Source of the DNA: Haematococcus lacustris
Taxonomy: Eukaryota > Chlorophyta > Chlorophyceae > Chlamydomonadales > Haematococcaceae
NCBI GenBank assembly: GCA_030144725.1
Contig: JASKMD010000005.1
Span: forward strand, 2,287,476-2,351,475
Length of the DNA stretch: 64,000 nt
Direction: 5' to 3'
Each line of letters opens with the position of its first letter. Positions within the stretch are counted from its first letter, which is position 1. Shown here one piece after another: positions 1-64,000 of the stretch. The notes under the pieces were generated by a model. It searched no databases. It saw only the letters and a list, made by a program, of their open reading frames with translations, and was not told the DNA's origin. Position numbers and translations under genes: made by a program.

Positions 1-700
1 ACGACTGTGCTTGCGACCATGCCCTGAAGGCCGCAAGAAGACATCGCATCACCAGACATTGTACATGGTGCGCGGTTTCCCTAATGACGTACAATACCAC
101 ACAACAATGCAGGGCCCACCTCGTTCGGGCTCTTGGCAGCAGGCCAATGTAAGCTTGTTCAGGAGCCGCGTAAACTTGGAGAATCCTTTATGAACGCCCA
201 TACAAGCGCCCCACCTCACGCTGTAATGTCTGGGTAGCTGCGAACGGTCGGCGATGAAGCCCTGCACTGAGCCCACGGAGTATCTTGCATGCGGGATTTC
301 ATGGTGGTTTCGCGGTGGACACCGTACAAACCCAGCTCGGTCATGGCGGTGGCCTTCGGCGAGGCCCATGATTCTCTTGTTACGCTGAGGTGCTGGTGGG
401 ACATAGGCGGGGAAGAGAAAGCAGGCATACAACCAGAGCCCTGGCAATCACTAAGCATTAAGGTTCCCAAATAGACATCTCTATGTCCATGTAGTAAATA
501 GTATAGACTAGAGATAGTAAATAGTGTAGTCTAGTCGACTATTTCGTCACCAAATCAACTCGTTTCAGTCGCAATGGGGCGTACATCAGCCTGCCAGACA
601 CGTCGTGCTAGTCTTAAGAGCAGTCAGTATCAGTTGCAATTCCGTTGACATGCCGGCCAAAGGATTGCCCGCGTCCGTAGTCGACGAACTCCGATGGCGG

Positions 701-758
701 CAGCTGCTGGCCCATCGGGCTAGCATCTACAGCTGCTGGCCCATCGGGCTAGCATCTA
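701..758. repeat. Perfect 29-bp tandem duplication
   Basis: Two identical 29-base units stand side by side, beginning CAGCTGCTGGCCCATC. It is a recent local duplication with no coding role seen. Confidence 0.9.
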
Positions 759-909
759 CAGCAAGCGCTTCTCACTTAAGGTCTATGAGTTTCAAGGACA
801 AAGCGTTTGCAAAGCCGTTTGCGGCGATTGTGACCAGTCCTACAGCTGCGTGAACATGACTACCACAAATGAACACAAGTGCAGGCCAAAGCGACAGCGT
901 GTTGACACG

Positions 910-910
<1 letters not shown>

Positions 911-964
<54 letters not shown>
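911..964. repeat. (CAG)18 microsatellite
   Basis: Eighteen uninterrupted CAG triplets. Depending on frame it would encode Gln, Ala or Ser, but no convincing exon surrounds it. It lies about 100 bases outside the 1069-3077 transposon. Confidence 0.95.
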
Positions 965-965
<1 letters not shown>

Positions 966-1068
966 GCTGCCTTTCCAGCGAATCGCGAAGTGCTGGAATG
1001 GTACGGAGCAAATCTGTGTTGTGGAGCAAATCTGGCAGAGATTCCAGATGTTCTTCATAGGTGCAGAG

Positions 1069-3077
1069 TCAGGCGCCCCCAACATGGGGTTGGTGATATG
1101 CATGCGATTACTTCCTCAATACTGCACCGTTCTCGATAGCGTTTATCACATTGGCATCGGAGGTTTAGTCCGCGTTATCTGACCATCAGCGCTAGCCATT
1201 GGAGTCTTTGCTCGCGTACTGCCACATGTGCCCGCGAACAAATCACATCGGCGAGACGGGTCTCCTTGGCACGGTGAGCCACATCGCTGTGACCCCATCT
1301 ACCTAGCGTAGTAAGCTGGTTGTGCACAAATGGAATGTCCGGCCGACACCCAACGCGATGCCTGCCGGGCGTGCAGGGCACCTGGACGGGGCAACTAAAA
1401 CATCTGGTTGTATTCGCTTCCGCCGAATACATCATTTCGGTCGGCGCACACTAAGGTATCACCGGCTTACACCCCCCCCTCCTCCACTGTGTCCACCACT
1501 GTGTTGCACCCGTTGCACCTATAGGGAAATCGATACAAAGACCTTGTTCTTGACCCATTGGCCCATCTATTGAAACAAATTGCACATCAAACAGCCCAGG
1601 CCTCAATCAGTTTAACACTTTCAAAGTTACATCATGTTCACCAGGCAGGTTCAAGGCCACGGCATGCAACGACCCAGCATGCCCGCCCCCCCTCCACCCA
1701 TCATTGCAGGAGCCCACCTCATCAAGCCTGCCCACCCCCTCCCAGCCCACCCCTCCCAGCCCAACCCCGCCCAGTCCACCCCCTCCCAGCCCAACCACTC
1801 CCAGCCCACCCCTCCAATCCCAACCCCTCCCAGCCTTCCCATCCGCTCCCTTGCTCGCTGCCTGCTCCCCTTCCCCTCCCCCGCCCCCTCCCAGCCCTAG
1901 GCACCACCATGAGGGGTAAGAGGCTTAGCAAGAAGAAGCGCCAACACCTGCAAGAGCTGAATGCCTCACCCAAGGCAGGATTTAAGTGTTGCCCCAATGG
2001 CTTAAAAGCTCAGAAGAAGAAGGCACAGGTGGAGGCCATGAAATTGCGGGCACAGGTTGAGCAGCTCCACCAGCAGCTCGGTGATGCGGTGGCAGATTAT
2101 CAGCTGCTGCAGGCAGACATGGAGCAGCTGCAGGCAGCACACCAAGAGGTGCAGGGTGAGAATGAGTCATTGGAGCAGCTGGCTGAGGAGCGCACCCATG
2201 CAATCCAGATGCTGCAGCAAGACAAGCGCCGGCTGTCCCTTGCGCTACGCAACGTCCGCCGCTGCCGTGTAAGCGGCCCCCGGCTCACCCGGCATCAGCG
2301 GCAGCTAATGAACATCCTGATGCGGCACCAGGTGTCACCAGAGGTGCTGCAGCGGTGTGCTGAGGGTGGCTATGGCATCCCGTCAGGCACTGCAGCCCAG
2401 CAGCCCTGCCCATCTCCTGACCCACCCGCGTTCACCACCAACTTCATTCCCACGCAAGTGGGGCGCTGTGGGAAGCCTGCAGCCAGGACAGCGGCATACC
2501 TCGCACAACACTACCTCAGCACAGCCAGGCTGGTGCTGCAGACACAGGTCAGCCACCGCAAGCTGGAGGAGTACTACACACAGCACTGCAAACGGCAGCT
2601 GGACATGCCACACCTCATGGCTGCGCTTGGGGGGTCAGACCCGCAGTCGTGCAAGGAGGTAGCCGCCAAGGTGGTGAAGTGTGTCGCCCTGCTCATGAAT
2701 GACGGGCAGACTGACCTGGGCGTGTGGGACCCCCACTCCACGTGGCACCAGTTCTCACAGGACATCCAGGCCATGGCTGAGGGCAGCCCATGCAGCACCA
2801 GGTTGCGCCTCCACCTCGAGGTGTACTTTCTGGCATGTCCCACCTCCTGGGCAGAGCACCACTGTAAGGCTGCTTGCTGTGTAGGGGGGGTTGTGGTGAA
2901 TGTGGGGGACCATGCAAGCCAGCAGCGGGTGGCAGCAGCAGCAGCGGCAGCAGGGTGCAGCCAAGTTTGCCGCCAGGTGCCAGGTGTGCCGCCTCCACAA
3001 CCCCCCCTGCCCCCACAGCCGGCGGTATTCAGAGAGTAGAGCCATTTTTGAATTTTTTGAATGTTGGGGGCGCCTGA
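1069..3077 (+). mobile_element. DNA transposon with inverted ends and 7-bp target duplication
   Basis: The left end starts TCAGGCGCCCCCAACAT at 1069, and the right end carries the same 17 bases inverted, finishing at 3077. Outside both ends stands TGCAGAG (1062-1068 and 3078-3084), a perfect 7-base direct repeat read as the target-site duplication. Beyond the first 17 bases similarity is patchy, but a CTCTGAATACCGC-like block recurs near both ends. The 2.0-kb element encloses one long ORF encoding a basic, coiled-coil protein. The superfamily is not assigned: 7-8 bp duplications fit hAT, P or KDZ-type elements, and no DDE catalytic domain was recognised. Confidence 0.65.
1909..3039 (+). CDS. 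Coiled-coil protein carried by DNA transposon
   Basis: The open frame extends upstream to 1558, but that part is a Pro/Ser-rich low-complexity run. ATG 1909, in an ACCACCATG context, starts a better-composed protein of about 376 residues. Its N-terminus is very basic (RGKRLSKKKRQHLQ), possibly a nuclear signal. Residues about 45-125 form a strong heptad coiled coil rich in Gln, Glu and Leu. An Ala/Cys-rich middle with several Cys and His follows, then a Pro-rich tail. No family is recognised. It lies wholly within a transposon with inverted ends, so I infer an element-encoded accessory or DNA-binding protein. Splicing near the 3' end is possible: around 2940-3060 another frame reads a Cys-x2-Cys segment (RCQVC) that could be an alternative C-terminus. 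Confidence 0.55.
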   Translation: MRGKRLSKKKRQHLQELNASPKAGFKCCPNGLKAQKKKAQVEAMKLRAQVEQLHQQLGDAVADYQLLQADMEQLQAAHQEVQGENESLEQLAEERTHAIQMLQQDKRRLSLALRNVRRCRVSGPRLTRHQRQLMNILMRHQVSPEVLQRCAEGGYGIPSGTAAQQPCPSPDPPAFTTNFIPTQVGRCGKPAARTAAYLAQHYLSTARLVLQTQVSHRKLEEYYTQHCKRQLDMPHLMAALGGSDPQSCKEVAAKVVKCVALLMNDGQTDLGVWDPHSTWHQFSQDIQAMAEGSPCSTRLRLHLEVYFLACPTSWAEHHCKAACCVGGVVVNVGDHASQQRVAAAAAAAGCSQVCRQVPGVPPPQPPLPPQPAVFRE

Positions 3078-3248
3078 TGCAGAGATCCCCTTCCCCTTCA
3101 ACAGACTGCTATGGGTGCAACGGTGGAGCAGACGCGGAGCTGCTTGCCCTGATGGGCGAGTAAAACGACCACCATCTCCGAGGCCGCAAACCCCCTATTT
3201 CAGATGTCCATGTCAAGATGTCAATGCCCGTGTCTATGACTCATGACT

Positions 3249-3332
3249 AATGTGACAAACGCTATTGAAAACGATGCGGTATTCAGAGAGTAGTTGCATG
3301 AACATTACTAACCCCATGTTGGGGCGGCCTGA
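3249..3332 (-). repeat. Second inverted copy of the transposon end
   Basis: Read on the minus strand, 3332 down to 3249 aligns over about 85 bases with 1069-1153, from the terminal TCAGGC..CCCCAACATGGGGTT to the ATAGCGTTT.TCACATT block. It matches the left end better than the right end at 3077 does, but has no matching target duplication. It is probably the terminus of an older, related insertion. Confidence 0.7.
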
Positions 3333-3717
3333 CTATGACTCTATATGCATGTGAATGTTATGATGAATTTTTTTTGCATGGAGCGACTAGACTATCTCTA
3401 TTCTAGTCAAAAATAGTACTATTTCGACTAGTACTATATCTAGTCTATTTATAGTCTATTTTACGAACCTTACTAAGCATAGCCCCCTACGAAACATGGA
3501 ACAAGGTGTTGCCTGTGGGTAATCCTCCACGGCTCTCCTTGTGAACTAGTACGTGCGTACAGGGGCTACCTGGCAGTGTGACGACTGAGCTTCGCCCAGG
3601 AGCTGACCAGGACCTGGGAGCTGAGGATGGCTGGGGTGGAGCATGGCTTCGAGGTTGGGAGGAGGTTGACCTTATACCGATGATGCCGGCTGTTCTAGGT
3701 TATCACACAACCGTATA
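3333..3717. other. AT-rich flank without gene
   Basis: No coding potential seen. The stretch at 3385-3460 is built of CTAGTC/ATAGTACTA words that echo 490-555 in inverted orientation. The rest is ordinary. Confidence 0.5.
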
Positions 3718-4146
3718 CCCACGTCACGTGATGGGTAATACAAGATACGTGTATCGATACCGATACGTATTTTTTGTATAATACAAGAATACACGTATCG
3801 TACTAAAAAATACAAATGCCGGCCGGCAAGTTGCGTGGATGCCTTAGAAGCAGCTGCTGGGTGCTGCCGCAACTAGAGTCCGCGCTAAAGCAATGCCGCG
3901 CGGGGCTAAAGCCATCGGCCTGCTCCCGGAGCAGCCGGTCGCATGTGCCGGTGTTACATGCAAGAACATCAGAGTTGGGAGGCCCTGACTTTCCGACGTC
4001 GCCGTCCTGCCCAGACATCAAGTACAGGCTGCGGGACTGGCTGCGCTGCTCCTGGCTGCTCCTTTCCCGCGTGACATGTTGCCTCTGTATCGCTGTATTG
4101 TATCTAGGGCGCGGCTCCCCCCGCCTAATATTAGGTATTAGATTAT

Positions 4147-4210
4147 ATTAGATCTAATCCGGCCGGTATAGATCTAATTAGATCTAATACCGGCCGGATT
4201 AGATCTAATA
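4147..4210. repeat. Palindrome of ATTAGATCTAAT and CCGGCCGG units
   Basis: ATTAGATCTAAT, CCGGCCGG, a central TAGATCTAATTAGATCTA core, CCGGCCGG and ATTAGATCTAAT follow each other in a near-perfect 60-base hairpin. It lies inside the foldback element. Confidence 0.85.
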
Positions 4211-4361
4211 TGCGTATTAGATGACGATGTTTGATCCTGGGCGCTGTGAGTGCAGCCGTATTTGTATCGATACAAAAAATCGATTTGAAATCGAAAAGTA
4301 TTTGTATCGATACAATTTGTATCGATACAAAAAATACACGTTTTTTCTTGTATTTTCTTGT

Positions 4362-4803
4362 GGACCTTTTTCTGAAACAACGCCAAATTCAAAGATTATT
4401 TGAACGTTCTTATGAAGTTTGCCGGGATTGGGCAGCAGCTCAGCGACCGCCAACAGCACTACGTGCCTCGTTGAAGTGCGCTTCAGGTTCGGGGCCACCA
4501 AGGAGGCGTTGAGGCGCAGTAGCTTGCGCACACACTTTTTTAAGTTACTCGATTTATCTACGAGCAAGGGTCCTTCGGTGCCCACGTGCGGGGGTCCTCG
4601 TAGATAATCAAAGTAATTACAAGTAACTCAAAAAAGTGTGTGCGCAAGCTACTGCGCCTCAACGCCTCCTTGGTGGCCCCGAATCTGAAGCGCACTTCGA
4701 CGTAGCACGTAGTGCAGTTGGCGGTCGCTAAACTGCTGCCCAACCCCATTTCATAAGAAGGTTCAAATAATCTTTGAATTTAACGTGTTTTCAGAAAAAG
4801 GTC
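4362..4803. repeat. Large inverted repeat, about 200-bp arms
   Basis: Arm 4362-4564 is matched in reverse complement by 4598-4803 with scattered mismatches, around a 33-base loop containing CACGTG. The arms include CTACGAG/CTCGTAG at the loop and GGACCTTTTTCTGAAA at the outer edge. It is the central fold of the hAT-like element. Confidence 0.85.
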
Positions 4804-4908
4804 CTGTATTTCCTGTATCGATACACGTATTACCCATCACTGCCCACGTGTCACGGGAAACCCAAGTTGCTTGCAAAGGCCACCGCCCGTCTTAATGCGC
4901 ATCGCGTG

Positions 4909-7900
4909 ATGGCTAAGGGCCCGAGAAAGAAACAGAAAGGTGCGTGTCCCCAGCCGACTGTGAGCTCCGCTCCCGACCCGTCGTGTGATAACCCGTCGCT
5001 CCTGTTGCTACCATCACAGCGTCTCGTTCCCCTCAAAGCAAGCAACGACAAGAGCGTCGGGATGGCTGGACCACGCGCAGACGTCCGGTGGCGCCCCCGC
5101 CTTATGTGTCCCCGCACTCTTTGTGTTGACCCCGCCTTTTGTCTTGGCCTGTCAAAATGGCAACTTTGCTTTGCTGCAGGTCATCAAGGTCCCCGAGGGC
5201 GCTGTGCTGCGCGGCTGCAAGAAGACCAGGCGCAAGCTGCGGGAGCACCTCCGGCTGCGGGCTGAAATCCACTCCCAGCTCCGCGTGATCGCGTCGTTGC
5301 TGGTGCTCAGAATCTTCCTAACGTGCCTGGTGGGCTACCCTACCCTGGGCTTCCCCAGCGCCCCTTAGCCTCCAGCCGTGCAGCCCCCCCAACACCCTGA
5401 TGCTCCCCCCCTACCCCCCCTACCCCCACGTGCCCCTGCCCAGCCTGCCCCTGCCCAGCCTGCCCCTGCCCAGCCTGCCAGCATGGAGTGTGACACTGAC
5501 TCTGACTCCGAGTCAGATTATGACTCTGAGCCAGAGCCACAGTCTGACTCGGAGTCAGAACCTGAGCCAGAACCTGAGCCAGTCACGCAGCCCCCCCTAA
5601 GGCGCTGCAGCGCCCGCCTGGCAGCCCTTGCACCTGCAGCACCCACTGGCCCTCCCTTGCCCCTTGACTGCGAGGACCCAGCGATGCTGAGGCAGCTGAA
5701 AGACTTCTGCATGTTCTTTGCCAACCCAAACTTCAAGACAGTCTACAACCAGCTGCAGCGGCGCCTTGTACGCAACCGCCACCCCATGCTCATGCCAGCC
5801 TTTGAGGACCCCAGCAACCAGGCGCTGCTGGCCAAGCTGCAAGAGCTGGGCAGCATCAACCTGGCGGGTGACGCCAACACCATCAACGCACACTCCATGC
5901 AGCTGGCGGTGGCCATGCAGCAGCATTACTCCAAACCAGGCAAGCGATGGTGGTGACTTGACCCTGGATTTGGACCTGGACCTGTACCTGTACCTGTACC
6001 TGTACCTGTACCTGTACCTGTACCTGTACCTGTACCTGTACCTGTACCTGTACCTGTACCTGTACCTGTACCTGTACCTGTACCTGTACCTGTACCTGTA
6101 CCTGTACCTGTACCTGTACCTGTACCTGTACCTGTACCTGTACCTGTACCTGTACCTGTACCTGTACCTGTACCTGTACCTGTACCTGTACCTGTACCTG
6201 TACCTGTACCTGTACCTGTACCTGTACCTGTACCTGTACCTGTACCTGTACCTGTACCTGTACCTGTACCTGACCTGACCTGACCTGACCTGACCTGACC
6301 TGACCTGACCTGACCTGACCTGACCTGACCTGACCTGACCTGACCTGACCTGACCTGACCTGACCTGTACCTGACCTTATACCTGCAGAGCGCTTTGTCA
6401 AGCTGTACGCCAAGGCAGCCAGGGCCAAGCTAGGCTGGAGTGGCGAGGAGGCGCAGCTGTTCATCAGGATGGCGTGCGGGTATGGCATTGACGCCAAGAG
6501 CTCGGAGCTGAAGGCCGCCACCCTGGACAAGGGGCATGTGGCGGACCTGATAGAGGAGGCCAACACGCACCGCCGCCTACTGGGCATGAAGAAGCAAGGC
6601 TCCCTGCAGGACACCCTGCCCCTGCCCTGCCGCATGCGCCATGCAGTGCATGTGTGCTGGTGGCTAGAGCGGTGGCAGCAGCCCCCCACCCTACCCGCAC
6701 CAGGGCAGCCAAAGCGCGGCAAGAGGCGTGGGGTTGGTCCCCGGGTTCTGACCTGTCCACCCCCCCTTTACCCTCACTCCCATGGCCAGGGTGGGGGTGC
6801 ACTTCATCAAGGTGGACACCAGGGTACTGCATGGGGTGTGCAAGCAGCTGGGCCTAACCAAGGAAACCCGGGCAGCATTCACCTCAGAGTCAGCACTGAG
6901 CAATCACTGGGTCAGGTGGCCCTCCTCCAGCCCCACCCCCAGCTGCCAGCAGCAGCAGCACCAGCAGCCGCCCAAGGGCAGCAGCAGCAGCGGCCCATAA
7001 ACTGGGACTCCCCCACATAGGCAGGGGCATAGCTGAGATGCGTGAGTTTGTGTTTGACCCAGACACCCAGATTGGGGTGGGCATCGACCTTGGCGTCACC
7101 CAGGCAGTCAGCGCAGCCTCTGGGGTGTGGGATCCGCAGTCAGGCCAGCTGATGGCAGACCAGCTGCGCCGGTGGAAGCTGACCAAGGGCCAGGTGAAGC
7201 ATGCCAACGGCCTGAACAATGCCCGCCGTGACACAGTGCGGTGGCTAGCACCCATCAAGCCCCACCTCCAGCACCTGGCAGCAGCAAGCTCAGCCGGCAC
7301 CTCCCTGGAGGCCAACCTGAAGCAGATCACCGTCACCCTGGCCACCTGGGATGCGGTGTGGGAGGTGTACCTGGACCCCAAGTGGTCACGGCAGCGGCTG
7401 AGGCTGTACAGAGCCCAAGACCGGGCGCTGGAGCAGTTCTTCAACAAGGTGAGGGTGGGTGGGTGGGTAGGTGTGTGGGAGGGAGGGTAAGGCACTGGGA
7501 TGATATGAAGGAGTACTTGATTGTGCCATGCCTAACCGTGTGCTACCATGTCAGCCACCATGTGTGTGCCTTGTGTGCATGGCTGCAGCTGGAGGAGGAG
7601 GTGGCGGAGTTGGCCATGAAGCGACATGGGCGTGCCAAGCAGCTGGTGGTGTTCTTTGGCGCTGCTACCATTGGCACTGGGGGTGGGTGGGGTGCTGATG
7701 CGGTGCTGCGTGCCTGCCGCAAGGTGGTGTGCAGGCCCAAGGGCGCAGGCCAGCGGCAGGGCAGGGTGGTGCTAGTGGATGAGCACCGCACCAGCCGGGT
7801 CAGCTCAGCAGTGAATGGCAAGCAGCCCTGTGAGGAGGAGCTGGACAAACTCAGTGCCACCAGGCCTGCAGGCTGGAAGCCACCAGCAGGGCAGGTGGAA

Positions 7901-8365
7901 CCCCGCCTGGTGCGCCCAGCCTGGAGCCAGGAGCGTGGCCAGCCAGTGCGGGGCCTGATGTGGTGCCCTGTAGTGGCCCCCCGCAAGCCCCCACGGGCCC
8001 CACGCAGCAGCCAGGCAGCCACACAGCCAGCAGCCTCGGAGCCAGGGCCCAGCACTCCCCCTCCAGCCAAGCGCACCAAGGCTGAGCCGGCAGCTGAGCC
8101 CACTAAGGGCAAAGGCAAAGGCAAGGCAGCCAAGGCCAAGCCAGCACCACAGCCAGGCAGGTGGCTGGACAGGGACTGCAATGCAGCGCTGAACATGCAG
8201 CGCATTGGGGAGAGCAGGTGGCGGCCGCTGGAGCTGTGCTACTGGCCAGACCAGGGAGCTCTGCCAGCCAAGGGCAAGGAATACCCCGGCCTGGGCTACA
8301 AGCGGCTGAGAGACAAGCCTCAAGAGGCCCAGCAGCAGCAGCAGCAGCCTGCTGTGGCACAGTAA
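4909..8365 (+). CDS. Fanzor (eukaryotic TnpB-like) RNA-guided nuclease, near complete
   Basis: Multi-exon gene. Tentative first exons are at 4909-4939 (basic MAKGPRKKQK) and 5182-5300. The Pro/Asp/Glu-rich exon ends at 5939. Exon 6389 onward (ERFVKLYAKAARAKLGW) joins in phase through a 449-base intron with a GC donor, and a stretch near 6782-6900 reads VGVHFIKVDTRVLHG. The nuclease core is in exons 7038-7448 and 7589-8365. RuvC-I is GVGIDLGVTQAV (Asp codon 7086). RuvC-III is WLDRDCNAALNM (Asp codons 8168 and 8174). In place of the canonical RuvC-II glutamate stands VVFFGAATIG; a Glu lies in LVDEHRTSR (codon 7781), the rearranged position known in Fanzors. Cysteines expected after TSR are Ser, so the zinc ribbon looks degraded. 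The C-terminus is Pro/Lys/Gln-rich. Family identity is secure; splicing between 6600 and 7038 and guide-RNA function are not. Confidence 0.8.
5981..6366. repeat. Hexamer-to-pentamer microsatellite filling a Fanzor intron
   Basis: About 48 copies of TGTACC (5981-6270) run without break into about 19 copies of TGACC (6271-6366). The array occupies nearly all of the 449-base intron 5940-6388. The pentamer is the hexamer minus one T. Confidence 0.95.
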
Positions 8366-9148
8366 TGTGTGCCCCCTTTGTTGAGCTGTCATCAGCTTAC
8401 AATTAGTGCATGCAGGTCATGCCAACTCTACATCATAGCCCTCGGGTCAGGCAATAGTGTAGGTGGTAGGCGGGCTCATGTGCCATGTGCACTGGGTTTA
8501 CTCCACACAGCCCAATAACACTGTTTGAGTCGGGTCAGTTAGTGGCTGCTAGTGGCTGCTAGTGGCTGCTAGTAGGTACTACTGATCCGGTTCAAATGGA
8601 GGCCCTAGTGAGGGACAAGGGGGCTGCAGCCCGCACACGCACACTGGCTCACTCCGCTGGCCCCCTTTGCTCCCCTCCCTCTCCCCCTCCCCCCACCTGC
8701 CAGGTGCCTGGCGGTGGTAATGGTGGTGGCAGTGAGGGGCATGCAGGGCGCAGAGGTGCTGGTGCTGGTGCAGAGGTGTAGGGGTCATATTGCGTTGATG
8801 GTGATAGGTCATACTGTCAAGCACGCGGCAGTATGTGATGCTGCTTGCATTAGTGCATGCGTGATCCCACCCATGCATTGGGGTTGCCTGAAGGAGGTAT
8901 GTAAGGTGGCCTCGATGTAAAAGATACGGTGACACGATGCTCGTGCAGTGCTCGAGTGTAAGGACACTTCCTTTGGAGTGCGGGGCTGGCACTTGAAGGC
9001 CAAATGACCTTCGTAAGCTGCAACCCACAGAGCACGTCGATCTTGACCATGATGTGGCAGTTCTTGCACTGTATTTGGGTAAAGCATCAATCTCTTTGCC
9101 ATGTCGCCATTACCCATTTCCTAGCGCCATGGCACACGTTTGTGGGCG
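8366..9148. other. Intergenic region downstream of Fanzor
   Basis: No protein gene recognised. It contains three to four copies of a 10-base unit GTGGCTGCTA at about 8540-8575. In Fanzor and TnpB loci the guide RNA is usually made from the region at or after the 3' end of the ORF, so about 8300-8560 is where one would sit; no structure was established. Confidence 0.4.
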
Positions 9149-11139
9149 ATGCCGGTGAGCTCACGCCGGAGGCAGCAAATCCGCACGGCCCCAGCGACAA
9201 CGTAGGCGCCGCTTTCTGCAGGTCATCTTGCTGTGCCTGAAGGTTGAGGGCGAAAACCTGGGCAGTTTGTCGCTGGCTAAGGACGCTACATTCACACTTG
9301 ATGTGAGTCAAAGGCGAACATGTCCTGGTCTTGCACTCCGCATTGTCTCATGCCGCATTGCCTCATCATCATCATCGTCATTATTATTACATTGGCATTA
9401 GCCTGTCAGCGTTGCAGCAACACATATACCCGTGGCCTCAACATGCTAAGGTCTATGCTTGCTTAATCCGGGCACTCTATGCCTCACGATTTGGGCATGT
9501 TGCTAGCCACTGGGCACCAAGTCATCAGCCTCCTCTGATGCCTGGGGCGCACAACCTTGTGTGTGCTTTGGGTCTGAAGGTGCGTGAGGGAGGTGGGACG
9601 GAGGTGCGCAAGGCGGTCGAGGTCAGCAGCGCGCAGCAGCATGAGCTTGCCGGCAGCAAGGGCACGGCACATTTCGTGATGAAGTTTGACAAGGTGAAAC
9701 AGGGCGGCTAAGAAACCTGGCCTGGGCCTGCCATCTGCCCTGCCACCTTACAAGCCGATCTAGAGGCAGTCCCTGATACCTCTGCCCTTGCCATCCTGCT
9801 GTAGCCAGCTGCTGCTGCACATGTCAGGAGCGGGGTGACCTGGATGTGGTGGCTGCAGAGCAGCCGCTCTGAGGCGTGCATCAACATCTTGGACCCCACC
9901 ACAACACCTGCACTGAAAGGCGTGCTTGGTCCCGTGACAGGCAAGCTCAGCCCAGCCCTCCGACCCCTCACACCCAACCGCCTATGGCCCGGCACCCTGC
10001 CTGCCGGACCTCCAGCCCAGCGTTCTGACGTTAAACGTTCGGGCAGCCAGGCACACCTCCCTCGCGTACCTTCAGACCCAAAGCTGCCTGGCCGGCGTGT
10101 GCAGGCGCAGATTGTGAGGCCGGCCGCTTCGTGGCGGTGGCAGCCTTCGAGTGCCGGGGCCTGGAGCCAGTGGGCTACTCTCCAGGGGTGAGCAGTAAAC
10201 CGGCAAGCACCCAAGTCCGGACAGGCTAGCCATGCCATATCTTCCTAGTCACTCAGCCAGGAGCCCAGGCAAACAGAGGACGTAGGTCCATGTCTGTGTA
10301 AAGCTGAGCAGCCACCTGCCCAGCCTACTGTATTTGAAGGCCAGGGCTGGGAGGCTCGGCTCAGCACTAGCAGCTGGAAGCAGAGGTTGCTGGCTCGGCC
10401 ATGGCTGGGTGCTGCTGGGTTGGGCTCAGGCGGCCGGCTTGGTAGCTTGCTGATGCTAACAAAGGAATGGTCTAGGTGCTGTTGGCAGGCAGGCTATTAG
10501 AAATTGTCTCATAAATTGAGAGTCAGCATTGGTATGGCCTGGGGCCAGGCAGAGGGTGGGGCCTGGGTTTCCTCCGCTGCCCACTGGCTGTGGTCCTGCC
10601 TGACCTGCTGAACCTGCCCTGTGTGCTGCAACAGCTCAGGGGTGAGATTGTGAAAGACACTGCTGCCCATTGGTGTGTAGCCACTGTGTCAGGCGATGAT
10701 GGCTGCAGGGCCGGGCAGCGGGGCTGGGGCTTGCCATTGCTGACAGCCCCCTCTGCGTCCTTGCTCCCTGCCTGCTTATGTTAAGCAGAACGACTTCGTG
10801 ATTAAGGCTGCGAACAGCTCCTGCCAGTGGCAAGACGTAGACCTCAGCCTCGGTGGGTGCATAGCTGGAAATGCCAGGTAATAATAAAGGCAGTTGGGCA
10901 GATGGGCATTTGCAACAGACGCTCGTGGCAGTTGTTGCATTCCTCTTGTCGCGCGATACGCGCATGGCAAGGCGTTACACTCGCACGACGTTGGTGCTGC
11001 TTGCCCTCACACACATCTTCGTCTGGCATCGCCGTTCCGCCGCGTCCTTGCAGGCGAGTGGACAGAGTACGACGACAAAGCGCAGGAAAGCGTTGGTGTG
11101 TACAGCATCGAGAGCCAGTTCAAGCTCCACAAATGCTAG
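9149..11139 (+). CDS. CZIB / UPF0587 (C1orf123-like) family protein without zinc cysteines
   Basis: Seven exons join in phase to 164 residues, the family's usual length: 9149-9154, 9222-9302, 9580-9693, 9859-9919, 10105-10187, 10789-10852, 11054-11139. The first exon is only ATGCCG. Family hallmarks are LKVEGENLGSL near the N-terminus, AAFECRGLEPVGYSPG (FECRGLEPV is almost invariant), DVDLSLGEWTEYDDKAQESV and a terminal Phe-Lys-x2-Lys-Cys. Intron 4 has a GC donor (AAAG|GCGTGC). Vertebrate CZIB has two Cys-x2-Cys pairs binding zinc. Here the aligned positions read REGGGTEV and KFDKSSR, so all four ligands are absent while the rest is conserved. The family's cellular role is poorly known. The gene is convergent with the TPR-DnaJ gene. 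Confidence 0.88.
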
Positions 11140-12027
11140 ACCGGGGCGCCAGACCGTGAAGCGCAATGGACACAAGCGCCAGCCGCAGTAATTGCGTGCA
11201 TCACGTGTGCTCCGTGACGTGCACTACAACCCAAACCAACCCAATGCTTTGACAGGGTTCTCGCCAACCCCAACTCAATTCTACATGCAAGGATCCAAGG
11301 TTCTTCCTCCATTGTAAACCTCCATTGCTCCACTGGTTTGACCTTCAACAGCTGCAAGTCCCAGAAGAGCTACTCTTGCCTTTCCTCCAGTTTGTGAGAT
11401 AATGCAGACTACACGATGAAGACATAAAGAAGACGCTGCAAGCGATTGCGCCTTACCTAAGCCCCACCGCCATGCATTCTGCACACTGCCGTCGACATGG
11501 AAAAGTGTGCTTGCGGACCACATGAGGCATGCAGTTTCTACCTGTCCCACGCATACAAATCTAGGAACAGAGGTGGGACGGATAGCTCATCCAGCTTCCC
11601 TGCAATCCCCATACCATGAATCCAACACGCAGCCCATGCGCCCTCATCAACTTGCAAGATACCATCAGGTTAGCGCCTCACCACCAGCTGTGCCGCATCC
11701 ACACCTTGCTGACAGCAGGCGCCGATGCTGATCTAGCAAGCGCCCTATGCTCTACTCTGCTTTACTCCCCGAGACACTGTTGCGGAGAGTGAAAGGGCAG
11801 AGCACGATGCCAGGTGCAGAGCACACTGCACTGCATCACCCACCGAGATGTTGTTGCAGGGTTCTAGGTACAGGGCCAGCCACAACAAAGCCCCGCACAT
11901 AGCACAAGGACGTCACGAGTGTGCAAGCTAAGTAGCGCAATGCGGGGGAGGTCAGGCCCCTGCTTCCTCAATGGTGGACAAGGCTTGCTTCAGGTCACTG
12001 CTGAGGGAGGATTCGAACCCAGGGCCT
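11140..12027. other. Convergent intergenic region
   Basis: It lies between the stop codons of the CZIB gene (+) and the TPR-DnaJ gene (-), so it should hold both 3' UTRs. No other gene is seen. Confidence 0.6.
11313..11317 (+). terminator. Candidate poly(A) signal TGTAA for CZIB gene
   Basis: TGTAA is the usual green-algal polyadenylation signal. This copy lies 174 bases after the CZIB stop codon on the same strand. It is a short motif, so it is only a candidate. Confidence 0.4.
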
Positions 12028-24349
<12,322 letters not shown>

Positions 24350-24843
24350 CTGCTAGCCTGACTTGACCCGTCGGTCCAGCTATGTCAATGCGCTGTCGCG
24401 ATAGGCCCACATTTGGCGCATTCGCTGCTGCCGTGAAAACTGCGTGACAGCTTTGCCTACATTAGCTTGAAATTTGTTTGAAGGTGGTCGTTATTCATTT
24501 GTCGGTGTGGGTGTACCTGCCCGACAAGGCCCTGTTGCGCAAGTGGTGACGCAAGTGGCGGCAATAGCCAGCTATAGCAAGACAAGTTAAGAAAACGAGT
24601 ACCAAACCCCTCACAAAGGGGGATGTATGTGAGCAACAGCTGGCTACCCCTCCCACGTAAGGGGGTTTTTCCAATGCGGGGTAACGGGGTAGAGGGGAAT
24701 GGGGGAATGCACTTTTTACCCCCCGTTTCCAATGCGGGGGAATGGGGGAAAATGGAGGTTGGGTTCGTTATGTTGCGAGTTGTGGCCAGAGGCCGCGAGC
24801 CTATCAAGAGCTGGCACCTTTGCTTTTACCTTTGCCCAGCCAA

Positions 24844-25680
24844 ATGTTCGCTGTTGGTGATCGTTGTCGGCGCGAGGTTGAGGCTGAGCTAATGATTATG
24901 GTAGCTATTGCGCAAGTGGAGGAGGAGGAGCAGGATGAGCGCGCCCAGGCTAGGTAAGTATAACACAACCAGCATCTACGACCGTCGACCATTGAGCGAC
25001 CACCACCACTGCGGGCCGCAGGCCTTACAACCGCGTATGCCCTTATTGGAAGCGACCTCGCTCGTACAAGGCACTGTATCCCAATGTCCGCAAGCTTACA
25101 ACATCCCATGATCCACAAGCTTACAACATCGAATTCCACGTGCCCAGGTATCATCTCTGCCCATGTGCACCTATTCTGACCACCACCTCCCAGAACCTCT
25201 CCAACTGCATTGACCAGCCTGCGTTGGCCAGCCTGAGCCTAGCTATCTTGATCAGCTCAACAATGTAGGCCATGTAGACCATGTAGGCCATGTAGGCCAT
25301 CAGCCCGGCAATGTGGCCTGAGCCTAGCTATCATGACTCAGTTATTTGTAGTTTGTTGCACATTACAGGGCAGTGTACGACTACGTGTTGGAAAGGATTG
25401 TGGACCACCCCTTGCTTGCACGGAGGTGCAAGCGGACCGACTTCCTTACTCAAGAAGAACAACTAGCGGTGGCACTTAGCTACCTAGCAAAAGGTAGCAG
25501 CTTCTCACATGTGGGCAGCATTTGGGGCTGCAGCGTAACAACGGTGAGCCGGTGCGTTGCCAATGTCACCCGTGCAATATGGGATCGTTTGTCACATCAC
25601 ATTAGCTTACCCCAAACAGAAGAGATCCGATTGAAGAGCTCCGACGCAACCGTATGGGCTGCTACAATCGTCAGCAAGTC
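24844..25680 (+). pseudogene. Harbinger (HARBI1-like) transposase N-terminal fragment
   Basis: Exon 1, from ATG 24844, reads MFAVGDRCRREVEAEL and an acidic IAQVEEEEQDER stretch, with donor GTAAGT at 24955. A second exon near 25018-25147 reads RPYNRVCPYWKRPRSYKALY. The third begins near 25371 and holds the HARBI1-type helix-turn-helix: FLTQEEQLAVALSYLAKGSS, then VGSIWGCSVTTVSRCVANVT and AIWDRLSHHISLP. In intact transposases this precedes the DDE nuclease. Here homology stops near 25680 at the tandem repeat and none of the catalytic acids is present, so the protein cannot transpose by itself. DNA binding, and so interference with full-length relatives, is possible but unproven. Confidence 0.8.
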
Positions 25681-25694
25681 ATGGTCACGATCGG

Positions 25695-25799
25695 GCCATC
25701 GGGTTGCGTGCCATCGGGCTGCGTGCCATCGGGCTGCGAGCCATCGAGCAGCATGCCATCGGGCTGAGTGCCATCAGGCTGCGTGCCATCAGGCTGCCA
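25695..25799. repeat. Seven 15-bp units at the transposase break
   Basis: Units of GCCATCGGGCTGCGT with point differences follow directly on the last recognisable transposase codons. A short ATCGAAATC tandem follows at about 25803-25826. The array marks the deletion junction in the Harbinger element. Confidence 0.85.
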
Positions 25800-26111
25800 G
25801 TCATCATCGAAATCATCGAAATCATCGTACCCCGTCATTTTTTTCCCCTTCACTTCCTCTTCACTTTTCCCCGTCACTTTTTTTGCTACCGCGGGGTTCG
25901 GCGGGGGTAGCAAAAAGCGAGGAGGGGAGGGCGGTTAGGGACCAACCACCGCCATTCCCCTGGGGGAGTTCCCCAACGGCGCAAACGGACTCGCAGGGGA
26001 ACGGCAGTTGGACGGCGGTTAGAGGGGGAATAAAAATTCCCCCGCTGCGCTTTTCCCCTCATTCCCCCGTTACCCTCCGAAAAATTCCCCCGCATTGGAA
26101 AAACCCCCTAA

Positions 26112-27073
26112 GGGACATTTGACTTTGCGGCGTGCCTGGTGAGAGTTGAGTTGTCATTTTAACGCGTAACGCCTTATCTCTGCGTCGCGCTTGCACCTGC
26201 GCGCCCGAGCTGCTGGCACCCACGGTGACCGGCAGTCTGCCAGGCACGCGAACGGCTAACGGCTAACGGCCATCGCATTAAACAGGGACTCACTGCTACT
26301 GGGTCAGCGTACATCAAGTCCGCAGGCTCGGTAGGGTCGGATACCCGGCAACATGCCCGACCAGCTCAGCGTGTGGCTCAGCGCGGCAGCATTCCGACGC
26401 TTCAATCCGCGTGTAAATCCGTGCAGAAATGAGTCCGGAAAAGCCGTTGTCCCTTATCGTTAGGGGGATTGGTCCCTTATCGTTGGGAGGGGTAGCCAGC
26501 TATAGGGTTAAATAGAGCTCGAGCTAGTAGTACACCTGGAGGCACACACACCAGAAGGCTAAGCTGAAGTGGGCAGTAGGCACACTAGCGGCAACCTTTA
26601 CAACAGCGATCTCGCAGCCTGTGTTTGATTACAACTCATGTGTTGCATGAAGGCTGTAGGGATTAGACTTGTTCATTTGTCGAGGCCAGGAAACGTGTTA
26701 GAACAAGAGTCGCAAGAGTTGAAGAAGCTGCGCTTTATATAACACATGGCATGCTGTGATGCTGGCTGAAATAGCTGATCCTTCGGCGCTATCCAGCGCT
26801 GTCAGGTCTGCTAGTCACTGCTTGCTCGTGCATTCTGCAGCCCGATGTTGGAGATGCATAATGTTAGGAGGTTGGGTGTCAAATGACTCGATGCTGGTGT
26901 GGTGCACTGGGCATACTTGCTGTGCAGCTTTGAAGCGTTGTGCTGCTGCTGCTGCTGGTGGAGTTCGTCTAAGCAGCACCTCTCTCATGAACTCAGTTGG
27001 CAACGAATGCAATGCAGAGGCAGAGCAGGGGCTCTTCACTAGTGCTCCGCATACAATACTGGGCCATAGGCTG
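26112..27073. other. Intergenic region between Harbinger element and Fanzor relics
   Basis: No gene recognised on either strand. There are short duplications (CGGCTAA.. near 26252-26270; CCCTTATCGTT twice near 26450-26480) and a short GCTGCTGCTG tract near 26940. Confidence 0.5.
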
Positions 27074-28010
27074 CTATTGCATGAGCAGGCGATCTCGTAG
27101 CCGCCGATTGCCCAGGTCTGGGTACTCCTTGCCCTTGGCGGGCAAATCAGGCCACCAGCACAGCTACAGCGGACGCCACTTGTTATCCACAGTGTGCTGC
27201 ATGTTCAATGCTGCACTGCATTCACGGTCTAACCACTGGCCTGGCTGCGGTGCTGTGGGGTTACGGTTAGGTTCTTTTCTTGGCAGCTTTGTCCCTGGCC
27301 TGGGCTATGCTCCTGGTGAGCTGGGTGAGCTTGGCTGCATGCTCAGCCTTAGTGTGCTTGGCTGGCGTGGGTGTCGTGGGTCCAGGCTCGGAAGCTGCCA
27401 GCTGTGTGGCTACCTGGCAAGTCACACTACTGACTGCATGCTGGACGGGAGCTGTCAATGATCAACCTGCCCTGTTAGGGGCTCCCAACCTGCGGGCCTG
27501 TGGGCTGCTCATGGTTCAGCTGCTCCTCAAACTGCAGCTGGCCATTCACTGCTGAGCTGACACATTTGGTATGGTTAGAGTTAGGGTTAGGGTCAGAGGC
27601 CAACCCCCCAAGTCATCTACCTGCACGTCATTGCCCCCACCGTACCCCTGGGCCCACACTACCTTGCAGCATGCCCGCAGCGCCGCATCCGCACCCCGGC
27701 CATCCCGGGTGCCGACACCATCTGGGCCATTGAAACCCACTAGCTTGCAGCGCGTGATGGACATCTCAGCCACCTCCTCCTCCCGCTGCAGACATGCACA
27801 TAGCCACGACCACAAGGCTGGACGTGGCACAACAATCAACGTGGGTCAGCGTTCAGCATGTCATGTTGTCCGCCACCCATCCTCCCCAACACTGCATGAC
27901 CCCGTTGGCAAGCAGCCATCTACCACCATGAAGAATTGCTGACTGCCGCTCCAACACCAGAACGACAGGTATGCCACCCTCCTAGCACCCATACCTTCTT
28001 ACTCCAGCTG
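27074..28010 (-). pseudogene. Fanzor relic 2 (C-terminal half)
   Basis: Read on the minus strand it collinearly matches the second core exon of the 4909-8365 gene. REEEVAEM (near 27787) corresponds to LEEEVAEL, then GRGADAALRACCKVV, a SSAVNG..FEEQL segment, AASEPGPTTPTPAKHTKAE, the RuvC-III region WLDRECSAALNMQ, and the tail LPAKGKEYPDLG. Lesions: the second RuvC-III acid is Glu instead of Asp, the Glu-His-Arg-Thr-Ser motif is replaced by a TTAGGG-type repeat, and stops lie within the linker and after KWRPL. Only a trace of the first core exon remains near 27990-28010. It is the first of three adjacent minus-strand relics. Confidence 0.75.
27573..27594 (-). repeat. Telomere-like TTAGGG patch
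   Basis: The plus strand reads GGTTAGAGTTAGGGTTAGGG, three to four TTAGGG-type units with one variant. It sits where Fanzor relic 2 should encode its Glu-His-Arg-Thr-Ser motif. Short enough to be chance. Confidence 0.6.
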
Positions 28011-28124
28011 CCAGCACTCCAGCCTGCCACCTGCGCACAACTTACATTGACCCTGGTATTTAACTAATACGACCTTCAGTTTCATGAGCTCTGTACAGCG
28101 CATTGTACCCCTACTAATGGGTAG

Positions 28125-29035
28125 GAGCTGCGTTATCTGTAATCCCAGCTGTGTGTCTGAGACAAACAGCTGCTCTGGGCCATGAAACACATGCTCTGGG
28201 CCTTGGGTGCTCGGTCTCATAGCTTCTTGTAGCCCAATGCTGGGTACTCCTTGCCCTTGGCAGGAGCCCCGCCTCACAGGGCTGGGGGCTGTACATAGCC
28301 GAGCTAACCCTGCTGGTGCGGAATTCATCCACAGTCACCACCTTGCCTGGAACCCTGTCTGTTGGCCTGCCGCTGTTGGCCCTCTCCACCACCTTGCAGC
28401 AGGCCTGCAGCACGACCTTGGCGCCCCACCCACCCCGGGTGCTAATGCCTGCGTTGTCAAAGAACACCACCAGCTGCTTGCGGGTCCCCCACCGCTTCTG
28501 GGACTCAATGGCTGCCTCCTCCTCCAGCTGCATGGCACACAAGGCACACAATGCGCATGGCATCCTTGGAAGGACTGGGGACATGGCACCTAGCAGGTCA
28601 CACGGCGGGGCAGTCATCATCATCTGGCCCTGCCCCTCGCCCCCTACCCTTAGCACTCTCACCTTCTTGAAGTAGCGCTCCAGGACCTTCTCCTGCGCGC
28701 TGTACAGCCTCATCTTCTGCTCTGCCCACTTGGGGGATACTCGAGTACCTGTATCCCCCCACACTGCATCCCAGGTGGCCAGGGTGACGGCCACATGCCG
28801 CTGGATGGCCACCAGGGAGGTGCCTGCTGGGGTGGCTGCTGCCAGATGCTGCAGCTCGAGCTTGACGTTGTCAATCCACCGCTGAGTGTTGCGGCGAGCC
28901 TGGATCAGGCCACTGTCATGCTGCACCTGTCTCCTGGTCAGCTTGGTCCTGTAGAAGTTTTGCAGACAGCCATCCTCATCCCACCCCCTGGAGCTGCGCC
29001 CTGAGCTCTGTACGTCCTGACTCACAGCCATGCCC
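28125..29035 (-). pseudogene. Fanzor relic 3, RuvC-III deleted
   Basis: On the minus strand the order is a damaged RuvC-I (GMAVSQDVQSSG, no Gly-Ile-Asp), YRTKLTRRQVQHDSGL, LQHLAAATPAGTS, TLATWDAVW and EKVLERYFKK. Then comes an intron at the same position as in the intact gene, then LEEEAAIESQKR, QLVVFFDNAGISTRGG and VVTVDEFRTSRVSSA. Here the rearranged Glu is preserved (DEFRTS). Immediately afterwards, near 28270-28290, the sequence jumps to the C-terminal tail APAKGKEYPALGYKKL, so the linker and the whole RuvC-III block are deleted. Within the remaining segments substitutions dominate and the frame is mostly open. Confidence 0.8.
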
Positions 29036-29040
29036 ACTGA

Positions 29041-29390
29041 ACGTCCAGGTACAGCTCCCACACTGCAATCCAGGTGGCGAGCGTGATGTCCTACAAGCTG
29101 GCCGCCAAGGAGGTGCTAGCTGTGCTGCCTGGTGCAGGAGGTGGGGCTAGATGTCCAGAGCTGGGTACTGCGGGGGCTAATGTTGAGTCCACTGCTCTGA
29201 CGCAACTGGCCATGGGTCGGTTTCCACCTGGCCAGCTTATCTGGCACTAGCGAGCCTCAGCCATCCCTCACCCCTGAGCTTGCTATGACCGCCTGGGTGG
29301 CGCTGGGGTCAATCCCATACCCAATCTGCAGCCGCACGCGTCTCAGCTAAACCACTGCCAACTGCGCTGGGTCGGCTTGGTGGCCTTCTT
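29041..29390 (-). pseudogene. Fanzor relic 4 (RuvC-I fragment)
   Basis: On the minus strand this is a collinear match to 7025-7380 of the intact gene: GYGIDPSATQAV (RuvC-I with its Asp kept), KLARWKPTHGQLRQSSGLN, then a segment matching TLATWDAVWELYLD. In-frame stops and small indels are present. It directly abuts relic 3, with no spacer between its truncated end and the beginning of the next copy. Confidence 0.75.
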
Positions 29391-30269
29391 CTCTCTTCTT
29401 TAGGGACATTGCGCCACGACGTCAGCAGCAAAGGCAAGAACGAGGCTAGCAAGACCTGACACCCTGGTTGAAGTATCTTATGACACCTGGGCGTGTTCTA
29501 GACTAGCAGAGTTGTTTCGTACTGCCCCGCGTGCTTCATCAGGCCAACAAATGCTTGCAAATATATATCATATAAGATATATCGTTACAGACTTGGGTTC
29601 ATTGGGTACTTGGCTTGACTGGCTGGATGATAGTCATAGCAGACTGTACACGCTGCTGCTGCACACATCAGAGCCGCCTCCTCTTTACAGTCATAAACGC
29701 TAAAGACTAACCATTGAGCACGGCACCTCCCAGCAGATTTAGAAAGGAAAACCTCAGGCAATTTATGCACACATTGCATCCCACACATCACACAAACACT
29801 ACTAGCACACCGACCGCACGCTGAGGGTACCAAACCATGCACCTTAACAATGCAGGGCACAGCAAGCAATGAAGAGCACGCAACACCAGGCTGGGTGGGA
29901 CAGCAAGCAACAAGACTGTGGCCAAACGACCTTGGCACACAACCCCATGTGCGGGGAGTTTGAGCAAGGTGTTAAATACATGACATCATAGCAGGCAAGC
30001 TTCAGTCAACAATCCACACTTTGTCGTGGAAATGCCCTACTAGCATAAGACCCACCACATTGCCGGGGTTTCACACAAGGATAGTAGGAAAAGGGAGATG
30101 AGCACCATGCAACTGCATGGACGCGGTGAGCGGTGTTCGTAAAGGCTGCTCTTGGGTGTCCTGAGCCACGCGGCTAAGCAGCTGTACGGATGCACCAGAC
30201 TGCGCCACGGTCAAGCTGAATGTCAGCAGCAGCGTTCAGAAGCTGCTGCTATCCCATGCGCCCAAGCGC
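29391..30269. other. Intergenic region
   Basis: No gene recognised. There is an ATATAT-rich patch near 29560-29585. The region from 30200 is probably the 3' UTR of the CYSTM gene. Confidence 0.5.
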
Positions 30270-30887
30270 TCACAGACACATCTCCAACGCGCAGCAGCAG
30301 CACAGTGCTGCAAAACTGCACAGCAGCAGCGCACATGCCAGCACACCAGCATTGGATCAATATATCCAAAACAGCCTGGCATAGCTTTCGGTGAGCAACA
30401 ACTAGGAGACAGATGCACAATTGCACTTGTGCTAGGACACTCCCTTACCAGGCTGCCAGGCAACCCTTTTCAGAGTTGTTGTTATGCTGCTCTTGGACGT
30501 ACACTACTTGCTGGCCCTGAGGTGGGTAGCCTCCAGGGTAGCCTGGTGGGGGTGCTCCAGGGTAACCTGGCGGGGGTCCTCCAGGATACCCTGGAGGAGG
30601 CGCTCCAGGGTATCCGGGAGGTGGCGCCCCGTAGCCAGGTGGTGGCGCCCCATAGCCTGCAAAAAGGGCGTCAAATGTTGCCATGTCTCGCAAAAGCTGA
30701 CGCCAGCGCATAGCTGCTTACCAGGAGGTGGAGGAGGAGGGTAGCCACCTGCGCGCAACGTGAAGGGGGGGCAAATGAAAAACCGTCTCTGAGTTGACTG
30801 ATTCTCTGTGAGGTGAGCGGCTCTCGACGTGCGTGTTTGACAGTCCTAAATGCCCGCACCTGGGTATCCGGGAGGTGGGCCTTGCAT
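30270..30887 (-). CDS. Small Gly-Tyr-Pro repeat protein with C-terminal CYSTM motif
   Basis: Four exons (30887-30860, 30748-30722, 30656-30449, 30315-30270) join in phase to 102 residues. The N-terminal two thirds are repeats of APPPGYPG and GPPPGYP, starting MQGPPPGYPG. A polar QQVVYVQEQHNNNSEK linker follows, then GCLAACFAALCCCCALEMCL, the cysteine-rich transmembrane CYSTM motif. CYSTM proteins are small tail-anchored or palmitoylated plasma-membrane proteins of plants, fungi and algae, linked to stress tolerance. The last exon is found only through this motif, since it is 46 bases long. The exon with the repeats is the only large one. Identification rests on the composition and the C-terminal Cys cluster; specific function is unknown. 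Confidence 0.85.
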
Positions 30888-31685
30888 CGCGCAGTAGCTG
30901 TGGACTCACCAAACGCTCAGTTAAGTAAGTATAAGCTGCTTGTCTGAGCGCATATAGAACAACAATCAATACACAGAACAACAACATCACATAAATATTA
31001 CACATCTGCATGTTGCTTAAAAATGCAACTAGTTGCAAGCTTGAGGCAGGTCTTGTTGAGGATTCCCGGAGCTGTACACTTATCGCAACGTTTTCACATC
31101 CTGTTGAAACCCAGGTTGACTTTTGTCCATATGGGTATACATTTAGATGTGTACTGGGTGAATGAATGTCGGTAGTGCGCCACAAGGTCGACCGCAGATG
31201 CAGTGACATGGCTACTTAGACTGGACTGGACTGGAGTGACAGCTCTCGATGAATTACAGCCGGATACCATGAGCTCAAACACATGTCAGGTACTCTAGGG
31301 CTTTCCACCTTTACTTCGCCAACTTCCCACTACTCTGCTACACGCTACATACGCTGCCTCGGTCCTGCCAGCACCCTCCAGAGCCGCTCAGCGCAAGCAA
31401 GCAGCGTATCAGTTGTTCAGGTGCAGGAAATGCACGCCAAATGCACAAATCCAGAACACATAACAATAATTCGCACGCCTAAAGACATCCCCTGCCAGAA
31501 TATTTAACCACAAGTACTCTCCCTCCCACACCCACTGCAACTCGTCCTCGCCAGGCACCCTTGACATCTACCAAGCCACCCCGGAGACAACTTCCCCCCT
31601 AGCAGCTCCCGGCCTCCCCCGGGGCCTCTCCCTGCTCTCCTATTCACCACATGTACTGCCACGGCCCCGCCCGAGGCAGGCCAGA
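30888..31685. other. Intergenic region between CYSTM and RING genes
   Basis: It holds the CYSTM gene promoter and the presumed 3' UTR of the RING-H2 gene, both on the minus strand. No further gene seen. Confidence 0.5.
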
Positions 31686-34600
31686 TCACAGCACTGCGGG
31701 CACTGGCACAGCAGCAGGGTCAGTAGGGGAGGCACCACCCAGCCGCCCTCCCGTCACCCCAGAGGCGTGACCAGCTTCTGGCCCCGCCCCGCCCCGGCTG
31801 CTGTCTCTTCGGATGCCTGGTGTCCCCCCACTGCCTACTGACAGCACCTGGCTGGGGGTGGAGGGGCCAAGGGAGGAGCTGGGGTGGGGGGGCTCTGGGG
31901 CGACACGGCTGCTGCTCTGGCTGCCCCGGGGGAGGGACCGGGCAGAAGGCACACGCTGGGCTGAGCCACGGCTGGGGGAGGTGCTGGGGGAGGGTAAGGT
32001 GGAGGCGATCTGCACCCCCATCCGCTGCCTCCCCTCCCCCAGGGGGTGGGATGGGGCAGGGGCAGAAGGGCGGACAGGGGCGGGGGGGCCACCAAGCCAG
32101 GCACGGAGCCTAGCCATTGGCACGGGGGGAGTGCTGGCAACGTGATCCGCAGGCAGGGGCATAGGTCCCGACGCTGGCAAAGCAGGGGGGGCAGGGGGTG
32201 GGGGGGGTGGCGTAGGTGTTGGCTGAGGGGGTGGGGTCCGGGCTGCAGCCCGGGAGCGAATGGGCAGGGGGGAGTGGAAGGGGTCGCCCACGTCCTGGTA
32301 GGTGCCCCAGGCGCTGGCCCCTATCCCTGTAGGGCCCCCTTCACTGGTGGTTGAGGCGGTTACACTACCAGGGGGAGGGGTCTGTGCTTGCAGCACCAGG
32401 GCTTGCTGCTGAGCAGGTGACAGCTGGTTGAACCTGGACAGGGCGGAGGTGGCGGCAGCAGCAGGGTCTGAGTCAGGGGAAGCGGCTGCCGCCCCCTCCC
32501 CTGCTGGCCCTCTGCTGCCTGCTCCAGGGCTTTGGGCCTCCAGGTCAAGGGAGGCAGCAGCCCGGGCAAGGTTTGGCCCGACAGTGGCTGCACCGGCTGC
32601 TGCAGAGTCCTGCCCAGTGGTTGCTGGTGGGTGGGGGGAGTGTGAGTGGGAGGGAGTCATACCCAGCAGGCGGGTCAGGCGCAGGGTGATGCGTTGGCTG
32701 TAGGAGGGGGGGGAGGAGGGGGAGGAGGTGGAGGGAGGGGGGGGGGCGGATCGGGAGGGGGCCACCATGACCCTGCCGCCTAGGCCTGTCTCATCAGGCA
32801 CATAGATCACGGTGAGTTGCTGGCTCTCAATGGCAGCAGCGGCGGCATTGGCAGCGGCGTCTTGGGCGTCCAGCACTGACTGCAGGCAGGGGGGCAGGGG
32901 TGGGGGGTAAGGAGGGCAGGGGGGGAGACAGGAGAGGAGCAGGGAGAGGGGAAGGGGGCAGGGCATGGCCAGGGCAGGGTTAGGCCAGGGCAGGGCATGG
33001 CAAGGGCAGGGTTAGGCAGGGCACAAGAGCAGGGCAGGGCAGGGCAGGGCAGGGCAGGGCAGGGCAGGGCAGGGCAGGGCAGGGCAGGGAAAGGAGCAGG
33101 TTGCGCCACACTTCCTAACATGCATCTTGCCCTGCCCTTCACTCATCACCTTGGCCAGGCCTCCCCTCCCTTCCACCTCCTTTCCCTGTGCCCTGCCTTC
33201 TGCCCCTAACCCCCTCCTTTCCCTGACCCCTACTCCTCAAAGGCCCCCCTCCCCCTCCCCCTTGGCCCGGCTGCTCCCCCCTCCCCCTCACCTGTGGCAC
33301 CAGCACTTCACGGCACACCGGGCAGGTCTGGTGCTGTGACATCCAGTTGTCAATGCAGGGCATGTGGAACTCGTGGCTGCAGGGCAGCTTGCGCATGGCG
33401 TCCCCCGCCTCGTACTCACACAGGCAGACCGGGCAGCTGGGGGCCTCCTCACCCACTCCACCCCCTGCCAGCCTGGTCCCCGGCCCCACCCCGCTGTTGG
33501 CCCCCTCCCCCTGGCCCCCCTCCCGAGCCATCGCCGACTGGTGAGCAGCTACAGCGGCCGCCCGGGCAGCGGCAGCAGCAGCGTCCAGATCGCTAGGCCG
33601 GGGTTTGCCCACCAGCTGGCTGGGCTCCCTGCTGCTGCCGCCCCCCTCCCCGCCCTGCCACACCTCAGCTGAGGCCCTTGGCGTTCCTGCAGCCCTGGCT
33701 GCGTCAGTGGGGGAGGTTGGGGCTGTGGCTGTTGCCCCAGGGCCTGTCCCTGATGTGCGGGGGGGGGAAGCAGCAGTGGCGACTGCAGCGGCAGCAGCTG
33801 CAGCCATGGCGGCGGTGGCGGCGGTGGTGGCTGCAGCAGCAGCAGCAGCCTGGAGGGCCAGGCGGTCTGACTGAGAGCGGGGCAGGCGGGTGGGCCCCCC
33901 ACCCTCCACTGCACCTGCTGGTGCACCGTCTGCTGCTGTTGACCCAGTGGGGGGGAGGGAGGGAGGGGGGCAGGTGGCGGCAGTGGGGCTGGGGGTGTCA
34001 GGGGGGGTGTACTTGTAGGTGGGGAAGGTGGCCACCACTGAGGCGGGCACCCCTGTGGAGCGGGGCATGATCTGCAGCAGCAGGGGGGAAAGCGATGGCA
34101 GGCAGCAGAGCAGGCAGCAGAGAAGACGTCAGAGGCACCCCAGGTAGGCAGCTGCAGCACAGGCAGTGCACAGCAGGCAGTGCCCTGTGGGCGCTGCAAT
34201 GGCTGTGCAGGGGGAAGGGGGCAGCAAGTCAGGGCAGTCTGACACCCTCAGGCTGGGGTCAAGGCACGCCCAGGACAGCATTCACACCCTTGTCGGCCAG
34301 TGGATGGGGTTGCCTCAATTGACCCGGCTGAAGATCCTGAAGCTCAAGGTGTGGAGGGGGTGGAGGAGGCGGGGGTGTGCCATGGCAGGCACTGTGGCAC
34401 GTGCTGGCTGGTGGGTAGAGCTCACTGCAGGCCAGGCCGTATCGGCTGGCGGGCTTACTGCAGACTGAGCTGGGGGAGGCAGGAAGGTGGCTGGAAGGTG
34501 GCCAGAAGGTTGCAAACTATGGTGACTGATCTGGTGGCCCCCTACCCTCCCTGCCCACCTCTCCCACCAGCACAGCCATGCTGCCTGCCTGCAGCCCTCT

Positions 34601-37600
34601 GCCACAGCCCCGCCCCACCCCTCCCACCCCTCCTGCTGACCAGCTATGCACTGCCTACAGCAGCGGGAGCCAGGCCATACCTGCAGCAGCCGCCGGCCAT
34701 CCACGGTGACAAGCTCGGTGCCACCACCATTAGCTGCCACCCATGAGGCCATGCCCCTCGACCTGTGAGGATGGAAGTGGGTGTGGGGTGTGTGTGTGGG
34801 GGGGGGGGAGGGGCAGCTGACTACCATAACCCAGGACATGCCAAGTCAGGAGAAGAGCCAGGGTCAAGGCCTCAGGGTAGGGGTACGGCAGGTATGGTCA
34901 GGGTGGGGAGGGTGAGGGCCAAGGTGAGGGTGAGGGGGGGGAGGGTGGGCCATCCAGCCATCATAGCAGCAAGCCAGTGTAGGCCAGCGTGTGAGAGCTG
35001 ATGAGAGTGATACCCCATGAGTAGTTCATAATAGAAATAACTACAACAATAAAAATGACAATTGATAATGACAATATTTAATATGACAATAACAACAAGA
35101 ACAACAACAATGATAATAATAACTCATACCCCTAGAGGTGCAGGCACCAGGCGTTCATGGCTGCGTCCACACATCGGGGCCAGGCACCCTTGCCCACACT
35201 GAACACCATGGACAGCCAGCATGGCAATGACAGCTTACACGGAGCACTAGCAAGACCGCTGAACAGGAACAGCCGCTGCACAGCCTCCCTGCAGAGCCTG
35301 TACCCCCCCGACCTGTGGCCTGCGTTCCTGCACAGCCTGTATTCCCCCGGCATCATGGCCCTCAGCCCCTGGCTGCTGCCCCTGCACCCAGGCTGCCGCC
35401 CCCTGGCCACTGACCTGCGTGCCAGCAGGTAGCGCTTGCAGAGGGTGAGGGCCAGGCACAGCACCACTGCTGACGTGATGCCCAGCACCACACTCATGTC
35501 TGCAGCAGCAGGGGGGGCATGGCTTCTGGGGCAAGGGTGGCAGGGCCTCAATGTCTGTCAAGGGTGTCAGTGGCAGCAGAGGGGCTTAGCAATCGTCAAC
35601 CCTTCCCCTCCCCGCCCTTTCCATATCTCCACCCCTTGGCCCAGATCAGCCCCCCCCCCTGCCGTGGTGTGTTGCTGTCCCCCCTCTCTAACCCTGACGC
35701 TCACAGGGGTGCAGCCAGACGGTGCTGGTGCCGGGCACTGCCAGGTCCAGCTGGTAGGTGTAGAAGGAGCTGCGCAGGTAGTCGCTGTTGTACAGCCCCA
35801 GCACCAGCACGCTGCCCTTGGTCAGCTCAGTGCCGGAGATCTGCAGCGCGCCAGGCGCAAGGAGGGGGCAGGTGGGTGCAGCCAGGGGCCAGGGCTATGC
35901 AGGCCAGGGGGAGGGGGAGGGCGGGGGGGAGGGGGAGGTCCAGGTGGAGGGGGCAGGGCGGTTCAGGTGGGGTTGAGGCTGTGTGGGCCAAGGGTAAGAG
36001 GGGGGGGCCATAGGCGGGACTACGCCAGTGGAGTGGGAGGGTGGAGGAGGCAATTGAAGTGTGAGGTGTGCACAGCACAGGGTGGCGAGTCTAGGGTGCA
36101 GTGTGAGCAGGTGTGAGAGCTGGAAGGTGGGAGGTGGAGGTAGAGGGTGGACGTAAGGTGTGGTGGGGTAAGGTGTGCACAAGGGGGCAACCTGGATGGT
36201 GGAGGGTGGGCATAGGAGGTGGATGGTGCTAGGGTGCAGGACGGGGAGAGGCAGGAGGGGCAGGCCTGGCAGGCAAGGTCCAAGCACATCATTGGCAGCA
36301 TGACAAAGGTTGCGCTAGTGCCAGGGCTAGTGCTGGGGATGACGTGCTAGGTGCAGTGCCGACCTGGATTTGATTGGTTGTGGAGCGCAGCACAAAGGTG
36401 GTGTAGAACAGCTGCCAGCCGCGTCTGAAGGGGTTGGGGCTGCTGTAGTCTGCCTGGCGGGGGTACTGGTTCTGCACAGCCAGGCCAGGGGTCAGCAAGC
36501 ACGCCAGGGGTCACGAGGCAGTCCCGGGGTCAGGAGGCAGGCCAGGGTTAGGCAGGTAGGGTCAGGGGGTCAGGAGGCAGCCAGGGGGTCAGGAGGCAGG
36601 CCAGGGTTCACAAAGGGTACCCCATCTCTCGTGTTCTCTTGTTTCTTCACCAAAAGCATCGCATCCCGACATCTGGAATCACCCACCCCCCAATCACCAC
36701 CTGTGCCACCCTGCTTGCATCTGCTTCATGCCGTGCTGCCCTGCCCTGCCCCCTGCACCAGCCCAGGCTGCCCTGTCGCACCTCGTCCAATGTCATGAAG
36801 GCGTTGACCAGGGACAGGGGCCCTGCTCCCCCACCATCTTGAACCTGCCAGCCCACTGTCAAGCTGTCCATGCTGCAGCCAAGGGGGGTGGGGAGGGGTG
36901 GGGTGGGGTGGAATGGGGTGGGGTGGAATGGGGTGGGGTGGAAAATGAGGGGTGAAGTCATGTCAGGCTGTGGGTCAGGTTGTAGCCTCCCCCCTACCTA
37001 CACTACACCCAGCCCTCCCTGACCCTTCCTTCACCCCTCTTCCTCTCCCCCCCCTTCCTCCCTCCCTCCCTTGCCCCCTCCCTCCCTTGCCCCCTCCCCC
37101 TCACACCCCCCTCCCCCTCACACCCCCCTCCCCCTCACACCCCCCTCCCCCTCACCCCCCCCATCCCCTCACTTGTAGCTGAAGAGGCGCGCATCCAGCT
37201 GCAGCACATAGTACATCCACTGGCCTGCCGGCAGCATGCTGTTGAACTGCTGCTGGCTGCTGGGCACGATCACTGGCTGCAGCTGGCCCTCACAGGTCAG
37301 GCCGCCGTAGGCTGCAAAGGGCGGAGGTGGCAAGGGAGGGGGAGGAGGGAGCAGGCCTGTGAAGAGGTGGTAGGTGGCTCAATAGGTAAGGAGCAAACAG
37401 CTGTCACAAGCGCAGTGGAAAGCAGATGAGCAGGGGGCAAGGTGTGGGTGCAGCTCACGTGGACCCCCCAGGTGCCCCCTTGACCATACTCACCAGAGGG
37501 GGAGGCAGGCAGGCAGAGTACGGGGCAGTCCTGCCCCTGGCCTGATCACATAGTGTGCCGAACAGGCCAATGGGGGGTGAGGTCAGAGCAGTGTGTGTGC

Positions 37601-40600
37601 AGTGAGCAGCCTGTGTGTGTGTGTAGGAGGTGAGGTCAGAGCAATGTGGGTCAGAGCAATGTGTGTCAGAGCAATGTGTGTCGGAGCAGTGTGTGTGGGG
37701 TAAGGTCAGAGCAGGGGGGGCGGGCGCTGGGTGCACTCACGCGGGGCGCACTTGCAGATGAAGCTCTGGGAGGCGTCCTGAGGCACGGGGGAGGAGGAGG
37801 CGCTGTAGGAGGCCGTGGGCTGCAGTCTGGGGTCCACGCAGGTGCCGCGCCCATTGCAGGCCTGGAAGCAACGCGTGCCATGCGTGTCATGGTATGGGTG
37901 GGATGGGGTGCAGCGCGGATGGGGTGGCGGGTGGGGTGCGGGGGTAGGGTGGCAGGGGTCTAAGACGCTTCTGGGGCTAGGGGACCTACTAGGGTCAGGG
38001 GGAGCTGAGTCCTGAGGGGCCAGGGGTGTGGGGGGGAGGGTCTGCCAGGGGACAGGGCCCAGGTGGAGGCTGGAGGGTGGGAGGCACTGCCGGGTGATGG
38101 GTGCGTCACCCTGCCCTGCTCAGGCACTACAACCTGCTCCATGTGCCCTGCTCCCCTGCCCACCACCCTGCCCTCCTTGGCCTGCCCCTGCCTGCCCACC
38201 CATCCAGGCAGGTGATGGGTCCTGGGATGGATGGGGTGCGGCTCAAGGGTCCTGGGATCAAGATATGTTCACCGGCACTGCATCCATGTGCCCTGCTCAC
38301 CACCACTCTCCTGGGCCTGCCCTGCCTTACCCACTCCCCTGCCCTCCACCCTGCCCCTGCCTGCCCTCCCAGCTGGGCACCCACCGCTGGGCAGAAGAAG
38401 GGCTGTGAGGGGGTGCCCCACTGCACTTTCAGGCTGAGGGTGGCGCTGCGGCCCTGGAAGCGTGCGTCATTGTTCAGTACGCCAATGTAGAAGGAGTAAC
38501 CAGTGGTGGTGAAGTCACGGCGGAAGATGTAATGGTAGGCCTGACGCAGGGCAGGGCAGGGGCAGAGGCAGCATCTTATGCACTTGCCTTGGCCTTGCCT
38601 CGCCTGGTGGCCGCAATACAGCTTGCAAACTCGTCGCCAGGGTCCACACCACCACCTTGACTGCACTGCTGCCCTACTAGGCGTGGCTGGGCCTCACCAC
38701 CAAGTAGCCCCACTCCCTCGGCACCATCTTCATCACACACCCCTCCTTGAACAGGAAACCCCACAACACCTTTGCTGCACTGCTGCCCTACAAGGGCAAC
38801 ATAACAATAAAAGGAGTTGCCACTAGCACTGCAGCCGCCGCCGCAGCTGAGAACAAAGAAGTTGCAGTTGAAATGAGGGGCAGGGGTGGGGGGTATGGCG
38901 GCATGGCAGTAGGACAGTGCCCCAGACCCCTTGGGTGCCTGGCTGCTGACCTGCTGCAGGTAGTAGGACTTGAGGTCGGCTCGGCTCACTACATCTGCAA
39001 AGCTGCACACCAAGGCAAGGCGGCGGGCAGGATGTGTGGCAGGCAGAGGTTGATGCAATGCCGAGCGGCCAGGGGCGACAGCCAGAAGGCAGGCGAGGGC
39101 CAACAGCCAGCAGGCAGGCGAGAGGAGGGGTGCCCATGACATTTGGCGAGAGCACACAACAGAGTTGGGCAGGAAGTCAACAGTATGACAACTTTCTGTA
39201 GAATGGGCCTAGGGGTAGCAGGTCAGACAGGTGGGCGGCTGCTGCCCCTCAGCCAGCCTCACAAGGGCACGTTGCCATCCGCGGTGTTGTTGGGCTTGAG
39301 CAGCAGCAGAGGGTCGCCACCGCCCTGGGCAGCGTTGCGGAACAGCTCCACCAGCAGGGTCTGGGACGTCATGATGCCCTGGGGGAGGGGGGGCACCTGC
39401 ACCCAGACCATGTGGCACAGCTCAGGGGGACCATGCCTGGGCTGTGACTGGTCTGGGCTGAGCTGGGCCTGGGCTGGGCTGTGGAGGATAGGATTGGTGA
39501 AGACTGCCCTAACCCTCCCTGCCACTGCCCTTCCCTGCCACTGCCCTTCCCTGCCGCTGCCCTTCCCTGCACCACTCATGACCCTACCCAGCCAATCACC
39601 TACTGCACAGCTGGTCCTGGCCCTACCGTGATGGTGAAGTAGGCCCAGGCAGCAGAGGGCAGCTGCACCAGGCTCTGCGTCTCCCCGTTGTTCATGCGCA
39701 CCACACGCAGGTCACAGCCGTAGTTGCCATATCCCTCTGCACACCGGCACACCGGGCTGGTTGGGTCCTGGGGGTCGGCCTGCAGCCAGTAGGCAGGGGG
39801 AGGGGTGGTGGGGTGTGCTGGACTGTGGGCAGAGATGGCTGGAGGGTTTCATGGCTCCAATTGGGCTTTGATGGGCTCCTCGTGGGGGCTTTGATTGTGG
39901 CTTTAATTGGGCTCTAAATGGGGCTGTGGTTAGAGCTTTGATTGGGCTTCAGCTGATGAAATGGATGAGGACCAGCAGGAGTCTGATAGGTAGAGGTCAT
40001 CAGGGTAGGAGCTGAGCTGTGGTGCCCCTGCCTGCTGCACTGCACTGTTGCCAGCTGCTGGCCAGACCTGGATGCAGGTGCCGGTGTTGGTGGCTGTGCT
40101 GTTGTTGCAGGGTCCATTGGCAGGGTTGGGCCGGGGGCAGGGGATGGCGCTAGCTGGCACGCAGGTGGCGCGGATGCGATACCCCCCATATGTAGTGGGG
40201 GTGCCGTTGCCAGAGCGCGCAAGGTTGGCTACGGTGACCCACCTGGGCAATACAAAACGGTGTGTACTGCTTCAGCGTAAAGACAGTGAAAGAGGGGACA
40301 GTGTGACGCAATGAGGGGCCACCGCAGATGTTGTGGCAGGGCTGAGAATGGACAGGCAGCGCACGGATGGTGCAGTCAAGGTATGCAAGCTGGGGCAAAC
40401 TGGGGAGACGCAGGAGAAAGCTGCACGCAGAACGCTGACATGGACAAAAATTGACATGGACAAGACGCATGCATGGGAAGGAGGTAAGGTCAAGTCAGGC
40501 CCTGCCTCCCTGCTCTGATCCACAAGCTGCTGATCAGTAATTGTATGGTGTAGTAGGGTGGTGAGGTGGTGACCTCAGGGTCCCATACTCTCCCACCGCC

Positions 40601-43187
40601 ATGTCAAACCAGAACCAGACATGTATGCCCCATCACTGGCCTGCCCCCGGTGAGACTCAGCCATGCAGGGAATGTGGCCCTGACCCTGACCCCTGGCTCT
40701 AATCCCTGGCCCACACCCCTGGGAAGTGCAGCTCCTGCACCGGCCAACAAGCTTAGCCCCTGCACCTGACCCTGGCCCTGGCCCTGGGCAACAAGCTCCG
40801 CCCCTGTTCTAGTGCCCTGTGGACCCTGTGCAGCTACACCTCACCACACAGGGTAGGTGCCATCTGGGTTGGGTGCGGTGATGTTTGGGATTAGCAGGCG
40901 GTGGTAAGAGCGCTGGTACTTGTCAGCCATGGCGTCCATGAACGTGCCTGTGTTGCCTGCAGCGCAGCCCAAGGCAGGCAGGGCCAGCTGAAGGCAGTGC
41001 ATCCATCAGTGAACGGGAAACAGACCGGCCTGGGTGCCTCCCTCAGTCATGGCCGTCAAGTCAGGGAACACATGCATGGGTGCATGCAAGCATACGCGAG
41101 CATGCGCACATGAGCGACCAACAAGCTCAGCCCCTGTGCTTGTGCCTAGAGATCCATGGGCCGCCTGGCAGGGTGTCAGGTGGCAGGCTAAGGTGGCAAA
41201 GGTGAGTGGCCAAGGTGGCAGGCTAAGGTGGCAGACCCTTCCCATGCCACAGCCCACCAGGATCAGAGCCGTTGACAGAGAAGTACACGCCGTTGTTGAG
41301 CGGGGGGTTGGGGTAGCTGCCGCCCTGGGCGTCAGTGCTCATCTGCACACGCCAGGGTGTAGCCAGTGGGGAGCAGCAGCTGTGGAGGATAGCAATAGCA
41401 GCAGGCGGCAGCAGTAGCTGAAAGCAGCAGCAGCAGGCAGGGACAGCAGCAGGCAGTGGGAGCCAAAGTGGTGGGGCAGGGCAGCATGAGTGTAAGGCTT
41501 TGCTGCGGCTGCGTTGAAGGAGGCTGGCTGGCCTAAGTAAATGGCCTAATGGGAAGCTGCTTGGTAAGTCTGCAGGCCAAACCCTGGCATATCAGGAAAC
41601 ATGTCTTCAGCGCCAGCTGCCCATGCAGGCCTTGCAGGTTCCCAGGGCCAGGGCCAGGCCCCAGCACCACACTCACCCGTGGGGGGTCGTTCTTAGCGGC
41701 CAGGAAGAACTGATCGTCGATGTAGCGCATGCTGTCCAGCACTGGCGCACCACCACCCAGCTGCATGCGGTAGAACTCCAGCAGCAGCCACCTGAGGCGA
41801 GAGCACCAGAGCCTCAGGCGATCAGGGACACCCTGACCACACGTTGAATTGTTTCCCATGACACCGCCAATGAAGCAATGTCATACAGTGTCATCGCTTT
41901 CCATGCACACACTCCTGCATAGCTCCCCCAAACCCTCCCACCTACCCCCATGCGGCTGTATGCTTGTCTTTATGCTGTGTCAGTGGCGCTGCCTTGCTTG
42001 GCCACCTTGCTGGCTAGTCTGCCTGCAGCTCATGTGATGCTCCAGTGCTGGCGCTCACAGCTATGTGGTTGGCTCGCACCCTTCCTTGCTGTTGCCTCAT
42101 CCCTTTCTCCGCACCACACCCCCTAACCCAGCTGGCTCAACTTCTTCCTTGCTGTTGCTTCACCTCTTGCTGTTGCTTCACCCTTGGCCCACCCCCTTGG
42201 ACCCCCTCGCCCCTGCCCCCAGCAGCTCACCTGTCAGGACCCACACAGTCATAGTCTGATGACATGTAGGTGTTAGGGTTCAGGCTCCATGCCTGCGCGT
42301 CAGCAACACAGCTGCGTCCCCTTCTCAGCACTCATGGCCAGTCAGGAAGCAAGCGGCTTGGGGCAGCCCCTGTGTCACCTGTGGCCCCCAGGCTGGCTGA
42401 ACAGCCATCAGCAAAGGTACACCAACCAGCACCACGGACCACACAGCCCGTGCCACGGGACTCAGTTACGGCCAGGTAACTATCACCACGAGTCTAACTG
42501 ACATAGGTTCAGACTGAGACCGAGATAGACTGAGAGAGTAGGCAGCCTTAGCTAGGTGTGTGGCTGCAAACAACGACATGAATGGCTGGCTGCATGTGAT
42601 GCAACTGCTCTTGCACTGAAGCCTCTTTCACAACATTCTGATTGCCATTGTGTGCATGCCCTGGCAAGCACTGGTCCAATGCTATGGCCTACGCTGTCAC
42701 GCCCAATGAGGCTCCCAAGCCTTACCCCACACTTGACACGGTACTACTGCTGGCTATATCAACAGCTTGACAGCAGACTAAAATGGCGACGGGGCCCTGG
42801 GCAATGTATGGAGTGCCCTAGGCAATTCACTGAGGCTGCCCTTTCAGGCAAAAGGCACTTGCAAATGCATGGCCTTGCACATGGCACCCCAGACCCACGT
42901 GGCAGGTGAGCGGCTGAACCGTAGACGTGAAGGTGTTGAGGGTTGAAGTCAGGTTAGTGACATCGGTGTTTAGCTCTAGACGTCTCCCGCGGTCCATAGT
43001 TGAAGCGCATGTCACCAGTCCTTGCTGACAGTAGGCGCACACTGCAGACACGCAAAGCAAGAGAGGCATGCCACGTCGCGCAAACGGGGCGCATGTGGCG
43101 AACCAGCTTAGGTTCGCACAGTTTCAGAGTCGCACCCGCTTGCAAGAGCACCACTACAAACACCAGCAATCTCCGTGATATGAGCAT
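31686..43187 (-). CDS. Large membrane protein with EGF-like modules and cytosolic RING-H2 (putative E3 ligase)
   Basis: Many-exon gene; 5' exons are tentative. A start at 43187 gives a signal peptide (MLISRRLLVFVVVLLQAGA). Recognisable exons near 42240, 41700-41795, 41263-41345, 40850-40960, 40070-40245, 39627-39770 and 39260-39380 encode secreted-type sequence with Cys pairs and Asn-x-Ser/Thr sites. Two similar extracellular modules follow, each starting with an EGF-like hook (VCRCAEGYGNYGCDL; FICKCAPAYGGLTCEG) and each containing a YIGVLNND/VLGLYNSDY strand. Exon 35499-35415 encodes one transmembrane helix (VVLGITSAVVLCLALTLC). Exon 34071-33292 contains the RING-H2: CPVCLCEY, CSHEFHMPCI, CPVC, all eight ligands present. 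The final exon 32879-31686 is Ser/Pro-rich. I infer a receptor-like ubiquitin ligase; partners are unknown. It could instead be two genes split near 39150-39260. Confidence 0.7.
33031..33088. repeat. (AGGGC)n microsatellite in an intron
   Basis: About eleven AGGGC pentamers lie in the intron between the RING exon and the last exon of the EGF/RING-H2 gene. Degenerate copies flank it from about 32960. Confidence 0.9.
37060..37165. repeat. C-rich tandem array in an intron
   Basis: Units resembling CCCCCTCACACCCCCCT and CCTCCCTTGCCC are repeated several times, purely pyrimidine-rich, just before the acceptor of the next minus-strand feature. Intronic. Confidence 0.8.
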
Positions 43188-43812
43188 GGCTTAGCCACAC
43201 ACGCCAGAGTGTCGCAAATACTCCAGCAGTGCGTGAAGCTATCTTAACAGCGCCGTCGTGCTCACGCATACCAGCGGAGAAACTCTCAACCATAAACCAC
43301 AATTCTACGCCGTTGGTTTCCGGTGAATGTCAGCATTGGGCCGGTGTCACTGAGGCTAACGTATGTGTTAGGATCCGCTTGCTATCAATGTCCTATAGAA
43401 TACCGTGCACACGTGGGGGATCGAAGCAGGTGTGGAGCTAGGCAATAGCTGCCAGACCTGTTCAATCTGACCTCAAGGATGGTTTAGTCTTAGCTTGCTG
43501 CTTGAGGAAGGTTAAGTATTTGGGGGAGATCCAGATGCATATCCAAGTGCATATGCCAATGTGGCGACGCCTCTTGTCGAGAGCACCTTGATGGTCAGGA
43601 TCTGTTCGCTACATACTCAACCTGTCGAGCCCTTACCATGTCCACGACTGCTCTGTTGCAATGTACCGCACATCGTGCCATTGTCCTGCCCCTCTTCATT
43701 TCCTTCGCCATGCAAGCACCGGCCATGTCACACTTGTCACTCCTGTTCACTCTCCAGTCATACACACTCCACTCCCTCAGCCCTGCATCCACTATGCTGC
43801 AACCCCCTCATA

Positions 43813-46800
43813 CTAGCGAGAACCCGTGATGGCCGCCGCTGCTGCCTTCTGAGTTTCTATGAACTTCACAGCCGTGGCGCCGGCCATGTACAGGCCCACC
43901 AGCGGGATGGCCAGCAGCGCCTGCGTGGAGGAGGTACAGCAGCCATGTCTACACCTCCATGGCCACTAGGACTAGCAGGGCTCTGCGCCCACAATGCACA
44001 CAACTGCTTCCTAACATAGCAACGAGTGATGCATTAGGCACGTAATGCACCTGCATCAGGCAAGCAATGCACTTGCATCAGGCAGTGAGGCACTAGGTCA
44101 AGACTGGGTAGAGCAAGGTCGAGGCTGAGAGCTACGTCAAGAGCTAGGTTGGGGCTGGGCCAGGGAGTGGCAAAAGATTGTTCAGCAGGTGGGCAGAAAG
44201 GGAGCAGACCAGGCTCCTCCTATGTATGTGCTCCTGTATGTGCTGTATGTGCTGTATGTGCTGTATGTCCACCTATCAATGTGCTCCACCTGCAGTCTGT
44301 TGGCTGCTAGTGCACTGCAGACTTCCAACCCAGTTTGCAGTGGTGGTGGCGGCAGGTAGACTGTGAACTGAAATGAGTGCAAGGTCACACACCAGTTGCA
44401 CCAGGGCAGACTGATAGTCATGACGTTCTGAAGACCTCAGGCTGGTGGACAAGGATTAAGCGGGATGTGATGGGATGTGATGAGGTGAGATGGGATGGGC
44501 AGGATAGGACGAGCAGGGGCATGAAGCTGTGCATGGGTAGGATGTTTGCTCCATGTGCTGCATGTGTTTTTCACTATGAAGTGAGTCCCTGCTGGTAATG
44601 AACAAGGCCAAGCATCCACATCGAGCTCATGATCATGAGGGTGTGGGATCTATGATGGTGGCCACTCCATGCAAGAGTGGCCTTCCCGATCCCAGTGTAC
44701 CCTGCTTCCACACACCCAGAGCCAGTGATGCTGACATCCACAGGGACCCCCACAGCACCTGGGTGTCACACCATGCACCCGGGGAGGGTCAGGGACCACG
44801 ACAGCAGCAGGGGCAATGGGGGCTGGATTAGGCTGATGTGAGCAGCAGGGGGTCCATGGGGGTCAGTAGGGGTGCTGTGAGCAGCAGCAGCAGGTGGGTC
44901 AGGTGGGTCAGGTGGTTCAGGGGGTTCAGGGGGACAGAAGGTGGCTGACCTGTGTGAAGGGGTCTGTGGAGGGCGTGAGCACTGCTGCCACCACTGTGGA
45001 GCCCACCACCACATAGCGCCACTGGCTCAACATCTGCTCGCTGCTCACCAGGCCCAGCTGACCCAGCATCACCTGGACCACAGGCACCTGCACAGCCAGC
45101 AAGCAGGGCGGGCAGGGCACTGCTCCTGGCTGCTGACCAGCCTCAGGCAGGCAGCATAAAGCAGTCAACATGGCACTGAGCATATAGAGCAAGTTGCTAC
45201 TACTGCTGCCGCTAGTACTGCTGCCACTGCCGCTGCCGCTGTTGCCGCTGAGACGGTCACCGCCGTTGCTGATGCTGTTGGTGTGTTGAGCAGTACGCAG
45301 GGATGAGAGACTGAGCAGGTTCAGGGAGCCCGGCCAGAGTTCTGGTGTTGAGTTGAGTCGAGTCTGACCTCTACCTGGAAGGACAGGCCGGTTGAGAGCA
45401 TGAGGAGCAGCACAAATTCGAAGTACTGGTCGATGGACCACAGCGACTCCACAGCCCCATTTGCATAGTCCACGAAGAAATTGAGGGCGGCTGGGGTCAG
45501 CACCTCGTAGCTGAACAGCAGGCTGCGCAACAGGGCCAGGGTGGGAGATGGTCAGTGCTGCCCCGCACTGCATGCTGCTCCATGCATCTGGCACTGTGCC
45601 ACTAGGCATGGGATGCTGCCAGCGCAGGAAGGGAAGGCAGAGGAGGGGCAACTGGACCCCTCCCCTTCCCCCTGCCCCTCCCCCTCCCCACCCACCCCAA
45701 ATAGAACAGAATGGAGGAGCCAAACACCACGGGCGCCAGGAAGCGGCGCTCACTGCGTGTCAGGCCGGGCACCACATACGCGATGATTTCGTACAGCACT
45801 GTGGGGGCGGCCACCAGCAGGCCTGTGTAGCCAGCGGTCTGCAGGCAGGCAGGCCTGGCAAGGGGTTGGGTTCGGGTTAGGCTTAGGATAACCCTAACAC
45901 TGTGGCCAGCGGTCTGCAGGCAGGCAGGCCTGGCAAGCAGTGAGGGACACCGTGAACAATCTAGGTTGGCAGCATCTCCTGGCAGCTGGCTGCCCAGTGA
46001 GGGGCAGACTGGCTGGGGCTGGGCTGCAGTGAGCGAGGCAGGGGCAGGGGCTGAGGTGGCAGGGTCTACAGGCGTGCAGGACACGAGTAGCTAAAGTCTG
46101 GACTCCAGCTGTGAGGCTTGCGAGGCCACTGAGGCCACTGAGGCTGGGTGCCTCTGCCTAAGGCTAGCTGAGGCTGTGCAGGCTGACTCAGGCTCTGAGC
46201 TGTACCTGAGCTAGCTGGCTGTGTTAACATTAGCTTGGCTGCTGCAGCTTGCCCTGCTGAACTGTGGTAAGCCGAGGCTCGACACATAAGACATTTGAAC
46301 AACTCCTGGCAGCACTGGCCTGCAAAGGGTTAGAACTGCTGACCTGACCACTCCAATGCCAGGCCAACACCTGAGCTGGTCACTGGCTGACCTGGCCTGC
46401 ACCTTGCTGACGTCTGCTCCCACATAACAAGCAGTCTGCTCCATGCAGCCACCACCAGACATCCCTGCCCCTACTGCTTGGCGTCAGCACAGCAGCACCT
46501 TAAGCGTGGTGAAGAAAAACTCGCCCGGGGACAGCTGCAGGAATCGAACCCCGGCATCAGCCACCGGGGCCTCCAGGAATACCACCAGCTCCTTGGAAAA
46601 GCAGAAGCAGGCGCCAATGGCTGCGCTGGCAGCCAGCAACGCCACCAGCACACGCTCCCGCAGCTCCTCCAGATGGTCCCAGATTGGCAGCTCCAGGCTG
46701 TCTGGCATCTCTTCCTCATCGGGGAACAGGAACTGCTGCACCTGAGTTTTTTGAGGGGGGGGGGGTTGAACCGGGGACCTCTGCGCTGGCTCTCGCTCTG

Positions 46801-47367
46801 TTAGAGCCATGCTGCTGTAGGCCTGATCCACACGGGCTTGCAGGGCAGCTTGCTTGTCGAGAGCAGGCTGGGGTCCGGGGGGCGACGGGCTGACGGGGGG
46901 CCGAGGTTGTAAGGAAGAAGCAGGGATGAAGGGTTCTGCAATACGAGTAGGGGCAATTGAGGCAGGCAGGCTGGCATGAGCTGCGGTGCCATGCAACGTA
47001 GCCAGTGCTAGTGATAAGTCATTGAGCACCACGGAACACCGTGGCAGTCCTGCACCATCTTGTCACCCAACCTGTACCTGCTGTGGCTGCTGTTGCTGCT
47101 GTAGCTGGTCTGCCTGCATTGCCTACTCTGCCTGTTCTGCCTGCTGTGGCTGCTGTGGCTGCTGTGGCTGCTGTGGGCTGGTTTTCGCACACTACGTCGC
47201 GGAAGGGGCTTACCATGGCCCAGGTGACCCTGAAATATCCAGCACGACTAACCTGGAGCTTCATCCTTGCTGGCGGAACATGGAATGCGGCATCGCGTGA
47301 TGCACGGTGCTTGAGGGTGCACCGCAGTTCGCGAGAAACCTGCCTGGAGCCGTGAGGTTAGCTGCAT
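43813..47367 (-). CDS. TATC: Plastid twin-arginine translocase subunit TatC
   Basis: Six exons (47367-47253, 46935-46499, 45838-45696, 45522-45375, 45087-44950, 43920-43813) join in phase to 362 residues, typical for cpTatC. The N-terminus is a Ser/Arg/Ala-rich transit peptide ([16 protein letters not shown]). The conserved body begins [20 protein letters not shown] and includes [105 protein letters not shown] and [16 protein letters not shown], covering the family's six membrane helices. TatC sits in the thylakoid membrane, binds twin-arginine signal peptides together with Hcf106, and recruits Tha4 to export folded proteins on the proton gradient. The glutamates of the first stromal loop and N-terminal region are present. 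It is divergent from the TRM7 gene. Confidence 0.95.
46762..46809 (-). other. tRNA-like segment inside a TatC exon
   Basis: On the minus strand TGGCTCTAACAGAGCGAGAG resembles a tRNA A box and D arm, and GGTCCCCGGTTCAACC a T arm with B box, followed by a long C-run. It encodes the poorly conserved [18 protein letters not shown] linker between transit peptide and TatC core. It may be an exonised tRNA-derived sequence; chance cannot be excluded. Confidence 0.3.
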
Positions 47368-48058
47368 TTCGACAGAGCTCGGACGGCTGCTGGTGCGGGA
47401 GTGGTTCTCGCTGCATCCACGCAGCAACCACCACAACCGTGCCCAATAGTTGGTTAGTTTTGTTCGTGCGTAGCTTACGGTGATATGCGCCTCCCAATGC
47501 TCAACAGTCACTGAAGTAGGGAACAACAAATGAGGTGAGCCCGTCGCTGGCTTGCACTTCATGACTACGAGAACGCTTCCATTGTGCATATGGAAGCCAG
47601 TGGCTAAGAGCATCATCGGCCTTAAACACGCACATAACATGGCAGCAATGCTGAGCAAGCTGGAGCAGGAAGCCCACTCCAGGCCAGAGCATGCCACATT
47701 TCATGCCCACGTGGCAGCCTCTGGGGAGTAGGTGGTAGGCCGGCTGCTGAGCACGGGGGGCTCTTATGCCGCGCCCTTGCACCTGCGACTGTGACACAGA
47801 GTGTGCCACAGGGTGCCAGGCACGACCATGCACAGCATGGCTGCATGGAACCCTGTGGCCAGTAGCTGACCTTGACACCCCTCCCTCTCCCAGCGCCCAG
47901 GTCTTTGACACCACTCCCAACTGCCGTGGCCATGTCTCTGCCCTACACAATCATGAGGTGTGCTGTGAATACCTCAGGGCATGTCTGCTGCCAAGCTGTA
48001 GGATGCTGCTTGTGTTCCTGCCTTGAGTGTCTGCAGGTAGTCCCCCCAGTGTCTGGGG
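47368..48058. promoter_or_regulatory. Shared upstream region of divergent TatC and TRM7 genes
   Basis: The 691 bases between the two opposed start codons must hold both promoters and 5' UTRs. No TATA box or other motif was identified with confidence. Confidence 0.5.
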
Positions 48059-51000
48059 ATGGGTGGCAGCAGTCGGGACAAGCGCGATATCTACTACCGA
48101 AAGGCCAAGGAGGAGGGCTGGCGAGCCCGCAGCGCGTTCAAGCTGCTGCAGATAGATGAGGCGTTCGACATCTTCAAGGACGTGCGCCATGCAGTGGACT
48201 TGTGCTCCGCACCGGGCAGCTGGAGCCAGGTGAGATCCGCAACACGGAACCTGACTCAGCGCCCGCCCCCGCCCCCGCCCCCGCCCCCACCCCCGCCCCC
48301 GCCCCCACCCCGCCCCCCCCACCCTGTCATCTTCAGCTGCTGCCGTGCCCCCCAGGTGTTGAGCCGGCGGCTGTACCTTCCTGCCATCAAGGCAGGCAAC
48401 CCCCAGCCTCCTAAGATTGTGGCGGTGGACCTACAGCCTCAGGCCCCTATTGAGGGTGAGGGGGAGGGGCAGTCCAGACGTCCCAGTCTTTGCCTACTGT
48501 GCCAGGGTCTTGGTTATTAGTCATGTTTGGAGAGGGGGTTGAGAGATGAGGAGAAAGGCAGGGGGACAGGCGAGTAGGGGAGGGGTGTGCAGTGGCAGTT
48601 CACTGATAGCATGGTGTTCGTCTAGATAGAGCCACGCAGCATGCAAGGTAATGGGTGGCTAGTGTCTGTGAAGTGTGCATGTCTAGCTCATCACCCTCAG
48701 TGGTGAGAGCAGGCCACGCCCCCTGTATACGGCCGTGTCCCCCTTGAGCTCCTTTTTCTCTTGTTGTCTTCTTCTCCCTGTCATTATCGTCATGATCTAT
48801 TTCTCATTCTTAGCTCACACTCAGGCTGTAGGGTGACATCCCCCCCTCACGCCCTCCCCATTGCTCCTGCTGCTGCTCCTGCTGCTGCTCCAGCTGCTGC
48901 TGCTGCCCCTGCAGGCGTCACGCAACTGCAAGGGGACATCACCAGTGAAGCCACAGCCTCTCAGGTGCAAGCACTGACATGACTCCCGCCCCCCTGTGAG
49001 GACTCCCGTCTGTGCCTCCATCCATCATCTCCCTTCCCACCCTTCCTCCACCATCTCCCCCTCCCCCTCCCCCTGGCCCCCCCCCCCTCCCCCTGGCCCC
49101 TTCCACCCTCATGCCCACCCACTATGAGGGCGCAGGATGCTCAGCCATGAGGGCAAGGCCGGGAACAGCCACAGCAGAGAAAGGCCACTGGGGCACTGCC
49201 TGCCTCACCCAACCCCTCTTGTCTACTTGGCAAAAGCCATGGCCAGTACGCCCAGCAGCCTCAGGCACAACCAGCACTCACCTTGAGGGCTCACTGCCCC
49301 CTGCTCACTGCCCCATGCCCCTTGCCCCCTGCTTCTGCTTCCCTCATGCCCTCCCACCCTGCATGTTTAGGCAGGAGGGCAAGGCCGGGGGCAGGCCATT
49401 GGGGCAGCAGGGCTGTCAGGCAGGGGGTGCAGAGGCCAGGGGGATGCAGGGGCGCTGCTTGGGCTGGCTACGCCTCCAGCCCAAAGCGGTCAGCTGTCCT
49501 CGCTCATGCATGTGTGGCTTGACTATGTGTCACCAGGTCATCTCACACTTCAGTGGCCAGCATGCTGACCTGGTGGTTTGTGACGGAGCTCCAGATGTGA
49601 CAGGCTTGCATGACCTCGATGAGTGAGTGTGACCTAGGCGCCTAGGTTTGACTGACTCACAGGGAGCTGGCAAGCAGCTGGACAGCCAGGTGCTCCCCAG
49701 CAGCTTGTCTGACAGAGGGAGATGTGTGAGAGAGGAGAGGGGGGTTGGGTAGCAAGCCTGCGAAAGTGTTTGTCCCATATGAGCGTGTCACCTTTACCAC
49801 CCCTCTCACCTGTCACCCCACGGCCAGCTGCAGCCTGGGGGGCCAGCCCAGGTCAGGTCAAGCAAGCAAAAGTTTGAGAGGGGAAATACAAGGTGTGATG
49901 ATGTGTGAGTTAGCGTGGTGTGGTGTGCAACATCATCTTCGTTATGACCACCAGTAGCTGCCCCCCTCATCCCCATGGCATGGCATGGCATGTCATGCCT
50001 AGCCTAGACTTATCCCGGTGCTGTTTGGCTCTGCCAGCCTGGATCCAGCTTACCCCGCCCCCCCTCCCTCTCCCCCTGGGTGCTGCCCTGCCTGGCTGCC
50101 AGGTATGTTCAGGCCCAGCTGCTGCTGGCGGCGCTGACCATCACGGTGCATGTGCTGCGGCCAGGGGGGGTGTTTGTGGCCAAGATCTTCCGAGGTGACT
50201 GCATGCCAGGGTCAGGGGGGGATTGGGTGGGTGGGGTGGGGGTGCCTGGGGCAGGTGGGAGGGAGGGGGGGCCCTCCTCCACCCCCACCCTCACCCTGCC
50301 CCTACCCAGCCCTTTGTCAAAGCCTCACTATCAGGATGACTGGGCAGCTGGACCGCTGTTGAGGCATAGCTCTGGGGGTTGACCCCTCAGCTGACCCTGG
50401 TGACATGCGGCAGTGGTCTCAAAGCAGCTGCTTAGGAAGGGGGATGGCAGGCTGGGGGGTATGAGGAGGAGGGGGCCTTTCAGGGGCATTGGCTGTGGGT
50501 GCCTGAGGGGCAAGCTAAACAGTGAGGTGGGAGGTGGGGTGGGTGGGGTAGGGTGGGGAGGGTCGAGGCGGGTGGAATGTGCAGGGCTGAGGCAGGCTGG
50601 CTGGATCCTCAGCTGCCCTGTGCTGTGCTGGCCTGGCCTTGGATGGCTTGCGCAGGCAAGGACGTCAGCCTGCTGTACAGCCAGCTGCGGCTGCTGTGGC
50701 CTGAGGTGTATTGCTGCAAGCCCAAGGCGTCACGCAACAGTAGCATCGAGTCTTTCGTGGTTTGCAGGTCAGGCCCCTCCTTGCCCCTACATCTTCTGCC
50801 CACACACAGCCCTTCTCCCCGTGCCTCCCCCCTCCCCCCTCCCCCCTCCCCCCCTCCCCCCTCCCCCCTCCCCCCTCCCCCCTCCCCCCTCCCCCCTCCC
50901 CCCTCCCCCCTCCCCCCTCCCCCCTTCCCCCTCCCCCCTCCCCCCTCCCCCCGTCCTCACTGCTTCTGCAAGAACACCTGGCTGTCTGCAGGGGCTACTC

Positions 51001-52049
51001 CCCTCCACCAGGCTTTACCCCGGCGTGCTTACATGCGATGCTGGCGGGTGCTCAGGCCAGTATGGACGACACCATACAGGTGAGCAGGGGTGGAGGTCCT
51101 GTGGGGAAGGCAGGGTTTCAGGTATGGATCCACTGCCTCCCCTCCTGCCCTCGCTGCAGCTGGAGAGGGTGACTGGCATCAAGGGTAATCTTCCCTCCAT
51201 TGTTTTTTCTTGTTTGAATATTCACCAGTTACCTTGTGTTGCAGCCTCTTCCCCCGGGGAGGTGGCTCGTTTGCACCAAAGCCCTTCCCTCCCAAGCCCT
51301 TTCCTCCCAAGCCCTCTCCTCCTCTGTGCAGCAATCACTAGAACCTGGTTGGCAGTTGACAGTTGGCATCAATTAGCTAGCGGTTGGCATCAAGCTGTGG
51401 AAGGTCAACATGGGGGCCGTTAAACGGCACAGGTGTAGGCCATGCAGGTTGTAGCCGGGCTGCGCCACTGCAGGGTGGGATGGCCTAGGTAAGGTATTTG
51501 TGGGTGCTGCTCTTTGATGCAGCAGTGGCTGCTATGGTGTTGGAGGCTACAATGACATGCAGCTTGCCCTCTCCTACGGCTCCTTGCTGCTAGGTCTCGT
51601 CAGCCCGAATACCAGTTATTGGACTTGACGTTCATCTTGATCTGGGGTACACCCTGTCTAAGCAGGCCTACTGCTCTTGTTGTCCCTACTGCCTTGACAT
51701 ATGCTGACTGTGCCCCCCCTCTCACCCCTGCTTCCCCTGCTGCTGCTATTCTTACTACATGTTGTGCATATGGAGGTGTCACGTGTGCGTTGCACGATGT
51801 CGTACAACAATAGTTTTGTGTGTCCCTTGCGCCCAGGCATGTGAGTTTGCAGCCCGTGCTGTGCCTTTCCTCGCGTGCGGCGACCTCAGCGGCTGGGACT
51901 CGGACGCAAACTATGAGCTGAACCTGGACCTATCCGCTCCACCACACAACCTCGATGCTCTGGAGCAGCAACAACAACAAGAACGACCGGAAGGGGAGCA
52001 GCAGCTGGAACAACTACAGCATCGACAAGAAGAGGAGCCGCACTCATGA
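48059..52049 (+). CDS. TRM7: tRNA (32/34) 2'-O-ribose methyltransferase, TRM7/FTSJ1 family
   Basis: Eight exons (48059-48229, 48356-48455, 48915-48964, 49537-49622, 50103-50194, 50656-50767, 50992-51079, 51837-52049) join in phase to 303 residues, the size of yeast Trm7. The start [20 protein letters not shown] is family-typical. The SAM-binding motif is [13 protein letters not shown]. The catalytic K-D-K-E set is present: Lys of ARSAFKLL, Asp of [12 protein letters not shown], Lys of VFVAKIFRG and Glu of [22 protein letters not shown] near the C-terminus is the eukaryotic FTSJ1/Trm7 signature that separates it from rRNA methyltransferases. The enzyme methylates positions 32 and 34 of the tRNA anticodon loop with the partners Trm732 and Trm734. 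The Gln/Glu-rich C-terminal 35 residues are not conserved. One intron holds a (CCCCCCT)n array. Confidence 0.95.
50825..50952. repeat. (CCCCCCT)n heptamer array in a TRM7 intron
   Basis: About eighteen C6T units lie between exons 6 and 7, ending about 40 bases before the acceptor. A strongly pyrimidine-rich strand may act as an extended polypyrimidine tract. Confidence 0.9.
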
Positions 52050-52155
52050 TGAAAGTAGCTGCAACAAGAAGAGGAGCTACAAGTGCGATGTTTGGGTGGG
52101 GCGATGTGACTAGTTGTGTTGGTTGTGGCGTTTGGCGATGCGTGGCATCTCTAAC

Positions 52156-52195
52156 TCAGGCGCTCCCAACATGGGGTTGGCAACATGCATGCAAA
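52156..52195 (+). repeat. Solo transposon end related to the 1069-3077 element
   Basis: TCAGGCGCTCCCAACATGGG continues as GTTGGCAACATGCATGCA, matching 1069-1107 with few differences. No inverted partner is found downstream, so this is a truncated or solo terminus. Confidence 0.7.
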
Positions 52196-52213
52196 TGCTC
52201 CAAGCTACTAACG

Positions 52214-53263
52214 GTGCGTTTCCAATAGGCTGCATGGGAGGTGGGAGCTGGGAGCGGAGCCGCATGGGCCCATGCACCGATTTGGTGTTTCCATTGCGCT
52301 AAGTCTGGGAGCTTGGAGCTGCATGGACCCTTTTGGCTGCATTTTTACAAGTTTGCAACACGACTCTTGGTGGGATGGTGCTTTGCAAGGCTATGATCTC
52401 TGCCTATTGCAGGTTGTGGTGCAATTCTGCTTGGACCAGGTGGCTGCAGTTTGCAGGACTGGTGACAACAAGTTCGCTCTTCTCCCGTTAGCTGGGGTGG
52501 TGGCGAGGATGAAGGTGGCAAGCAGAGTAGCAAGTAGTGTAGCAAGTAGCAAGTAGCGTAGCAACCAGAGTAGCAAGTAGTAGATGTGCACGGCAAGCTA
52601 AGCTAATCTCCGCGGGCGAAGCAAGTCAGCTGTACAAGCCGCGCAAGCGGGACTAGCTAAACATTCTCCGCGTTAAACATTCTCCGCAAAGCGGGCAAAG
52701 CAAGCGCAGCAGGTGCAGGTAAGCAGCAGGTGCAGGCAAGCAGCAACTTTGCAGGCAAGCAGCAACTTTGCAGGCAGGACTGCACACTAGCGGTCAGCTC
52801 AGCGGTTTAGAAGTTGAAGGTTGCTCCGCAATGTTGAGGTTGCGATAGAACTGCGGAGGAGGGCCTTGTGCGGTTGTCTCCTCAGCGATGTTGCCAGTGG
52901 ACCAGGCGCAGGCACAGGCGCGCAGAGCAGCGCAGAGCATAGCAGAGCAGAGCTCGCAAAAACATCAAATTTGAAATGCAGCTCCAAGCGCCCCATGTCC
53001 TCCGCGCCTGGCTCCACTGAGCTCCAAGCATGGGATCCATTGGAGCCAGGAGGCCCTTTTGGGAGAACATGCGCAAGGCATGCTGTCTGCATGCCTAGCT
53101 CCCATCTCCAAGCATTGGAAACGGGAGCGCGGAGGAGGCGCATGGAGGCCGCATGCACCGTGTTTGGCTCGAGCTCCCAGCTCCCAGCTCCCGCTCCAAC
53201 GCCTCCATGCAAAAAAGTGCCATGCAGCTCCCAGCTCCCAACTCCCACGCATTGGAAACGCAC
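52214..53263. mobile_element. Putative non-autonomous element bounded by GTGCGTTTCCAAT
   Basis: GTGCGTTTCCAAT at 52214-52226 is repeated in inverted orientation at 53251-53263, each followed inward by GGGAG(C/T)TGGGAGCTG-type purine-rich words. A further ATTGGAAACG lies at about 53114-53123. The interior (52230-53240) encodes no recognised protein. No clear target duplication is visible, so the element call is provisional. Confidence 0.4.
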
Positions 53264-53330
53264 TGTAAACAAGCTCACGAGACATGCGGTAGAAGCAGCC
53301 CACACCATTGCCAAAACAGGTCACCCCCGC
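53264..53330 (+). pseudogene. 3'-terminal scrap of the Dualen-type retrotransposon
   Basis: The frame reads NKLTRHAVEAAHTIAKTG, closely matching the last coding residues of the large retrotransposon (KLTRHAVETAHSIAKTS near 61260). Similarity is lost after about 60 bases. It is a heavily 5'-truncated copy of the same family in the same orientation, about 1.2 kb before the long copy. Confidence 0.7.
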
Positions 53331-53345
53331 CATGGGCCCCGCAAA

Positions 53346-54505
53346 TGTGAGACGGTCTGGGGCGCGAATCTCCGTGTAGCTCGTGACAAAGTTTTGACGC
53401 AGTCGGGTGTAACAGGCGTATGCGGCACCCAGCAGCCGCAAAACACTAGCTCAGATCGGCGCCCGCCCAAACCTGACCTGTGCCTTCCGCTCCTAAAAGA
53501 CTCACGCACATCATAAGGCGAGGCTAGCAATCCTTCTACGCACGCCGTAAGCCAACGGCACAAGTGCAGTACGCCTGCTTGCATGTCAGTGCATGGAGCA
53601 AATAATTCGTGAATATGCGCACAAGTCAGCCAGCTGGCACCCCTTACCTCACTGACGTTGCGGCATGACTCTATGCAAATGTAAGCTGCCTTATGACAGC
53701 GCTACATCATCACTTGGCAATATGTTGTCGGGATGGCTCGGGATGGCTCTGGCTTTCAGTGTTGCCTTTCCGTGGTGCCTCAACCCTCTTCCTCAACTTC
53801 AGCAGGCACATGTCACGCACTGGTCGCACCTCCTTGCTATAGCTAAAACTCACCACGGGACTGCTAAGCACTTTGCCTTGCTGCCTATGCCCCATGGTAC
53901 CAAATCAGGCTGGGCTGGGCTGGGCTGGGCGGGCTAAGCTAGGCTGGGCTGGGGTGGGCTGGGCTAGGCTAGGCTAGGCTGGGCTGGGGTGGGCTGGGCT
54001 GGGGTGGGCTGGGCTAGGCTAGGCTGGGGTGGGGTGGGGTGGGCTGGGGTGGGCTAGATTTAAGGGGGGAGGGGGGGGGTACCCTAACAACAAGGTGACA
54101 CAACACAACAACACACAACACAACACAACAACAACGTCCAGCTCCATGTCATGCCTTGCTGACTCTTTGCTACCTCCTGTAACGGCGAGCCTCGAGCGAC
54201 ACCGTTCCCCTTTGCCCGCGACACCTGTGTACTGCCTATGGCGGGCGCAGGTGGGCGCATTACTTTTACCGAGTGAGTAGGGCAGGTTAAAGCCTAGCAG
54301 CGCAAGCTGTGAGGATAACTGGTTCGATTCCAGGGGGCCCCGTTCTAAGCCCTAGCCCTCTCACGAGGTACTCTGTAACTCCGCTCCATGGCAGTTTCTT
54401 CGCAGTCACACGCTAGACGATTGCTCGGCTTATAGCGTGGTTCCGCACGTTACAGATGGTTTCCGACCAGACTAGCGTCTGACTGAGAAGTCTGTCCCTC
54501 AACAT
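53346..54505. other. Non-coding region before the retrotransposon
   Basis: No gene recognised. It includes the GGGCT-rich array and, at about 54280-54345, a segment with GGTTCGATTCC (perfect B box) preceded by a GCAGGTTAAAGC D-arm-like piece, which does not fold as a full tRNA. Confidence 0.5.
53908..54055. repeat. Degenerate GGGCT pentamer array
   Basis: Roughly thirty units of GGGCT with GGGGT and AGGCT variants. Longer blocks such as GGGCTGGGCTAGGCTAGGCT recur, showing secondary duplication of groups of units. Confidence 0.85.
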
Positions 54506-57500
54506 TTGGTCATGGTTCGCTATCAACGCATCCGCTACATACCAACTATTGAGGACTACCACGTCTCGATGGTCCATCAGATTCCTCTGACCCGCTGCGT
54601 CATCCTGAGCCTCCGCCAACGGCAAAGCGAAGAGCTCACACTCGTTGCCACGTACTGGCCCTCGGGGAACAACGACGACGCGCTCCCACTACGGAGGAAG
54701 ATGCAAGAGCATATACGAACAGCCACTGGGCACCTGCCCGGCTCACTCATCCTGGCGGGAGATATCAATGCCACAATGAAAACAGAGGATCGCTCCGAGC
54801 ACACCGAATACACACAAGACAACATGATGAGGGAGTTCGCAACAGAGATGCGCCTGTCCGAAGCTGATCCCGGCGACCGGGCCTGGACCTACCAACAACC
54901 GCACTGCAACAGCCGCATCGACGCCATACTGACGCGCGACGCAAGACACGGCTCTGTACACCGCACGCACGTCGACACGAACGCATATCTTAGCGACCAC
55001 AGACCACTCACCGCCACACTAAGTACAGCCCGACTGGGCATAGACCTGGCAGCCCCACAAAAACCTCAGAAGCACAGCCACACCATCCTTACCACCCCCA
55101 TTACCAATAAGGACAGGGAAGCCTACCGCCTGGCAGTGCAACAACCCAGCTCAGGTGCCCCACAACTGCACGCACACCTGACAACTTACCTTGCTCCCAT
55201 GTACACTGATGCTATCCACTTCCTGACCACGATTGACAAGGCCAACCCCCAACAACCACAGCGCCTAACGTTGGTAGCAGGCCTCCCAGCCAGGGAAGCT
55301 GTAGACACCGCAGCTACCATGCTCACAACCCTACTGCAAACCTGCAGGACGACAACTATCAAGACGTGCAATACTAAGACCCTAACAAGGGGGGGCCAAC
55401 ACTACCAACGCAGGACCATGTGTAGGATTAGACAGGCACTAGGCAAAAAGCTCAAAACCACCAGAGAACTCAGCCGGAAGGCTAGAGTGTTTTTCAAGCA
55501 AAACAACGTGCACCCAACCATCGATGAACTTATCCCAGAGACAGATACGACAAATGGGGAAACAAGGGAGGCGGTACAAGCGCGCCAGGGCGACGACACA
55601 ACCGAAAATCACGTGCAGGCCGCGCTCGCCCAGCTGACCAACTCGTACCGCGACCAAATTCACAAGCTAGACGACGACGACTCCGCACTCGCCATCGCCA
55701 AAGCCCGTGTCAGAATGCAACAACTAATAAGCACCCAGCCTAAGAAAGCGAACAAATACATCCTACGCCCGTCCCGCACCGATCACAAAGGCCTGCAGGC
55801 GCTAGCCGACCCCACCACCAACAAGATATGCACGGCCCCGGCCGACCTGAACCGGATAATTACCAAGGCCTACAGACAAAAGCTCACGCCGCCGACCCCC
55901 AAAACTGGCATATACACAAACACGCAGACTCGAAACTACCCGTGGGCCCGCGCCAAAGCGGACGACCCTTTCACGATGCACACCTGCCAAAACGTACATT
56001 GGCTACACACAGCCATCATGGACAAGGCAGGCTTCCAGGAATGCCTCAGCAGGCTGGCAGGAGGCAAGGCCCCGGGACCAGACGGCATTGAGAACGAGAT
56101 CATCAAGATGCTGCCGTGGGAGATGAGGGACACCATACACCAGCTGTTCATCATCATGTGGGCTACAGGCTGCACACCAACCACGTGGAAGACCAGTGAC
56201 ACATGCCTGCTCTACAAAGACAAAGGGCAAGAAACGGACCTTAACTCCTACAGGCCTGTGGGCCTAGCCAACACCGTCTACAAGCTGTGGACCAGCCTCA
56301 TAACTAAGATGCTTTCTGAGTATGCTGAAGCCAATGGGATGCTCAGCAAGAACCAAGCTGGGTTCCGCTCCCATAGGAACACTACACAACAGCTACAGAT
56401 GCTTGTCATGGCCCTTGAAGATGCTAAGCTGGCTAAGGCAGATATCTACGCGCTCCTGGTCGACTTCACCAGTGCGTTCAACACCACCTGCCAGGACAAA
56501 CTACTATGGATCATGCACGACCTAGGCTTCCCCACGGACGCGACGGACGCAGTGAAGGACCTATACACGGGCGCTACAACGCGCTTCAGAACTCCCTACG
56601 GCCCCACTGACCCGGTACCCGTGGACCGGGGCACCATCCAGGGCGACTCACTCTCACCCTTCCTGTTCCTCATCTATATCGAACCCCTACTGCGCTGGCT
56701 GCAGGTGGGCGCGAGGGGCTATAAATTCAAATCCGCGACGGCTGACAGCGGGGAACGCGCCACTGTCAGCAGCATTGACTATGCCGACGACATAGCAATC
56801 CTCTGCAACACACTCCGCAACCTCCGCTGCCAAGCGGACAAACTCTCAGCCTTCTCGGACTGGGGTCACCTCATCATCTCACACAGTAAAACCCTCGCAA
56901 CAGCGGCGCTCCATCACTCGATCGAAACCGGCATGTGCAGCAACGCGGCCGAAGCGGATAAGTGGGCCCGCCAACAACTCCAAACTGTAAGCTTACAAGG
57001 GAAACCCGTCACATACCACCGCCCGACCTCACCCTTCACCTACCTGGGTGTGCTCATCACCATGACGCTGGACTGGAAACCACAACACACCGCTATGATT
57101 ACCCAGCTACGCCAAAAACTAGAGAGACTCAGACGCTCCTTTGCTAGCGCTAGACAGGCCATACACATCATCCGCACGGCCATCATACCCAGTCTAGCCT
57201 ACAGCTTCTGCGCCGTGCCCTGCACCCCAGGGGACCTTGAGCTATATGACAGGTCCATTAATCAATGCGTTAAGCTTAAACTCAGACTCCCCCTGGGAAC
57301 GCCCAACGCCATTGTCAGAGAAGACGCCGGGAAACTAGGCATGGGCATCAGCTCCACAGCTCAGGAATACCACGCTCGCAACACAACAGCCCTCACACAA
57401 AGCCTCCAGTCCACAGATGTGACGCACGCCCACATCTCAAGGAGCATGCTACACAAGCAAATCACATGGCTCAATACCCTGGCCAACACTCAAGGACACC

Positions 57501-58321
57501 GCATGCTCACCCTCTTCCACCATACCCTCAGGGCACGGCAACTAGTCTATACCTCACTAGCCGGGCTGGCAGCCACGGAAGGGGGACTACCCCTCTACCC
57601 CGAGGAATGCCACACACTCGGCCGCCTCATCACGCAAGCCAACAGTTCTCATGCACACGACGTCGTCAGCGCCAGCATCACCTGCCTCAAAAGCCTAGGC
57701 ATTACTAACGCATGTGAGCTCAGCTGCGAGGGCAACACACACATCATCACGGGTAGCATGCTCACATCGAAATACGGGAAAAAGGTCAAACAGAAACACA
57801 TTATCGCCCTCAACAAACTTGCGGCCATGGCGGCCCAGCCCTCATGCCCTGACGCGACCGCAACGCGCACCATCCGGGACAGCCGCAACACATCACTCAC
57901 CCTACCGCCCGCCCAACGCAAAATCACACCCTGGGCCGCGGGTCTCACGGAACTTGCGCCCACACCCGCCGTGCCAGACACCAGAACCCGCTATATGGAT
58001 ATGAAAGCGTATGCGGCCCTGCAAGCAACGCAACCAGCAACGGCGGACCGGGCCGCAGCGGCACCCGCAGTCCATGATGCCACCAGGACGAGCTCACGAC
58101 TGCTGAAACGAGAGCAACGAGCAACACAACCGCCCCCGACGAAGCCCACTCTACCCAAGGCGGGCACGAAACGGAACAATGAGGGCAGACAGACCCAAAC
58201 TATCCCGCAGGATATAGTGCGCATAGTAGGCCTTGACCTCCCAGGACTCTCCAGCTGGAAGGTGGATAAAGCCTGCCGTTGTAAACCCAAGAACCTAGGC
58301 TGCATACTAGGGGCCATGTAG
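54506..58321 (+). pseudogene. Retrotransposon polyprotein part 1: APE endonuclease remnant and reverse transcriptase
   Basis: About 1270 residues open; the first codon is TTG, with an in-frame stop at 54473. APE motifs retained are LILAGDINATM, NSRIDAILTRD and LSDHRPLTATL; the N-terminal Asn and Glu motifs of the fold are missing, so the endonuclease is incomplete. RT motifs appear in order from about residue 520: GGKAPGPDGIENEIIK, LNSYRPVGLANTVYKL, LSKNQAGFRSHRNT, ALLVDFTSAFNTT, GTIQGDSLSPFLFLIYIEPL and the active-site YADD (near 56780). Thumb-like sequence continues to about 57300. The frame closes at TAG 58319-58321, but the same frame is open beyond, so this is a nonsense mutation or a readthrough stop, not a natural end. 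Confidence 0.85.
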
Positions 58322-60469
58322 GGCCACCAAGAGGCCATTACCAGCATAGATGGCTGGCAATGGGACGGCATCAACAAGGAAAACTACTACAAGGTGCATT
58401 GGAAGCCCACAGTCATAGATAGATGGGCATTACCACTATGTGCAGAAGAAGGCTATACACCCACACACATAGAGACCATCAGCAGGGAAGAGGCTAAGGA
58501 CGTGTGCACCTGTGAGCTGTGCTGGCTACCAAGAGGAGACAGCCCAACGTGCCACAACTGCAAGAGGGCCTACCACCCAGCCTGCCTTGAGGAAGCCCAC
58601 CTGTCAGGACACAAGGAACCAGGATACTGGCTGTGCCCTATATGCAAGTTCGGCAGCAATGACTTCAAGACTACCATGCGTCAGTCAGCGCACTCGGACC
58701 TCATACGAGTACACTGGCACCCCACTCTCGAACCGGCGCCGCTCATCACGGCACACCTGGACTACATAGCAAAGCGCAATGACTACGACGAGGAAAACAG
58801 GCAGATACAAGAGGCCAGACATGCGAGGCCCGACACGCACCTGCCGGCCCACACCCGACAGGGACTACCGGACCCGCACACCTGGCTACCCCGGTGCACC
58901 AACCTGCACTCGAAGGCCACCTTCCACACCTACCCCATCAACCCGCAGACGGACATCGTCGGGACGGGCAATTGCGAAACCTTCCTCCAACTTCACCCCC
59001 ACATGACCGACCCCGCGATGAGCCTCAGCACGGGGGAGCCCATTATGCCACGGCACGACTTAGTGCAACACGTAACGGTCCACGACGAGTCGGGTCGCAC
59101 AGCTGGCCTCCTGACAAAAGACAAACATCAACATCTACACGCTTGGTTACAACACACACCACACACACGCAACCTGGCCACAGAGGTAGTGGCCCTACTA
59201 AGGAGACAGGACGCACAGAGCAGCCACCACCCCATGAGAGGGGCACAAGACAAAGCCCTTAACACCCTACACGCCACACGCAGCTTTCCAAGTACCGTCC
59301 AAAGATGGGCTGATCCACTCACAGTTAGACCAGAAACCACCACCTATTGGAGCCCTGACATCAACGACACGGCCTTTGGGGCACACCACAACTGCCTACT
59401 GGTACGCCACACTGGCTTATCCACATGGAATGTACCGGCAGACGATGCAGTGGCACTGAAATGCGTCAACCATGCTATACACTCAGCTACACAGGAGGAG
59501 GCCATGGCAACCATCATGCTGATCCCTGGGAAAAAGGGCATCTCCTACCCTAAACACATTGACACCCTGCGGCGCTACCCTGAATACTGTCAGCACCTGG
59601 CTAGCATACCCCCCACCAAGACCAGATGCTCCAAGCCAGGCAAGCACGCCAACCTCCACATCTACGTCATCTGGAATGCAGCGGGGCAACAACTTGTCAC
59701 CAAAGGCAATCCCCAAGGATGGCTGGCTAGCACTGCCACTGCCCTCCACCCACAACGGGACACACACCCAATCCGCAACAGACCAACGAATCAAAGCCAA
59801 CCAGCCACACCCCCTAGCGGCCACAAACAACACATGCGCCTGCCGTTGGACAAGGACCTCCCCACCTCGGGGCACCAGCGCGGCCACCAACAACTCACGC
59901 ACCATTCCACGACGCAGCCACGGATGGCCATCACCGAATGGGCCACGCTCGCGTACACGGACGGCAGCTGCATTAAGACCTCGGGGGCAGCCCCAGCGAG
60001 CGTCGGGGCGGGGGTTTATATCCCGGAGACCAACGTCCTCATCACCGTCGCCCTGGACGACCCAGAAAGCAACACCATCAACAAAGCGGAACTCACGGCG
60101 ATACACGCGGCACTCACAGCGGGGGCCAAACGCATCGCCACCGACAGCCTCTGCTCTATCTACCAGATCCGCCGAGCCCTCGCTAACCCGATGTCGCTCA
60201 TCACACACAGGCACAACGACATCCTGACCGCAATCGCTACCCTCATCATCGATAGCCCCGTCACGATCCACTTCTACAAAGTCCGGGCCCACTCGGAATT
60301 ATCGGCAACGAAGGCGCCGATGCCCTCGCCAAGCACGCGGCGTTACACCCAGAGCTGGCCAACACCCCGGCCTACCGCCCGACCACACGGACAGAGACCA
60401 ACACCTGGCTCAACAACGAAGCCGATGGCAACACCCCCGCCCCACTGCCGCATTGCCGCCACAGCGTGA
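58322..60469 (+). pseudogene. Retrotransposon polyprotein part 2: PHD finger and RNase H
   Basis: In the same frame as part 1 after the TAG. Residues near 58510-58665 form a C4HC3 PHD-type finger: CTCELCWLP, CHNCKRAYHPACL, LCPIC. An unassigned 400-residue region follows. RNase H begins near 59955: AYTDGSCIKTSG (first Asp), KAELTAIHAAL (Glu), ATDSLCSIYQI (second Asp) and KVRAHS. At about 60295 one base is missing, so the frame leaves RNase H before its last catalytic Asp and ends in unrelated sequence at 60469. The Dualen cysteine protease was not identified in the unassigned region. PHD fingers in retrotransposons may target chromatin marks; that is inference here. Confidence 0.8.
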
Positions 60470-61344
60470 GAGCACACATGCACCGCAGGCACAGCCTCGG
60501 TCTCGCCAATCAAGACAGTATCTACTACCAGATGTCCCAGGAGATCACCAAAGCCGCGGCGAAAGGAGCCGGCGAAAGGGTGATGACCGACACGAACATC
60601 TCCATACCCGCGCAACGAACTGCCCTTCTCTACCGTACCGGCGGGCTCTACAACCAAAAGCTGGCCATGCGTTGGAAACGGGCGACCGACGACCGGTGCC
60701 CACTCTGCGGGGAAGCCGATAGTGCCACTCACCTCCTCTCGGGCTGCAGCGAGACACTACCGATGGTGCAAGAAAGGCATAACGGGGCTGGCCGCCTCAT
60801 CGCTAAAGCCATAAGCAAGGGTACCCTAGGCGGTTACATCAGCTTTGCGGACACCGGCAGCTGGGAGAAGGGCGCAAGAGAAGACCTCGACCTCCCTAAC
60901 GACACACTACACACACCACTACGAGCACTCGGACTACAGATAGCAGCAACCAAAAACACCACCAGACCAGACATTCTTATGGTGATGCCAACAAAGAAGA
61001 CGGGCACACGTGGTAAAGCCATTAAACGAGTCATTATTATAGAAATCAAATACTGCTCGGACTCAAGATGGACGGATCAATTAGACAAGGCACTCAACCA
61101 ACACACCCATCTAGCTCAAACCATACGCAAGGAAGGCCACATGGTGGAGATTAGACCCATCCTCCTGGGCATAGGTGGCATAACGTATGAAGCACACACA
61201 CGGCAACACCTCCTGGACTTGGGGGTCTCACAAGATAACACTACCAAACTGTTACACAAGTTAACAAGACACGCGGTGGAGACAGCCCACTCCATTGCAA
61301 AGACAAGCTACAGACTCAGGGCTACTAAGAGGGAGGGAGGGTAG
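60295..61344 (+). pseudogene. Retrotransposon polyprotein part 3: RNase H end, CCHC and restriction-like endonuclease
   Basis: The frame shifted by one opens with GIIGNEGADALAKHAALHPE, the true end of RNase H with its last Asp. Near 60700 a CCHC motif reads CPLCGEADSATHLLSGC. Next comes a PD-(D/E)XK nuclease core: RPDILMV (Asp codon 60970), a spacer, then VIIIEIKYCSD (Glu 61042, Lys 61048). This is the restriction-like endonuclease placed after the CCHC as in R2-type and Dualen elements, where it nicks target DNA. The C-terminus KLTRHAVETAHSIAKTS is followed by TAG at 61342. Motifs look intact, so only the upstream frameshift and stop disable it. Confidence 0.82.
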
Positions 61345-61427
61345 GGGGGTCACTTCTTCTCTTGCTGGTCGGTGGGAGCAGGCCGCGCCCCAGGCGGTAG
61401 CTCCTCCCTTAATGCACGCCGGTGAAC

Positions 61428-61927
61428 NNNNNNNNNNNNNNNNNNNNNNNNNNNNNNNNNNNNNNNNNNNNNNNNNNNNNNNNNNNNNNNNNNNNNNNNN
61501 NNNNNNNNNNNNNNNNNNNNNNNNNNNNNNNNNNNNNNNNNNNNNNNNNNNNNNNNNNNNNNNNNNNNNNNNNNNNNNNNNNNNNNNNNNNNNNNNNNNN
61601 NNNNNNNNNNNNNNNNNNNNNNNNNNNNNNNNNNNNNNNNNNNNNNNNNNNNNNNNNNNNNNNNNNNNNNNNNNNNNNNNNNNNNNNNNNNNNNNNNNNN
61701 NNNNNNNNNNNNNNNNNNNNNNNNNNNNNNNNNNNNNNNNNNNNNNNNNNNNNNNNNNNNNNNNNNNNNNNNNNNNNNNNNNNNNNNNNNNNNNNNNNNN
61801 NNNNNNNNNNNNNNNNNNNNNNNNNNNNNNNNNNNNNNNNNNNNNNNNNNNNNNNNNNNNNNNNNNNNNNNNNNNNNNNNNNNNNNNNNNNNNNNNNNNN
61901 NNNNNNNNNNNNNNNNNNNNNNNNNNN
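61428..61927. other. Assembly gap, 500 Ns
   Basis: Exactly 500 unknown bases, probably a fixed-size scaffold gap, so its real length is uncertain. It hides the retrotransposon 3' end and the 3' part of the EF-hand gene. Confidence 0.98.
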
Positions 61928-63517
61928 CCCTCCCCTGTTCCTTCCCTGCTTCCCCTTTGCCTCATCCCACCCACCTGCCCCTTTGCTTGACCCCCCCCCT
62001 CCCCCCCTCCCCCCCCCTCCCCCCCCTCCCCCCCTCTCCCTCCACCCCCCGCACCCACCCATAGGTAGCTGAGCTCCAGGTCCGAGGCCCCGGGCAGCAG
62101 CTGCTGCACCAGGCGCCGCACCTCAGGCCCCTCCAGCCGCCCGCTGCCGTCGGTGTCAAAGGCCGCGAACAGGTCAGCGAAGCGCACCTCAGCGCTCTTC
62201 AGGTGCGTGTCCAGCGCCTGGAACAGACGGGCTGGAGGCAGGGCAGCAGGGCAGCAGGGGGGTGAGGCAGGGAAGCAGGGCAGCAGGGCAGCAGGGGGTG
62301 AGGCAGGGCAGCAGGGCAGCAGGAGGGTGAGGCAGGGCAGCAGGAGGGTGAGGCAGGGCAGCAGGGCAGCAGGGGGGTGAGGCAGGGCAGCAGGGCAGCA
62401 GGGGGTCAGGGTAGCAGGCGCGATGTGGCCAAGGGGGGGGAGGGGGGGGCTCTGAGTAGCGGGCCAGCAGGTGGGCCGCACCCCAGCGCCCTCACCCCCC
62501 CCCCTGCACCCCCCCCTGCACCCCCCCCTGCACCCCCCCCCTGCACCTGCCCTGTGTAGCCGCTGCCCCTGACCCCCCTGCAGCCCCTGCTGCCCCTCCT
62601 GCCGCTACACCTCGGCCGCTGCCCCTCACTTGCACTGGCGCTGCTGGCCAGGCTGAGGCGGCCGTCACGCTCCAGGCGGCCCGCCAGCTGCAGGTAGGCC
62701 GGGCCCCCCTCCCCCTCACTGCCACCTGGCCAGCGGCAACAGAGCGGCAGGGGCGGACAGAGGTTGAGGCAGCAGCAGCAGCAGCGGGGGAGGCAGGGGC
62801 AGGGACAGCAGGGTCTAGCACCCACCCCAACCAACACGCTGCACATGTGATGTGGCCTACCCACCCACCCACCCCAGCTCTGTGCCACCCACCTGCCTGA
62901 CTACCCCTGCCATGCTGCGCCACAATGAGGGGGCATGGGTCAGGCAGGAGGGGGGAGGGGGGGGGGGGAGGGGGGGCCAGCTGGCATGGCTCTGCCCTCA
63001 CTAACCAGACAGACCAAGGGTTGTCCCACCACTGCTGCCCCCCCCTCTGCCAACCTTAGGGGGACCCCCCCCCCTTACCCCCTCCTTCACCCCACCCCCT
63101 TCTCCACCTTCCCCTCCCCCTGCTGCTCCTCCCCCCTACCCTGCCCCCCCCCCCCCCTGCTGCTGCTCCCCCTGCCCTGGCACCTGGGTCCCGGTACACC
63201 AGGCCAGTGGCACGGTCCACCAGGTAGGCAAGTCCCTGCAGCATCACTGGCTCCAGCACCCAGGGGGGGGGCGCGGCAGCAGCAGCGGGGGAGCCGTACC
63301 CCCCCTGGCTGCCTGCGGGGCTGCCTGCTGGAGCGATGCTGGGGTAGGCACTGGCTGTGGGGGAGGGGCTGCTGGGGCGCTGGCCTGGCCCCTCCAGGCT
63401 GACGCTGTACCCGCCCTGGTGCGACACGCCGCTGCTCGACCCAGACAGGCGACTGGGGCTGGACGCGCCCCCCGCGGGCCGGCTCGCGGCACCCACGCCT
63501 CCGTAACCCCCGCTCAT
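61928..63517 (-). CDS. EF-hand protein, 5' part, truncated by gap
   Basis: Start ATG 63517 (MSGGYGGVGAAS). Exon 1 (63517-63184) is Gly/Ser/Pro-rich for about 80 residues, then LEPVMLQGLAYLVDRATGLVYRDP. Exon 2 (62725-62630) reads GPAYLQLAGRLERDGRLSLA. Exon 3 (about 62228-62065) reads HLKSAEVRFADLFAAFDTDGSGRLEGPEVRRLV, an EF-hand loop of the form DTDGSGRLEGPE with acidic residues at positions 1, 3 and 12, followed by LLPGASDLELSYLW. Later exons lie in or beyond the gap. An EF-hand of this type should bind calcium; the rest matches no family I recognise. Such mixed low-complexity/EF-hand proteins are common among algal flagellar and cytosolic proteins, but location is not shown. Confidence 0.65.
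62235..62410. repeat. GGCAGCAGGGCAGCAGG tandem array
   Basis: Units of AGGCAGGGCAGCAGGGCAGCAGGGGGGTG, in 17- and 29-base forms, repeat about seven times in the intron before the EF-hand exon. Another C-rich array (CCCCCCCTGCACC) lies at 62494-62550. Confidence 0.85.
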
Positions 63518-64000
63518 TGTGCAGGTCGGTGTGCGAAGGAGGCAGCAAGGCAAATGGGACAAGGAATGCTAGAAACCCTGCAGGTTCCGCTGGGCGAGAC
63601 CAAGCTGGTTTTTGGCTAGTAGGTAGCGTGCGAGTGGGCAAACAGCGTCGCACTGGCGCAGTTGCGCCCAAGGCGCACGGCTGTACGTTGTGAAGCTTTT
63701 CACCAGCGATATGTATTCACACAGTGGCAGTGTTGCCGTCGCTTCCTTGACTATTGTGGTGAACACAGAATGCTTATTGCACGGCTGCTGGTTTGAACCA
63801 GCTGTTCCGTCTTGGCAAGGTTAGCAACCCGCTTGATGCTAAGGTTAATCACTAGTTTGCAGGACGCAATGCAGGTCACAAGACGACAAAATGCAAATGT
63901 CCGGTCAGTTTGTTTCTACAGTCTGTGGCGGCGATGCACCTCTTTCTTATCCTCGCGACTGGAAGTTTGCAATGCACAAGACATAATGATTATGACAGTA
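63518..64000. other. Upstream region of EF-hand gene
   Basis: Probable promoter and 5' UTR of the minus-strand EF-hand gene. No other gene or distinct motif seen. Confidence 0.45.

Follow-up and report, generated by a model that had tools for sequence, protein, structure and literature searches.

A dead copy of an abundant, ribbonless Fanzor1-like element in the green alga Haematococcus lacustris

Introduction

Among the systems closest to the locus described here are the Fanzor1 elements CRe-1, CRe-2 and CRe-3 of the green alga Chlamydomonas reinhardtii, which are described as frequently truncated at the 5' end and internally deleted with intact 3' ends, as capturing sequence at some of their 5' ends, and as having a fixed tetranucleotide directly before target duplications of ~7-19 bp (Bao and Jurka 2013, PMC3627910). 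A C4 zinc finger between RuvC-II and RuvC-III belonged to the motif by which Fanzor proteins were first recognised in 2013 (PMC3627910), and such a finger is present in SpuFz1 of Spizellomyces punctatus (PDB 8gkh) and in ISDra2 TnpB (PMC10432273). By 2023, DPG together with an alternative Glu was given as the Fanzor signature and TDG as the hallmark of Fanzor1 (PMC10711439). In the literature searched on Fanzor and Haematococcus, a single work named both, each in a passage of its own. The window analysed here is a stretch of 64,000 nucleotides from Haematococcus lacustris, a green-alga setting shared with the CRe elements (PMC3627910). It holds one copy, with five inferred exons, of a very abundant Fanzor1-like element that differs from CRe-1/2/3 in lacking the C4 zinc finger.

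Results

Gene structure and damage of the window copy

The repeated element was delimited to 4851-8626 on the plus strand by homology common to other genomic copies. For 18 of 20 copies the alignment stops at 8626-8642, fixing the 3' boundary at 8626, and homology at the 5' side begins at 4851 in 10 of 20. The gene runs from an ATG at 4909 to a stop codon ending at 8365, and its exon model was inferred from relatives and GT-AG junctions, giving five exons as in CRe-1 (PMC3627910). Exons 1 and 2 span 4909-4939 and 5020-5087; exon 3 (5180-5867) would encode a basic N-terminal helix region with Pro-rich and acidic stretches, exon 4 (6389-7448) a REC-like part, a damaged WED-like part, RuvC-I and helices, and exon 5 (7589-8365) the RuvC-II part, the relocated Glu, a ribbon remnant, RuvC-III and a Gln-rich tail. 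The acidic and Pro-rich N-terminus is family-specific, as originally proposed. An (ACCTGT)n and (ACCTG)n array occupies 5974-6377, within intron 3.

Re-reading of the sequence confirmed all four motifs named in the original prediction. RuvC-I is GIDLGVTQAV (7080-7109), with the catalytic Asp codon placed at 7086-7088 by family comparison. VVFFGAATIG (7646-7675) carries Gly where the old RuvC-II Glu stood, and this Gly is a family feature (113 of 123 aligned stretches). The relocated, or alternative, Glu lies in LVDEHRTSR (7772-7798; codon 7781-7783), and RuvC-III reads DRDCNAALNM (8168-8197; Asp codon 8174-8176). The predicted loss of a CxxC pair after TSR, with Ser in expected Cys places, also stood up in the window copy: at the first CxxC place, VSSAVNGKQPC (7799-7831), Ser and Val replace Cys and a lone Cys (QPC) is retained, and at the second, RGLMWCPVV (7949-7975), the first Cys is retained and the second gone. 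A Pro/Lys-rich linker follows (7976-8155); subfamily comparison places it in subfamilies A and B and shows it missing from C.

The window copy is dead. Exon 3 contains an in-frame TAG (5366-5368) where relatives read on, comparison with relatives reveals a reading-frame shift at 6765-6767, and 98 nt have been lost at 6919/6920, which takes out the Fanzor1 TDG motif. These 98 nt are carried by 17 of 20 other genomic copies; one has 100 nt there and two do not span the site. RuvC-I reads DLG where relatives carry DPG, a change that, by alignment, is private to this copy. The stop, the frameshift and the missing 98 nt contradict the earlier description of the gene as near-complete. An intron that had been suggested near 6730-6788 was rejected, as relatives continue across the interval without a break.

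On the minus strand of the same window, sequence comparison identified an older copy of subfamily C at 28264-28944, VDEFRTSRVSSAM, which is also ribbonless, with older remnants on both of its sides (29328-29002 and 27800-27093; 27093-29328 overall).

Conservation of the catalytic site and absence of the ribbon across the family

Intact relatives, such as P0131 (889 aa), show TDG, DPG, the relocated Glu in VDE[HF]RT[ST] and RD.NAALN in Fanzor1 order. The ordered constellation TDG-DPG-E..T[ST]-RD.NAALN was found in 80 of 329 relatives, a set in which many gene models are partial. None of 20,000 shuffles of P0131 reproduced it, so the motif order exceeds chance; a looser pattern without TDG was attained by 23 of 20,000 shuffles. 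In subfamily C, the member P0230 has SGT at the place equivalent to TDG. Among aligned stretches, the RuvC-I Pro of DPG was present in 79 of 80 and the relocated Glu in 125 of 125; among genomic copies, the Pro was present in 31 of 32, the Glu in 27 of 27, and the catalytic Asp of RuvC-I and RuvC-III in 32 of 32 and 29 of 30, respectively. Changes shared among genomic copies gave a dN/dS of 0.21 (bootstrap 0.14-0.33), indicating purifying selection among copies, with the qualification that the copies were chosen by exon 4 protein similarity, so that exon 4 is biased.

Overall, the family alignments support a Fanzor-like protein with a relocated Glu and without a C4 zinc ribbon, as predicted. 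No CxxC was found at the ribbon position in any of 195 segments from the 228 relatives listed; the sole CxxC (P0107) sits in the linker, outside the ribbon position. The first two ribbon positions in genomic copies were Ser in 28 of 28 and Val in 28 of 28. The more divergent subfamilies C and D had no CxxC ribbon either, so that all subfamilies examined (A, B, C and D) have lost the C4 zinc ribbon and retain one or two lone Cys. The consensus of A/B is identical to that of C at 215 of 340 positions, and A/B, C and D keep DPG, the Glu and RD where covered. We therefore rejected a ribbon loss confined to the window copy; read from the alignments, the absence is a family-wide trait and not decay of this copy. 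The original prediction had offered a ribbonless lineage or a copy in early decay as alternatives. Both hold, with separate causes: the ribbon is absent family-wide and the window copy is independently broken.

Comparison with known nucleases and profiles

SpuFz1 shares the WED TDG (TDGASVS) and the RuvC-I Asp-Pro with the family, and its relocated Glu (E541) and the Asp before its C-terminal helix (D606) have counterparts in H. lacustris (PMC10432273). It differs in carrying DPN and a CCCC zinc finger, whereas the H. lacustris family has DPG and is ribbonless. The spacing from Glu to Asp is 65 residues in SpuFz1, 79 in subfamily C and 129 in P0131. A fragment of the Parasitella parasitica Fanzor1 (PDB 9cf0), LIDEFRTSSFCPKC...HGLLRC, resembles VDEFRTSRVSS...RGLMWC of subfamily C (z 4.0), sharing DEFRTS at the relocated Glu and, in the second ribbon half, GL..C; at the first ribbon pair, 9cf0 keeps FCPKC, against VSS[AI] in subfamily C. 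The resemblance to the fragment was weak for subfamilies A, B and D (z 2.2, 0.9 and 2.7, respectively). In mimivirus L79, the relocated Glu lies 7 residues from the first ribbon position, as in the H. lacustris family. Judged by sequence, the family falls outside Fanzor1 under the strict 2013 motif, which the missing C4 zinc finger excludes, and inside it under the 2023 signature of DPG and alternative Glu.

Profile searches gave weak matches. The TNB domain of TnpB and Cas12f (PF07282) has RuvC-III RD.NAAxN in common with the family (profile positions 47-60), and its Cys part is unmatched by the family, which has the relocated Glu and DPG. A single sequence reached E 0.024 in Pfam, short of the cut-off, and 45 of 74 family members matched PF07282 weakly (best E 0.00033). 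NCBIfam gave no relevant match among 6 proteins, and PDB sequence searches returned nothing relevant. Using hhalign against 26 viral TnpB-like ORFs, only RuvC-III aligned (E 0.0093, probability 4.4%; controls 0.59 shuffled and 0.089 reversed), and searches with A1, A2 and the D fragment turned up no viral relatives. AlphaFold2 yielded no reliable model for P0132 with 23 relatives (mean pLDDT 30.3) or for P0241 with 74 relatives (mean pLDDT 47.2), and Foldseek found no match in PDB and BFVD with the low-confidence P0241 model.

Abundance and element ends

The family has reached very high copy number in H. lacustris. A single-exon query gave 4,595 first-look candidates in the genome, far outnumbering the ~150 CRe-1 loci with duplications (PMC3627910), and all 150 scored candidates, one being the window itself, showed 90-100% identity.

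New here are a fixed 3' end with a stable multi-stem fold, 5'-truncated copies and target duplications after GGCTG. Similar to CRe-1/2/3, copies are often 5'-truncated or internally deleted with the 3' end kept, and extra captured sequence was seen at some 5' ends (e.g. L079 and L084) (PMC3627910). The copies retain introns, and movement via spliced mRNA was rejected on this ground. Target duplications of 9-14 nt, similar in length to those of CRe-1/2/3 (PMC3627910), were detected at 8 of 25 ends (17 of 25 3' ends gave none), and all eight lie immediately 3' of GGCTG, where the CRe elements have TTTT. The 9-nt duplication of one copy (L096) was equalled in 2 of 200 shuffles, or 10 of 200 under a looser control. 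The element itself terminates in GGCTG (8622-8626), and end alignment showed the same five bases preceding the target duplication at other copies' left ends.

Folding placed a multi-stem structure at the 3' terminus (8508-8626, plus strand; z -5.48, 0 of 200 shuffles as stable), which is a candidate for a guide-RNA scaffold or for the element's terminal hairpin. Covariation in it is thin, with a double change in 2 of 32 pairs among 26 copies. In the interval first suggested for the guide RNA, 8300-8560, folding was ordinary (8300-8580, z -0.37).

Discussion

The locus is probably a dead copy of a ribbonless Fanzor1-like transposable element of H. lacustris, and we extend this reading to the mechanism proposed here, in which guide RNA and DNA cutting by the family are inferred from sequence. 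Working copies would express a nuclease from five exons, which would bind as its scaffold the structured 3' end of the transcribed element (~8508-8626), and the guide would be flanking genomic DNA read from 8627 onward. The RuvC-like Asp-Glu-Asp site may then cut guide-matching DNA beside a GGCTG-type motif, which would favour retention or copying of the element. The NUC lid could be stabilised by protein contacts (the lone Cys and a Trp-rich segment) in place of zinc. Movement is probably supplied in trans by a one-ended mechanism of Helitron type, as suggested for CRe-1/2/3 (PMC3627910).

Decay could by itself have produced the pattern, if the ancestor was a ribbon-bearing Fanzor and the consensus of dying copies merely looks ribbonless. 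The window copy is broken, as are the two older ones nearby in the window, singleton changes include stops (8 of 236), and pN/pS of the window copy against the older copy of subfamily C at 28264-28944 is indistinguishable from 1 (0.83, 0.63-1.10), so neutrality is not excluded for this pair. However, the identical Ser and Val replacements in every genomic copy covered, next to a Glu that is still invariant, mean that the same residues are fixed across copies, an outcome that independent decay would not give; the shared loss in A/B, C and D with their catalytic motifs retained, and the dN/dS of shared changes, point the same way, and we regard decay alone as very improbable. An explanation by chance, with another RNase H-fold protein or an unrelated transposase that happens to carry Fanzor-like motifs, would fit the profile and structure searches, which gave no significant match, but is hard to reconcile with the ordered TDG-DPG-Glu-TS-RGLxxC-RD.NAALN constellation (0 of 20,000 shuffles) and the element-level parallels with the Chlamydomonas Fanzor1 elements (PMC3627910), and we give it scarcely any credence.

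Another explanation is that a Fanzor-derived transposon protein has lost RNA-guided cutting and kept a role in binding or repression. Three of the four ribbon Cys are lost and, since the NUC lid contacts the guide RNA in SpuFz1 (PMC10432273), their loss could disable cutting. All three catalytic residues are nevertheless kept across subfamilies, which would be superfluous for mere binding, and we consider this role improbable. Returning to a ribbonless Fanzor1-like nuclease, a more specific version is conceivable if rather unlikely, namely a lineage whose guide logic is tied to insertion and which acts as a homing element into empty alleles. If GGCTG is both target-adjacent motif and element end, each insertion would automatically supply, in its duplicated flank, a guide matching the empty allele beside the motif, and nuclease homing could then drive spread to thousands of copies. 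With GGCTG as the predicted target-adjacent motif and with the 3' structure, both guide and target become open to testing, and a large ribbonless family with a selected catalytic triad would be a ready natural test of the role of the zinc ribbon.

The family would escape searches built on CxxC-CxxC, including those with the regular expressions quoted in PMC10711439. Its copies also swell the number of genes counted in the H. lacustris assembly: one query matched 1,231 protein clusters, with H. lacustris as the source of all 120 matches listed, whereas the genome paper gives 30,575 annotated genes (PMC10400597).

Loss of the zinc ribbon across the family

The Fanzor motifs named in the original prediction are all present in the window, and its option of a lineage lacking the zinc ribbon was borne out by the relatives. 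The C4 ribbon (two CxxC pairs) expected between the relocated RuvC-II Glu and the RuvC-III Asp is missing family-wide. In mimivirus L79, the Cys residues of the first pair occupy positions +7 and +10 relative to the relocated Glu; genomic copies carried Ser (28/28) and Val (28/28) there, respectively. The second pair retained its first Cys in 27 of 29 copies and had Val as its second residue in all 29. A lone Cys (QPC) was kept in 27/28 genomic copies. An alternative alignment with a six-residue insert could equate it with the second Cys in the ribbon of Parasitella Fanzor1, so half a metal site could exist in the family. None of 195 segments from the 228 listed proteins had a CxxC at the ribbon, the sole CxxC lying in the linker of P0107, and 75 segments from 101 further proteins also yielded one, located over 75 residues farther along in P0232.

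Subfamilies C (VDEFRTSRVSSA..., RGLMWCPQL/WL) and D (HEFRTSRVSSA..., RGLMCSTS) showed the same ribbonless pattern. For D, a genome search gave 2,992 first-look candidates, of which 150 were scored, and 214 matches; FRTSRVSSA or its one-letter variant FCTSRVSSA occurred in 17 of 20 genomic loci and the CSTS form in 14 of 20, with the second pair at the canonical distance from RD and Ser replacing the last Cys. The D loci L059–L078 also have their own intron between the ribbon halves.

State of the window copy

The Fanzor gene of the element at 4851–8626 (+ strand) had been described as near-complete, which did not hold when it was compared to open relatives such as P0131, P0132 and P0136 (frames of 855–889 aa). 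By this comparison the window copy is dead: its reading frame meets a stop at 5366–5368 and shifts at 6765–6767, and a 98-nt gap at 6919/6920 removes the TDG segment. Among 20 other genomic copies, 17 have 98 nt at this point, one has 100 nt and two do not span it. The RuvC-I DLG is private to the window copy, Pro being found in 79/80 aligned stretches and 31/32 genomic copies.

Fanzor identity and selection

The ordered motif constellation argues for a Fanzor, and the family carries both published Fanzor signatures, sharing TDG and DP with SpuFz1 and DEFRTS with Parasitella Fanzor1. Local similarity to the latter was highest in subfamily C, at z 4.0 (a value attained by 2 and 3 of 500 shuffles), and lower in D (2.7), A (2.2) and B (0.9). 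On the other side, PF07282 matches were weak, the NCBIfam search and unbaited sequence or profile searches of the PDB returned no match, the hhalign match was confined to RuvC-III, and structure predictions were unsuccessful, which we counted as against or neutral. A precomputed PF07282 label is present on five listed proteins (P0001, P0003, P0024, P0162, P0188), the first three of which contain the C-terminal part in tandem copies.

Across 399 codons in 32 genomic copies, the changes that four or more copies share comprised 33 nonsynonymous and 53 synonymous (dN/dS 0.21, bootstrap 0.14–0.33), and singletons 119, 109 and 8 stops (0.36, 0.29–0.48); these values carry no transition or CpG bias correction, some copies are possibly recent segmental duplicates, and exon 4 is biased as the search query. 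Exon 5, summed over four rows, had 30 nonsynonymous and 40 synonymous changes in the shared class (about 0.25) and 97 and 69 among singletons (about 0.46). The shared changes show purifying selection. An older pair in the window was not different from neutral (pN/pS 0.83, 0.63–1.10). Consensuses of A, B and C (A–B 371/397, A–C 215/340 identical) concur at DPG, E..TS, RDCNAA, QPC and WC.

Directly shown are the motifs, the absence of the ribbon throughout the family, the selection acting on shared changes, the ends of the element and its preferred target. In the reading we consider most likely, functional members of the family act as RNA-guided nucleases whose lid lacks the ribbon, and we have greater confidence in the anatomical part than in the whole statement. 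Such relatives would make and use a guide RNA and cut DNA, GGCTG would be the target-adjacent motif, and movement would be supplied in trans.

Element ends and 3' structure

Alignment to the window stopped at 8626–8642 in 18/20 genomic copies and began at 4851 in 10/20, starting later in the remainder; the copies share the 3' end ...GAGGGACAAGGGGGCTG and diverge beyond. Among the 25 distinct 3' ends, 8 had their initial 9–14 flanking bases repeated upstream, always directly after GGCTG (frequency 0.0046 in the window), a target preference. No duplication was found for the other 17, many of whose left ends possibly lie beyond the fetched stretch, nor for the window copy. A close parallel is found in C. 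reinhardtii, whose Fanzor1 elements CRe-1/2/3 (CRe-1 with five exons) are 5'-truncated, keep their 3' ends and have duplications of about 7–19 bp, but these directly follow TTTT rather than GGCTG (PMC3627910). Directly upstream of the element, a foldback at 4362–4804, whose inverted arms measure 126 nt (93%) and 55 nt (91%), is probably a separate non-autonomous insertion.

The segment 8508–8626 folds with z -5.48 (matched by 0/200 shuffles), its terminal GGGCUG pairing with an upstream CAGCCC around one long hairpin and one short hairpin; TAGTGGCTGC repeats make up part of the hairpin. When 26 distinct 3' ends were aligned, their common fold reached -29.5 vs -9.1 ± 2.8 for column shuffles that do not keep neighbours, with double changes in only 2/32 pairs. 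By analogy, the structure could be either a guide RNA like the three-stem Fanzor1 guide RNAs that include the element ends (PMC10711439) or an end hairpin of the Helitron2 type (PMC3627910).

Abundance and other features

Three protein searches (E <= 0.001) returned 1,231, 573 and 452 proteins from 7,991, 7,996 and 1,364 scored candidates; the best 120 relatives of each search were all named H. lacustris, and relatives from other species may stand among the remaining matches. Genomic copies came from the H. lacustris assembly (307.9 Mb, 597 contigs), in which the window lies at C312:2287476-2351475 and which also holds a tandem array of the element with six exon copies spaced 3,225 bases apart (G000:C476:7488414-7504967). 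H. lacustris QJQ45 gene models join pieces of several Fanzor copies with host genes (e.g., P0244 and P0275, fused models carrying other Pfam domains), and element sequence therefore lies within many annotated genes.

On the minus strand at 27093–29328, an old A-like Fanzor remnant (29328–29002 and 27800–27093) is interrupted by a C-type copy at 28944–28265, which appears to be one Fanzor element inside another. An inverted pair at 1057–1152 and 3249–3344 (79–81%) surrounds a 504-aa ORF (1525–3039) and possibly represents the terminal repeats of another DNA transposon. Finally, 54476–60469 contains two very long adjoining frames of 1281 and 715 aa with strong AT skew.
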